Below the pieces are notes generated by a model, which saw only the letters and a program-made list of their open reading frames with translations, was not told the DNA's origin and ran no database searches. Position numbers and translations under genes: made by a program. Positions 1-64,000 of a DNA stretch of 64,000 bases are shown piece by piece (the stretch's first letter is position 1; every line of letters begins with the position of its first letter). The stretch is taken from positions 248,001 through 312,000 of the forward strand of contig NADL03000763.1 in the NCBI GenBank assembly GCA_002205965.3. Reading direction: 5' to 3'. The DNA is from Kappaphycus alvarezii (lineage: Eukaryota; Rhodophyta; Florideophyceae; Gigartinales; Solieriaceae).

Positions 1-1220
1 CGATAGGTGGGGTGTCTGTGAAAGTTGCGCCGCACATCAAGATGAGTTGCAGCAGTTTAAACGCTCGTTTAAGGGATTTCAGGCGGTGAAAGGCCTTCAC
101 AGGTCGTGATATGCACCCACGGTGAGTGTCATGGAGGTCGGCAGGGGTGTGTACATACGGGTCAAACGCAGCGGTTTGAGTATCACGGATTGGGCTCTTG
201 GTTTGGACAAGGTAAAGCAAGAACTTGTCACAGAATCAGTTACTTTCTTGTCTGTCGTGCTCCTAAGTTTTGGAACTAGCGACGCAACTATTCCGTGCTG
301 AGATGCTCGCCATGATCATGTTCATGACAAGGCACCGCTTGCAGATATTTGGCAAACGCCGAACCAGCACCTCCCGAGTCTCACCTCGGGAGGCATTTTG
401 GTTGAGGAACTACTTCAGGCCTGTTCTAACTGAGACACCGCATCGAATGTTAGATTTGTGCGCGCTCCTCATGCAGCCTTGTGCCTTCGTGCGGACAACT
501 CTCTGCGCACCAAGTTTGAGATGCCTCCCATTCCCCACCAGAATGAGTTTACAGCGTTTCATGGGTGGGTGCCTGCTATTTCACCTCCAGTGCTTGATGT
601 TACCTAGAGACAATGGCATAGATCCCCCCTTCCGAATTAGTTGATATCTGCACCCCTGATGCGATCCCTTTCACGTAATGTATCGTAACTTGTTGCGGGT
701 ATCTCAGGGTTGCATGGAGATTCCGCTCCATCGTTAAGCTACGTAAAAATCAAAGGTGAATGGAACGTAATTCTGGGATCGTCAAGGTAACTGAAACATT
801 GTGACGTCCCTGACGCTCACACTTCGCGCAGCAGAGACTCTGAACAGGTACAGAAGAATCAACTGCATCACTGAACCATGAACTATCGTTGTATGGGTTT
901 CTTCAGCTTTCACCAAGCGCGGTACACTGAGCGCGTAATATTAAATCCGATTTTGTTTTCACCAGCATATTTTGGATTTGGCAAATGGATCAAGAAGTTA
1001 TGATAAGAAAAATGCAGATCATACTGTATTTTCGCCTTCATTCACGTCGTCGTCGGCGGCAAACAGCTTGTCCATACAGTACCTCGTTCATCGTCACCGC
1101 CCCGCCCTCGATTGCATTCAAATCCTTGTAGTTCCCTGCATATCCAATCGCCGTGGCCTCCGACCCACCAACGCACATCCCGTTCCTCAAACACCATAAC
1201 CCCGCCACCACAGGCTCACC
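1..1220. other. No gene recognised, 5' flank of RPS19
   Basis: I see no convincing gene here. Several short open frames exist, but none has a recognisable domain. The last 250 bases become pyrimidine- and CCAC-rich and run into the RPS19 start, so they probably hold its promoter and 5' leader. A CCACCACAG just before GCTCACCATGG could be an acceptor for a 5'-leader intron; this is only a possibility. Confidence 0.4.
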
Positions 1221-1878
1221 ATGGAACGTAGTAACGCAGGTTGCACCGTCAAGGACGTCCCCGCCGCCGAATTCGTCAACACCTATGCCGCATATCTCAA
1301 GCGCGTCGGAACCATCGAGCTTCCGCCATGGGTCGACACCATCAAGACCGCACCGCGGAAGGAGCTCGCCCCGTACGATCAGGACTGGTTCTACATTCGC
1401 ATTGGTAAGTTACCAACTTTCGAGATATCCCTGTCTAATTTACGCTCGTCGCACTAGTCGAATCCCCCCACATCTGCCCTGCCCCTGCCGTCTTCGTACC
1501 GTTGGTGTGATCGTCTCGTACTCGCGTGCGCCCGATGTCGTGTATGAGAGTAATGTTGCTGATTACATTGCGCTAACATGCTGTTTGGTTGTATCGCGTC
1601 GCTGTGAATTGAATGTAGCCTCTATTGCCCGCAAGATCTACATCCGCGGTGGCATTGGCACCGGCGAGTTCCGAAAGATTTACGGTGGGCGTAAACGTCG
1701 TGGCATGAAGCCGAGCCACAGTTCGAAAGCGTCTGGAGGGTTGATTCGTAACGCGTTGCAACAGTTGGAGCGACTAGGGATTGTTGAAAAGGATGCGCGT
1801 GGTGGTCGTCGGTTGACTAGCAAGGGACAGGCGGATATGGATACTCAAGCGAGTCAGTGTCTCAGTTCGAACGCGTGA
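1221..1878 (+). CDS. RPS19: 40S ribosomal protein S19 (eS19), two exons
   Basis: Cytosolic small-subunit ribosomal protein eS19, needed for 18S rRNA 3'-end maturation and 40S assembly. Exon 1 is 1221-1404 and exon 2 is 1619-1878. The 214-bp intron starts GTAAGT and ends TGTAG, splits codon 62 (G/CC, Ala), and carries a branch-like GCTAAC near 1572. The joined frame gives 147 residues, the usual length of the family (about 145). Family signatures are present in order: the N-terminal [19 protein letters not shown] helix, [29 protein letters not shown] spanning the splice, [24 protein letters not shown], and the C-terminal [12 protein letters not shown]. The start is the first ATG, in an ACCATGG context. 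The gene converges with the OB-fold gene to its right. An unspliced frame also reads through the intron but destroys the protein. Confidence 0.95.
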
Positions 1879-2181
1879 GGATTGAAGGTTGAGCGGCGAT
1901 GAGGTAAAAGGAACTAGGCTAGGACGTGAACGGGTTTTGGGATTTGTGGTTTAGTAAATGGTTTCTGACTTGTCGCCATTTTTCGCTCGCCCTTGGTTAT
2001 CGGTCGGCTGCATGGATGGATTTCGGCATTGCTTGATCGTCCAAACTGTAGAAAATGAAAGGATTGGGGTACGTGGGGTGCAGTACGCATGGAACTGAGT
2101 TGCAGCAAAGTGGGTCGGATAAAGCGTAGTCTATTTGCAGAGTGCGGAAGGTGCTTGACTGGTATGTGGGGCGGGAACATG
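1879..2181. other. Convergent intergenic spacer
   Basis: A 303-bp spacer between the stop codons of RPS19 (+) and the OB-fold gene (-). It must hold both 3' ends. I see no coding signal and no unambiguous polyadenylation motif. Confidence 0.5.
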
Positions 2182-2835
2182 TCAAACGTCGGCGATACGG
2201 TTGTAGACATGGTCTGAAAAGTTTGGGTCCAGTTGAGGATCCCCGGGTATGGCCATTGTCGTGCTCTTTATGGATCCCCATTTGTCAAAGCCGAGCCTCA
2301 TGCGGTTCTGAACCAGATTGACTTTGGCATTGACAAGGGCGACGGTAGATCCTTCAACAAGCTTGTCGCATTGTTCTGGGTGGCAACAGAAATGCACAAG
2401 GACGCGGCAGGCAATTCAACATCAAGTAGGGCCAACGAAATAAACACGTGCGTAAGCAATGGCTGCCGACAATACGCGTAGAGTGAAAACGCTGTTGCCA
2501 GCAGCAGGTTGGTACTCAGCAAAACGATGAAATTAGGAAGGGACTTACCATTCCTGGCATGCAAGAACATGGAACCGGTTTCATCAGCGACAAGAACGTT
2601 TTGCTCGCGGATACGAAGGCCTTGGGCATTTGTTTTGTCAACAATGGTGGTCTTTTGAATGACCTTGACGATAATGTTGTGGTCGTGGGTGGCAGGGGCC
2701 ATTCTGTGGAGTTTGACATCTGGAGATGAGAGACGTGTGAGCGAGGTGGGGTGGGGTGAGGGGGGGAGTTTGTGGATTGTGAGGTGGGAGAGGAATGCAG
2801 GACTTACAGGTGAGTTTGCTGTGGCTGTGAGGCAT
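2182..2835 (-). CDS. Small OB-fold nucleic-acid-binding protein, three exons
   Basis: Predicted single-OB-fold protein, similar to the small plant OB-fold-like proteins and more distantly to SOSS-B/RPA-type ssDNA-binding subunits. On the minus strand exon 1 is 2835-2808, exon 2 is 2719-2549 and exon 3 is 2375-2182. Both introns start GTAAGT and end CAG (TCCAG and CCCAG), and both junctions keep one frame, giving 130 residues. The OB core reads NIIVKVIQKTTIVDK (about residues 24-38), VLVADETGSMFLHARN (51-66), then across the second splice EGSTVALVNAKVNLVQNRM (74-92) and FDKWGSI (96-102). This is the strand order and the DETG and DKWG motifs known in the plant proteins. The start is uncertain: Met1 in exon 1 gives an extra 15 residues, and Met16 in exon 2 (2702) is equally possible. 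In that case the first intron lies in the 5' leader. Fairly sure of the family, not of the exact substrate. Confidence 0.82.
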
Positions 2836-3778
2836 AGTTGGATGTGATGGTGGTGATGGATGGTGAGAGGCGGAGGACGAGGGGTGTGGGGGGAAGCAGA
2901 GGCGAGGCTCAAGCCCGTTGGTGCTGTAATTGGTATCCGCGGGGAAACAGTTGTATGCGGCCTTGGGATCAAACGAGTCAATTCTTGCAAGCAGAGCAGG
3001 TGGCAGCAGAGGCGAATACTGTAAGGTTGCAACACAATAGATCTGAAAACCAATTAAAAGCAAACTGCACATTTAGCGACACGTGTCGGCCGAGAACTGC
3101 AAATTTGGCTGGTTTGTCGGATGGTATTTTCCGTGTTGATGAGAACATTCCAAGGGGCGTTCTATGACTTTTTGATATTCTGAAACATTGAAAAAGTGAA
3201 ACGGGCGTATCATACCGCTATTCATTGTTTCATGACAGGAATTCATTCTACCCTTCGAAGGAATGAAGTCGTTTATCACTGGTGTACAGTCCAAATATGC
3301 AACGTTGCAAAGTACTTAAAATTAAGTTGGAACTTCGAAGGGTATAACTCTTTAGAAAAAATGAAACATGGAAGAGTGGAACCCGGTGGACTACTACAGA
3401 TGATGTGACTAGACAGAAAATCTGTCCTCCTCCCAAAAGTCACGAGACAATAAAGACCACCCTACCTCAACCATTGTGACGTTGCCAAAAAAACCTTGTC
3501 TCTATCCTGAACATAAACGCTGCTAGAAGATGGAATCTACGACGAACTTAAAGTGCCTCCATAGGGATCCAGAAGAACGGATTGCAGAGCGGGTTGCTCA
3601 CTGCAGGAATAGTTGCAATTTTGTCATTTTTCGCACATATGGCAGTTTACGAGCCAGAACGAAGAACAAATCGCCTTGTGCGACACAGAGAAAAATTCGA
3701 CTTTGAGAACCATGCCCATTCCATTGGCGAAAGCCACTTTCAGCGCTTGTACGAGTCAGCAGACAGCAATTTCAATTA
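2836..3778. other. No gene recognised
   Basis: 5' flank of the OB-fold gene followed by AT-richer DNA. It contains an 11-bp inverted pair (ACCCTTCGAAG at 3250-3260 and its complement at 3333-3343). Short frames here show no family signature. Part of it probably belongs to the Harbinger element that follows. Confidence 0.4.
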
Positions 3779-4570
3779 TTGCATCTACTAATAGCTCCAT
3801 GTCTGTCGAAGAGACAATTTCGAGAAACTGAAGAGACCTCCACTGTAGCAGTCGACGTAAGGGTGTGTGTGACTTTAAGAATACTAGCTGGTGCTAGTTA
3901 CCTTGAGGTTGGGCGGCCGTATGGTATAGGAACAGCAACGAACTATCACATATTTAACCAAACGCTGATCGCAATGAATGAACCACTAGATCCTATATCA
4001 TTCCCGCAATCGGAAAAGGCGTGTCAGCAGGAATCATAGAAGCTCGTTCGAGAAAGAAAATCACCCGTACATGGGTTACTCGCTGCGTTGGATTGCATAG
4101 CAATCGAAATTCATAAACCCAGACTGGCTGACACTCCTGACCCGAGAAAATATTATAATCGGAAAGACTTCTTCGCCATTTCTGTTCAGGAATCTGTTGG
4201 AGCGAATTACAAGTTTTTGTTTGTGTCTGAGATATTCAACACATGATTCAACTGCTCTCGGGTCTACTAAACTCCATGATCTTTTACGTTCTAACCGTTT
4301 ACCGAATTGGTCTATAATTGCTGCAGATGATGCGTACCAAAATGGAGGGCACACATAACCCTGTACAGTGGAAGGAGATTGTCACAGTCTCAGGATTCTT
4401 TCAACTAATATCTATAATCTCATAGCGTATCGCTGTTGAGGAATCGTTTGGGTTTTAGTCACTAGATTCGGTATATTTTGGTCACCATTGTGATTCAATT
4501 TGTTTAAAGACACTATGATAATTCTTCTTGCATGCAAGTTGCATCATTTTATTATCTATCACTCGCGTCA
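3779..4570 (+). pseudogene. PIF/Harbinger transposase, broken (copy 1)
   Basis: DDE transposase of the PIF/Harbinger superfamily, which in an active element cuts and pastes with its partner DNA-binding protein. In one frame I read the helical part LRILAGASYLEVGRPYGIGT, then after a TAG the first catalytic Asp in LLAALDCIAIEI (Asp codon 4091-4093), then DPRKYYNRKDFFAI. After a frameshift the sequence continues with HDSTALGSTKLHD, IIAADDAYQ (second Asp 4326-4328) and later RIAVEESFG (Glu codon 4438-4440). A conserved tail, RFGIFWSP and LLACKLHHFII, follows near 4465-4550. All three catalytic residues survive, but at least two stops and frame changes make this a pseudogene. A 402-residue ORF on the opposite strand faces it 480 bp further on. 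Two other copies of the superfamily lie at 19.9 kb and 57.5 kb. Confidence 0.8.
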
Positions 4571-5049
4571 ATCAGACTATCTGCCTTCTTAAACAGCGGG
4601 TGAGAACCAAGTGCAGGGTCGGCCTGTCGTTTATTTACAAAACCTAATACATACTGACCAAGAATTTGAACGCGACCGTAATCGATCTAGAGAGTAGTCA
4701 TTTTTAAGGGACGAAATTGCTCAGCGGTTCAACAAACTTGGCTTTATCCGCCCTTCACAAAGAAGATGACTATGTAAATCGAACTCGGGATGAATATTTT
4801 TTTATACTGTCATATAAAATGTTGAGAATATCATTGTAAGTCTGCTTGTCGGCTTTATCATCAGCCATAAAAAGCATTTCCCTTGTTTGCTTGATGGCAG
4901 CCAATAGGGACTGCAATGGTTTGCCCCTTGCATCAGCTGCTTCAAATCGAGCTTTATGGCATTCTGATTCCTCTGTTTACCTTGCGGTATGTGTCCGGAT
5001 TCAGAGGCTTCAGAGCGGAAGACAAGACATCCAATCCTACAATACTAAT
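4571..5049. other. Spacer between convergent Harbinger-type ORFs
   Basis: No gene recognised. It lies between the 3' end of the broken transposase (+) and the stop of the 402-residue ORF (-), so it is probably the internal spacer of the same element. Confidence 0.35.
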
Positions 5050-6258
5050 TTACTGTCTTCCGCTCTTCTGCTTCTTGGTGGGAAAACTTGACTCCTGATT
5101 CGTACGGGCAGCGTCCCCAACTTCCTCTTCCCGCTTCGTATCACTTTGCATGGCCCTCGTCGCCAGCGGAGCCAATAGTGGATAATGCTTTAAAACAATG
5201 AGCGTAAAGTATATACGATTTCCCAGAACTTTAGTGCACGAAAGACTCACTATTATCATTTCCGCTCCCCTCAAACCTGCACAAACATCTGTCCGTAAGC
5301 TCTTAAACTCGGCTAAGTTACGATTTAGAACACCTCCGTCTCTGTAGTGGTAATATTGTTTAGGGTCTAGTCCCTCAATGTCTCTGGCAGTCACGCCTCC
5401 ACTGAACGTATCAATTTGTTCGGGACAGAAGGAGTAGTCATTGTAAAGTGGCGCTATGTGCTCCGTCCAAGTACCAACTTGTGTAGTGTCCAGTTCTTCT
5501 CTAGATTTTGGATCCATTAACTTCGTCCTTGCTACCGTCATACTCGGATCGGCTAATAAATCCAAAAGAAGGCAGTATTCCGTTGCATCAAAATCCGGTT
5601 CACGAGCGCAGACAGAAACATCCCGGTTAACGAAGGGTGGGAGAACAACTTTCAGAGAGCCGTCTTTGAAGAGTGGGTAATCTCCTTGGATCCACTGCAC
5701 TATTTCCTCCCCGTTAGTCAACCTCACCACCTTAACGATTGTCGACTTCACACCTTCAAGAATAGCCGGCGGCTCCACATCCCCCCCGCATCTCCTGAAG
5801 TACACTAACGACAGTGTTTCATGAAGGCGGAATCTGCGTTGGGTCAATTTGGTGGCAATTATGTCGAGCTTTGTAGGTAGTTTGGAATTGCGTGCTCCCG
5901 CTATCTCAAGAGTCCCCACTATGTCTTTGCATAAACTATTGCTGAGCAACGATCTCCTAACTGCACTTTTTGCTGATTCGAGATTGGATGGTACCATGCG
6001 CCGCGGCTCAATGTTACCGTCACAACCAATATCTTCGGCACTGCTTTCGGCCTGCGACTTAATCACTGCTGCACTTGGCTCTAATGACTGCACACGAGGC
6101 TCCCCAAATGCGAATGTATGCCTGGCGGTACCGGCACCTTGATTTGTAGGCGAGAAGTTATCTCGGTCTGGAAAATCCCTCTCTGCAGAGTGGGCAGTGT
6201 CAAACGACTTGTTTAAGGGTGGCATACCGAGCTCGAAAGTGTCGGTTTGTTTTAGCAT
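5050..6258 (-). CDS. Conserved-looking 402-aa protein, probably Harbinger-associated
   Basis: Open for 402 codons from a plain ATG at 6258 with no intron needed. I cannot give a firm function. About residues 175-330 resemble proteins that accompany PIF/Harbinger transposases in protists and algae, where a Myb/SANT-like region precedes a module with DxxxxxxxWxxxIxPLYND and a GxxARDIEGLDP-like motif; here these read TWTEHIAPLYNDYSF and GGVTARDIEGLDP. The C-terminus is lysine/arginine-rich (KKQKSGRQ), compatible with nuclear localisation. It is convergent with the broken transposase at 3.8-4.6 kb, the arrangement expected of a two-gene Harbinger element. It is notable that this ORF is intact while the transposase is not. 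It could instead be an unrelated host gene. Confidence 0.55.
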   Translation of the reverse strand: MLKQTDTFELGMPPLNKSFDTAHSAERDFPDRDNFSPTNQGAGTARHTFAFGEPRVQSLEPSAAVIKSQAESSAEDIGCDGNIEPRRMVPSNLESAKSAVRRSLLSNSLCKDIVGTLEIAGARNSKLPTKLDIIATKLTQRRFRLHETLSLVYFRRCGGDVEPPAILEGVKSTIVKVVRLTNGEEIVQWIQGDYPLFKDGSLKVVLPPFVNRDVSVCAREPDFDATEYCLLLDLLADPSMTVARTKLMDPKSREELDTTQVGTWTEHIAPLYNDYSFCPEQIDTFSGGVTARDIEGLDPKQYYHYRDGGVLNRNLAEFKSLRTDVCAGLRGAEMIIVSLSCTKVLGNRIYFTLIVLKHYPLLAPLATRAMQSDTKREEEVGDAARTNQESSFPTKKQKSGRQ

Positions 6259-7463
6259 CTGTGTTTTAATTTGTAATAATCGCTGTACAGGTGATGGTGC
6301 AGCGTTTTGAAGACCGGAAGATTCCTTTCAGTGTCACAGCAATGTAATTAACATGCAGATGTTGCGTTTGTGGGGAAGAGGGGGCGAATGGTAACGATCA
6401 GTTTTTGTGGGGAGAGGGAAGGGAATGCGGGCAGTGGTGGATGCGGTTGTGAGGAGTTACCGGGGAATGTAATAGCGGTTGAGATTGAAGCGAACGGGCG
6501 TTTTTTGCGGTTTTGTGGAGGGATGAAGAATGATAACAGTAGTGAGTGCGGTCGTGTAATTTTCGGGAGGAATGGGAACAATGGTCTGTGCGGTTTCGAG
6601 GAGTTGTGGTAGTGAAAGTGAGGGAAGTGTGTCGTTGTGGGGTGTGGCGTGGAATAAGAATGAGCGGTGGCTGTAATTGCAGGAAGAGGGTGATAAATAG
6701 AATGCAGCAGTTCGTGCCGATGCGGGGGGAGATGATCAGTAAAGGAAACAGGTAGCTCGTGCTTTTTTGGGGAGCGAATAAGAAACGCGGACGAACATTT
6801 AGCGTGATGGTGGGCAAAGGGTAGGTACTGAAAGCGATCATTCGGTTAGTGGTAAGGAGAATATGAGGAACGTAAAGGAGCGTCGGAAGTTGGACGTGAA
6901 AACTGAGTTGTTATGACGTGTGGTCGTTCAGAAGGGTGCTCGATGGGAAGGCAAAGAAATTGGATCCAGCAGTTGGTGCGGTCGGGGCAGAAATTGAAGG
7001 CGAGCAGGCTACTTTTGAGAACAATTTTGGTGTGACTTTTGGGTATGAAGGATTGTGGGTAGGGAAGCGAGTAAGGGAAGGAGCAGCAAGTCCGGCGGAG
7101 AAACAGTGGCGGCAAAAAGGTCGGTTCGAAAAGCCGGGTGTGCTTCGAGGTTGGAATTTGTTGGAAGTTTGTTCGTTTCTCGTTTCAAATTGTGACGAGG
7201 AAATCCCAGATTTCCTGGTCGGTGTTTGAAATGTTGAAACAAACGTGGCCAGTTGGGCCTCTCTAGCTGGCTTTTCATTTTTCATTTTTTCAATTCTTCA
7301 CGTTTCAAAAGTTAAAGAAAGCCTCTAAGCGAAAAGCGGCCATCGGGGCGTTATAGGTACAGCTTTGCAAATAATCCTGCGTACATTCCAAAATATGTCG
7401 GACGATCTTCCAATCGTACGTCTGGCAAACACACTACTATAGTTCTGCAGAAATGTCCACATA
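6259..7463. repeat. G-rich, strand-asymmetric low-complexity DNA
   Basis: From about 6370 to 7230 the plus strand is strongly enriched in G over C, with degenerate GGAATG/GTGCGGTT/GAGGAG-like repeats. The skew keeps both strands open, and the resulting frames have compositions typical of repeats. No domain is visible. It ends just before the tyrosine-recombinase element, and its function is unknown. Confidence 0.4.
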
Positions 7464-9553
7464 ATGGCTATAGTTGATGCTGCCATCGGCGGGCTTGCCT
7501 CCCACACATTAACACCGTCTGGATCGGACGTGCATATGCAAAACCAAACCGAAGACATCGACTCCCGATGTCTTCTTTCGCAAACTACAAGTCGAAACTA
7601 CAAACGCCTACAAAAGAAGGTCGAAAACTGGCTTCGTAATCACCCCCGCTCAGCATTTTATTTCGGACAAGGAACATTTTGCCTGAAAAGTCTCTCCGCA
7701 GAAGTAATCAGAGAGTTCCTTGCTCACGTCAGCGGCTCCGATCTTCCGAGGCCACTCGCCAGATCAGGCCTACGAGTTTATCGTTCTTCCATTCGATTTA
7801 TATTCGCTCAAGAGAAGTTCCGCATTCCAGAGTGGCTTGAAAAAGGATTTGACTTCCTTTTGTGCTAGTTTGAAGCGCCGTGATGCAGGTCAGCGGCAAA
7901 ATGGATTACGAAGAGTTCAAGAAGGAAACCAAGCACTGTCCTTTTCCGCTCTTCGCGTAATATCGAAGGCATGTTTGAAATATAGTAACGAAGGAACACG
8001 CTGCTTCCCACACCTCTACATGCTCTTGACGTGGAACTTCATGTGTAGATCTAACAACACCTCTTATGTCACATTGCGGTATCTGCTTTTTAAAAGAGAT
8101 GATCTCGTTGTTCTGTTTTCAAAAACTATAACCGATCAAGGTGGAGATCGTACGCAAGACCCGAAGCACGTGTATGCCAACCCGATTATGCCAGAGATTT
8201 TTCCAATCTTGAGCATGGCAATTTGCTTCGCCAGTACTTGTATCGGATTTACACAAGAGGAGTTATTTTCGGGAGGCCATAAGCACGACAGATTTCTGAA
8301 ACTATTTTCATGCTTTATTGCAAACGCCTATGGTCTCGGGGGATCTTAGCGCTATTGTTGCGCTTCCATCTTCGGAATTGGGAAGCCATTCGCTTCGAAA
8401 GGATCTAGCACGTTTGTTTGTAGTGGAAGTGTTGGGGGGCTCATGTTTGCTTGCGGTTTAGTTGGACGTTAGGTGGCGTACAAGATCTCTATTTTAGATA
8501 TGAAACGGCCGTTGATTATTATGTTGGGAAAACTGTAGCGGGGTTGCCTCTTTCTTCGGCAGAGTTTGCTAGCTCTCCCTATTACTTCTCATCTCATTAT
8601 GACACAGTCTGTGGTGTTTCGAGGAATTTATTTCCCGACGCCTGGGAACGCTCTCATCTTCGAGAGCTGTCATCTATGCTAGCAGCTTCACTCTTTTTTC
8701 ATGCACTATTCCTACCCTTTACACTGTCAGTCGGTCACTCGCTCTGGAAATGCTTCATTTTTCGTGATAAAAGTGGGTTTCGAGTCCTGAAAGACAAGCT
8801 TATAACAGACTTGATGTCACCGTCTCCTTGATTAATGCCAATCGGTATACTTCCTAACATCGACATTCTTTGCCAAATTAAAAGAGTATCAGACGCGGTC
8901 GAAGTTGTTCCCAACAAATTTGTCGAAGAGGTGCAGTCAATCGTCGCACAGGAGAGCCAATCGGGGCCCATTTCAAGAATTGAGATGTATCATGCGATGG
9001 AACAACTGATCGATCGAATATAGCGTACTAATGAACGTCGAGAGCAAAACTTTTCGCTTCTATTGACCCCGCCCACACAACAGAAGGACGTAAAGATGGC
9101 AACGATAATTCCGCCTCTATATCGCAACATAGTAAAGGGAGAAAAGACATATGGGGTGGATGTTTTCGGTGCTTGCCCAAGGACTGTAGACTTCGAACGC
9201 CACTTTTCAAACTGGCTGCTTTCTGTGGATGGATGGGAACTAGCAGTACGGTATCCCACCTCTTCGCCTCGCCTCTTCGTCCGACTTGTCACTACCGCAT
9301 ACGAGAAAAAGATTCTCCGAATGGCGGTTTGCCATGCGGATATGGGAGGAGCGCTCGGACACAGTAAGCAGTACTGTTCCTCTAGAAGATGAAATGAGGA
9401 CTATGTGGGCTCGAGTGATCAGAGGTATCAACGTCTAAACTGATAACCTGAAAGGCCAGAAAAGGATCCGCGCTAACTTGCAAGTAACAACACTTGCAAG
9501 ACTTTGGCGGAAACAGGGTGCGTTGCGGGACGTGTGCGAAATTGTTCCTTCCT
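7464..9553 (+). pseudogene. Tyrosine-recombinase mobile element (Crypton-like), broken
   Basis: Remnant of a large protein with a tyrosine-recombinase (phage-integrase-like) core. In order I read an N-terminal helical domain (about 7560-7860), LTWNFMCRSNNTSYVTLRYL with the first catalytic Arg (near 8050), KTITDQGGDRTQDPKHVYANP (8130-8200), the HxxR box SHSLRKG (near 8390), then SWTLGGVQDLYFRYETAVDYYVG with the candidate Tyr, and DILCQIKRVSDA. After another frameshift WMDGN-QYGIPPLRLASSSDL and HTRKRFSEWRFAM follow. This series matches recombinase ORFs of Crypton-like elements in oomycetes and algae, as I recall them. At least four frame changes and several stops break it. It is only distantly related to the Crypton at 39-41 kb. 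DIRS-type origin cannot be excluded, but I see no reverse transcriptase next to it. Confidence 0.68.
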
Positions 9554-10680
9554 AAATGTTATATTATTCTCTATAAAGCTTTGATGCACAACCTTGTGAC
9601 CAGTTCTTTCCTACCACCTGATGAGGGCTTTGTTTGAATTCAGAACGTTCCACAGCAGTGACACCTTTTAGAACCAGCGGAAGTTCTGACTCGGTTGTTT
9701 TGGCGGCAGTAATTGTTGTAGCAGTAGAAGTCTGCGCGTTTTCGCAGTGATAGGCAGCAGGCGCTACTTAAGTCTGATGGAAAATGGTCCTGGTGGTTGT
9801 TTGCGGAAGTAGTTGAACATATAGATCAATTAGTGCCAGCGGAAACTAGTGTTGTACTTATTCTTGGCAACGGTGTGGACATGGAAGAGGCGGAAGGGGG
9901 TCGTCACCCCCAATGGGCGCGGATCCTCGGCGGAGAGGTTGCACACCCTCCGTGCCTGACAAACAGTCGCCCGCGCCCTGTTAACAGTGGATGCGGGCAG
10001 GCGTTGGTCGCCAGCCATGTGAATCTGCAGATTCACACAGCCAATCTGGCCATGACTGGTCATGTACCGGCACCAGTGGGTCAGCGTCATCCGTCGGTTT
10101 GGGTCGGTATCCGTCGGCGGCCATTGATAGTGGAAGCGGCGGAGAATGGTGACGGAGAATGTCAGTCGGTAATGGTGGTTAGGAATAATGGTGGTAATAA
10201 GTGCCGTAATATCAGTGGTCCGCGGTGTTGCTCGGGTATTGATCGTTGCCGGTAATAGTATGCATGGATGCTGTTATCCGACGGTGCTGATCGGCAGTGG
10301 AAGAGGTCTGCAGTGATCGGGTTCGCTACCGGGAGTGCCCGGTAGCAATGCGTGCAGACTTCGGTGATGCCTAATGACGCAGTGTGCGGGGGCCTGAGAG
10401 ACAGGAGGGACCCGTGCGAGCCGGCGGCGGTGTGTTGACTCTGGAAAGTCAGTACTGTGGCGGTTATGTGTGGCGGTGACAGTATGATGACGGCGAGTGG
10501 ATGGGGGTGCCAGTGTGTTGGCGGGGAGTAGGTGGCGGTAGCAGTGTATTGGAGGGGAACGGGTGGCGGCGGCACTGTGTGTTCGCACCGGCAAGTAGTA
10601 GCGAAGGTTTGTATAAGCGGCGGCGGCAGTGGGTAGACGTAGTGTGAGTCGTTGACTGTGTGTAGAGGCTCCTAAGTCTA
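9554..10680. repeat. GT/GC-rich repetitive tract with a 20-bp palindrome
   Basis: From about 9700 the plus strand becomes a patchwork of GGTGGCGG, GGTAGCAGTG and GGTCGGTATCCGTCGGCGG-type units, most regular at 10400-10660. The skew keeps long frames open on both strands, but they show no protein family. A perfect palindrome lies at 10018-10037 (TGTGAATCTGCAGATTCACA). No gene is claimed here. Confidence 0.45.
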
Positions 10681-11583
10681 TGCTTTGAAGCTACCCCAGC
10701 CCCATATCAAGCAAGCGCTCGAGCAAAAGCAGTCAAATGTACTTCAGCTCAACCCCAGAATCAGCCAATCAATCGAAAGTTGTTCTTGTCCGATAGTGGT
10801 CCGACAAATTCTGGTCGAAACACATTGATGCGACTTTTTCAAATTGATAATTAGAGAAGATACCATAACATCGGGCTAAACTTATTCCCGCTTAAAATCA
10901 TACCGCTGAAGCGCCGATCCCGCTTAAGCGCATCCAAAAGGTTTCCACCGACTTGAAAAGTTGGGAAATTGGGACGCATTTGAAACAAAACCATTTCCCG
11001 CATAAATGCTATGCATCCGATAAGCAACCTATTTTTCATAATCTTATGAAACATAGACTTCTGATAAGTGTGCACAGGGTCAGGCTGCGGGGCATCCATC
11101 TCCCTTGATTGGTTGATCATCTTTCTTGATACAACCTCCCGGACGCATCGTCTCAGCAGATCCTGCACCCCTCAGGCGCTGCAACGGTCAGTTAAATCGT
11201 AACGGCTACAGCATTCCGATCAATCGCCGATAAAGATGTCTAAATCAGCCTCTCATTCAGTGTGATGTAATATTTAAGCTATAGCTAGCGCTATGCTAGC
11301 ACGACGATCATGCTTATCGGTTCTAGCTTTTCAGACGTTGAGCCGGTGTGCATGATAATCGTGATGTCAAGAACGGACATATGTTGATCTTTTCATATAA
11401 ACAGGAACGATTTACCTACTGTACTTTGATTCTCCTTAAAGATATGGTCAACTCATTACTTTTAAACTTTTAATAACTAAACCTAAAAGTTGTGTCCCCC
11501 TCACTTGGCCCAGCAGAAGACGACAGACCACAGCTGAAAAATAGCGATGGTAGTTCTCTCTGAGTCCCAGAGACAGCATTTTT
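10681..11583. other. No gene recognised
   Basis: Intergenic DNA between the GT-rich tract and the pogo transposase. Short frames have no recognisable domain. A degenerate GCTATAGCTAGCGCTATGCTAGC tract lies near 11278-11300. Confidence 0.35.
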
Positions 11584-13130
11584 ATGAGGAAAACTGCTGC
11601 TGAAAGGAAGAAGGCAACCGCACTGATCAAAAACGTTTGGGCAAAAAAGAAATCCAAAATCAACGCTGTGCCACACCAAAGCACCGTTTCTCGAGCTCTG
11701 AAGAAATTTTCTCAAGAAAGGTTCCCTCAACGTCGGAATGTTTCAATCCGAGACAGAATGGGGCAAAAAATGTTTTAGAGAAGTCATTTTAAGGCTTGGT
11801 GTGAGACTCATACCATCGGCGCATTTGTGTTTCGGGTTCTATGATACAGACAAAGTTCTTGAGGTCGCAATCGGAAATAAACGCCAAGCTTCTTCTAGAG
11901 AACCGATTCAAACCCAAATTTGGAACCGGGTGGCTAAGTAGATTCATGACCCGATGTGCTTTAAAGTCACGGGTTACCAAGGGAGAGGCTGGACACGCTG
12001 ATGTAAGTGGAGCAAATGAAGGTTTTACGACACTTTGAAAGGTTATCCAGCGATATGATCCGAACGATATATGGAATGCAGATGAGTTCGTTTTGTGTTT
12101 CAATATGCCACCTGACAGAACGATTTCGGAAAAGCAGCTTTCTACTACAAGGAATGAGAAGACGCGCCTTACTGGACTCGCTTGCTGTAATGCAGCTGGA
12201 AAGAAGAAGTTTCCACTCATGATTATCGGGAAATCCCGTCGTCCTCGGTGCTTCAATTAGAAGGCAGGTGTTCGAATTGTCTTTGACTATCACAACAAAC
12301 AGAAAGCTTGGATGACTGCCTTCTTATTTTTCGAATGGCTTTGCCGGTTTAATCATTCTATCAGCAGGGCTTTGTCTCACACAGTTTTGCTTTTGATAGG
12401 CAATTGTCCCGCACATGGTTCAGAGGACTTAGTTCCAGATTTCTTCCATGTCAAAGTTGATTTTTTACCGCCCAATACAACTTAAAAATTATAACTCTTG
12501 GATGCTGGTATCATTTCGTCTTTGGAAAAGAATTTTCATCGCTCACAAGTGGAACGTGTTTTGGATCTATGTGATGTTGAACAGAAGAATCTTTAAAAGC
12601 TTGATCAATTGACGGCTATGAACTGGTTGAGGAACGTATGGGAAGAGGTCACTGTTGAAACCATTGCTCATTGTTGGAGAAATACAGGTTTGTTGAGACA
12701 AGATTCGGCCGGTGTCATGATTGTTGCGAATATCACGAATGAAGGTTACAGTGACACTGCAGCTATATCTGCAGCAATTGCCAAGGTCGTGTCGCCGGCG
12801 AAAAGAATGAGTCTATCCCAATTTCTAAATCCGGTCGCAGAGGGTGATGTTCTTGAAACTGCAATTGATGTGACGATTGTGGAGTATATTTTGAGTCAGC
12901 TGACTCCGGACACACAGGAAGTTGAAATTGATGATACAGACTCAATGCTACATACTGTTTCAGAGCAAATAAGGATCACTGCTCTAGCTAAAATGATGGT
13001 TCAAATACGCACACTGGATCTCAGCGACTGCTTGAAGGGCTTTCGCAATGTGCAGGGCGCCCTTCTGGTCGCAGAGAACGAAGGTTGTATGAAAACCAAG
13101 ATTCAAGACTTCTCTGAGCGTCATAATTGA
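11584..13130 (+). pseudogene. Pogo/Tigger-type (Tc1/mariner) transposase, inactive
   Basis: DDE transposase of the pogo/Tigger branch. The N-terminal part is the HTH/CENP-B-like region (AVPHQSTVSRALKKF; later FKPKFGTGWLSRF). After one frame change near 11.8 kb the sequence stays in a single frame to the end, broken only by stops. The DDE core is clear: YDPNDIWNADEF with the first Asp (codon 12081-12083), ACCNAAGKKKFPLMIIGKS, KAWMTAFLFFEWL, LLIGNCPAH, then LPPNTT and LLDAGII with the third Asp (12501-12503). In active relatives the second motif is LLIDNCPAH; here the Asp codon is GGC (12399-12401), one substitution from GAC. Stops occur at 12036, 12483 and 12492, among others. The last segment (12609-13130, 173 codons) is open and includes the usual pogo C-terminal helices, VETIAHCWRNTGLL. 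A clear pseudogene. Confidence 0.85.
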
Positions 13131-13869
13131 ACTATAGTATTCTCACATTGGAAGAAGCCGCCCTGGTAGTATTTCTCTGCTAACTGCATCTCTAATCATG
13201 TGGCGTCTGTCCACGAACCGTATGATTTTAAGGGGGAATGAGTTTAGTACTTATTCCTTGCTCTTAACAACGGGGTCCACCGCCGCCTGGAGATCGTGAT
13301 TCGCACCATCCTCAGCCCCCGCGTACCCACCTCCGTTCCTCTTTCCATCCGAAAATCGTTTGCTGGTACACGAAAACATGCGGTTAAGTCCCCAACCCAT
13401 GCTTCCTTCCGCGAATGAGGCGTCTCCGATGGTTCATGACCCCCTTTTGATCCACGCGGGGGCACCCACCGACTGCTAACCCCCCTCCTACCCAAACTAC
13501 CTCTTGCTAGCATCCCCATCTTCTGTCATGCCTGACAATCTTCTCTATTTCCCCCCCATCCAAGACATCCTTAAGACGCCCTTCCACCCAGAAGATCTCA
13601 TCCTTGCCACTTCTACCCGCTGTCTCCATTGTCCTCTGCCTCCCTCTTTACCCGTCAGGTTGCGGCCGCTAGCTCCACTGTTGACTTTTTACCACCGACG
13701 CTCCCAAGTAATGCATACGCATCAGTTTCCACTTGACCCCTGCTCCCATAGTTGCCTTTTAATTACTCTTAAAGTTTTTCTGCTCCAAAACAAGTAAAGA
13801 TACAGAACTACCAAAAGAAAGCGAACTATGGAGATTGAAACAGCTGTTCATTGTGTTATTTCGATGCCC
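13131..13869. other. No gene recognised
   Basis: C-rich stretch (13.25-13.75 kb) between two transposase remnants. Frames exist on both strands but have no recognisable motif. Confidence 0.35.
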
Positions 13870-15142
13870 CAAAATTAAATTCGCTAAATCGCCTTCTTTT
13901 CTCACGATAGGCTGTTTGTGCCGCACGTCGCAAACTTGCGACTCCGATCCAGCAGAATAGAGCCGGTTTCTCACTGGGCCGTACACTTGAGCATCGTCGC
14001 CTCTGAGAGGACGGTAGCTTATATGCGAATTTGCCAACGTAGCGCGTAGTGCAGAGATTAAATAATGCATCATAGCGGGCCTCTTCCCACCTCCATGTCC
14101 CCCCATTATACCCTAAACAGTGCATAGACTGACGAAACAGTTCTCACTATCATACGGTCCGACATAATGTTACTACTCCCCTCCACATCTTCAGCCCTAA
14201 AGAAACCATTTTCTAGTTTCTTCTTCGGAATATTTGTACGTACAAGCTCAAGAGCTCCCTGATAGCTCTTGTCCATTAGAACTGCCCAGCACTCTGAGTA
14301 CTCTCCTTACATTTCTCCCAAATATGCTACTTTCTCTTCACCCGACTTCTTTGGGAGGACCTTTTGTGAAACCTTACATCTCGGTGGAATTTTTGCACGT
14401 CCTAAACGCTTCTCGGATAATTCGAGCTGCAGTTGATAGTTTGAAAATTTCTTAAAACATTAGCTCCTACTTTGTAACCGTAGAGCTTATGTTTTCCAGA
14501 GAAGTACTTCTTGCCCCGATACATATTTCTCGATAGCCTGCTACTTAGCTAGAAAATGACACCAGTTCCATACTGCGCGCAAGGATTGTACTTGAATCGG
14601 AAGCGGTTTTCGAGTTGCTCTCCAAAAGTGTAGGTACAATAAGTTTCCTTTATTTAACTGTTGTACGCAAACCGCCAAATTCCATCAATAAAGTTAGTGA
14701 CCATCTTTTCGAATGTAGATGCCTTCAAATTACAAACGCGAGCCGCTATGTTCCACTGCGCTCTACTCTCGAGGACTACTAGATTCATAAAAAGTGAATC
14801 CATTCCATCACAAACGCTCTTGCGCTCGGGACTAACATTGTGCGTCTCATGCTCGGTGTCTGAGAAGGCGTTTTAGAACTGATGGAACTGGGCAGAGTCG
14901 AAATTGAACATCTCGTGAACGCCTCTGTCACCACCAGACTTGTAGAACGCATCGAAAACGGAATAAGTGCTGTCATTCTCATAATCACTCTCATTTGCTG
15001 GACTAACATTCGCTTTTCTACGCATTTCCTGCTCTCTGATTACTGCTGTGGAGGCCAGGAGCTGAAGACCGTCTGCAGCTGCTAACGGGGAGGTTACACT
15101 GACACTTGACCCGCTGGGCTGAGAGAGACTCATATAAGCCAA
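13870..15142 (-). pseudogene. DDE transposase (Tnp4-like family A), degenerate copy
   Basis: Minus-strand remnant of the same family as 60.2-61.4 kb. The N-terminus (15142 downward) has a poorly conserved leader then FDAFYKSGGDRGVHEMFNFD, which matches FDQFYNYGGYQPIVQMINFD of the other copy. The middle is unreadable. The C-terminal catalytic block is well preserved in one frame at about 14290-14106: AVLMDKSYQGALELVRTNIP, then a SDRMIV segment, where relatives have DKGYQGA and SDRIIVENFFGR. After a stop it continues with WRWEEARYDALFNLC and, in a shifted frame, PLRGDDAQVYGPVRNRLY. The third catalytic Asp survives (codon 14271-14273). Multiple stops and frame changes make it a pseudogene. Confidence 0.75.
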
Positions 15143-17640
15143 ATACCCAACTTTTGAGAATGTAGTATGATGCGAGAGGCCGATCTGATTACTGCTTTTT
15201 TTTTTGGAGGGCTACTTATGGGCTATTTCACCGGCGTTTTGGCTAACTAACGCGGCCAACCACAAGGCATCACTTGGCCAACGCCAGGACCGTACTTCGT
15301 GGCCCACTAGGGCTAAAAGTGTCAGCCCTTACTCGGGCAGTGGTCTATCACTTATATGGTCAACACTGTGGAAAACTATAGCTCTACAGTAACTATATGT
15401 TGGTATCTAACATGCTATTTATTAAGCCGCAGATCGGAGACTAAGTATCTAACTCAGCGAGCCACTAACAGGATACCAATCGTGCTCGTTCACGACAGTC
15501 GCTTATCTTTATAAGTTCGTAAAGAAAGCGTGGCCAGCTAACCACTAACCCTTGTTAAGGGCCGCGATAAGGCCACTTTTCCGTTACTTGGCCAACGCCT
15601 CTAGTCCAGAGTAGAATAGTGTAGAGTTGTATACCAGATGGCCGTGGAGGTAGATTCTGAAATGCCCAATACGGGAAGTTGTTCCTGGAGTTCGAGTCTT
15701 TGGTAGTAAAACTTGTTCCGTCCAGCTCTACAGCCCTCTTGCCGCCTCTACTAACATCTCTTCCCGCCCTACTTCAACTTCCGGACGACTAATTCCATTC
15801 AGTTAGTCGGGTATTTGACGCACGACCTCCTGCTCCCTTTTTCTACTACAGAAATACCTCCCTGGGTATTATCGCAAGGTGAATTCGCTTCATGCATGTG
15901 CTTAGTTAGTGGGAAAAGTATGGCCACCTCCACGCTAATGAAACGAAGAAGCGGAAAATTTTCGCTTGAAAGTACCAACCAGATGGTAGCCACGAGAAAA
16001 AGGTGCAGAAGTAGAAGATTAGAGTGCGAGAGTGGAGGAACAGGGCGGGGCACCAGAACATGACAGTGTAGAGGCGCAAGGCGGATCAGAAAGGCAACTA
16101 GGAGTGGAGGAGGCTGTAGCTGAGGCAATACTAGGAAGAAAAGCAGGGCAGTGTATTCTATGATGCCTGTTGGAATAAATAGATAGTATTTTATTTGTCA
16201 TTTGGAAATGGCGTCCAAAATTTTCAAACATTTTGGGGGTTTGGAAATGGCGGTTTTTTTATTTTTTGCTTTCCCTTTTGGTAATCAGATAATTTTTTAC
16301 CGTTAGTGAGCAGAAAATAATTGGACAACGTAACATTTACGGAAATGTTGTAATTTTAAGTAAAATTATTCTTTTTCTTAATTACTCTGTACTGTGCTAT
16401 TTTACTACCATAATAGTGTATTTTCTACAGTGTTTTAGCATATTTTCATGGAATGGATTAAAATCTTCTAAAATACGGTTAAATGATTCATATACGCCAC
16501 TCCATCATGCCATGATGGAGAGGCGTATTTTGTTAGACATGTGCCATATTCGCTGTTGGTGGAGACATAGCGCAGTACATCTGGCATGGGATGGAGACAG
16601 GTTTATACTTAATATTTTCCGCGTGTATTTGGGACGTGCATTTTGTGAATGTGGGACTGGAGGACAACGTTCATTTGGGATGGATATATCAACGCCATCA
16701 AGGCATACAGCGGTATGCCGTGACGGTGAATTTGTCTAATGCTGTATTCTCCACTTGGAAGTCGTAAGCTTGTGTTTATGATTGAGTACAAGGTAGTAGA
16801 TATGATTTGGTAAAAGTAGGGGTCTTCAACTCACAAGTTGCTAGAGAACTAGAAAGAAAGGAGAGAGACACTGAGCGAAAAAAGGAGAATCGACCACTGA
16901 ACCAACCCTGCGCGAATTTATTTGAATCATTTCGGAGCATTCAACTATTTTAGCTTGTAAAAGAATTTTTGTCAAAGTTCAGGACAAGTTTTCCCAACTT
17001 AAAAGTTTGTCCGCAACTTGATAGTTCACCTTGGCAATAACTGGAAAGCTTGACCCCATCGGAGAGGAGGTCCAAGTTTTTCCGCGTTGGATTTTGGAAT
17101 TGTCGTATACGTGGTATCAGCGAGGGGGAGTGAGGAAGGGCAGGCACACTGAACGGGTACAAAGGTCCCCTGTGATGACGTTGCAGTACTGTATTTGAGT
17201 ACTTTAATAGAGCAAGCTTCTCTGACATTCGATAAGCGCGATTCACCAGTAGTAATCAGAAGGCCCTTTTCTGCCTACCGCCCCGATCAGGAAGTGAGGA
17301 CTGCCTTATATAGCCGTTCGTATAGCTATAAAATAGCAGATACATTAGAAGATAGCTACTGTATCACTAGGCGCGCAATAAAATAGTACTGCCACCTGGC
17401 AACTAGGTCACATGTCATCGGATTTTCCAAGTTAGATTATTCGTAGCCCGTGATTGGCCAGGAACGTTTGTACAGTATGCACTGTAAGCAGATATACCAC
17501 ATTATACTTTAAGCTATACGATCCTGTTTGCATCGTCATACTCGGGGTCCTAGTCGCCTCGCCGGCTTTTTTTAGAAACTGCGCTAGCTACAAAGCTCGC
17601 CGGCTCTCTGTGGATACACCCTCTTCTCGCGGACATCCTT
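15143..17640. other. No gene recognised, AT-rich in part
   Basis: About 2.5 kb with no family signature on either strand. Visible structures are a T-run at 15199-15208, a 14-bp direct repeat (ACTTGGCCAACGCC) at 15273 and 15590 about 317 bp apart, and an AT-rich block at 16.15-16.45 kb with a repeated TTTGGAAATGGCG. It may be decayed non-coding transposon ends, but I cannot identify any. Confidence 0.35.
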
Positions 17641-18198
17641 GAGGCCTGCATTCGTTTCCACCTCTACCTTATAACCGCCTCCATGAGCAAGTTGTTCTAC
17701 ATCATCCGCCTCACCCCGCCCATTGTATTTGGCCCGTCCGCCGTCAAATATGACGTGAAAAAACGTGCGGCCTACATCGACCTGAACCAAGTATCGCTTT
17801 CAACGGCTGCGTCACGGTAAATCAAAGTGTCGCTTCGCAGTGGCGGCCACTGGTACCTTCCGCCCACCTTCAAGCTCACGAAGCCTCTCGCGTTATCTAC
17901 AGCGTGCCTATCTACCTCTCGTTTCCCTAAAACACTCTGTCGAACTTTAATCTCCGCTACAAATGCTATCCCCTTCGAACTTTTGTACACACACACCCTG
18001 TCCTCCTCGCTCAACCAGCTATCATCAATGACCTGGGAATTCATGTCGGGTGGTGATCTCTTTGGGTCAAAAGTGAGTGGCTTTGAGTTCTACCCCAGCC
18101 TCGATCGTCCAGATTGTTCGCCAGCTCTTTCACCTTCCATTTTCGGGCAAGTTGATGAAACCCCGAGAAAATCTTTCTTCCATCAATCGAATACTCTC
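17641..18198. other. Open but unrecognised frames
   Basis: On the plus strand 17640-17820 reads a short open stretch (MSKLFYIIRLTPPIVFG) and 17827-18231 another 134 codons. On the minus strand 17772-18044 is open. None matches a family I know. The minus-strand reading may continue the 69-codon repeat that lies upstream of it. Confidence 0.25.
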
Positions 18199-18600
18199 CT
18201 AGAATGGTGTAATAACATTAAAGCCATGTGACACCGTAATATGCGGTGATGTGCTCGTAGCATAATGCCGCGGATGCACCAAAATTTCCGCTGGTCGTGC
18301 ATTCTCTCCCGTTAGAAGATTGCTCACCTGGTATTTGAACCCTGATACCGCTGCTCTGAACAACTTTTGACCATTAATACATGATTCCATCGACTGTGTA
18401 CTCTCCTTGAGAGGTGAAATCTCAAAATCATCATGTTCCACCGTAATGTGCGGTGATGTGCTAGAAACATCATAACGAGGGTGTACCAAGATGCCTGCTA
18501 GGCTTGCTTTCCGTATTGGCAGAAGATTTTTCACCTAGTACTCGACCCTTACCCTCGCTGCCTTGAACAGACCTTGACTAATTTGTGATGCCTTGTGCTC
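18199..18600 (-). pseudogene. Coding-type tandem duplication, 69-codon unit
   Basis: Two copies of a 207-bp unit start at 18232 and 18439 (plus-strand coordinates). On the minus strand both copies translate in the same frame, and protein similarity exceeds what the DNA shows: SNLLTGENARPAEILVHPR with TSTSPHITV, against KNLLPIRKASLAGILVHPR with SSTSPHITV. Each is preceded by LFxAAVxxxxYxV. The frame has one TAG, at the Gln position just before KNLL. The xYxVxNLLTGE pattern is reminiscent of the C-terminal part of Ty3/gypsy integrases (yVxxLlTGe..vHasRl). That would make it retroelement debris. Length 207 = 3 x 69 and preserved residues indicate the duplication happened in coding DNA. Identity remains tentative. 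Confidence 0.4.
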
Positions 18601-19898
18601 GCTTGAACACTTCCATGTATGGCCCTCCATGCAGTACTGCATAAGGCAAATGTGCTCAGGGATACCTTACCAGTGATTTCCCCTTTCCCGGAAGCGAATT
18701 CAGAGCATGAAACAAAGAGGGATGCAGCCGGGGAGCTGCTAAAGGAACAGTAGAGGCGATGGTAAAGGGTTTCAGAAAGTTGGGGGCGAAGGGTGTTTGT
18801 AGTGTACCTGGATTCCCACAAGAATCCAGATGAGCCCCCCCTTTTATAGACAGTACGGTAGCTCTACTCTAGAAATTCTATAATTTGTTAGCTCAGTAGA
18901 ACTTACTAGAAAGTAGAGGTGTAACTATAGAATTGTACTATCTAGAATATAACTACGTAAATAAAACGATGACGCGGGGCTCCACGTCAAATAAAAATAT
19001 TGAAGTAAAATCAAATTTCTAAAAATCATTCAAGACGGTACAGTTTCTCTGTTACACCATTGTGTAATAGAGAACTGAAATAGCGACAGCGAACAATTCT
19101 CTATTACACAGTGGTGTAACAGAGACATTGTTACAGAGTACTTTTTGTTCCCTATTGGCCAGCTAGCCATTAGTATCTTATTGTGTGTGCCTCCTGGGTG
19201 TACAGCTATTGGTTTCTTTAGCACTTTTACTCTAATCAAGGTAGACCGATGGTTGACGATCCGGATGAGTAGAGGGAAGAGACCAGGAGACACAGCCTTC
19301 GGGGAATCCTTGCAGAGCTCTACCCCCTCCTCTTTCTTTCCTTTCTTCCTTTACCTCCCTTATTCCATCTCACTCCCTTTAATTATGTCTCAGGAGTACC
19401 TCTTCAACTGTTAAAACGGCTGAATTATTCATAAATTTGTGGCACCATTGCATGGTTTCGGTTGTTTCACCCTAGATCTTCCTTAAAGAGATCTGTCGCA
19501 TGATCACTAGTCAATACCTATGTGGGCTGCACTTCACGCATAGCAGTGCCGCACTTATTTCGAAGAAGAAGACTATCAGGTGACGGCTAATTAGGGGAGT
19601 CTGTCACGTCAACTTGATCAGGGCATTAGTACTGACCATGTGTTCTCTTGCAGAACCATAATTTGTGTCCCCATTATATCCTGGCGCAGGTGCAGCCACA
19701 GAAAGTTACGGACAGTATAGTGCCTCCTGGAGAGCTGGGTTGCATCGTTACAGTGTAAGTGAACAACATGATCGCGTCTCCGAAAAGCGCTCTATGTATC
19801 CTTACAACTATGGGTACTCTCAAACAGGCAGCCCTCTATCGATACATGCGAAATCACATCGTGGTTAATCAGCCGCTTCACTGACATTTTGCTCAAAA
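18601..19898. other. No gene recognised; contains a long inverted repeat
   Basis: AT-rich intergenic DNA with the inverted repeat listed separately at 19046-19125 and a pyrimidine-rich run at 19320-19370. No domain is seen in the short frames. Confidence 0.35.
19046..19125. repeat. 29-bp inverted repeat, 22-nt spacer
   Basis: Left arm 19046-19074 begins TCTCTGTTACACCA and right arm 19097-19125 ends TGGTGTAACAGAGA. They are complementary over 29 positions with one mismatch. The strand can fold into a strong hairpin. It could be a MITE core or a recent fold-back insertion. No coding region flanks it closely. Confidence 0.85.
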
Positions 19899-20820
19899 AT
19901 GATCTTCGCAATGGATTCTCCGGTAATTAAAGTTGCGATTCTCAGGAGAATGCAGCCTAAAGATGAAGGCAAAAGGTCGGCGAGAATAATTAGGAAAATG
20001 AACTTCCTAAAACACTGTGCACTACAAGAAGTGACCAGTAAACTCAATGACACAGTAATTTCAACGATGTTTCGTACGAAGCATCGTACTACGGCGAAAC
20101 TACCATCCACTATCAGGAGCCTATATTGTAGACAAAGTAGTCTGGAAACTGTTTCGAGTCTGAATACAATCGCTGCTGACGCCAAGCTGGCCATTGCGCT
20201 TCTGAAAATAGCGAGGGGTTTAGAGTAGGATATTACAGCTTTCTATTGAATTAAGGAGAAAACAGTGCGCCGCGTATTGGAAAAAACAATCTAATCTTTG
20301 GAAAACGATGGAAAATTAATGCTCCCCAGCCCATCATGGACAAATAGGGAGTTAATGAGGAGTGAAACAAGTTTTAAAATGTCAAGAAAAATAATAAGCT
20401 CTCTGGACAGATGCTTGGGACTTTTGGATGGAATAGCCGTTCGAATTCAGAAGCCGGACAGAGATCCGCAACCAGGCTCCTATTATAACCCACGATTCTC
20501 TTGCATTTGAAATTTCGAGTACGGTGGCGCACTTGGAGTCCAGAAGGCATCCAATTCCTTCCTGTAGATAGGGATGAGGCATACTCCACATTACGCTATC
20601 TCGTTACCCCCGTTCCAGCATCCGACGCCGATGAGTGAGAAGTTGACTTTAATTATGGTCGCTTTTAGTTCATGATAAACAAGCTTTTGGGATGTTGGTC
20701 AAGAAATGGGCAATATTGCCAAAGCCTTTTGGGAACTCTGTTTTGGACAGTACCATGTTGATTCGCGTTGTGATGAGGCTCCATCATTTTAATATTAATA
20801 GCAACGCAATCTCTACTCTC
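19899..20820 (+). pseudogene. PIF/Harbinger transposase, broken (copy 2)
   Basis: Second member of the PIF/Harbinger superfamily. The N-terminal 109 codons (19899-20228) end in AADAKLAIALLKIARGLE, the start of the helical region, and continue in the same sense through stops and frame changes as KEKTVRRVLEKTI. Then comes RKIISSLDRCLGLLDGIAVRIQKP, holding the first catalytic Asp, and PQPGSYYN. The central HDS segment is unreadable. Further on EAYSTLRYLVTPVPASDADE is the second-Asp region, and KQAFGMLVKKWAILPKPFGN (about 20658-20720) is the Glu region, with Lys just before the canonical EQAFG spacing. LIRVVMRLHHFNIN closes it. More diverged from copy 1 than copies of a single burst would be. No partner ORF is seen next to it. 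Confidence 0.75.
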
Positions 20821-22491
20821 TAGCGTTCTACTCTTTCGCGTTCATCTGTAGAGATGAGAGCTATTACAACGATGTATTTCATTGCTATAAAGAAATCAAA
20901 GAGTTTCACAATCAACTCACTGTACTTACAAGTATCTCAGGGAAAGTTGTCGAAAAAGATGACTTTGAAAGAAGACTTCATCTTGATATTGTTTTAAAAA
21001 CTAGGGTTGCAGCGCCCTCCAGCAATAACTCGTCACATTTTATGATTATGCCCTTGTGAAACCGTGTGGAACCTCACGTCCGCCGCGCGCTGGCCGACTT
21101 GCTTCTCTACCATGCCCTCACCCTCACGCGGCTCTTGCACCGGCGCCCGCCCCCTTCCAGGCCCCCAATCCCGTCAATCCCACCGTCCAAGCCACGATAC
21201 GTGCCCTTGCTCATGCTTCTGTTCCCTTTCTAATCCCGACAGTCGCTATCGCCCCGTGTCCAGACGGCCTCAGTGCTCCCATTTCTGCCAGCTCTTCTAG
21301 TCTTAAGCATCATCTCACAGCCAACACTTCCTCCCCGCCTTTCTTTGCGGGCTCCACCAAGATGATTCCAACCTCCGGCTCTCCCACTATATCCAAGGAA
21401 GGCCACCCCGCACGGAGTTCTAAGCCACCCGCTGACGTTGATTCACCGACTAATATTTAAGTTAGAGGTGAATTATATCAATACTTGGCCAAATTGCGGG
21501 ATGTCACCTGTGGATACATCAGGTCCAGGATGGGGGACGAGATTTCTGGACCGTATGCCATGTTTGCCACTCGTTTGATTGTACAGTACCATGATCAATG
21601 ATAGTTGAGCGGGTAAACTGGGACCTTCACATAGATATTTACGTGGATCTATTTGGCATAAACACCCCAAAAAGTGCTTTCTTGCTATCTAATTCAGCAA
21701 ATAGTACAGAATAAAACTCCTCCAATTGCACCTCGGCAAACCGAGATTAAAATAGGTTGAAAAATCCAGTTAATTCGCTGTGCTTACAGAAAGCTATGAC
21801 GACCGCCTCTAATTGTAGGAGTGAGCAATCTTGAGGAAAACAAACAGGAAAGCAACACACATGACACCCCTCTTGCTGTGAATAATACAGCAATGGTTGA
21901 GTAAGGCAGGTTACGCTGAGCATATCTGAACCTGATCGGGGAGGACAGCCTTCCTTACACGACCTTCCCAAATCGACGCAAAAAGTGGTCCTAAGCGAGT
22001 ACGGGCGATTTGTAACACCCACTTGTGCTTTATAGCTCGGCTCCCGTGCGCATAATGGCTCAGGCACGGAGCAGTGAAAACAAATTTTGAAAGAGAAAAG
22101 TCGAGGGGGAGATCTGTACAGAACAGTACTGTCATGGTAGACAATCTACAGAAATTCACTTATTGTAAGGAAAATTCATGCTTTTAACAATGACTGGACT
22201 TGTCCAAAATAATACAAAGAAAATATAACAAAAACTAGCTCTGCCAGTGACAGTACAGCACGGGTACCAATTTCACTCCACAAAGATGCACTTGCAAGTC
22301 TGTTTCCACCTACACTCCGCCTAATTGGCGTCAGTTTTGTGCTACTGCTGTTTGAATCCAGCCGCTACAATGATGACGCATTATTTACTCTGATCCTGTT
22401 CCAATAGTTTTTCTTAAGGCCACTGTAGTTATAATCTGCCAACAATATCAATTACTTATTCCCTACCTAATTATTTTCAAGTAAAAGAGTT
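20821..22491. other. No gene recognised
   Basis: Includes a 134-codon Pro/Ala/Ser-rich open frame at 21056-21460 (+), whose composition looks like skewed DNA rather than a domain. The rest is AT-rich and structureless to my eye. It ends at the copia 5' LTR. Confidence 0.3.
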
Positions 22492-22781
22492 TGTGGCTAT
22501 GAACGTTGAACCATATGCTATTTGGCTATTTGATCTAATGTTTAGAATAACTCCTCCGGTATTATTGTGAAACTTCGCGAACGACATGTACAGTTCATTG
22601 GTATGGTTACTTAGTTCTACGAAGTTCGTACGAGACCGCTGTGCTTCATTGTTCGGGGCCCCTCCCGAAGCGAAGACGACACAAAAGGTCCCTTACACCG
22701 TTACTACTGTGTAAACCTGTTACCACTTTGTTACCCTAGTCTTCCAACAGATCAGTTTCCTGTTATCACCCTTTTGATTGT
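22492..22781 (+). repeat. 5' LTR of the copia element
   Basis: Aligns with 25674-25962. Shared landmarks are ATGAACGTTG, CCATATGCTATTTGGCTATT, TCGCGAACGACATGTAC, TTCGGGGCCCCTCCCGAAGC (itself a short inverted repeat) and CCTGTTATCACCCTTTTGAT. The exact outer base is uncertain by a few positions, because the terminal bases differ between the two copies. Confidence 0.88.
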
Positions 22782-22946
22782 TATGGGTCTCATAGTTCAT
22801 CGTCTGAACTGCCCAGCAGACAGAAGTTCTCGTGAGATGTTCGGGACGCACCATGGACAGATGGTAAGGGAAATCAAGAGCCCTATGCCACTGCCGTTAA
22901 ACAATGGGAATCGCTCAACGATGGCCTGTCAGATAAAGACAGTAAC

Positions 22947-23453
22947 ATGATTCCTAAGAATTTACGTGAGGTAATGCTCCTATCCCAGCTATATGGGCGT
23001 GATCGAGATATTTGCCAGTCCATTGGACACGTTGTCATTTCTTCTGAGAAGGATGTGGCAGCTGTTATCAACTCCATACACAAGAGAGACCCTCTCGCTG
23101 TTCTATCATATGTTTACCAAGATTTTATGTCTTTGTTGACCACCCGCAGAGGACAGAATGATCCCTTCAACAACTATGAGTCACGCTTCCAGGCACTGAT
23201 ATCTAAGCTACACTCACACGGTACCGAAGTTAAACTTTCCGAGGCAGTTCTAGCCTTCGCCTTGCTGGCCAATGCTGATGTGGACAGCACACAAAGGATA
23301 TCTGTCGTGGCAAACTCTGCTCCGCGCCCGGAATCGTTCAAAGATACAGGTACAACAATTGGAAGGACAATCAGGGCCTCCATTGAAGATATTAGGCCTG
23401 CAGTCAGCAAAGACGAGCTCGCTGCTATGCAAGATGCTATTGATGAATTTTGA
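22947..23453 (+). pseudogene. Copia gag fragment
   Basis: 168 open codons from ATG. The sequence is helical and charged, as in the copia Gag (UBN2-type) region: LREVMLLSQLYGRDRDICQS, LLTTRRGQNDPFNNYESRFQ and KLSEAVLAFALLANADVDST fit the 'm..g.s..ey..rf..l...L....' pattern. There is no zinc knuckle, so the C-terminus is missing or was removed by the deletion that also took PR and INT. It ends at a TGA, and the next block continues in another frame. Confidence 0.55.
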
Positions 23454-23883
23454 ACTTGATTCTTCTATCCAGATAGCACTCGACGAGGAAGGACTGGTAT
23501 CTTCTGAAAATGAGGATGCTCCTGATCCTATCAGAGCAACAGATACAAACCAGGAACCTACTCCACCAGTTCCCGCTTATTTCCCTGCTGATAATGACCT
23601 AGCTCATGATTTTTTTGAGTCTACTAGTAGCGCCGGAGCTCAACCTACTCATCACGATGAAAATTTTTTCCCTTCTGTTGGGGATATCATTGAAGTTTAT
23701 TGGCACCTTGGTGACGCTTTTTACCCTGGTACTGTGGATAAGTTCACTTCGCGCACTGGGAAGCATACTATTCGCTATGAAGATGGTATGAAGAGATACT
23801 GGATCTCAAAAATGAGACTCGGAGATACCAAACCACCTCGATCACAGCTGAACCCCGCCCCCCGGTCCATCCTATGCCACTGA
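23454..23883 (+). pseudogene. Tudor-like segment of the copia polyprotein
   Basis: The open frame contains VGDIIEVYWHLGDAFYPGTV followed by HTIRYEDGMKRYW. The spacing V.W...D.fYPG.V......G.H.i.YdDG is that of a Tudor/SMN-like barrel with its aromatic and acidic strand residues. In related protist retrotransposons, as I recall them, such a domain sits between integrase and RT, which fits its place just before RT here. It may bind methylated chromatin proteins, which is an inference. The acidic linker before it (SSENEDAPDPI) may be the junction with the deleted integrase. Confidence 0.6.
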
Positions 23884-24013
23884 TGATCCCTCCGTTGTTA
23901 CTACCGATACACCTACCAATCAAAATGCTCTCAACAGTTCAGAGGTGCAGTTATCCCCTGGTCATGAACTGTAGAGTATTGAGCATCACACGATCGCCGA
24001 ATTCTACAGTTTT

Positions 24014-25600
24014 TTGGGAAGCAAGGAGTTTATGCTCCACGAGACACAAGTCATGCCCCCCTATGTAACTGAAAATGCACATGCGAAGGAGGAACATGTA
24101 TTTAAAAAGAATGTAAGAGAGATATCCGTCGCTAAGATCTCTGATGGTGCTGATATCATCAGTAGCCACGTATTCTATAAAATCAAGGTATATAATGACT
24201 CCTCACTGTTACTGAAGGCACGCATAGCACCACATGGGAATGAGGACAGAGATAACAACGATCTAAAGAATTATTTAGCTACATATCCCCCGTTGGAATT
24301 CGCACCTTGCTCTCCATTGCCTGCATCAACAAGTGGCCACTTGCAAAGATTGATTTCAAGAGTGCGTTCCTGCAGACAGGAGAAGCTACCAGAGATGTGT
24401 AGATGATACCCCCCCGAGAAAGTCGCGACCTTCATCGTTTTTATTGGTTCTTGCTTGCAGTTGTGGACGGACTCGTAAACGCTAATGCCAAATAGTAGAA
24501 GCTGAGTGAGTTGTTAATGAAAAGCTTGGGATTTAAGTAGCTTGTTTTTGTTCCGCAGTTGTTTTACCAAGTGGACAAAGGGGTTCTTACGGTAGCAGCT
24601 GTCAAAGTTGTCGACGACGTGTCGACGACGTACTGTTTGCTGCTCCCCGCCCGTTACCCTAACGAGTGATCCGCCAGATACAACACAGATACAAGCTTGG
24701 CACAATCGTTTGGACCATAGTCCAGGGACATTCCATTTTTACGGTCTTACTATCACTCAGGATAATGGATATATCGTTACGATCCACGAAGAAGAGAAAC
24801 TTAAATCGCTTGAACCATATCCTATCGACCGTAGCAGACGCAAACAATTTGACGATCCCTTAAATGAAATCGAATTCAACGCCTTCCGCTCTCTTAGCAG
24901 CCCAACTGGTTGGTTGGGAACTGCTGCATCGCCCTTCTGTGCTACAGCTTCCAGTTTGCTTCAACATAAAGGATTGAAGCCGTGTGTCGAAGACCTCGTT
25001 ACTCAGTTCAATGTATTACGTGAATTGAAGAAGATAGGTACTACTACCCGTTACAAGTGCCCCTCAAAGGGAACTTACTACGCTCCTGTTTTGAAATTCG
25101 CTGACGCTAGCCGTACAGTAGATCATGGTCAGCTTGGATTTTGTGTTGGTTTACTGTTCGGAGAAGTTAAAAAGAACTCTGTTTTTTATGTAGTATCCTG
25201 GTCGTTGCGCAAGTCCCGGAGACCCGTAAAGCCTATAGGTTACACTGAGATTTTGGCTGCAGGCGAGGCTCTCGATGAAGGCAAAGTACTGGCTAAAATC
25301 CTTAAGCAGATTACTTGATATTGAAGTCAGCTTGACTATTGTTGTTGATCCTAGAGATTTATGTGACACTCGGTCCACTTGCCGTAACGCCACAGACCGA
25401 TCCATCCGAGCTGATGTCAGTTTTATAAGATATGAGTTTGAAACCAAGAATGTGAATTGTATGATATGGATCCCTGGGAAAGTGAACTTGGCGGACCCGT
25501 AAACTAAGTTACATAGTCCACTATACTCAAGTATAGAGCTCTTGCTATTGCTCTACACTGGTACCTCTGAGGCCCGCAACTCAACCCGTTCTACTGGATG
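24014..25600 (+). pseudogene. Copia reverse transcriptase and RNase H, frameshifted
   Basis: RT begins in the 24014 frame: AKISDGADIISSHVFYKIKV, LLKARIAPHGNEDRDNN and a TYPPLEFAPCS segment match the copia RT fingers. Frame changes follow. The catalytic YVDD region reads VKVVDDV at about 24606-24620 and is interrupted by an 11-bp tandem duplication (24610-24620/24621-24631) that throws the frame. After it comes AWHNRLDHSPGTFHFYGLTI and the connection domain. RNase H is open to 25318 (LKFADASRTVDHGQLGFCVG, VVSWSLRKSRRPVKPIGYTE). It then continues in a second frame as LTIVVDPRDLCDTRSTCRN, RSIRADVSFIRYEF and VNLADP*TKL, where TAA interrupts the ADPGTK-type end motif. Not functional. Confidence 0.85.
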
Positions 25601-25673
25601 AAGTTCCACTGTTTGTTACAGTAGCTTATGATCTCTAAGACTCTCTGATTGAGGAAGCCTTATCACAAAAGGG

Positions 25674-25962
25674 TATGAGTATGAACGTTGAGCCATATGC
25701 TATTTGGCTATTTGATCTAATGTTTAGTCTGACTCCTCTGGTATTATTGTGAAAAGTCGCGAACGACATGTACCGTTCATCAGTATGGTTACTTAGTTCT
25801 ACGAAGTTCGTACTAGACCGGTGTGCTTCATTGTTCGGGGCCCCTCCCGAAGCGAAGACGACAAAAAAATCCCTTACACCGTTACTACTGTGTAAACCTG
25901 TTACCACTTTGTTACCCTAGTCTTCCAACAGATCAGTTGCCTGTTATCACCCTTTTGATTGT
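25674..25962 (+). repeat. 3' LTR of the copia element
   Basis: Direct repeat of 22492-22781. It follows the purine-rich CACAAAAGGG tract expected of a polypurine primer site. Confidence 0.88.
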
Positions 25963-26490
25963 GGTTTTGTATTATATGCAAGTAGTAATTTGTCCTTTGC
26001 GTGCTTCCATATTAGCAGATCAACCTCTTCTATACTTATATCATTACTGAGATGAGCCAAAATATTCATTAACGTGTCATCAGAGGTCATGGTTTTGCGC
26101 TTTCCAAGTGGGCTGCCCACGGAAGAGGACTCAGTTTGTGTTTCATACATGGCAGCGTCAATATCATCGTTTCGCGCATTCAAGTCCCGCAGGATATTTA
26201 GATCATCGCAAATAATGTTCGTAGAGACAGATAGTATATCAACATCCATGGAAGCAGTTCCTCCACAAACCGCAGAAACGCAATACCAAACGTTCCGAGA
26301 GTTTATTCATTGTCGTTCCTCTTTTGCTCAAAAGTAAGGAATTTTCAAAGGGCACAGTTCCCAGATGCAGCCTATTTTGACCAATTTCGTAAATTGCACA
26401 ACATCCCTCCCTTTTTCCCTAAGCAAGTTTCCCCACCTGTGGATTGATAAGCTTTATCAGTAGACTAGGGAAGTGCGACGTGCAAGGACA
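25963..26490. other. Unrecognised frames beside the copia 3' LTR
   Basis: A minus-strand frame of 100 codons (26249 to 25947) runs from unique DNA into the LTR, so the insertion probably truncated whatever it was. It has no recognised domain (DDLNILRDLNARNDDIDAA). On the plus strand nothing is seen. Confidence 0.3.
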
Positions 26491-26925
26491 TTAAAACTGA
26501 CTAGCTTTGAAGGGGGAGGGAAGCATCTGCTTGTTGCGGGCTACGACCAATCGCTGAAGCTGCACACGCGGACCAAATGGCATAGCTGAGCTTTTGATAA
26601 AGCCGAAAAGACACCTTTCCATTAGAGCTTCCAATACGGGCCCCGATGGCAGCCGCGCCGCATACTCGTCAACCACCTTGGATTTGGTCTCCGACGGGCA
26701 TCCCAGGGAATCAAAGGCTAGCGGGACAGCTCCTTGATATTTCGATAAATTCCAGAACAATACTGAAGTCTTTTTGCGGATTGTTTCCTGGGTAGTTTTA
26801 AGCGAGCTCGAAAAATTCAATTCATGGTTGGTCTGGGGATATTTTTCATCGACTTCATAAAGATACAAACCTTGTTTTGACAAAACTGCTCCTCTGCGAC
26901 ATCGATTATTCTGCCTTAAAGCCAC
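26491..26925 (-). pseudogene. LINE (non-LTR) ORF2 C-terminal fragment
   Basis: 144 open codons on the minus strand. The stretch RKKTSVLFWNLSKYQGAVPL, AFDSLGCPSETKSKVVDEYA and LEALMERCLFGFIKSSAMPF resembles the last region of non-LTR retrotransposon ORF2 proteins, where FvPLaFdtLG is followed by a variable helix and a 'v..al.rgnA' box. No RT core is present, so it is a 3' fragment. Similar F-PLAF-TLGAP wording is found in the degraded minus-strand piece at 28.3-28.8 kb. Tentative. Confidence 0.4.
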
Positions 26926-27246
26926 AAAGAGCCGACTATATTCGGATAGAGAGAAAAACTATTTTAGCGCATGCGCATTCCAGGTCGGAAGGGACTATTC
27001 CGACATTTTCTGATTTTTTTTCCATGAAGCCGCTCCAATGCTTTTACAGGGGTGTTTGTTGTACTCCTTGTAGAGTTGCCTCGAGCTACCAACTTTAGCT
27101 GGAGTACTGTCGGGTATCCCCTACGGACCATTTCTGGAGCGTCACATCTGCAACTTTTATTAGAACTAGTGTAAGTGCCATATTACATAATTTGCGTCGC
27201 TTAGCATCCCTTTCTTGTCTTCACCAACATCCAAACTCTAAATAGG

Positions 27247-27850
27247 GTGCAGCACGAGGCCTGGGCCAAGACGTTCTGGCAAGACGACGCATGGGCAGCC
27301 TCCCCCGGATCAACACAGTGCCGTCGAAATCAGGCACCGGATCCGTGCCCTTGCCTTCCGACACAGCCCCGCCGTCGCCTTCCTCTTCGCCCACCCTACC
27401 AATGTTACCAAGGTGTCGCGAGACCACTGGACCATCATTCTATCCCGTCAACTCGGCTTGCCGGTCTACACCGACTCACTCCCGATAGCCTGTCAGCATT
27501 GCAAGCGAAGCATGGACCCCCTCGGCGATCACGCGGCCGACCTGTGCCCTGCCGGGTTTGGTCGCACACACCGTCACAACGCCCTCCGCAGCGCGCTCGC
27601 GTATCATGTCTACCGTGCCGCGGGGCTCGACTGTCAGTACGAAGTGCCTCTCCTCACGTCCGCACTTACGCCACCTCAGCCGCTGGCGGTGCTGCCGCAT
27701 TGGCGCACCGTGACAAGGTACGGGACCTGGAACGAAAGCTGTCGCGCCGCCCCCTGCACCGTCCGAAACCCCGACCCATGCACCGAACTTCACGTTTGAA
27801 CCGATTGCGTATGATTCTCGCGGTGCGCCTGCCCCACAATCTTTCGTAAT
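27247..27850 (+). pseudogene. LINE (non-LTR) ORF2 zinc-knuckle fragment
   Basis: C-terminal part of a non-LTR retrotransposon ORF2. In the frame ending at 27799 I read HWTIILSRQLGLPVYTD, then the zinc motif CQHCKRSMDPLGDHAADLC, then GRTHRHNALRSALAYHVY and AAGLDCQYEVPLL. The C..C....D..GdHa..C....RHN.lr pattern followed by an E.p.L strand is typical of LINE ORF2 ends in plants, algae and oomycetes. Frame continuity is lost after 'EVPLL'. No RT core, no poly(A) tail and no target-site duplication were found, so it is a 5'- and 3'-truncated relic. GC is markedly higher than in neighbouring AT-rich DNA. Confidence 0.62.
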
Positions 27851-28341
27851 GCTCGAGGAGTTAATCCCACGAATAGCGCGGAGGTATTGCACGACTGCAG
27901 GGGTGATATGCCGGCGTGTGTATCAGGGCCTGAGTTGCATCATCTGGTCGTCTATCGCTATGGCTATCTGCTCGCGCATCCCGCTGCACGTAACCGACGT
28001 GGACCATCCGGTTAGCGCCTAGCTCTTATAGTCGGACTGCAGTGGACACCATAGAAACTACAGTATTTGCTGTAAATGAGTAACTGTTGAATAACAAAAA
28101 GCGCTCATTTGGACTCTAAAATTAGTTTCCGAGCCTTTGCGCACACATTTCATATTTTCAGGATTATTTTAAGAACAGTCAGTCTACGGGTTAATACAGA
28201 TGCAGATATAGGGCAGATGCTTTCCGTTTTCTCCTCTCTTGTTGCGCTGTTGTCACCAATGTTACGTCGTCCGCTTCGTTGCTTTGCATATTCTTACTCA
28301 AAGAGCTCATTTGAAGAGGTAATAGGGAATAAACAGTAAAA
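27851..28341. other. No gene recognised
   Basis: Spacer between two LINE fragments, without a recognisable domain on either strand. Confidence 0.35.
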
Positions 28342-28840
28342 CTAAATAGGTTCGCAAAAACTGAATTGGCTCAGCGCGTTGGTTTTTAGGAAAGGATCTT
28401 CCTGGTGCAGGTACAATCGATTGATGGTAGGAGAAGTGAGTAGGGCGGTAGGAGTTGGTTTGGAGGAAGAAAGAGGGTTATAAGTGGAGCAGTGTACGTT
28501 TATCGACATCAAACGCGACAGAACGGCATGTGCTGTGGAGGACCAAATCGAACAACCAAGCAGTTGTTCGATATGGCGTTGTGCTTTTAGCACGGGGACG
28601 AAGGTCTTAGAGGCGAGTTGCCGGGCGTGGGTTTGGATAACCTACGCAGCGGTTCATCAGGGAGCACCGAGGGTGTTGAAGGCGAGCGGGGGGAAGGCGG
28701 GAGGAAGGCTCAGCCGGGACGGGCTATTCCAGCCCCGTGCAGTTGCGTTTAGAGGCGCCTCGTCTTTTGAAGGGAAGCCAGCTTGGCAGCCCCGACAGTG
28801 CGGCTTTTAGCTGCGAGAATGGAGGAAAGGGCAAAGGCGT
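28342..28840 (-). pseudogene. Degraded LINE ORF2 C-terminal fragment
   Basis: On the minus strand, with stops and frame changes, I read FPPLAFNTLGAP (about 28690-28655) and later LASKTFVPVLKAQRHIEQLL and STAHAVLSRL. This is the order of the LINE C-terminal region also seen at 26.5-26.9 kb. The longer open frame further right (to 29200) may be the upstream part, but it has no clear motif. Weak call. Confidence 0.33.
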
Positions 28841-29632
28841 GTGACAAGGTGACGTTGTTTGCGGTAGGTATGCGGGGGGGTGTTCGAGGGTATAGCGGAT
28901 TACGGCGGAATTGAGGGCTAAACGGGCTATAGCGATACGGGTAGAGGTGTGGCGGCGGAGACGAGTGCGTGGTCGCCACGGGGGTGCATCGGCACCTGAC
29001 AACACACAGGAGAGCATCGGGGGTGCTGCCGTAAAGGAAAAGGTGCAAGTGGCTCTGCAACATGACGGATCATGTGCAAGATGCCATTTGGGTGGGGGAA
29101 AGAAGGTGGGTACAGAGAAACAGTAAAAAAGATGCAGCAACCAATCATGAATTGGCTCAAAATAATCCAGCGAAGCACCCTTAGCACCCTTAGTAATCAT
29201 TCGAGAATGTTTTCATTTACACTAACAAGACTGTAAGAATGCAATATCGACCCGTTTAGGTTTTAGATCGATGGCAAAAAAATACAGAGCGGGAGAAACA
29301 GCAACGGTCTTGCAACCGGGGGTAAACAGGGCCAGGGAGAGTCAACCGTTACAAGGCGCGGGCCAATGACATGAATGGACCATGATACCTTTTGTAGAGC
29401 CGTTTCAATGCCCCAATATCTCACCTTCTCTAAATTTCCCTTTTTGGCACTCAAATGTCCCCCACTTGCTTGCCTTTCTCGCTGTCTCTCGGCTCCCCTC
29501 CCCGCTCCTCTCCTGTCCTCTGCCCTCTCCCGCTAACCTCTCCCTCCCTTCGGCATATGTACCCAACCCTGTACATTTCATCCACTTTTCATTCACACTT
29601 CGCCCTCACATTATCCTCCTGACCAACACAAA
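28841..29632. promoter_or_regulatory. 5' flank of the BAR-like gene
   Basis: 28841-29400 has no recognisable gene. From 29406 to 29632 the plus strand turns into a C/T-rich tract (CTCCCCTCC, CTCTCCCGC and similar) that ends at the ATG of the BAR-like gene. Such pyrimidine-rich DNA upstream of an ORF is a plausible core promoter and leader. No TATA box is evident. Confidence 0.4.
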
Positions 29633-30574
29633 ATGGCACTCTTCAAATCCATCGGAAACGTCTTCAAGCGCCCGGATGACCGTCTCTCCTTCGACCATCC
29701 CGATTCCCATCCAACCCCTCAATCCCTTCTTCCCATCAGCCTCTCCTCAAAACTTCTCGGTACTTCCCCTCACACTCCGCTCGACGAATCCCCGGATCTC
29801 TACTACGAAGACAGACCGCTTGGTCACTCCATTCATGCCCTTGAAGAGGTTCGTCTCGCACTTCGGGAACTCACCAACGCCGCTAATGAACATAAGGATA
29901 TGTTGATTGCATCCGCAAATGCACAACGCGCATTGGGAGATACATTGGCCGATGTCATGAATCCTGCCTCTCTTGCCAATGATGACCGCAGTGATGATGG
30001 TGATGAACAATTCGATGATTTGGCAGTCGGACATAGTGTCCGCGATGGAAACAAGCACCCGGGTCGGGATGAAAACTTGCCAGCTATTCACTTTTCCAAT
30101 TACCTCCCTCTCGAGGCAAGGGAGGCTCAAAAGGCCTTGGGAAGAGGCCTGGTCAGTCATTCCGATGCTACTGTCAAGCTCTCGGTCGTTCTCAGTTCGC
30201 CCATCAACGAATTGACAACGTCCTTTGAGGAACGTTACAATCGCAAGATTGTCCCGTTGAGGAGGAGATACATCGACCAGAAGGGACAGTATTTGAAATA
30301 CAAGCGCAATGCAGACATGGCTGAAAGTGATGAGAAGAGGAGTTACTACGAGGCTTTGGCAGAGGCCGCAAAGCCAGTATGGATGCGCACTAGCACCGAA
30401 TTGAGGACTGAAAGTGAGGTTATGACAGAGGTTACCGCGAAGAATATGGCAAAGTGGAGTCGAAGTGTCGCATTGCATCACGAGAGGGCACTTGCAATTG
30501 CCGCCGCCAACTTTGCAGATGCCTTTAACCGCGCCAAGACTCTGCCCACCTTGTCCAGGTCCCAGCCTAATTAG
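29633..30574 (+). CDS. BAR-like coiled-coil protein, 313 aa
   Basis: Single open frame from ACAAAATGGC to TAG, with host-like composition and no intron. Two long helical blocks dominate: residues about 67-110 (ALEEVRLALRELTNAANEHK, then an acidic low-complexity linker) and about 190-300 (YNRKIVPLRRRYIDQKGQYL, KRSYYEALAEAAKPVWMRTS, NMAKWSRSVALHHERALAIA). The length, the position of the helices and the amphipathic pattern fit a BAR/arfaptin-type membrane-curvature module that dimerises. I cannot name a subfamily. The N-terminal MALFKSIGNVFKRP could be a short amphipathic lipid-binding helix, as in N-BAR proteins. First gene of the second host island. The fold call is moderate, and the reading frame itself is likely real. 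Confidence 0.7.
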   Translation: MALFKSIGNVFKRPDDRLSFDHPDSHPTPQSLLPISLSSKLLGTSPHTPLDESPDLYYEDRPLGHSIHALEEVRLALRELTNAANEHKDMLIASANAQRALGDTLADVMNPASLANDDRSDDGDEQFDDLAVGHSVRDGNKHPGRDENLPAIHFSNYLPLEAREAQKALGRGLVSHSDATVKLSVVLSSPINELTTSFEERYNRKIVPLRRRYIDQKGQYLKYKRNADMAESDEKRSYYEALAEAAKPVWMRTSTELRTESEVMTEVTAKNMAKWSRSVALHHERALAIAAANFADAFNRAKTLPTLSRSQPN

Positions 30575-31137
30575 TAACTGTGTTAGGCAACCTAAGTAAC
30601 CAAAGCTGTCGGGTTTCATTTTGACTTTTGCTTTTTTTTGCAATTTTTACTCTTGTTTTGGTAGGGGTTTTCTGCATGGGCGTCGTTCACATGGACATGT
30701 TCACTGTCATTGAGTTGCGACGTCACGTGAACGGACTTTTCAGTGGGCTGAAGTCTCTTTCACTGTTAGTTGTGTGTCCACATTTTCAACTCGTATCCCA
30801 AGTCCGCATCTGGGAGCAAGACAATGGGCATTGCTCAAAATTCGTAAACAGGTTTGTATCAGTGCTGCTTTCCCTCCCCCACAACACCGCGGATGACCCC
30901 CGCAAAGCGTGTGAGCAGGCTTGTCTTTCCGCTAGCCTCGGACCGCGCTGCATCTAGCAACGGGTGGGCAAAACTAGCTCACGACACAGAAGTGATGCAG
31001 TCCCTCGAGCGTGTGCGACATTCTACGACGACACAGAGTTCGGACGTTTTCAAACACAGCGACTCCGTCGGCATCGTTGCACCTCGCTTTGCTAGGGACT
31101 CTGTCTACGTTACTTGATACGCACCGCACCCGCTTTG
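30575..31137. other. Intergenic, no gene recognised
   Basis: Spacer between the 3' ends of the BAR-like gene (+) and ZNHIT1 (-), which converge. It starts with a T-rich stretch (GCTTTTTTTTGCAATTTTT) that may contain the BAR-like polyadenylation region. Short frames show no domain. Confidence 0.45.
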
Positions 31138-31713
31138 TTATATGATAAACTTGAGGCATCTTGTCTCCCGATGCAAGTTGCCGCACGTTACCGAACAAAA
31201 CCGCACCAAGCATTGCGTGCACGTGTAATTTGCCTGATACCCGCATACGGAACAGAACTTTCTCCGCGGTCTCAAACTTTCCCTCCCGTCAATATCCCTC
31301 CACCTCACCCTTGCCACCAACCCTTCCCCATCGTCCTCCCCCTCTTCTTCTAACGCTTGTGCCAAACTCTTGTTCCATTTCTCAATTCCCTTGGCCCCTT
31401 CCCGTTTCCCCCTACTGCCATTTGCAGACCCCGTTGATCGTAAACGTTTCTTCTTGGTATTCGAGCGTCGTTTTGAACCTCGATGAATGCCGAATGTGTC
31501 ATCATCGGAACCTATCTCTGGGTCGTATTCTTGCTCGTTGGCAAGGGTCTCGGCTTCGTTACGGGCGGCATGGTTGTCGTCTTCGAGAGACTCGAGATGG
31601 CGACGACGGACGAGTTGGAGGTCTTGGGCGTTGAGAGTTTGAACACGGTCGGAGGTTTTACGCTTTCTTGTAGTACGAGTAGGCGGACGGGGAACAGATG
31701 TGGGGCGTTTCAT
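31138..31713 (-). CDS. ZNHIT1: Zinc-finger HIT protein, SWR1-complex subunit (ZNHIT1/VPS71/SWC6)
   Basis: 191-residue intronless ORF. The C-terminal HIT zinc finger is complete: Cys154, Cys157, Cys165, Cys168, Cys173, Cys177, His181 and Cys186 in FCSVCGYQANYTCTQC, RFCSVTC and HRETRCLKF. The ending CLKF is diagnostic of ZNHIT1/VPS71 (animal form CLKW). The N-terminal half is basic and acidic in turn (RKRKTSDRVQ, then EYDPEIGSDDDTFG), with a KRRSNTKKKRLR cluster for nuclear entry, as in family members. The protein is a subunit of the SWR1/SRCAP remodeller that deposits H2A.Z into nucleosomes. Start ATG at 31713 is the first in frame. It is divergent from the next gene, with about 0.2 kb between starts, suggesting a shared promoter. 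High confidence in family. Confidence 0.94.
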   Translation of the reverse strand: MKRPTSVPRPPTRTTRKRKTSDRVQTLNAQDLQLVRRRHLESLEDDNHAARNEAETLANEQEYDPEIGSDDDTFGIHRGSKRRSNTKKKRLRSTGSANGSRGKREGAKGIEKWNKSLAQALEEEGEDDGEGLVARVRWRDIDGRESLRPRRKFCSVCGYQANYTCTQCLVRFCSVTCGNLHRETRCLKFII

Positions 31714-31939
31714 GTTAACAAATTGTTCAGGTGTCTGTGCTGGCTAACGTCGTCCAACGAGATAGACCTGTCAATGGCTATTTCGAATGACAGCATCTAG
31801 AAACAATAACCTGTTTAATTAGTCCAAAAATTATTAAAATTACGTTTTGGATCAAAACTTGCCCACTAAATCGTCTTCTTCACCAGCACAATTTCGGTTC
31901 GCCTTTTCTCTCAGTGGAGCAAACCTTCGCTCAGCATTC
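31714..31939. promoter_or_regulatory. Probable bidirectional promoter
   Basis: A 226-bp interval between the ZNHIT1 start (-) and the nearest ATG of the plus-strand gene. AT-rich in the middle (TTAAAATTACG, 31.83 kb). Inferred from gene orientation only. Confidence 0.45.
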
Positions 31940-32881
31940 ATGCTGGTGGCTAGCAATCGTCACAATGCATGTTCAAATCTTTTGCTTTCTTCCTGTCAAC
32001 GCCAACTAACCCTCTCCGACCAAATTCATTTCCACATGCCATTGCCGTCTCTTCCGCCGTTTTTACAAACCCACCCATTCGCTCTGCCAACCTCTCAGTC
32101 TCCCAGTCATCTCCTAAAACTGCACAACACCCTCCAAGATGCTCATCAGGTACTCGAAAACTACATCGAAACCATAACTAATCACATTGCCAATCTTCCG
32201 TCCAATCTCCCTTTGACTCGAAAAGCTTTACACTCTCTTCTCGCACGAGTCCACACCACTCTACTCTCCCGTCAATCTTCGACTCGTTCAGCTTTGCTAC
32301 ACGCCCTTTTCTCCTCTTCCTATCGCATGGAAATCTACAAAAGATCTATTGTCACTCTGCAAAAGCTTTCGTACTCACCCCTATTCCCCAATCTCCCCCA
32401 TCTCCTCTTCATCTTCCCAACTCTTGTCTACACAAACGCACCGTCGCGGTCTCTTGATGTCTTCCTCTCTCACACGATATCGTCCTCTGCATTTATCATG
32501 GCTTCAACACCGCGGAAAGACCTTCTGTCTGGAATCCCAGTACTAGTCTCCCAACCACCCGATCCTTCACCTTCACCATCAAAATACCTCCACCTACCTC
32601 TTCCTGCCATAAACATCTCCCTCTGGCCCAACTCTCTCATCTCCGTGTACACCCGTGCATCCAGCAACCACCTAACCCTACTCATCAAAAACACTGGCCG
32701 TATGCCAGTCTCTATCACTCAGCTTCACATTCCTCCCTCTTACTCCACCTCAACCCCGATTCTGCTCCCCGCACCCTCGAGATGGCGCAGATTCATCGGG
32801 GCAGTCCCTGCAATTATCGTCAAGTGTCCCCACTCACAAGACTCTCCGATTTGGGCCATCTTTCACATCGCACCTTGGTAG
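31940..32881 (+). CDS. Unrecognised host-type protein (about 280-313 aa)
   Basis: One long open frame with pyrimidine-rich coding sequence (many Leu, Ser, Pro, His). The frame is open from 31847, but the first ATG is 31940 (313 codons). A second ATG at 32036 gives 281 residues starting MPLPSLPPF and is equally plausible. An N-terminal helical part (HLLKLHNTLQDAHQVLENYI, LPLTRKALHSLLARVHTTLL) is followed by a strand-rich C-terminal part (INISLWPNSLISVYTRASS, HLTLLIKNTGRMPVSITQL) that could be an immunoglobulin-like sandwich. I recognise no family. Its stop lies 27 bp from the stop of the neuroguidin-like gene on the other strand, so the two 3' ends must overlap. Real gene status is supported by the tight packing between two conserved genes. 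Confidence 0.6.
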   Translation: MLVASNRHNACSNLLLSSCQRQLTLSDQIHFHMPLPSLPPFLQTHPFALPTSQSPSHLLKLHNTLQDAHQVLENYIETITNHIANLPSNLPLTRKALHSLLARVHTTLLSRQSSTRSALLHALFSSSYRMEIYKRSIVTLQKLSYSPLFPNLPHLLFIFPTLVYTNAPSRSLDVFLSHTISSSAFIMASTPRKDLLSGIPVLVSQPPDPSPSPSKYLHLPLPAINISLWPNSLISVYTRASSNHLTLLIKNTGRMPVSITQLHIPPSYSTSTPILLPAPSRWRRFIGAVPAIIVKCPHSQDSPIWAIFHIAPW

Positions 32882-32908
32882 GATACAACACAGCTACGAG
32901 CATCGGAT

Positions 32909-33892
32909 TCAAACTCTCCTTCTCTTCTTTCTCTTCGCGCCTCCCGACTTTTTCTTCCTTCCGCTACCCTCCAGCATCTCATCCAACTGTTGAACTTTTA
33001 ACTCATCCTCATCTATACCGCTGCCACCATTTCCGCCCCTAATCAAAGCTCCATTATCGCCTCCCTTTCGTTTTTTGTGACCTATCACCCTATCAGCGAC
33101 AGCAATCAGCCCTGAAAATTCATCCATTCCTTCCAATCCAGGACCCATCATAGCTCGTTCGATATCTCGCTTTCGCTTCTTGTCTTTCTTTGAAACACCC
33201 AAGCGTGTCATATGCTCCTCTTCATATCGCATCCTTTTCTCATCTTCACGCAACAATCGTTGCAACATATTGGTCTTTTTCACGTTGCCAAAATCATCAT
33301 CACGAATTTCATCAGGCCGTCCTTGCAAATCTGCTAGGGCTTCCTGTACACCTTCATCTCGAAGCAGGCGGGATTGCTTGCGTATATGTTGCTTTTGCAA
33401 GCGCTCATCGGTTCGTGCTTGAGTGACATCGTCGGCGACGTTCGTGTCAGGAACGAGTTGCTCTGTCTCCGGAACCTCTGGCTGTTCGTCATCTGAGGCT
33501 GAAGAGGCGGCAGAGTCGAATAAAGCCGCTGATTTTCGGCGAGCAAATTTTTCGGCCTCAGTCTCCTTTCCAAGGGATTGTGCAGCGACGGCATTAAGAA
33601 GATTATCAATTTGATGTCGTATCTTCTTTTCGAGGGGGTGAATGCGCTCAAGGGCAATCCAGTCTTGAATTAGAGAGGGTGTGATGGATTTGATTGATTG
33701 ACCTTTTGTTTTGAGGCAAAGAAATCTTATTAGATTTAGGTTGTAGCGGAGGAGAGTTGCAGTCTTGGCTTGCAGAAGAGATATCCCTTGGTCAGGAATT
33801 GGGTTGTCGGAAGGCTGAGAAAAGGTACTTGCAGACTTTTGAAGGTCGGTCGCAAGCTCGAGAAGCTTGGTCAAGGCTGAAGACGGATCCAT
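32909..33892 (-). CDS. NGDN: Neuroguidin/LCP5-like nucleolar protein (Sas10/Utp3/C1D family)
   Basis: 327-residue intronless ORF. The Sas10/Utp3/C1D domain is at about residues 35-100 (SLLQAKTATLLRYNLNLIRF, TPSLIQDWIALERIHPLEKK, IRHQIDNLL). An acidic linker follows (SAASSASDDEQPEVPETEQ). The basic C-terminal region has YEEEHMTRLGVSKKDKKRKR, the motif by which neuroguidin/LCP5 is told from Sas10 and C1D, then a lysine/arginine tail (KKKSGGAKRKKRRRV). LCP5/neuroguidin is part of the small-subunit processome and acts in early 18S rRNA processing with U3 snoRNP. The start is the ATG at 33892. Together with RPS19 and ZNHIT1 it marks these islands as nuclear host genes. Assignment to neuroguidin rather than Sas10 rests on the YEEE...TRL motif and the length. 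Confidence 0.92.
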   Translation of the reverse strand: MDPSSALTKLLELATDLQKSASTFSQPSDNPIPDQGISLLQAKTATLLRYNLNLIRFLCLKTKGQSIKSITPSLIQDWIALERIHPLEKKIRHQIDNLLNAVAAQSLGKETEAEKFARRKSAALFDSAASSASDDEQPEVPETEQLVPDTNVADDVTQARTDERLQKQHIRKQSRLLRDEGVQEALADLQGRPDEIRDDDFGNVKKTNMLQRLLREDEKRMRYEEEHMTRLGVSKKDKKRKRDIERAMMGPGLEGMDEFSGLIAVADRVIGHKKRKGGDNGALIRGGNGGSGIDEDELKVQQLDEMLEGSGRKKKSGGAKRKKRRRV

Positions 33893-34754
33893 CAGGCAAC
33901 TACTTTTTGTTGATTACCAACAAGTTAGCACGACAGGTTAAATAATTCAATCAGGTCGGGAAGTCGATTAATCTGCTTCTGATGCCCCCTGAACAGTTCT
34001 TCACTCAAGACGCACTTGCCTTCGCCGTCGGCGAGAGCTGCGAAGAGTGGGTGTACAGGAGTCAAGAAAGTACCAATACTGTACGGTGTTAGTGTACGCT
34101 CTGGTACGGTGTTACTGTACGCTCTGTACTGAGCCTTCTGACTATATTTAATTACAGTGGAATTCCAAAATAAGCATTTTCTCACTAACTCGCCAAAACC
34201 GCCGCCTTGCTGATCTTCCAATAACGGCCCTTCTCAGGCCATTTGGGGATGCTCATGTGCAGAATACCTCAAAAGTACCATTTTCGCGAGCTTAAACAAC
34301 CGTGACAGCCCCCACAGCGGTTGTTTTGGGGGGTATTCCAGCATTACGGTTTGAAATATTTCAGCCCTATTTCGAAACTTTTAAAACTTTTCAATTATTT
34401 TAAATACGCTGTGAACGGGTTGCCAGCAAACCTGTACCCTGTGTTGCCCTACCGACACAACAAACTCAAAATGTGATACTGAATGCATTAAACTTTTTTC
34501 TTGCGCATACGACACAACCTGCTAAAGTTGTTTTGTATGCACAACACAGTCCGTTACTTTTGACATTACGGGCCCCATTTTTTGAGAAGGCCCCCACTTC
34601 CCGTCATTTGTTGGCCAGAAATAACTACTCGTTTACTTAAACGGATATAGTTCTTCGACCCCCCCATCTGCTCCGCAACCCCCGACGACACGCGCAGCTC
34701 AAGGCGTTGGTCGACCTTGCGACACATCCCTTGTGCATCCAAAAACATTCAAAT
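33893..34754. other. Spacer with a 23-bp tandem duplication and the first GACACA dyads
   Basis: Contains GTACGGTGTTAGTGTACGCTCTG at 34081-34103 and a near copy at 34104-34126. From about 34440 the TGTGT/CGACACA motif appears, and 34505-34541 forms an imperfect 14-bp inverted repeat (GCATACGACACAAC and its near complement). No gene is seen before the ATG at 34755. Confidence 0.5.
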
Positions 34755-36840
34755 ATGGCCACCAGCAACACAGCATCCAACAGTTCTGCCCGGGCATCCG
34801 CTTCTGCGGATCTACCGCCCATTTCTGGGCAGGTTGATTATGGAGGCATCAACTTGTATCATTTGCAAACCTGGACGTGCTAGCCCCGGCAAATGAGGGT
34901 GAGCGCCTCTTCTGGTTCTCTTCCCTCCCTTTTCACAGGTTGTTGCCGGAGTATTAGACACGCAAGGGGAGCGGTTTGAGAAGGCAGTAAAGAACAACTT
35001 CGACGATGGGCTGCTGGAGAAGTCCCAAAACGTTCGTGGAGACACCGCAAATGAAAAGCTCAATTTTATCAAGAAAGACTTACTTTGTAATTACCACGAT
35101 TTTCGCCAGGTGGAGTATCACGATATGTTATCGTGCTTGTTCAAGGTTGGAGCGAAAGCAAAAATGCTAAAGAATGTACTGAAGGACGTGAACAAAGATC
35201 TTGCCGAGTTGCAAAGGACTTTTAAGGCAAAACAGAACCGCAGTGCACCAAATCGAGCGGAGGGAAAGAAAATTGGAACTTCTATTGCGTTCCATCGCGA
35301 AATACTGTCACTTAGACTTGATAGTTTTTATCGCTGTTTCATTGCGATTGGAACTTTATCCCCCGCTTTTGATTTGCCGGTTCTTCATGTCTTTACTTTG
35401 CTTGGGTTTTCTGTATTCATGGAGTGCTTATCATCCTGGGCAAGGTCGATCAAGCTAGATTTCACAGAGCGCATTGGCCGTCTACTCATGAGGGATTTTG
35501 CTCGCGCCATTGCAACAGACCTGGCTAATTCTGAACCAATTCATTCAATTAGCAATGAGTACGAGAATGGAAATTGTTTTGTATCCACCCGAACTATGGT
35601 TGACAATGAACATGTTATTGTCGATGAAAGTCATGTACATTGTCATAGCTATTACGGAGCTAGTTCTGCCAATGGAACATGAAAATGGAACATAAAAAAC
35701 CGCTGTCGAGGTAGAAAAGTATGCCACTGCAATTCATGAAGAGGGAACTATGAAACAGGACTCAAAGATATGGAAAGATTTCCGCGAGAATGCTGAATTT
35801 GTCGATGTGTCGGGTGGTTGCGACCGGTTGCCGTTAGCTCTCCTCCGTATCGTTGCCCGTTTAGACAGTATTGTCAGTGATGAGAACTCAACGTATCAGT
35901 TGAGAAACGAGTGGTCGGAGTTTGCCCAGCAGCAGCAGGAATGCGAGGACACTGCGGCATTGTACACAAAACGCAAGCGGAAAACGAATCACGAGTTGCT
36001 GTCAGATACGCCATACGCTGCATACTCGGATCTCAATACTGTATTATGCAACTTCAAAGGCCATTCAGCCTTCGCAAGGAAGCTGTGTCGTCAGATCGAC
36101 ATACTTTCCGAGATCATTAGGAAATCGTACGAAGAAAACATCATTTGACTCGCAGAAGCTGAAAATGTCAGCGTGTACTCCGGTCCGGGAATGTTCATTG
36201 ACGTAGCTGATGCAATGGAGTACGTTGAACTGGTGTTAATGGAGGTGAAAATGATGCACCAGCGCGTCGCCGATGACCTATTCGCGCACTTATTGATTTA
36301 TCCTATGTTCTATCTTATCAAGGAGGACAAGAGAGAAATCTTCACCTCCCGATTCCCTAGCGCGATTTCTCACGTAACACTTTTCGTGTCGTCCACTTAT
36401 ACGGAGCGCAGTAGGAAGCGTCGCAGGGATGACAACGTAGTAATTGGTCGTGATAGTGTTCCGAGAAGGAACCCGGTTCGCAGACAATCGCGTAGGGGTC
36501 ACCGCTCAGGTATCAACGCGGAGGAGGGTAGTGGAGATGAGTACAGCGATTTCTAGGAGCAGGAAGACCCCGGGGAAGGTGGTCATGATATTGAGGAGGG
36601 CGAGAATGACGCAATGAACAGTTTGTGGTGGGTGGTGATGGGGATCGGGAGCATGCCATTGAGGGCGAGAGCGGTAATCGGGGGGAACAAGGAGGAAAGC
36701 GACGGGCAGAATGACGCTGATGATGGCTCGGTAGATAAGGGCAGCGGTGACGATTAAGAAGAGATGGAGGATGGAAACGATGCGCAGGATGATGAGGAGG
36801 GTGGGGAGGGGCAAGATTTGGACGAGGCGTAGATGGAAGG
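34755..36840 (+). pseudogene. Unrecognised spliced gene, decayed
   Basis: Exon 1 is 34755-34832 (26 codons: MATSNTASNSSARASASADL and on). A likely intron follows (34833 GTTGAT to 34938 TTTCACAG, phase 0). Exon 2 is open from 34939 to 35682 (VVAGVLDTQGERFEKAVKNN, KMLKNVLKDVNKDLAELQRT, DFTERIGRLLMRDFARAIAT). It then changes frame, passes a TAA at 35693 and continues in one frame with two more stops (EFVDVSGGCDRLPLALLRIV, NIYEEN-like end at 36146; ISHVTLFVSSTYTERSRKRR; acidic tail EEGSGDEYSDF at 36555). A basic cluster followed by a Glu/Asp-rich tail suggests a nuclear protein. No domain is recognised. It might be a host gene or cargo of the mobile element that seems to fill 34.4-42.5 kb. The exon-1/intron boundary is inferred, not certain. 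Confidence 0.48.
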
Positions 36841-36924
36841 GTAACGAGCAGCTCTCTGTGGATATCTGCAAGCATGATAAATTGATTTTCATTTGACAAA
36901 CATCAGTATACTGCAATATACCTT

Positions 36925-38060
36925 ATGGTATGTGTTCTGGGGATGACATAGTATATGGGTACCGTGTCACCCCCACGACACAACCTTAAACCACCACCTA
37001 CACATATACCTTTCTGTATGTGTCATGGAGGTGACACAATACCTATGTACTGTGTCACCCTCAAGACACAACCTGAAACCGCTAGCCTACACATATACCT
37101 TACTGTATTTGTCATGGAGGTGACACAATATCTATGTAATTTGTCACCCCCACGACACAATTGTGTCGTTTGGGTGACACAGGTTAACCTTAAACCACTA
37201 GCCTACTCCATATATACCTTACTGTATGTGTCATGGAGGTGACACAGTACCTATGTACTGCGTCACCCCCACGACATAACCTGAAACTACTAGCGCACAA
37301 GCACCTTATTTTTCGAGGGTGACACAAAAGATAAGTACTTTGTTGTTCCCACGACACAAACTGAAACTAATGTACTACTCATACGGTGTGACACAAGACT
37401 ATAGCCACCACCCTACTCCATATACATCTTATGAATGTGTCGGGAAAGCCACATTACATAGGTTTTGTGTTATCCCCTAACCAGACACAGACTTTAAGAA
37501 CCGCTGTACTTCGTATACACCTTATGGTATGTGTCGTGGCGGTGACATAATGCGTAGGTAGTGTGTCATCCACCCGACACAGACTTTAAAAACCGCTCTA
37601 CATATGCGTCTTATACTATAGTAGTAGTATGTGTCGAGGGGGTGACACAATACATAGGTATTGTGTCATCTCCCAGACACAGACTTCAAGCACCGAGCTA
37701 CTCTATATGCACTTTATAGTATGTGTCGAGGGTATGACACAGTACAGAGGTATTATGTCATCTCCCGGACACGGAATTTAAGAACCTCTACTTCATATAC
37801 AACTTATGGAAAGAAAAATAAAAAAATTAAAAAATTTTAAGAAAATAAAAAATGAAAATATGGTATGTGTCGAGGGGGATACACAACTTGTGTCGGGTGG
37901 ATGGCACAATTTGTACATAGGCATTGTGTCATCCACCCGACACAGACTTAAAAAGCAGCTCTTCTTCACACCTTATGGTATGTGTCGAGGGGCTGACACA
38001 ATGCAAAGGTGTTTTGTCATCATCCCGACACAATCCTGCCTCACTGCACACCTGAACTTT
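36925..38060. repeat. Minisatellite of about 11 units built on TGTGTC/GACACA dyads
   Basis: About eleven diverged copies of a unit near 95 bp long. Each copy reads roughly TATACCTTATGGTATGTGTC, then (G/A)(A/T)GG-GGTGACACAATAC, then (T/C)ATAGGTATTGTGTC, then CCCGACACA and an A/T-rich link with AAC(C/T)TTAAACC. Every unit therefore carries two TGTGTC/GACACA inverted pairs. An AT-rich insertion (37806-37858) splits the array between units 9 and 10. Neighbouring copies are similar at the left (GTGTCATGGAGGTGACACA) and at the right (GTGTCGAGGGGGTGACACA), so the array grew from at least two local types. It is not a CRISPR array: the whole unit repeats, and there is no unique spacer. Confidence 0.93.
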
Positions 38061-38587
38061 GCAAACTGTGACATCTGAACTTCGAACTGTGTTGCCCTTT
38101 CTGCAGTCCTTAGAGAGATGTTTCGGAGGGTATAAAAAGTATACTTTGTGTAAATTACTCCTTGCAACGTGCACCGATCACCGTACTCCGTAGAAAACTG
38201 AAAATTATGCGTCGATGAGAAGACGCTATACGCATCCAATATTTGCAATTTTTTTTTCACCCCTCTGACACTCAACGACATCAGAAAAGGAATACTTTTA
38301 CTTGTGTTCATTACAGATATATTAACTATGTTCCAGAGTCGCACTATGAGTTGTTGTGTCACACATACGACACAAATGTCAACCTTGTGTCAGGTCACAG
38401 ACACACTACTTCAGTATCCACATAACCCTACCAGCAATTAAATTAATCTCCACATCATTATGATCTTCCCTCGTGTCAGGTTGCACTTCCCAACCTACCA
38501 CTATTGCACGGAAACGAAAAGCAGTCACTGACTGTCTGCGACCACCGTGGTTACACACTACCATAACCAAGCTTTATTCACTTCTCC
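38061..38587. other. Spacer with further GACACA motifs
   Basis: No gene recognised. Contains TGTGTCACACATACGACACA (near 38357), TTGTGTCAGG and a T-run at 38248-38257. The motif density continues that of the minisatellite at a lower level. Confidence 0.45.
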
Positions 38588-39085
38588 TTGCTCTCCGAGG
38601 CTACGGATCCCGCTCTAGACGAAGCCTTCACTAACTATGTCGTCGGACAGCTCATGTGGCGTCTGAAGATTTCGAGGAGAGACGCGATGGAAAAGAAAGT
38701 GGAGTTCAAGATATTCGTCCGCGACAAAGCCATCCTCCGCAGCAAGTTTGACAAGAAGAATAAATCGAAGGGGGACTGGCTCAGGTTAGCGCGTTGATTT
38801 GTCGGGAGAATGGATATGTGGAAGGCAGCTTATGAAAACGATTTCGAAGCTTGGGAATGGAAAGCGAAACATAAAAACGATGCGAAACCCAATCCAATCT
38901 TACCACAACGGCGACAGGGATTTGTGAGCGTGTTGCGAGATGATTTAGGTAGTGTTCTTTGCGGAAATTACAAAATCAGATACACTGAAACGGCAGGCAC
39001 AGCGTCCAGACAGTGTGCACACTGCTCTTGTCCCCTCCACGCTACTTTTGTTGACCGGTACATTGAGAGCAGCACTTGGAATTGA
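38588..39085 (+). pseudogene. Unrecognised small ORF, one in-frame stop
   Basis: 69 codons (38588-38797), a TGA, then 91 codons in the same frame (38810-39085). Text such as VGQLMWRLKISRRDAMEKKV, KAILRSKFDKKNKSKGDWLR and GSVLCGNYKIRYTETAGTAS shows a basic, charged protein with a late RQCAHCSCP. No family is recognised. It runs convergent with the Crypton reading on the other strand and overlaps its last codons. It may be a second gene of the same element or chance open DNA. Confidence 0.32.
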
Positions 39086-41120
39086 GACGGAAGATGGACT
39101 TTGCTCCAACATCTATTGTTTCAATTGTGTCCCGCACGATGATGAGGATGCTACCTAAGTGTTTCACCCCTAGCACATTTTCTGCTTCCCTCTTGCTTGC
39201 TCTCACCCTCCTTTTCAACTCAAGGATCGTAATGTCATCAGGATTGTACGCATCAATAAACGATCTCTCTCCAAGTCTCTCATATTCTTCTGCTATGAGT
39301 TTCCTGTCGTGATATTTGTATTTCATTGCCGCCGTCCTGGCTTTTTCAGACCAGTCTTTCAGTGGCACGAACAAGTCCAATCCTGAGCAACCTACTGTCC
39401 AGTGTTCAATAATATCCCGCCAGTTATTAACTCTTGGTATGAATTTGCATTTAGATGAAAGCTCTTCTTCATTTCCTGATGCAAGTACAGAACCAGATCC
39501 CTCCCTGGTTTTTTCATCATCCCCCAGTCCTCCCGCACTGTTGGTGAGCCTTGCCCCCCCTTCCGCTGTCGCTGAGCCCACCCCCTCCCCCCTCATTGTT
39601 GCTGAGCCCCCACTTCCCCCCCCCCTCACTGTTGTTGCGCACACCCCCAATATTGGTGCGTCCCCACTTCCTATCATCCTGTCCATTGGCACTATAACTG
39701 TCTTGGAAATTGTTTCTTTCCAAAGTTCGGACAGGAAATCTGTCTGTGCTGATATGTGCGTGATAGTCCTTTCATCCAAATCCACCATGTCCTTTTGCCC
39801 CTTCTGTATTGCAAGTTTTAGTTCAGAAATCACGTCCTCAAGGTCACCTACAGGCTCTATGCTTTCTTTTACCTCAAGGTCATTCCCACGATTGAAGAGG
39901 TAATGAGTATAACTTTCTTCATATTTCCACGTCTCTTCCAGCAGATAGCGGATTACAGTGTTCACGTCATCCCCACCCCCCCACCATTTTACTACATGAA
40001 GCGGCCACCGTTTGGCTCCCGTAAGAAACTGATGTTGTACGCCCCCCCCGTCGAAAACAATGCATAGTAAACCTACCTAATGGTTCCCCCGCCGCGTTTC
40101 TGGGAATATTGTTGCCCCTTTAAACCCAATCGTTAATTGTTTTCATGAAATTCTGCTGATTCATTCGTGTTCCAAAATTGATCTGCGAAACGACATCATC
40201 TGCATGGGGAAACAGGGTGTCACCACTCTCAAGCGGTCGAGACATTATAGATTGGTACTTTTCAATCCAAGCACGAACATGAGTGAATGAACATACACAC
40301 AAATCATTCTTTTGTTCATATATCGTGTACTTTTGCTCATCAGCATTGCGTTCAAACTTTCTTCCTTTCAATGTAACTTCAATAAATGGCACCCTTTGCT
40401 CGTTCACTGTGTCCAATCGGATGTCATCCCAGCTCAATTTAACTAGTTCGTCTATTCGCAACCACAACGCAAAACACAAAGACGCAGCTTCCATTACGTA
40501 CGTAGACTGCAATAACTGCGTTCCCACGCGGATTGAATATCTCTGCAAGCGTTCCATGTATCTGTACTTCAAAGGAAGGGCCCTCTTGTATCCTACTTTT
40601 TTTTTTGCCCTCTTGTAGTGGTTCATGGCGCCCTCAATATCGACTGAGTTCACTGGATTTCCCTCTTTCTTCCCACCGGGAAAAGTTTTCCATTTCCCAT
40701 CCCTTCTGAATTTCCTCTTGTACACGCTCGCAAGAGCAGATCTGATATTGACCACCTCGCCAGGGTCACATCCTGTCTCCATAACTTTGTAGTAGAAAAA
40801 CTCCGATATCTTCCCAACAATTAATGCGCTTGGTTCTCCTGCTCCTTCGGGATCGACAGGAATTCCTCCATCCCGCAATCCACTGTCCATGCGGAACGAT
40901 CGAAATTGTTCCCATTTCCTTTTATACATTGCATCACTGCTCTCCCTCACGAACCCGAGGCTAGTACTCACGCCTTGAGCTTTCCTACATTCGGCACTGA
41001 TAACTTTACGCCGTTTAGGAATGAAGAATCGTGCGCGGAACGGTAGCCAGGACGGTGGTGGAGGTTGATTTGCAGAGGCAGCTTTTGATAATGGTGTGCA
41101 GGTGTGGCCTGCACTGGTGA
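39042..41120 (-). pseudogene. Crypton tyrosine recombinase with GCR1-like tail, nearly intact
   Basis: On the minus strand the frame is open from beyond 41.1 kb. It begins with a proline-rich leader and KRRKVISAECRKAQG, then SSDAMYKRKWEQFRSFRM (arm-type domain). The recombinase core follows: SLCFALWLRIDELVKLSWDD with catalytic Arg (codon 40456-40458) and FIEVTLKGRKFERN with the strand Lys. After a single TAA (40120-40122) the same frame gives GRFTMHCFRRGG, the HxxR box (His 40060-40062, Arg 40051-40053). A run of eight G (40042-40049) then shifts the frame. The other frame continues VQHQFLTGAKRWPLHVVKWW (W/H position) and NTVIRYLLEE with the nucleophile Tyr. A C-terminal domain near 39350 (NWRDIIEHWTVGCSGLDLFV, DRKLIAEEYERLG) matches the GCR1_C-type DNA-binding domain typical of Cryptons. 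All R-K-H-R-W-Y residues are present. Only one stop and one base break the gene. Confidence 0.87.
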
Positions 41121-41900
41121 GGTTGATGTTCAGAAAGTTTTGGTGGCGGTGGCGGTGGGGGTGTGGTTGAGGAATTTTTGGCGTCGGTGGCGGTAGGTGT
41201 GCGTTTTTGGGAGTCTTACCACCAAGGTGCAGTGCGGGAGTGTTTCTGGGAGTGTTGGAGTGGCAGTGCTAGTGCGGGTGTCGGTGTCCGGTGTGGGTTT
41301 CGGAGTGTGGGCTTCGGTCGTGAGTGTCGGTGAGGGTATTAGTGATGGTCCCGACGTAGGAATGTGGGCGTCAGTTGCGGGCATCGGTTGTTGGTATCAC
41401 TGTCGGATTGTGGGCGTCGGTTGTGGGCGTCGATTGTCGGAGACGGGTATGGGAGAGGCATCTGGTGTTGGGAACGCGGGTATGGGCGTCGGTGCCGGAT
41501 CTGGTGCTGGGATTGCGGGTATGGGCGTCAGTACCGGAGAAGGTGTTTTGGATGTTGAGTTGAGAATGCAGGCGTGGGAGGTGGTTGCGGTTGGCAGGGG
41601 TTCCGAGATGGTGGTATGGGGTGGGTGGTACGGGGTGCCGGTGCGGGGTGGCTGTGTAGGGTGGGATGCGTTTGTTGCCGTGGTTGTGGCAGCGGCCTCT
41701 TGGCAGAGAAGGATGCGTGAGGGAGTGCGCGGTGGCGGTGCGGAGTGGGGATGTAGGCGTGTGGTGGGTGCGGGGCAAGGCGGGAGCAAGGACTTGACAG
41801 CGTCGCGAGGAGATTCGGGACGAAGGGTGCGATGAGGGCAGTCTTGATCAGGACGGTGAGGATGAGGCGAACAGTGGAGGGGTACGTAATGGGGAGGGAG
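41121..41900. repeat. GT-rich repeat tract
   Basis: Plus strand rich in GGTGTCGG, GTGGGCGTCGGT and GGGTATGGGCGTC. Between about 41440 and 41555 a 39-bp unit (GCGGGTATGGGCGTCGGTGC...) is repeated roughly three times (starts 41476 and 41515). Long frames result on both strands from the skew, but none looks like a protein. Confidence 0.6.
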
Positions 41901-42154
41901 AATACATATTTATTGATGTCGAAATCAACATGATTTCAAACGTACCGCCTTTTTATCATGATACTGGAGTGCTGTGTTTCTGTCAGCTTCCCTAAATTGT
42001 GTCGGTGGGGTGACATATATGCGACCCTATCGACAAACGACATGGAAGAATTCTCATAGATGCTGACGGTCATCGCTAAATTAAGCGTAATATAGTGACC
42101 TTGAGATACTCATTATGATCATATTAACGCAGTTTTCTGCTTGCAAGCCATGTT

Positions 42155-42182
42155 CCCATGTGTCGCGTGGGCGACACATGGG
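42155..42182. repeat. 12-bp inverted repeat with GTGG spacer, TGTGTCGC dyad
   Basis: CCCATGTGTCGC (42155-42166), spacer GTGG, GCGACACATGGG (42171-42182). The arms are perfect. The motif is the same TGTGTC/GACACA dyad as in the minisatellite at 37 kb, and further single copies occur at 42000-42220. Confidence 0.9.
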
Positions 42183-42412
42183 TCAATATTGTGTCGCATA
42201 GCTGATACATGTGAACTACCGGTAGCACACTTATTATTCTATAATATTTCTCGCAGAAGAGGCATGCTTTATGACCGTCGGAGCGCAAGGAGCATATTTC
42301 ATTCGTATTGTATATAACTATAATCACAAAGTGCACAAAATAATCCAGTAGAGATCATAAGACTTGAGACAGCGATTTTATCGGCTTTCGTAAGTTGATA
42401 CCGTTCATGTGA

Positions 42413-42450
42413 ACTGCAAGATGATACTGTGAACAGTATCATCTTGCAGT
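42413..42450. repeat. 18-bp perfect inverted repeat with 2-nt spacer
   Basis: ACTGCAAGATGATACTGT (42413-42430), GA, ACAGTATCATCTTGCAGT (42433-42450). A 36-of-38 palindrome that is followed within a few bases by GACGACACACATGCCGTGTC. It may be a recombinase-binding site, a protein dimer site or a cruciform-forming insertion. Confidence 0.92.
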
Positions 42451-43563
42451 GACGACACACATGCCGTGTCATCTATGACTCTCTGAATCAATAGTAAATA
42501 GCATTGTGTAGTGAACTGTTTTGATTTCAGACATATCTTTCTGTAAATAGTAGCTATATCCAAGCACCAATACTTTTATCGCATGGGTAGCAAATGATGA
42601 AGGAATTCCTGTTGGGGTTTATGATTGTGTCTATGATTGCATAGTATCATGTTTTCCTGAGGAACAACAGGGAGGTTGAAACAGAATCGGACTTGAGGAG
42701 ACTGTATTGGTCGGCGAGAAAACGAGGGTTGATTTACTGCTGAGGAGGGTATAATATGGCTAGAATACATGGAATAATGCAGTGAGGGTATGTAAAGCAT
42801 ATAAAAATGGCTGCAGCTCAGGTGAACGAATATTCACTGCCTCCTTCGGTACTAGAAAATAGTCCGCAAACCTGGTAGCAGGTAGTCAGCAATTCGATCG
42901 CACCTTTCAAATATTAAAGATCGCCCAGATCCCCCAGCCCCTTCTATATTTACGGGGGGGCTTCTAGGAGTAGCAGAGGGGGTGTATTAAGTCAATCGTA
43001 GCCAGAGAGTTGAAGAGGTATCGTTGTTTCTGAGTAAAGAAGCGAATAGCAGTACTAAATCTATTTGATGGTCAAATAGGGCTGTGAGGATAGTGATCCT
43101 GTTAATTTGTTCTTTAAATTTATTCATTTTCGGTAGTTTTCTTGCTATTTTGCAAAAGCCCGGCCAGCACGGTTGATTCTTGAAAAAAATGTTCTCACGA
43201 ATGTGGCCGGATGACCTTGCAGTACAAATGTTTTTACATTTGCTGATTTAAAACAACTGCTATTCGATAAGAAACAACTGCTCCCCCCTCTTTATGTTGA
43301 AATCGTTCAAAAAAAGCGCTATAGCCTTGCGACCTCCTGAGAGCGAGAGTGACACGGTGCGGACAAACCTGGACGAATTTTATCAAATAACTTTTTCCCA
43401 AAATTTCACGGTCGGAGCCGGCGGCTCGCAAGCTCGCAAGCTCGCCGCCGGTTCTGACCGTGACATATGGCTCTACATGGTTGTTTGTACACGAAATGTA
43501 AAAAATTCAATTGCGCACAAAACGTTTACTCTGATCTTTACTGCATTAATATCGAGGGTACCG
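42451..43563. other. No gene recognised; one strong hairpin
   Basis: Mixed AT-rich DNA without a domain in any frame. At 43406-43463 lies a hairpin: left arm TCACGGTCGGAGCCGGCGGC (43406-43425), 18-nt loop made of TCGCAAGC repeats, right arm GCCGCCGGTTCTGACCGTGA (43444-43463), with two mismatches. It ends about 100 bp before the outer copia 5' LTR. Confidence 0.6.
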
Positions 43564-43686
43564 TGTCATTAGGACAGCTTTGCAGTGTAATCAGGTAGCT
43601 AGGCTGCAAGTATTTTGACAGTATATAAAATCGCCGCCGACGGTCAGCCGTATGCGAGAGGGACGACCAAGGGTGTGTCCATTACA
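43564..43686 (+). repeat. 5' LTR (123 bp) of the outer copia element
   Basis: Direct repeat of 52669-52791. Landmarks: CAGTGTAATCAGGTAGCTAGG, GCCGCCGACGGTCAGCCGTATG and GACCAAGGGTGTGTCC. Both copies have TG/CA ends and the same length. A TATA-like GTATATAAAA lies at 43620-43630. No upstream homology between the two copies is visible. Confidence 0.85.
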
Positions 43687-43870
43687 GGTTATGGGCCTTA
43701 CGCTTCAACAGCGCAGCCAAATCGTCACCAACGACGCCGGTAGTCACACTAGACGGCAAACATTTCCACTAACTCACGCCACGGAGTAAACGCAGGCACT
43801 ACTGTCGTTGCCTTCGCAACGTTCGCATACAGGCCTTCGACCGACCTGGTTCTTCGCGGGGCGCTCTTAC
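43687..43870 (+). pseudogene. Outer copia gag N-terminus
   Basis: TTPVVTLDGKHFH (about 43731-43765) is the typical first motif of copia Gag (xVxxLdGxNFxxW); a TAA follows directly. Its frame differs from that of the ATG at 43691. Text then reads LRNVRIQAF, similar to LRNVCSQLL at 48.7 kb. Only the first 60 or so codons are present before the insertion. Confidence 0.5.
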
Positions 43871-44261
43871 GTCGGCGGAACAGAACGGGGAAAAGGAGTT
43901 CTACGAACGAAGCAACAGCGACTGGAGAGTCGTTCAAACCCCAGTCGGCCGAAAGAGCGGTCACATTTATTATTGTCGCCGCCGTCGTGGAACTCGAAAT
44001 ATTGTAATTCAATTACACCTAACGGCCTCGAAAAACGCAAGCGAGCAACACTGTAGCCTTCAGTCGCAACCATCTTCACACTCCCGCATTTTCAGTGTTG
44101 GGAGCTCGTTCTGGTCGAACAATACACTGCTGCACGGAGCAAGTATCTAATCCGGTCTGTAGCAACTGAGTTAAAAATCCATTTCCACGCAATTTAGAAA
44201 GCCCGTCCGAAGGATTTTCCGCAGTACTCTCAAGTCCAATCTGCGTAATCTCCAAGCTCTT

Positions 44262-44660
44262 TTATAATTCCCTGGCTGCCATGACATCGATCATGAATCT
44301 TTTCTCAGTGGTCTGCTGTCGCTTTGTAACTGAGTCGAAAACTTGCTTCGAGTCGGTAAAGCAATAAAGGGGGATCTTCACACCGAGCATCCGCTCGAGA
44401 TCCTTGCGGAGCATAAAGGACCGATCGAAGCCATTAACAATTGCATAAATTTCGCCACCCATTATTGACCGAACAACCCGCTTAGATTCCTTGCTCGAGT
44501 AGTCGAGGACATGCGCCTTTCCAGTATTGTCCGTAAGGAGAATTAAGAAGCCTAGCTGGGACCAGAGATCATCGCTCGACGCAAATGCTGCATCAGCGTA
44601 CATCTTAAGCCGTAGCGACCCCATATCCAACCCGTTTGGAGTAGTTTCTGTGAGGATCGC
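44262..44660 (-). pseudogene. Copia RNase H fragment
   Basis: 122 open codons: RLKMYADAAFASSDDLWSQL with the first catalytic Asp, then YSSKESKRVVRSIMGGEIYA with Glu, then PLYCFTDSKQVFDSVTKRQQ with Asp, and EKRFMIDVMAAREL. This is the RNase H domain of Ty1/copia elements (RSvlaaEiyAl; tDSk.lfd.itk..ttEkRLmid). Stops follow at the normal end. It starts abruptly after a short linker, so RT was deleted. Confidence 0.8.
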
Positions 44661-44853
44661 TTGGGCTCAGCACTTCAGTGATGTGCAAAACGATGTAAGC
44701 AATGTTAAACATATAGTGGTCCAGAGCATCTTGCACGCGCCTTTGGTCACGTTCCGCACTTTGGATTTCAGCGAGAACATTAAGGAAGTCTCCGTTTTCA
44801 TTTGGACTTCATTCAACAATGGAGTCATCCTTTGACGAGGGATCATCAAGCAG

Positions 44854-46533
44854 TTAAACGCAGTTGTCCATCATCGGCTGAGCAGCTGTAGCGTAGCATC
44901 CTGCATCTCCGAGAAGGGGGGGCAGATCCCGGATCATAGGAGCATAGTTCTTCTCCCTGGCGTGCTTCAACTTGTCGAGTGACGCTCGAATAAAACGATC
45001 TCCGTTATCCAAAGTCAGCATTTTACCTTGCACATCACGCACGACGAGTGGTCCTACCCACTTATCTGCGGGCTCCTCTCTGTACATGAGTACTTCGTCT
45101 CCAATGGCATACGTAACATCAGCGGCCGCAGGTACGTTTCTGCTCAGTGCAGTTCTGAGACGGGCGTTGTGGGATATTTTCGTCATTTCCTTTCGTGCCT
45201 CGCTTAGTGCTCTCATCCGCTTACTGTGATCGGGTAGTTCCTTTGGCATGAGTGGAATACGCGGAAGGACACCAAACACCAAGAGCGTGGGCACGAGTCC
45301 TGACGGCCCGGTGGTATTGTTAATAGCCTTGACTGCCAGCCGCAGAGCGAGACTGCGTTCGATGAGCGGGTCGTCGGCAGTGACCTTGTTATAGGCTCGA
45401 CGGAGGAAAGAGTGATTTTGTTACCCTACCCCGAGCTCGTTATGACTTTCAACGCCAGAGGGTTGCTCCTTTATGCCAGCGGCTTGCACGGGGTTCTGCC
45501 ATTCCAACGATTCGAAGAGCCGCCCTTGGTCTACCTTAATGCTGTCTGGGAAACCGACGTATGTAGACATCCATATGTGCATGAAAGCATTCCATGTATC
45601 AGTGGTCGACTCCCCCTTAAGGAAGCAGGCGGCGCTGAACTTGGTGTCCTTATCACCCACGTGCAGCACAGTGCTCTTCTCAAGCTTCATCAAGTCGATA
45701 CAGACTGTTCGATTGAATACGCATTCCCCATCGGGAAGGGACACCTAGAATCGTTGAGGAGCATCTGCTTCCCCCTGTCATACTTCGCAAGTTGCGCTTA
45801 TGCGTTTCAGGTCCGCCATGAGCTCCGGGGACACAGATTCTGGGTCAGCTCCTCGCATCATCGCGTACACTTTGCCTGGATGTGGATGGTGGGAATGTAG
45901 GTGTATCTTACGAATCTCAGCAGAAGTAAAGAATACACTGACACACCATTCTATGTATACATGCCCTCGCTTACGCACTAAAGGTAGCGTCCATCCATCG
46001 GATTTCGAGCGTACAGCGTCATCTGCAAAGTCCAATATGAGTCTTGCCTGGGTGAGGAGATCAAGGACCAGGAGTAACGGCACGTCAACATCGACGACGT
46101 CGGCGGTGAATGAGAGGAAGAAATCATTGGAGAATGGAATTCGCATGGAGATGTTACCAGTTCCCTTGTGGGTGGACTCTCCGAAAGTAAACGTCAATAT
46201 ATTTCCTTTCACCTCGCTCATGAGGTCGGTGTTAATGAGCGCACAGTACGCCCTGGCCTGATGCTTGCCGATCACAGTCTTCTGTGCACCCGAGTCAACG
46301 CATCCACCTTCGAACTCCTGGGAGGTTGGCTTATACCAGGTGGATATTATAACGAGTATTTCATGAGAGTCTGAATCAACTTCAGGATGTAGCTCCGGAA
46401 GCCCAGAGGACGGAGTATCAGAACTATCCGAATCATATTCTCCTCTCAGGGCGGACTGGAAAATGTTAACATCATCGGGTTCGTCCTCATCAACCATGCT
46501 ATCGAGCTGCCCACAGAGTTCCGCTAGAACCAT
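44854..46533 (-). pseudogene. Copia protease and integrase
   Basis: Protease comes first: EGGCVDSGAQKTVIGKHQAR has the aspartic DSGA motif, followed by LLLVLDLLTQARLILDFADD. A pre-integrase region is next (KIHLHSHHPHPGKVYAMMRG, LMADLKRISATCEV). The integrase core continues in other frames: CIDLMKLEKSTVLHVGDKDT, TYVGFPDSIKVDQGRLFESL (Asp) and GVESHNELGVG. The integrase C-terminal part (44854-45294) is open: KRMRALSEARKEMTKISHNA, GDEVLMYREEPADKWVGPLV and GDRFIRASLDKLKHA, an SH3-like barrel. At least two frame changes and stops lie between protease and integrase. No functional product. Confidence 0.8.
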
Positions 46534-46570
46534 ATGTACTGCGTGTTTCTTCGGAGTCCTTTTTCTTATA

Positions 46571-47812
46571 TTACTCGAGCTTCTCAGCAGCAGCCCTGGC
46601 GGCGTTCAATGGCTTCCTGCAATCTTTGAGCATATGAACAGGATCACCGCAGTTGAAACGTCCGGAAATTTCTAGAGGCTTTGCACGTGAACACGCTGGA
46701 TTATGACACCTTGGTCGCACATTCTTGGGATTGTACATGTATCGGCCCTGCCCAGCGTAGTGGATACCCAGCTGCTCATCCGGTGGGGAAGCCCTACTCA
46801 CAGCGGCGTTAGCTCTTGCGAGGGACAATCTGGCTCTTTTATCGAGCTGTAATGCTGCTTTTAGTTCTCCATAAAGCAACTGGAAGCTGATCCCATGTGT
46901 CGCCACTCGACTTAGGGGCTCACGCGACCAGGAGTATCCGACAGTAGCGTTCCGGAAGAATTCGATCTTGTGGGAGTCACCTCTGTGGGACGATGGAAAT
47001 TGACTGGATAGTTTGGTGATCAGGTTGTACACCTTAGCTAAAGCCATCGAGGTCTCCAGACCGCTCCTGACGAACTCAGAAACTCGAAGTGTTTTGAGGT
47101 AGTTCTTCACACGAGTTTGGCGAACGAGAGAGTTATACTCGCGGTTTATCATCTCATCCGCTTGCTGAAACGTCTGCGCATACGTCTCCACCTCTGCAAG
47201 ATGAACCCGTTTAGCGTCCTTGGAAAAGAGATTGTGAAGATACTGTAGCTTTTGTTGCGGACTTAAGCCGTAGTCTCTGGAAACCTGTGAGTACTCATCC
47301 ATAAAATACATCCAGCGTTCGCCGAGGTCCCCCCGAGAACTTCTTATCCGAGTCCTTGCGCCGCATAGCAATGTCATGGGCCAGCCTGCTCCCGTTATTC
47401 CCATTGATGCAGCAACTGCTCCCAGAATCGGTCGTTTCGATCACGATCGTCCCTTGGTTCTGCAGGTCGGATCTGACTTTCCGTCCCGCAGCAACGATGA
47501 GTTGAGCGGTCTGAACAGCGTCGTCACGGTCGTCAGCATCGTCGTAGATCCCATGCGCGAGCGGAAGGATTACTCTGCGTGAAGAATGCTGTTTGAGATT
47601 TGCACCTCTCGCATTGAGGAAGTTTCTGAGTTCCACCCAGACGGATGGGAGGTCAAAGATCTCTTTAGCGAACAGGCGGGTAGGGACAATTCAGCAATCA
47701 TCTCCTTGAGCTGCACACCATGCAGTTCAGCATCTAAGGACCGCATTGTTATTATGAATCCCTTCTGAGTGGTTGTCATGGAGGACAGTTCTTGATTTGA
47801 GATGGCCTTCAT
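46571..47812 (-). pseudogene. Copia gag with damaged zinc knuckle
   Basis: Three overlapping frames cover gag: 47812-47570 (TQKGFIITMRSLDAELHGVQ), 47636-47295 and the long 47404-46571 frame. The last includes RWMYFMDEYSQVSRDYGLSP, QQADEMINREYNSLVRQTRV, a long helical part, and near its end GRFNCGDPVHMLKDCRKP. Relatives have CFNCGxxxHxxxxC; here the first Cys of the knuckle is Arg, one base from TGC to CGC, so metal binding is lost. Frame changes near 47.4 and 47.6 kb split the gene. Confidence 0.7.
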
Positions 47813-47830
47813 GAATGGCGGGATTTCGGT

Positions 47831-48369
47831 GCGCGTTTCTATTCAACCTTAGGGTGTGGAGGATATTTTAACTCCGCGTCAGGTAGGCCCAAAGGCAACC
47901 GGCTGGAGGCTGTGCTGTACCAGGTGGAGAGGTGAGCTTCCAAAAAAACTTGTTGATTACTTGACTCCTGACCACCAACACCGAACTTCTGATCTTAAAT
48001 TGAAAAAGTAGGAGGGTACTACGACCCTTGCCGGCCAGTCACCTACTGGCGGAGTCTTCGGGTATTGACCCTTGGCACGGAGGCGCCCCCACTCCGGAGA
48101 GGGAGCCGTTTCAGCAATCTTCCTCACACAGGCCCAGTGCAAGGTGGTTATCACTCTGTTTGGGATATCCCCCGGAGCTATCGAAGATAGCCGCAGCCCG
48201 GTCCTTACCCTATAGGAGTTTCGCCGCGACTTTCCCCAACGAGCCACAACAACTAGGCCTATACTAATCACGCCCGATTAGTTCCAAGAGATGTGTCCAC
48301 TTCTAATAAAAGGAAGCAATAGACACCTGCAGACCGGAAAAAACCCACAGCACCAACACCAAACAGTAG
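47831..48369. other. No gene recognised
   Basis: GC-rich spacer upstream (on the minus strand) of the inner gag. It may contain the inner element's leader or LTR, but no repeat partner was found. Confidence 0.35.
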
Positions 48370-48540
48370 ATCCAACAACCACAAGCGACAAAAAACACCA
48401 GCAGCTCCAACAAAAAACGACGTCCAACACAGGGACCAACAATCACAACAAAAGTATCCACCAACAACAAATAACGTCTAACACAGGGATCAACAATCAC
48501 AACAACAGTAGCCACCAACAACAAAAAACGTCCAACACAG
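48370..48540 (+). repeat. 54-bp coding-compatible tandem repeat (18 codons)
   Basis: Three diverged copies of CAACAACAAAAAACGTCCAA...-type units with a period of 54 bp. In the plus-strand frame starting at 48291 each is QQQ(K/I)TSNTGxNNHNxSxH, so the period is a multiple of three and the frame stays open for 89 codons. The protein looks Gln/Asn-rich. I cannot say whether it is translated. Confidence 0.8.
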
Positions 48541-48551
48541 GGATGATGTGC

Positions 48552-48690
48552 ACTGGTTGAGGGGGAGGAGGGTGCGGTGATTGAGGGGGGTGGAGAGGGT
48601 GTGCATTGGCTGAGGGGGAAGAAGGTGTGCAGTGGTTGAGGGGGGAAGAGGGTGTTGTGGTTAAGGGGGGTGAGGGTAATGTGGAGGGGT
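48552..48690 (+). repeat. G-run repeat (quadruplex-capable)
   Basis: About five copies of a 25-30-bp unit, GTG(C/G)(A/G)(T/G)TGGTTGAGGGGGG-AGAGG. Several runs of five to seven G lie within 20 bp of each other, so the strand could form G-quadruplexes. It ends 20 bp before outer gag resumes. Confidence 0.75.
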
Positions 48691-48707
48691 GAAGCAACTT
48701 ACTAATT

Positions 48708-49436
48708 AGTTTCGTTGGCTTCGCAACGTTTGCAGCCAACTACTGGCACCTGACACCTTACGCCAGCTCCCCGCGACCATAGTAAACACAGTGAAGTCCC
48801 TACTCGAGCGTGACTCAAAGATCATGCATTTACTGCTGGAAGGAGAGGCACAAAACTGTACCCTCACCGATGCGATGTCCATCGAGGACTACGTCGAAAA
48901 GCATAGGGTAATAAGAGCGAAGATGCCAGCAGCCGACTACCCAGACATTCGAGAAGAAAGCATAGCAGTCAGGTTCATGCTGCAGGGCCTCAGGCAGAAC
49001 ACCAAGTACGGTTGGATCGCCAGGGGAACTGCATTCTAGGGAGCGCCTACAACTATGGTCAAAATTCATGCAGCACTGCTCTCCGTATCACTTTACGATG
49101 CTACAATGCCGACAACACAAGCCACTTTAGTCACGGAAAGTGATCAGTCCTCCCAAAGCAGGTGCCGCTACCATAAATAACAAGGCGGGAAGAGCAATCC
49201 ACTGCGAATGCAACCATCCCGGAGCCATTAAGGAGGCTTCACCAAGAAACAGATGGAGCAGCGCAAAAACCTATTTCAGGAAGCCGCTACTTGACAGCCA
49301 GACAATCAAAATAAAACTACCGCCAAATCAGGCAAAAGGGGCGGCACAGCCATGGGCCCGGCGGGACTACGTCTCAGCCAGGCAACTGAAGACATATCAT
49401 GTGCCGATGAAGGGGAAAGCAGTTGGTTCATACTAG
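48708..49436 (+). pseudogene. Outer copia gag, middle and C-terminal part
   Basis: In one frame from about 48706: LRNVCSQLLAPDTLRQLPAT, IVNTVKSLLERDSKIMHLLL, TDAMSIEDYVEKHRVIRAKM and RFMLQGLRQNTKYGWIARGT. This is a copia UBN2-type Gag. A TAG ends it at about 49039. Later, in shifted frames, a degenerate zinc knuckle (HCECNHPGAIKEASPRNRW, where relatives have CxxCxxxGHxxxxC) lies near 49195-49255. Confidence 0.65.
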
Positions 49437-50046
49437 TCTCCGGGGCGCACCCAACAAATATCAACCACAAAATTAAGGGGATGAAGAAGCTCCACAAACC
49501 ACTGACAACTTACCCCCCAACTAACCATTAAACACTTTGCACGCACTCCGCGCAGCTGACACTGAACCCCCCAAGGTGCCCACCTATTAAAATCCCAGCT
49601 TTATACAACAAAAATCTGACCGCTAACTGGGTCTCGGTCAGAGATGTGGCCTTAAACAATGAACCAGTGCTAATGACTAAGGATGCAGCATACGTCTTTG
49701 ATAAAAAATGGGAACCAGCATACGCATTGCAACGTGGAGCGACGCAGAATACGTCATTAATGACAACATAAGGAACAAGGGTCGGAGCGCAAGGACGTAG
49801 CAGCGAACCCAGCCATCGCATGCAAAGCAGCGGAAACCACAGACACCGACTAATACGGTGGGACAATCATGTCCCAACAAGTTTTTTCAAAGCCCGCCCT
49901 TTCATGTCGGAACGGGAGCAAATAAACCCTTCTATCTTGCTAATGTCATGCACCCCAACCCCAACGGAAAGAACTCGTACAAACAGCGCATGTGCCACAA
50001 GTATAACTTGATCTCTAACCGCATCAATTTGCCTGCGCTCTAGACA
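49437..50046 (+). pseudogene. Degraded protease/pre-integrase region of outer copia
   Basis: No continuous frame. Traces near 49.88-50.04 kb (PFHVGTGANKPFYLANVMHP, MCHKYNLISNRINLPAL) fit the pre-integrase spacer before the zinc-binding region, and LTKDAAYVYD-like text near 49.68 kb fits the region after the protease. Too broken to assign residues. Confidence 0.4.
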
Positions 50047-50940
50047 ATGGAAAAAGCAGACCTGATACCACTACCCGAGATACTCAAAGAAAGGCCACCC
50101 AAACTAACATGCTCAGGATGCGCACATGGCAAGCGCAAGCCACAATCGCACAAGCCCACATCACATGACCACAATGTGGGCGCGGCACTGTGCTCGGATT
50201 TTATGGGGCCAATGCATCAAGCGATCAACACAGGCAACAAGCATATTGCGGTATTTATGGATTTTGCCTCAAGATACGTCATATGCCATTTCATCCCGAC
50301 CCAACGTGACATCAACAAGTGTGTGCGCGACACACTAGCACTCATTCAAAACAGGCATAAGCGCTACCCTGACACATTCAAAAAAGACAATGCCACGGAG
50401 TATTTCTCAAAAGACCTCCAACAACTTTACGACCAGGCCGGCATCACGGTGAACTCGACAAATCCCCAAACTCCGCAGCAGAATTCATTAGCGAAACGGA
50501 TCTTCTTAACATTGATGGGGCCGGCGCGGGCAACCCTGCATCAAGCCCAAGTCCCCGAAACTTATCGGGAGTACGCGATGGGAGATGCAGTATTCAAGTA
50601 TAATATCAATAGAAACTCAACCACAGGCCAACTGCGACACACCAAGTGGAAAGACAAGGCACCATCTATCCAACGGCTCTATGCATTCGGCCAAATCGGC
50701 ACTGCCTACTCCCACAGGGACCACAACTGTGTGCGCAAGCTGGACTCGAGTGCATTTCCCGCACGCTATCTCTATGCAGCCAAAAAGGCAATTATCGCGG
50801 TACAGGAACTGAAAACAGGAAAAATCCAACGCATTCGGGCCATCAATTTCCAACCATACCACCCTGAAAAAGACCCCGTCCGCTCGATTTTAGCGCGACC
50901 ACCAACCACCATGCACGCCAGCAACGCCCAGCGGACATGA
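50047..50940 (+). pseudogene. Outer copia integrase, catalytic Glu replaced
   Basis: 297 open codons. After a pre-integrase CSGCAHGKRKP (the CC half of the zinc motif) comes the integrase core: AALCSDFMGPM (first Asp), HIAVFMDFASRYVICHFIPT, then DTFKKDNATEYFSKDL with the second Asp, then NPQTPQQNSLAKRIFLTLMG. Active copia integrases have PQQNGvAERxNRTLM; here the Glu codon is AAA at 50494-50496 (Lys), which breaks DD35E. The C-terminal SVRSILARPP-like end precedes RT. Otherwise remarkably intact, so the lesion may be relatively young. Confidence 0.85.
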
Positions 50941-52550
50941 GAAAAGCACTCACAACCCCCCCGCAACGCGGACGAAGTACGACGATTCCCTGACAGCGAC
51001 CAATGGGGCATCGCACACTATCAGGAGCTGCGAAAGCTCGACAACGAGCAAAACATTAAGTGGCTAGGAAAAGAAGCCCTTCCCGCCAATGTGAAACCAA
51101 TCCCGCCCATAATGACCTACCGGTACAAGAGAAGCCTAACCGGACAGCTGATAGAACGCAAGGCGAAGTGCTTGGCACGGGGCGACAAAATGGTGGCCCA
51201 TGCCCACTAAAACACGGAGCACACAGCCGCGCATAAAGCTGAGACCACCCCGGTTCGCCTACTTTTGGGCTTACAGCAGCATTTCAGCTGCACTCCGACC
51301 ACTTTGACATCAAGTCGGCATTTGTGCATGAGGATTACGCTACACCAAGCTTGTCCTCATAAAACAACTCTCAAAGTTTGATGGTACCCTGCGACATCCA
51401 GACAAACCAGCGGGTGTCCTCATGCGGAACATATGAGGAACGCCGTCCCGAGGGTACTACTATCTGAAAGGCGCCGAAGCTTGCCTCCAGGCACAGGGAT
51501 TCAACCAGAGCAACGATAAACCTTGCCTGTTCGCCAAGTTCGAAGGACCCGATGCCTTCACCATACTTGCTCTCACCATTGACGGATTCCTCATACTCGC
51601 CACTCACAAGGAGCGCATAGACGACATATTCCAGGCGCTCAACACAAAGTAAAAAACCACGTCAAGCGATTAGGTCCACCGTCACAGTTTTTGGGATGGC
51701 ACATCGAGCACAAGGCCGATGGCGCTATCAAAATCAGTCAGCCATCCTACATCTCCAAGGCGCTACAGACTATGCGCATGGACGACTGTAATGGACGCCC
51801 ATGCCCACACGTGGATGGTATGCGGTATCACGGGCCGGACGACGCAGACACCCCGATCCCTCAACATAAGGCCAAGTACCAGGAGGTGATCGAAGAACTA
51901 CGGTACATCGCCGACTGCACGCGACCGGACATAGCGTTCTATTTGAACAGACTTAGTGCAGCTGCTCAAAAACCGACAAAACATCATTGGTTGTTGACGA
52001 AGCACTTGATGCGATACCTAAAGCAAACCATCAGTCTCGGTATCACATATTACCCAATGAATACAAAGGACAACACCTATCCTCCGCTGCACACCTACTC
52101 AGCCGCCGATTTTGCCGGGCATACGATAACCAGCAAGTCAATCCCTGGTAACGTGCACACCATCAACGGCAGCCCCATAGCATGGCTCTCGCTAAAACAA
52201 GACATTCAGACCCTCAGCACATGCGAAGCAGAATATGTCGCAGCCACACGGTCCGTCTAAACAATGACATGGCCACGGCGGCTATTTTCGTTCCTTAACC
52301 TACAAAGGGGTCCCAAACTAGTCAATATCGACAACAAGGCGGCAATACAGGTCGCACAGAAGACTGTGGGAACCAAGAAAAAAAATTCATTCGGCTGCGC
52401 AAGCACTGGCTGCGCGAAATGCTTACCCGGAAAGAGATCACGCTCGAACATGTTTCGTCAGCCGACCAATTAGCGGATGTGTTAACGAAACAACTGCACA
52501 AATCGAAGTTCACGGCAATGGCCACGAGACTTAATATCACTTAACAGACC
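50941..52550 (+). pseudogene. Outer copia reverse transcriptase and RNase H
   Basis: RT starts at NEQNIKWLGKEALPANVKP and RYKRSLTGQLIERKAKCLAR, then breaks into several frames. The YVDD position reads LTIDGFLILATHKERID, where GAC GGA (51581-51586) replaces the second Asp by Gly. From 51691 the connection domain and RNase H are open again (FLGWHIEHKADGAIKISQPS, ELRYIADCTRPDIAFYLNRL, HTYSAADFAGHTITSKSIPG, STCEAEYVAATRSV). After two more frame changes the end reads VNIDNKAAIQVAQKTV, and SADQLADVLTKQL at about 52455-52500. Confidence 0.85.
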
Positions 52551-52668
52551 GTGACCTACCACACAAGTCCCCCGCCACTCGTCAAAGCCTTCACTGTACG
52601 AGGCGTGTCATCATCTGGTTATATATACCGAAGCCCAGCCGAGCACCAAAGCACTAGAATCATCACGA

Positions 52669-52791
52669 TGTCATCAGGACAACTTTACAGTGTAATCAGG
52701 TAGCTAGGTTGTAGGTTTTTTGACAGTAAATAAACCCGCCGCCGACGGTCAGCCGTATGGGAGAGGGATGACCAAGGGTGTGTCCGTTACA
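52669..52791 (+). repeat. 3' LTR (123 bp) of the outer copia element
   Basis: Direct repeat of 43564-43686. A TATA-like GTTATATATACC lies 50 bp upstream (52618), so the full LTR could begin further left than the shared part. Confidence 0.85.
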
Positions 52792-53281
52792 TCCCGTGCA
52801 GGAACCGACTATTTAGCTACAGTAGCCAAATGCTAACAGTGTGGTCGACGTCGGCCACGTGCACAGGTGAGCGCGACACGATAGCGTTCGCCAGAGACGA
52901 CCAGATCGTGAAACTAATGCGCAGATAGATTCTCGTCCTGATTGTAGAGTGTTGGAATCCTGGCCACCATCAACCGACACTGAACATCCTTCCAAAATCT
53001 TTACAGTTTAGTAATTTCCTGGGTAAAACAGGAGTCTTCGAGTTCTCCCGTGCGCGAATAAAAGGATCGCTACCGAGGGCATCTTGGGCTCTCGGGGGCA
53101 CAATCTTGCTGTCCTTTCGACCTCTCTGGCCCTCCCCCGTCAGATCGTCTCGAGACCTCACTATCCTCACCATCCTTCCCTTATCCAGTACTTTTATTCC
53201 ACCTTTTCCCTTTTTTCCCTGCCGCTGCGCATGGGATCCGGCTTCATCGCTGCGTATGGTTTGGAAAACCCTTAAGCCCGC
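52792..53281. other. No gene recognised
   Basis: Spacer between two copia elements. C/T-rich 53.1-53.2 kb. No domain. Confidence 0.35.
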
Positions 53282-54436
53282 CTACGGTCTTTTCGAATCT
53301 GGACGCTTTTGGCAATAGGTCTTGGAAACATGGATGAAGACATACGTCTTAAAGCAAATCACAGGTCTTCCACAGCTATTAGTCCTGTACAACGAAGACA
53401 GTTCTATCATGCTCGTTGTCACGAAGGTCGTTGATGACTTTCTTCTCGCTGGTACTCCATCAGCCATCCAAGCTTTCCATGATGCCATTGCAAAGCGATT
53501 CGCAGTTGAAAACTTCGTCTTCGACAAATATATTGTGTTCAACCGCTTACATATTCCCCAAGAATCAGACGGTTCGATATTTGCCAACATTCAAGAGTAC
53601 CTTGATAAGATTGAGGCTCTGTCGTTAACAACGGCACGTCGCAAGCAAGCATCAGAAAAGGCCGAATCTGTAGAGTTAACAGCTTACTAAGCACTGGCAG
53701 GGTCGTTGAATTTTCTCGGCCATGGCATTCTTCCACAAGCATCCTTCACCGTGAGCTACACCCAACGGCAAGTTGGTCGCCTCCAAGTCTCACACGTACT
53801 GACCGCCATCTCCATGCTTACCGAGCTCCGTACCCTCTCCCAAACAATCTGCTTTTTGGCTACCAAGTACCTGGACAATCCTGCGTATCTCGTGTTCCCG
53901 GATGCGAGCCAAGTCTCATAATCATAAGGCCAAACTGGATATCTGTCAGGGATTTTCCTGCCAGCGTGGGGTTGGGATATATTCTATGTCCTCGAATGGA
54001 GCAGTAGCAAGCAGACAAGGATAAGCTTCTCTTCGACTGGAGCTGAAATAATAGCAGCTACAAGCTCTGCAGACGGCGCATCCTTGTTTGCAGACCTCAT
54101 CGAAGCTGTTCAAAACAGTCTAGCGAAACTTCCGTTTGTCCTCAGGGTAGACTCGCACGGCTTGTACTCAACAATTAAGACGCTTCATGAGAGAGCTTAA
54201 TATTTCCTTCGTCCAACTGTCTCCCGTCTTCGAGACTCTTTTGAGTCGGGGGAGACAACGACGATGCAGTGGTTCAGTGGTCAACATAACTTGGCCGACG
54301 TCCTGAAAAAGCTGAATATTGTTATATTTCGAAAGTTAAACGAGGTCATTTCAACTTTTTGTCTTAATCCAGACATTCTCTGCCTCGCGAAGCGTATCAA
54401 AGGAGATGCAAATAGCGAAGGTCGGAATATGATTTA
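53282..54436 (+). pseudogene. Copia-type RT (C-terminal) and RNase H, third lineage
   Basis: RT palm: LLVLYNEDSSIMLVVTKVVD and DFLLAGTPSAIQAFHDAIAK, with the VDD catalytic pair intact (53430-53438), then KRFAVENFVFDKYIVFNRLH. A TAA at 53690 is followed by ALAGSLNFLGHGILPQASFT in the same frame. RNase H continues in shifted frames: AYLVFPDASQVS (Asp), GWDIFYVLEWSSSKQTRISF, GAEIIAATSSADGASLFADL, LRVDSHGLYSTIKTLHERA, RLRDSFESGETTTMQWFSGQ and NLADVLKKLN. This layout is known in protist and fungal copia-like RNase H domains. Neither LTRs nor integrase are found nearby. Confidence 0.75.
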
Positions 54437-54490
54437 GCTCTTCTTTACTCCTCATCGGACAATTATATCTTCTTCCGAGGGTTCTTCTTA

Positions 54491-54844
54491 CTACTTCTTT
54501 CTTTCACGACGGATCGCAATTTGTATCTTCCGGTTCTTCTCTCCCTTTCCATTCTTCTGTACCGTCAACATCCGGACCTCTATGATCCTGTCAAGCTCAA
54601 ACCTATCACCAACGCAGGCCGGCAGCGCACTCTCTTCCTGCATCGACGCAAAACACTCTGTACCATCAATAATAAACTTATGTTCCTCCCGTGTCTCAGG
54701 TACGAGCACATTATCGAGTACTTCTTCCTGCACATCGGTCCCAACGAGCCGCACGAGATATACTCCGCTCTCCAGTCCTTGGAGCCATTCTGAGAGCTCT
54801 CTAGGGTAGGGATGTGGTTTCTTTTTCAAAAGAGAGCGCCCCAT
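54491..54844 (-). CDS. Hypothetical 117-aa protein
   Basis: Open from ATG (54844) to a stop at 54491. Sequence is charged (KKKPHPYPRELSEWLQGLES, LVPETREEHKFIIDGTECFA, KGEKNRKIQIAIRRERKK) with no recognised domain. It may be part of an element next to the copia fragment or a chance frame. No splice or promoter evidence. Confidence 0.3.
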   Translation of the reverse strand: MGRSLLKKKPHPYPRELSEWLQGLESGVYLVRLVGTDVQEEVLDNVLVPETREEHKFIIDGTECFASMQEESALPACVGDRFELDRIIEVRMLTVQKNGKGEKNRKIQIAIRRERKK

Positions 54845-57503
54845 GTGCTTTTCTAACCATTATTGACTGTCGACAAGGCTCCTCACCCGGATACATCCAC
54901 GCTTCAGGAGTTCTTTCGCTGTCTTTTCTCCGCTGAGCGCCATGACCACATTTGCAAGAGCCCCACGTAAGCATTACCGCTGACTTGCGTAGCGGAAGAC
55001 TGGCTCGTCTTCACCAACAAATGTAGCCGTCTTATTTCCTTTCTTCCTTGCTCCATGTTTCGGAAAAAGCCAAAATCTTGCGCATCATGGCAAGACTCTT
55101 TTTTTATTCGAGGTATTGTATAAACACAAAATCACACCCAAAATATTACAGTAATTTTTGAGTAATACCGGGAGACAAGGAAAGGTAGTTAATGCTTGTA
55201 AAATTTCTGAAACTGCTCCACATTGCCTTTATTATAAGGATTCTGAAAAATGGAAGTCTACATCGCATCTCAAGCACATTCTAAATTTACAAGTATCCAT
55301 CCGTCTAATTCACCATCTCATATTTTGTCATCACGCGATGATTTCAAACATCGCAGCTTAAAAAGTTTCCATTAAGGAGATAAGATCTCAAGAAATTTAG
55401 ATTGATGCTGACCCGGCACGTTTTCCAGGGTGACGCTTCTACGCTACTAACCTCGTACCCTGTAAGCTCACTCCCAATCACCGCAATCCCAATGGAAAAT
55501 GCGGCCTCAGTTCAAGATATGACGTTACTTTCCAAATATGAAGTTACCAAAATCCCTCCCCCCATTAGTCGTTGAGATTTTCTGGTATGTGTAATTTTTC
55601 GAACCCTGCCGCCTTGATCAGCCCGTACCGGGCTGATGGGTGATCTAGGAATCGGAAAAATACTGGAAATTGGAGATTTTAAATTTATTATATTTTTATC
55701 AGCCAATGATATAGGACAACGTGTCCATAAGTAATTTCCAGTTTCCTTACTTGTAGGGGAAATCTAGGATTTCCCCTACATGGAAATTATGTATCATACT
55801 TTCAAACACTACCAAACCCTAACATCAATGTCGAGAATGGACACTCGCATCACTTCATGCTGTTGATTTCAACAGTGAAATCACAGCGTAGCTCTCTACT
55901 CCCGATTCTGTTCTCCGCATCTTGTAGCTCATGGCCCTTGCCAAGCAGATATACCCTCCCATCTCTGTAACTAAATAGAGGCGCGGAACTAATCCGCAAA
56001 ATGACGGGGAACCTTAAGCCAATCTCCGATTTATCGGCCTCTGCCCACACGAGTTCACAGCAGCCTGCCCAATGTGTGAAAACCGATCCGATAAGCTCCA
56101 CTACCCACCATGAATGCAACAACAGTTCTCTGCCCCTTGTTCTTGTTGTTATTTCATCGTAGGAACCAACCTGACGCTCGCTGTACCTACTCCCATACCT
56201 ACTGTACCCCATGTTTATCATCCAGAAGCTTTTCCTCCTAATGGCAACCCTCCCGTTCGTTATACATCTTCCGGTATTTCAAATGGTGTCATGGATAAAG
56301 CTAGGGAGGACGTTAATAGTGCAGTACTCATTAACGACCACCAGTCGCAAGCAGATTCGACAGATGCTCGAAAAATAGTAGCTAACGCAGTCGAGGAATC
56401 TTTGCTCGTACTTAAGCGATCTTTACATGATAACTACACTTGTAAGAGCATACTGAAGGCTCTAAATGTACTGTAAGTGGGATTTGTAACGGTAAGCTAA
56501 GCAAGAAACGCAATTTCATTGCAAAAAATTGGTTAAAGATCATTCTCCGTCTCTGCTGCTCTTGAGAGAGTCGACCGCGTAGATGGACCAAATGCCGTTC
56601 TCTACGGAACTGCACTCAGGATTTAGGGACTTCCTTCTACTGCTATCAAATTGACAAAAATTTGGAAGTGGTATGGGGGGCTTTAATGGATCCGCGGTGA
56701 TGTACCTATTCTGGATAATAGGGAAGTAAAACTTGGGGATCTTCCCTTGTGCGAAATTTTTCCCAGCCGCAGTGTCAACGTTAGCTAGAGGAGTAACAAG
56801 GGCGTTCATAGCGTCTCTGAATCCTACGAGGAGACCATACAAACGAGATAAAGGTGTGCTTAAGAGGAAATTTGGGAAGTTTAAATAACTCTACGGTACT
56901 TGTATTCCAAAATATGAAGCCTCGGGTCAGCAGTATCCAGATGATTTCGTATAATTTTGTAATTGAAAGAGCTACATTCTTTACGCGCACTGCTTTCTTT
57001 GGAACGCATACTTTATTACATTCTCTTACCACTAGGGCGTTGAAAATCAACACACAGGGCGAGGAATGTGTGGGAGTGGGTGTAGTTCTAATCATTTGAT
57101 ATCGATGGAAGCGCAAACGAGTCCGGCAGGAAATAAGTATCACTGGCATGTAGGAGCTATCATCGGCGTTTAGACAGTTTCATGAGGAGGTCGCGAAACA
57201 TACAGAGGAAGCGGAAAGAGATAAAGCCCGTTTCGGGGTGTCAGAAGCCAGAGGACGTTCTACCCAAGCTCTACTAACGGCCAAATCACGAATTAAAAGA
57301 ATGTTAAGATAAGCAGAAGACCAGGAAGGGAAGTTTGTTTATAGTCAAATACTCAAATATATCACGGCAGCAATATCGAAACGCGCCTATTTTTATCTTC
57401 GAGCTCTTCGTCTTATCAGACCCATTTTGCTCAGTTCTTCTGCTATTATGTTTCGGGTCGTAGGAGTTTCTCTTGCTCTGTTCCTTCGCCGTTGTCCGGC
57501 ATG
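54845..57503. other. No gene recognised; one perfect hairpin
   Basis: Frames on both strands (for example 56114-56476, plus; 56781-57149, minus) have no recognised motif. A perfect 13-bp inverted repeat TGTAGGGGAAATC-TAG-GATTTCCCCTACA lies at 55752-55780. Part of this region may belong to the Harbinger element to the right, but no partner ORF like that at 5.05-6.26 kb was found. Confidence 0.4.
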
Positions 57504-58690
57504 TTACGTTTGTAGGACATTCTGTAGATACACAACAGGAGAAACATTGTTTTCTGCCGCGACCTCAAGACTGGAGAAACAGGATTCATCACCAGGCTCT
57601 ATTATAAATTTTTGAAGCTTGGTAGCCACCAATATTATCAAAGTGTTATAAGCAACAGTGAAGCAGAGTGGAGACCAGAAATTTTCAAAGCGAGATAAAA
57701 GCATCCCGAATGCTTGCTCGACCGTCATTCGACATGAAGAAAAGTATAAATTGAAAGCATAATCCGCTTGCGGGAATCCAAAGCCAGAGTATGGTGTCAT
57801 TATATGTGTTCCGTTAACATACGCGTCGCCCGTCGCTATTTTAGGCCACTGCGGAGGCTCAACTTTCTCAATGAGAGTATGTAGCTTTGCTTCTTGGAAA
57901 TCTGTGGAGTCGTGCGTCCCTGTTTCATTTCGTGCATACTCAAACAAAAATTCATAGTCAGCTGCAACCACTGCTTACACGCACAGCGCAAAGAAGCCCT
58001 TACTGTTGTAGCATTTTCGTGGGTCCCGCCTTTCGCTAAGCTTGGGTTAAGAAATCTTGATGGCAATTACGTCAAGCGCAGCAATGATTCCATACATTGG
58101 GCTTCGTCTCATGACATCAAATTGCCATGCACGAAAAGAGCATTCATCAGGCCGTGGAGAGAAGCTAACTGAAAAGCTAACTGACTTCAGCACTTTGTTC
58201 AATTCCATCAAAGTTTCTTGGAATATGGAGTATGTAGTTGACGTCCCAACGAAATATGGCCAGCCGACGTCAAAATATCTTTCCCCTGGTAAAATGCGGA
58301 GCCTAATGCAGAACATCGATTTTGTTCCTTTAAAAGATCCAGGGTAATCCTTGCGAACCTTTTTTCTTCGCAAAGGCTGCTCTAACAGATCATGGAGCTT
58401 TTTGAATTGTGTAATATCTAGTCTGTAAGACTTTTGAGTAAGTTTTCACAATCTCCGCAATGTAATCTATGATGTCAAAATCATCGCGTATAGGAATTTA
58501 TCGCCCTTTTCGTAGGTCACTAGAGATTTTATATTCCGCTATTACCGCAAATACGGCGCAAGGTCCAAGTGCTTTCAGACCGGTTCTCTTCTGTTTGTCC
58601 TTAAGCAGTTTGCGAGGAGCAACCGGTCTCCAAGCGTTTGGCTCGAGTTTTCTCCTCATTTCGGCAAAAAGACCATAATCGGACAATCTA
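57504..58690 (-). pseudogene. PIF/Harbinger transposase (copy 3), nearly open
   Basis: Minus strand. The leader 58690-58498 (MRRKLEPNAWRPVAPRKLLK) is in another frame. From 58373 a single frame runs to 57504 with only a few stops: CIRLRILPGERYFDVGWPYF, GTSTTYSIFQETLMELN, GIIAALDVIAIKIS (first Asp), stop, PKLSERRDPRKCYNSKGFFA, stop, AVVAADYEFLFEYARNETGT and HDSTDFQEAKLHTLIEK. Then come IATGDAYVNGTHIMTPYSGF (second Asp), YFSSCRMTVEQAFGMLLSRF (Glu) and the tail ATKLQKFIIEPGDES. All DDE residues are present and the last 155 codons are uninterrupted. The best-preserved Harbinger copy of the three. Confidence 0.83.
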
Positions 58691-60156
58691 AATGTTGCTG
58701 CTTTCTGAAGGATGGCACTGTGTCGTTTCGGTCATTCAATCTGGCTATCTCTAGCCAAATCATCGATTTCCATCTACTCAGTTTCCAGCTTTCATAGACC
58801 AGACTATTACTGGTAAACCGGAAACTTGACTCCACAAAAAAATTTCCAGTTTCCAGTTTCCAGTTTCCATTATTTTTCCGATTCATTTGATTGGCCCTGA
58901 GGGGGATCAACAAAATTTCAACCAAAACTTCTGCCACGCGAAACGTGCTGTAGTATACAGTCGAAATGACAGATGAGTAAAGAATTTCGTAAACAAACCG
59001 TTCAAACGTACGTTGCCTGACCTACTGTCAGTAGGACCCCGAACAGAGAGGCATGGGTTCGTTGACCGAAACGGAGGAAGGTTTGGGAGAAGAGAGGCAT
59101 GCCAGGGACCCGCCTTTGCCGGCCCTTTTACACTCTCGCCGGTTTATAGACGAGTGTACGCCATGTAGCCACGTGTCCACGTACGCGTTGTTTAGCATAC
59201 CCTTTTATGATCGCCCTCGCGATCCATTTTCCTTCGTTTTATTCGAATAAACCCGTCTACGCAACATGAAAATAAGTTTAATTTAAAAACCGGACGGTTT
59301 GGCTTCCCACTAGGTCTCAACTGCAGTTACTGCGTTCTCGCGCAAAGATCCTGTATTTGGGCAAATATTCGATTTTTTAGGTAACGAGTCGATCTTCTGC
59401 ACAAAAAGTATAGTTAGCGCGTACAGTAAGTCATTTGGAGACTAACATTAGAAATGCTATTGTGTAAAGTAGTTACAGAAACACATGCATATTAAAACTT
59501 TCTATGATATTTATAACAAATAAAAGATTTGTTTCATGTCCAGAAGTAAATCCGTTCATTTACTTATTTTACATGTTACAAATCACTGCACGATCCATGT
59601 TCTTTAAAAAATAATGACGTTATTAACTAATTGTCTATATAAGCATACTCTACAGTGTATACGGTAGACCGATTCCTGGTAGTGCAGGGCTGATTACTCC
59701 TCCCCCCCTAGGTAGCCATCCTTATATCTGAAGCGTTATCCCTTCCAGCGCATTGGTAGCTGGCGCTAAAAAAACTAATTAGCTTGTAAGTCGCAATTCA
59801 CACATTGCGCAGCGTTGGTTATAGCTCCCATTCCATAAAAATGCTAAAAAAAACTTCGCCCTCCAGGGTATAATGATCCTAGAGGCCTCATAGGTGGATC
59901 ATAATTTGATAACAAACGAAACAAGTAGGTATATATCTCTTATTTACAGTAAGCAATGAAATAATGTTAAAGGTGAAGGACTAGAATACAGGTAAAAACT
60001 ACATTACTTGCTCGATATTTCTTTTTATGTTCAGAATCAAAGGCAACGAAAGTTTAACTCAAGTGTACCTTCTCTAAAGAAACAACGTAATGATGAATTC
60101 AGAGAAAGTTCTAATGATCTTCTGTTTCAGAAAGGGATGCCCGACGAAATTTCATT
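58691..60156. other. No gene recognised; heptamer repeat
   Basis: TTTCCAG is repeated in tandem at 58843-58869 (three full units and a TTTCCAT). The rest is AT-rich with no domain. A GC-rich block at 59.0-59.25 kb might be a solo LTR, but no second copy exists in the window. Confidence 0.45.
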
Positions 60157-61382
60157 TTAACACGGCAAGACGATTCTCCCTGTACTTTTTTTGAATCTGC
60201 TCACGATTTTCAATTTGACTATTGCCGATGTGGTACCAGCGATTCTTGATTTTATTGAATAGTTTGCCGTCTTCTGACCGGAGCAGGTTGTTGAAGACAT
60301 GAAAGTTCGTTCGAGCAACACAAAACCTAAATATCTTGTCATATGGAGTTTCTGCCCACTTTCACTTGGACGACATCACAGTCCACAAACCGCTCATTCT
60401 TCTAAAGAAATTTTACGACGATAATGCGGTCGCTTGAAATGTGACGACTGAAAACCATTTCTGGGGGTGCTTTGAATACATTTATCAGCTTCTTCTTGGG
60501 GCGAATGACTCTACAGAATTCGCGGGCACCATAGTACCCATTTTCTGTTTATAATTCCCATGGAATGGGGTAATTTCCATGCAAAGGTCCGTCATCTTCA
60601 ATGGCCTGCTGCTCGCAATCTTGTTTCCTCAACTTTTCTTGATGAAAAAAGTTCATAGATCGGAAAAGAGTGAGATCTGAAACAGACCCCAGCTCATGGG
60701 CACTGCATCTATTTGCAAAGCCACATAGCAAGACAGATACCTCTGTCTTGTAACCACAGAGCTTGTGCATTCCACTGAAATAACATTTTACTTCTTCCAT
60801 ACTTCCACTTCGACGTAAGCTTGGCTGGAATGTCATATCGGTTGCATAGCGAGCCATCGGATAGTTTTGAAACAGAGAATTATTCCTTACCATTTCGATC
60901 GTTGTCCACTTCTTTGCTTGATACTCGACAAAGTGTTCATACATGGTATCGGAACTGATATCAGTCAACCGCATGACCATGCTCTAAAAGGAGGGTCCTT
61001 TCATGCCAAACATCTTCGCAAGGAAGTCCCGCCGCCCACCATGCTTTAGAACAGCTAGAGTAATGAATAAAAAATCTTTGGGCGTTTGAGCACACTTACG
61101 ACCCCGACCACTATTGTACCCTTCCTTGATGTATTTATGGAAAGTCTGCCAAACAGTCGTGTAATGAGCGGGATCGAAGTTGATCATTTGAACAATCGGC
61201 TGATATCCACCATAGTTGTAGAACTGATCAAAGATAGGGCCGTAACTACCCAAGCCGTCATTAGAAAAATCGGCATCGTCAGAAGAGGAAGCATATTCTT
61301 GAAGTTTGGCTTTTCTTTCAATTGCAGCATCGGAAAGTAGAAGAAAGGCTCTTGCAGCTTGACTGGAGGTGACAGTTGCCAT
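60157..61382 (-). pseudogene. DDE transposase (Tnp4-like family A), better copy
   Basis: Starts at ATG 61382 and stays in one frame to about 60390 with two stops. N-terminal half: FDQFYNYGGYQPIVQMINFD, YIKEGYNSGRGRKCAQTPKD, FLFITLAVLKHGGRRDFLAK. A TAG at 60984 follows PSF. Catalytic half: NYPMARYATDMTFQPSLRRS (first Asp), EEVKCYFSGMHKLCGYKTEV, AHELGSVSDLTLFRSMNFF (second Asp). A TAA at 60549 precedes ENGYYGAREFCRVIRP, where relatives have DKGYQGA, so the third Asp is Glu. SSDRIIV and, after a frameshift, RTNFHVFNNLLRSEDGKLFN (60.2-60.3 kb) complete it. The family is common in oomycetes and algae and is carried twice in this window (compare 13.87-15.14 kb). Confidence 0.83.
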
Positions 61383-62782
61383 AATTAGGGCAAAATAATA
61401 CGGGAAGTGGAATGGAAATGTATAAGGGGTACTGAGGCACAGCTATGTCTGTTCAAGACAACTGCATAGGTTTGAAGATCGAAGTATTGCACAATCATCG
61501 AGTGGTTTCCTATAAGACCGCCATATTTTGAAATTCACCAACGGTTTTCAGATTTACTAATAGCTCTGCATTTTAATCAATCGTTAAAATAGTTATTATT
61601 AAATTTGATAAAGGTGAAATCTATTCCGAATTATTTAGCGTTTTTTCAGTTAATTTATGTAATAGCATTCAAGGCAACCATTTCTGTAAATGACTGGGTA
61701 ACTTGGTATGCATATTATATTTGCGCTAAAGTACTATTGAATTGATCTGAGAGAGAAAAACGATCCTTTCCAACGCAAGAGAAGTTTCGGTCTCATTGAT
61801 GTTATTGAATGCAATATATTTTGCGGAAATTGGCCTCTGATCAACTCAAATTAATGATTATATTCTAAGCGATACTGCAAGACTTTGGATTAAGGTCTTC
61901 TGCCTGTCGCGATTGATTTGTTCGGGTAACAACTGAGTTGGGCGTTCCAACAGGACAACGCATCTATAAAAATCTGGTATTATTCCCGAGCAGGCTGTGT
62001 AGAAAGAAAGTTTGAACTCTATGGTCGCTAGCTAGGTCCCAAAATATCAATATTATTCAAAACCTATAGAGGGCCTTAGCTAACAAGATATAAGTAGTCA
62101 TGGTCATCAGTCTTGGAGTTCGCAGCAACTGTGTTGTGTAATTTATATTTAAAATTCGACCAATCCGGAATGTCAGAAGTGTTCCGCATCGTTTGTTGGC
62201 TGTAATTAATCAAAAGAGGGTGGGACTACAGTGAGTACTGTACTAACCTTTCCTATCGAAATGAAACGAGCAGTTTTTCTTCACAAATATGTTGTAAGCG
62301 TTTCACCCTCTCTACCCTGGTCCTTTCACTGATTGGAAGACTTCCGTCAGTAACCTTCATTTTGAATGACTCTGTTTTGTTTCACAGTATTGCGTGCATC
62401 CAGTAATTACTCCTTTTCAATTTTACCAGGTGGGAGCCGATCAAAGGCCTGTAAAAGTAGTGTCGGCCCCGCTCTATTTGGATATCTGGAGCCACTCCTC
62501 GAGGGAGGGTCCAGATTTCGCCAAGACGCAACCCCTGATCACCAACCTGGCTATGCAGCCCGTCCTCCGCCGTAACGCAGCAGCGATTGCCACCTCGGCA
62601 GCCGCTACCTGCACTGCAGTCATCGCCCTTCTTCTTATCAGAAAGAAACGACGCCGGCAGCATCTCTCACGAACCAGCCCGAAATACAAGCGGCGGCAAT
62701 TATCTCGTCATTCTGCTCCGTAAACACAATTCCATAGAAGCATGTTCTATCCTGTGGCACTGACAACGAATTTCTCGTCTCA
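61383..62782. other. No gene recognised
   Basis: AT-rich to about 62.35 kb. From 62394 the plus strand is open for 109 codons (AAATCTAVIALLLIRKKRRR). This could be the N-terminal leader of the transposase that follows, since such leaders are variable and basic; not provable here. Confidence 0.35.
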
Positions 62783-63720
62783 TTGAACGTGGATAGCTTC
62801 CACTTTTCCGAGACTCTCCTCCACTTATTCACGGTAGAGAGAGAAAATTGCAACTATTGTAGCCCCTATCGACGAGGGATCAAGAAGAAAGGAAGGCACC
62901 CACAGCTAGACACGGTGGACTTGTCAGCCTGTTCGTTATGGTATTTTCGTAAGAGGGGTACTTTGTATTCGATTTGTCCCATCTTTGGTATTGTTCCTAG
63001 TACTGTTGGCGTTTGGATGGACTGATATCTGGAGGTGATCTTTCGTGTTGTCAAATGGAAGGAAAAAACGGCGTTCTCTGTGAGGTGGCTGTCACAGATA
63101 GAGATGGAGCACTCTGCATCCATTCTTGAAACGAACAGAAGATGTGGACGGCTTCTCAAGGGTGTGCTTGCTGTGACAGACAGCGGTACGATTCCATGTG
63201 CCGATTAAACCGATCGCGATCTTCTCAACGCTTAACTCGACGGCTTCACACAGAACGTGGAGGTAACCAATCCTTTTGTGTGGAACTTTCTGGTAGAGAT
63301 AATTCAAGCAGGTGTGAACTATCCGGCCAACTGGCACGACACGAAGCTTTTCGGTGTCTTCTGTCTCTATTTTCCCAAAATATTGGACGAAAAGACACGT
63401 CCAGGGTTCGCCATTCTAGGCCACAGTGCGTTCGTCAACAATACAAGTGTCACAAATGGGTAGGTGTTAAGCGGTCGGAAAACAACGAAGATCTTGACAT
63501 ACAGGAGTCCGCAGCACTCGAAGCTATTGAAATTCTTCCTTAGAAGGCTACGGCGAGCGAGCGACAGTCGGCGGGATGGGGTGTGGGAGCGATAAAAGGA
63601 CCTTTACAGCGCTTGAAAGTGCCCCTTCCAGCTGATTTGAGGAAGCTCGGTAGGCTCCTCAGCATCCATCTGCACATGTGTAACTTTTGTACGCGTAAGA
63701 AAGATCTCAACTAGCTTCTT
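62783..63720 (+). pseudogene. DDE superfamily transposase (family B), catalytic residues lost
   Basis: Plus strand, several frames. LDTVDLSACSLWYFRKRGTL and YSICPIFGIVPSTVGVWMDY are the N-terminal helices of DDE_Tnp_4-like (Harbinger-related) transposases. Later VTDSGTIPCAD holds the first Asp. In the 63257 frame NPFVWNFLVEIIQAGVNYPA, NWHDTKLFGVFCLYFPKILD and PGFAILGHSAF follow; relatives have ILGDSAF, so the second Asp is His. After a stop, RQSAGWGVGAIKGPLQRLKV matches RQSAEWGxRaLKGxFxRLKV, so the Glu is Gly. PLPADLRKLGRLLSIHLHMC and NFCTR end it. Two of three catalytic residues are lost, in addition to stops. Confidence 0.75.
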
Positions 63721-64000
63721 ACAACCTACGCTCGATAGCAGAGCATATAGTAGGGATTCCTAACTTTGTTGAGCACCCTTTTATCGTTCTAACCTACTTT
63801 CACTGCAACAAACCGTCTCAAAACGTGGAGACCCACTCCTGACGCCCCCGTGAGCACCATCTAAACAACACGAATCTCGCTCTTTGTCAAGTTCTCACCC
63901 CGCCTCGGTTGCGATTCATTTCCTGCGGTATTTGAAAAATTTGCGCTATCATCGAGTTCGTCTGCTGCAGGCTCTCCACAACCTTCTCTTTCACCATGTT
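63721..64000. other. Window edge, nothing recognised
   Basis: No domain seen. On the minus strand the last 110 bases are open and read TMVKEKVVESLQQTNSMIAQ, which may be the end of a protein running off the window. Confidence 0.25.

Follow-up and report, generated by a model that had tools for sequence, protein, structure and literature searches.

What do the TGTGTC/GACACA dyads clustered in this Kappaphycus alvarezii locus belong to, and what may they do? The earlier note had proposed a single Crypton-like element, bigger than the usual Crypton with its one gene, that holds a tyrosine recombinase (YR) and internal repeated candidate binding sites. In the window, that is, the whole 64-kb stretch analysed, comparison with other copies bears out this proposal: the interval is a copy, now decayed, of a mobile element that occurs many times in the genome and has three genes, one of them for a YR. 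The features are collected in Table 1.

Table 1. Features of the element in the window (positions count from the first letter of the window).
Feature	Position	Strand	Details
Whole element	34271..43499	.	9,229 bp; ends by comparison of array copies
Terminal direct repeat, left copy	34271..34276	.	AAAAGT in the window; AAATGT-like in other copies
Subterminal inverted repeat	34294..34326	.	AAACAACCG...CGGTTGTTT; GGTTGTTT found once more adjoining the right end
Left-slot dyad	34440..34459	.	1 mismatch
Gene A	34755..36553	+	pseudogene here: frame breaks, in-frame stops
Single dyad within gene A	36084..36103	.	1 mismatch
Middle array	36916..38050	.	unit length ~89-92 bp as judged from the dyads; about 11 units
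Pair of perfect dyads	38355..38405	.	starts 38355 and 38386; upstream of gene B
Gene B	38567..39145	+	pseudogene here
YR gene	39045..41034	-	pseudogene here: in-frame TAA and frameshift
Right-slot dyads	41998..42209	.	at 41998, 42159 and 42190; upstream of the YR gene
Terminal direct repeat, right copy	43494..43499	.	AAATGT

The site itself is a 20-bp dyad, TGTGTC-N8-GACACA (in fuller form TGTGTCR-N6-YGACACA), composed of two half-sites of 6-7 bp and a fixed 8-bp spacer. With spacer 8 and up to 2 mismatches in 12 positions, 29 dyads were found, all at 34440-42209; the remainder of the 64 kb has none. Shuffling the whole window 20 times with dinucleotides preserved gave a mean of 3.3. When up to 3 mismatches were allowed, 24 scattered matches also appeared outside the element interval, which is expected because the pattern is then so loose. 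The motif clusters lie where they had been described, but the unit turned out to be a pair of half-sites with a fixed spacer. Near 42.46 kb, moreover, the motif stands in reverse order (GACAC..GTGTC), beside a 38-bp perfect palindrome (42413-42450). Isolated dyads at up to 2 mismatches start at 34440, 34707, 36084, 38355, 38386, 41998, 42159 and 42190. The left slot also holds weaker dyads: those at 34497 and 34529 have 3 mismatches, that at 34707 has 2. Within the middle array, which TRF called at 36916-37160, 37413-37807 and 37866-37914, most units hold a pair of dyads with a 32-bp distance. When up to 3 mismatches are allowed, the array has 24 dyads, with 9 successive pairs exactly 32 bp apart, and these pairs are in inverted orientation if the G-rich side of the spacer sets the orientation.

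The ends of the element were set by comparing the window copy with nine other loci carrying the array in the same 336-Mb genome. The left ends of the window copy and eight other array copies converge on one point, with flanks that are unrelated by eye, except that C619 and C460 have a left flank in common. The right end was located in 7 of the 10 array copies, including that of the window. The limits given earlier, 34440 and 42480, thus move outward on both sides. Direct repeats of 4-6 bp had been predicted at the ends and are indeed present: all seven array copies with both ends have an AAATGT-like hexamer at each end, some with 1-2 changes (the right end of C695 is AATGT), and in five relatives outside the array group the right end reads AATGT, the left end either AATGT or GATGT. 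These relatives were taken from 23 left-end places and favour complete elements, because they were chosen where a good YR match accompanied the left end.

Terminal inverted repeats are absent in the 12 loci with both ends: the first 20 bases match the reverse complement of the last 20 at 3-7 positions, and when the outermost 100 bases are aligned locally, the result stays within the range of 200 shuffles in all of them but C837, where a weak match is located 67-100 bases inside. The subterminal inverted repeat pattern, with up to 3 substitutions allowed, was found in 14 of 15 loci, C38 being the one with no match; in C767 the match is to its second left-end copy. Placed side by side, the two ends show a symmetry, TACAT..ATGTA, or TACAC..ATGTA for the window copy, that differs from the dyad. 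Since the ends carry this different symmetric sequence, crossover probably does not take place at the dyads, and we rejected them in that role.

All three genes are broken in the window. The R-H-R-Y motifs of the YR are readable by eye in the open frames of the family, with H changed to Y in C676. Pfam Phage_integrase was hit in the window (E 0.0024), in the relative L029 (3.3e-4) and in a third piece (0.0033), all below the curated cut-off, and the other YR pieces scanned gave no Phage_integrase hit. In L029, a piece past the catalytic region gave a hit of coiled-coil type below threshold (Trimer_CC, E 7.6e-4), which could point to oligomerisation. Gene A contains a candidate intron by eye (34899-34938), and its structure model is mostly helical with low confidence (pLDDT 51). 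Gene B is a 203-aa open frame in the relative C37 and has a putative C-terminal Cys/His-rich, RING/PHD-like finger, which was seen by eye and drew Pfam hits below threshold; its model reaches pLDDT 35, and both models are too poor for fold search. A further ORF at 41197-41835 was dismissed as a gene, being low-complexity DNA by eye with no Pfam hit. PDB sequence searches returned two and one chance-level matches and otherwise nothing, and no relatives of the YR were found in viral contigs (two YR queries) or in plasmids.

The unknown ORFs inside the element had been taken for cargo, and here the comparison leads to another view. The order A-B-YR recurs in four relatives, and A-YR in the fifth, which has a deletion; intergenic DNA is mostly not alignable by blastn. 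Between subfamilies, pS is 0.83-0.87 for YR, 0.67-0.87 for B and 0.57-0.86 for A, and the corresponding pN values are 0.15-0.21, 0.24-0.37 and 0.32-0.43; nonsynonymous change is thus constrained in all three genes where synonymous change is saturated. Genome-wide, the YR has 114 matches and gene A 109, which were collapsed by hand to 77 and 68 loci, some of which may be pieces of one element. A YR lies within 12 kb of gene A at 52 of the 68 loci (16 have none), and it is convergent at 51 of them, so gene A is a core gene and we rejected it as cargo. No match to gene A was found at 25 of the 77 YR loci, which may reflect decay, divergence or real absence. Together, A and B look like conserved core genes rather than cargo.

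The dyads fall into three slots, one upstream of each gene: a few are left of A, the array is between A and B, and a few more are upstream of YR. In the 15 loci (ten array copies and five relatives), 213 dyads were counted inside the elements (129 kb) and 0 outside (165 kb), with spacer 8 strongly preferred. For this count the bounds of C619, C460 and C38 were shortened, C592 and C38 were counted with insertions inside their bounds, and the right bounds of the relatives are approximate, within about 110 bp of those seen later. At up to 1 mismatch, the left slot has a dyad in all 10 array copies and in 3 of the 5 relatives, the middle slot in 10 of 10 and 4 of 5 (C837, whose gene B start is deleted, was counted by eye), and the right slot in 7 of 10 and 5 of 5; the alignments of the three remaining array copies end before the right slot. 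A dyad inside gene A, as in the window, was counted in none of the other 14 loci. A chance cluster of motifs is ruled out by the shuffles, the 15-locus count and the genome-wide count below.

An ordinary minisatellite with stray dyads, the "element" being a chance neighbourhood of unrelated repeats, would fit the array length and unit number, which vary among copies. The array period also differs, being 31 bp in all four relatives that have an array and ~89 bp in the array copies, yet the dyad persists, and the slots are kept across synonymously saturated subfamilies despite this change of unit. The 15-locus comparison contradicts this explanation, which we consider hardly credible. A dyad spacing of 31-32 bp, about three helical turns, forms a peak in both subfamilies, and the relatives have a further peak at 21 bp, about two turns; the array subfamily also has spacings of 57 and 60 bp, which are not whole turns and count against the main reading given below.

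In the whole genome there are 275 exact dyads versus 10 for the reversed control; a motif equally common genome-wide would have refuted the earlier proposal, and this is not what was seen. Among the first 50 of the 275 in listing order, 48 have an element part, and 39 a YR match, no more than 12 kb away. The dyad is thus nearly restricted to the family. This bears on the idea of captured host sites, in which the dyads would be recognised by a DNA-binding protein of the host, be it an activator, a silencer or a chromatin factor. Their position upstream of three genes would suit such a protein, but with 275 against 10 and 2 of the first 50 listed away from element parts, the host seems to use the motif little elsewhere, and we regard host capture as very improbable.

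The element with its ends and three genes, the constraint on these genes and the near-confinement of the dyad to the family are shown by the data. On balance, we judge it somewhat more likely than not that the dyads of this Crypton-like YR element are bound by a putative element-encoded dimeric regulator or maintenance protein. To move, the element would presumably form a circle on excision, and recombination at the AAATGT-like hexamer would insert it again. A dimeric protein, which may be A, B or a non-catalytic YR domain, would bind the dyads cooperatively and control transcription of the element's own genes, and the array may act as an enhancer or maintenance locus. Pfam scans of the element's protein pieces gave no recognised dimeric DNA-binding domain, which counts against this reading, as do the 16 gene A loci and 25 YR loci that lack a match to the partner gene and the relatives and array copies with no dyad in the left or right slot.

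The dyads might instead be accessory (arm-type) sites of the YR, bound by its non-catalytic domain for synapse assembly. The 39 listed dyads near a YR match and the possible oligomerisation of the L029 YR speak for it, and YR sites generally consist of two inverted repeats that flank a segment of 6-8 bp (PMC3212892). On the other hand, the element ends have no dyad and carry GTACAT/ATGTAC, most dyads are central and kilobases from the ends, and the half-sites of 6-7 bp have no conserved extension, against YR arms of 11-13 bp in the excerpts of PMC3212892. We find this role quite unlikely.

The dyads could also serve the replication or segregation of an extrachromosomal circle. One model for such a locus is STB, the repeat-built locus of the yeast 2-micron plasmid. 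The plasmid couples Flp, Rep1/Rep2 and the cis-acting STB (PMC8318298), so that a recombinase, two further proteins and a cis-acting locus are joined, and three genes with a YR among them are found here; the present element differs in being integrated, with many dispersed copies and defined ends. Another model is EBV oriP, an array of short sites with ~30-bp period and a separate paired-site cluster, through which one element-encoded protein, EBNA1, maintains the episome and activates promoters (PMC3095595, PMC2654434). The relatives likewise have a 20-bp dyad array at 31-bp period and a separate cluster spaced by 21 bp, an analogy of layout only, as EBV is a virus with a different motif and no recombinase. 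A search for the paired-dyad pattern in viral contigs led to no find. Dyads also stand upstream of A and YR, as regulatory sites would, and we hold a replication locus to be unlikely. Its extension to an integrating eukaryotic episome, a Crypton-like circle that would replicate or segregate through an oriP/STB-like dyad array bound by its own protein, appears rather unlikely.

Returning to the element bound by its own regulator or maintenance protein, the best reading is that the family is a multi-gene variant of Crypton-like elements, the name Crypton resting on features. Cryptons (CryptonF, CryptonS) have a tyrosine recombinase, short direct repeats at the ends and no terminal inverted repeats (Kojima and Jurka 2011, PMC3212892), and both features of the ends recur here, together with a probable tyrosine recombinase. 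The differences are three conserved genes, a length of 8-9 kb and many conserved 20-bp dyads, of which the excerpts of PMC3212892 describe no counterpart. Some Cryptons carry a second gene, a C48 peptidase (PMC3212892); the gene A and B pieces scanned gave no Pfam hit to C48 peptidase, and the C-terminal pieces scanned gave none to GCR1_C, the domain that follows the YR in CryptonF. Starship elements of fungi are giant tyrosine recombinase elements with accessory cargo genes (PMC12134995) and resemble the family in having further genes, but here A regularly accompanies YR in convergent orientation, and B stands between the two in the loci compared. Among the matches listed in searches on Cryptons in general, on those of red algae, on those with cargo in algae and on palindromic tandem repeats, titles and abstract openings described no such element.

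In conclusion, known Cryptons are centred on the YR with few further genes or domains, as far as the excerpts of PMC3212892 go, while this family has three conserved genes at dozens of loci. Together with the conserved, regularly spaced sites, these genes suggest that a DNA-binding system dedicated to regulation or maintenance can be part of a Crypton-like element. To our knowledge, how eukaryotic YR transposons control excision or persist as circles is little understood, and the family offers a testable system for both. If true, the episome reading would be a bridge between transposons and selfish plasmids of the 2-micron type.

We searched the genome (336 Mb, 884 contigs) with the array DNA of the window copy, and it turned out that nine further loci carry it, all of them with a match to the tyrosine recombinase (YR). 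That the genome is eukaryotic follows from its size and from the retrotransposon fragments. The ends of the element were set by aligning 20 kb around each array locus. Left ends read mostly xAAxGTACC, and right ends, located in 7 of the 10 array copies, read GTACATGAAATGT with small changes among copies, so that an AAATGT-like hexamer lies at both ends. Terminal inverted repeats were looked for in 12 loci and none were found. Two of the copies (C619:1254880 and C460:1669248) have near-identical arrays, and since their left flanks are identical as well, they represent one insertion, seen twice either through duplication of the locus or as alternative haplotype contigs.

Features of the window copy, its surroundings and its relatives (window positions unless another stretch is named; C-numbers are contigs or copies elsewhere in the genome)
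Feature	Position	Strand	Observation
Element, window copy	34271-43499		similarity among copies stops at both ends; flanks beyond unrelated
All window dyads (up to 2 mismatches)	34440-42209
Dyad inside gene A	36084
Middle array	36.9-38.05 kb		period ~89-92 bp
G-rich low-complexity stretch upstream of YR gene	41100-41860		strong skew (GC skew 0.5); several frames open on both strands
Perfect palindrome	42413-42450		38 bp, 18-bp arms, 2-bp loop
Skip in similarity, copy C665	42437 to 43408		resembles a deletion running from the palindrome to the right-end hairpin
GC-rich hairpin just inside right end (by eye)	about 43410-43470		present in window copy, C665, C837, C695; collapsed or missing in C595, C592, C767
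Second tyrosine-recombinase-like fragment	7443-8346	+	weak Phage_int_SAM_1 match (E 0.0042); differs by eye from YR at 40 kb
Retrotransposon fragments	45778-47404; 50047-50940	-; +	sub-threshold aspartyl protease-like (E 0.0067) and DUF1759 (E 6.2e-4); integrase core rve (E 1.4e-11)
Tandem pair past right end of relative element C37	L027:1275-1466 (fetched stretch)		95-bp unit, near-perfect

With up to 2 mismatches allowed in 12, the window contains 29 dyads (TGTGTC-N8-GACACA), against a mean of 3.3 in 20 shuffled windows, and nine dyad pairs in the array stand exactly 32 bp apart. The half-site is TGTGT(C/T)R by base frequencies, which are weak in the flanks beyond the motif, and the isolated dyads share little sequence outside their 20 bp. 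The left, right and middle dyad regions score 29-35 against the array (shuffle maxima 27-29). Left against right gives 19 in direct and 26 in inverted orientation, no better than the best shuffles (29 and 27).

With the left-end DNA as query we obtained 34 places, 11 in array loci and 23 elsewhere, and 30 of the 34 have a match to YR or gene A close by. Five of the 23, picked for a strong YR match nearby, were taken as a sample of relatives. They match over the first ~93 bp at 84-87%, their coding regions align by translation and most other DNA is unalignable, and their ends also carry AATGT-like repeats. From the left end to the right end, A(+) is followed by dyads, B(+), YR(-) and further dyads, over 7.8-8.0 kb; the exception is C513 (4.4 kb), in which the middle part, including B and the array, is missing.

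In the ten array copies and five relatives taken together (15 loci), all 213 dyads with spacer 8 and no more than 1 mismatch fall within elements, and 0 in the DNA around them. Each other spacer (3-7 and 9-14) gives 0-4 dyads per element, and shuffled elements give means of 0-0.1 (ten shuffles each). The left slot is occupied in 10/10 array copies and 3/5 relatives, the middle slot in 10/10 and 4/5, and the right slot in 7/10 and 5/5; five array dyads of C837, scored automatically as in-gene because the start of gene B is deleted in that copy, were counted as middle. The middle array has a 31-bp period in all 4 relatives possessing one, compared with ~89 bp in the subfamily of the window copy; the repeat units are thus different, but the dyad site is retained. 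The commonest dyad spacings are 32 bp (51 cases) and 31 bp (12) in the array group, and 31 bp (27) and 21 bp (12) in the relatives.

Genome-wide, the exact dyad occurs at 275 places, compared with 10 for the reversed pattern. Among the matches listed (50 of 275), 48 are within 12 kb of YR, gene A or a left-end match, and 39 within 12 kb of YR, whose windows make up 0.55% of the genome; the remaining two sit on C18 and C21. At 52 of 68 loci gene A has a YR within 12 kb, convergent at 51 of these and usually 4-5 kb distant. Loci without the partner (16 of 68 for gene A, 25 of 77 for YR) may reflect decay, divergence or true absence, which look alike here.

YR has sub-threshold Phage_integrase matches in Pfam, and its R, HxxR, W and Y motifs can be made out by eye. 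A coiled-coil-type match below threshold (Trimer_CC, E 7.6e-4) lies in one C-terminal piece, and Pfam scans of the C-terminal pieces found no GCR1_C domain. B ends in a Cys/His-rich region with weak RING-like matches (E 0.017 and 0.14). Pfam scans of pieces of A yield nothing below 0.1, and a low-confidence structure model predicts it to be mostly helical. In the window copy A, B and YR are all interrupted by stops and frame breaks. Within a subfamily dN/dS is about 0.4 to 2.8 (most 0.5-1.7), the pattern expected of copies decaying after insertion. Comparison of the two subfamilies gives a pS of 0.57-0.87 (saturated or nearly so) and a pN of 0.15-0.21 for YR, 0.24-0.37 for B and 0.32-0.43 for A, so that A, B and YR were each kept as proteins during the divergence of the element lineages.

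Cryptons are described as YR transposons without terminal inverted repeats and with short (4-6 bp) terminal direct repeats, some carrying a C48 peptidase (Kojima and Jurka, PMC3212892); YR transposons are elsewhere said to lack both terminal inverted repeats and target site duplications, and a fungal element with Fanzor and a partial Crypton transposase has its membership left open (PMC3627910). The present family shares the end features of Cryptons but departs in gene content from the portion of PMC3212892 consulted, and its site arrays are absent from that portion. We found no published account of such an element in the literature searched, a scope that stops short of most subscription papers and of Repbase.

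When right and left ends are joined on paper (no circle was observed), most copies in each of the two subfamilies show TACAT..ATGTA symmetry about the hexamer, with TACAC instead of TACAT in the window copy. This would be the expected site of YR action, and the TGTGTC dyads are located elsewhere; a role for them as accessory sites of the recombinase is our third choice, after maintenance of a circle. Our first choice is regulation. Dyads upstream of each of the three genes, with a fixed spacer and regular spacing, suggest that they would be bound cooperatively by a dimeric protein encoded by the element itself.
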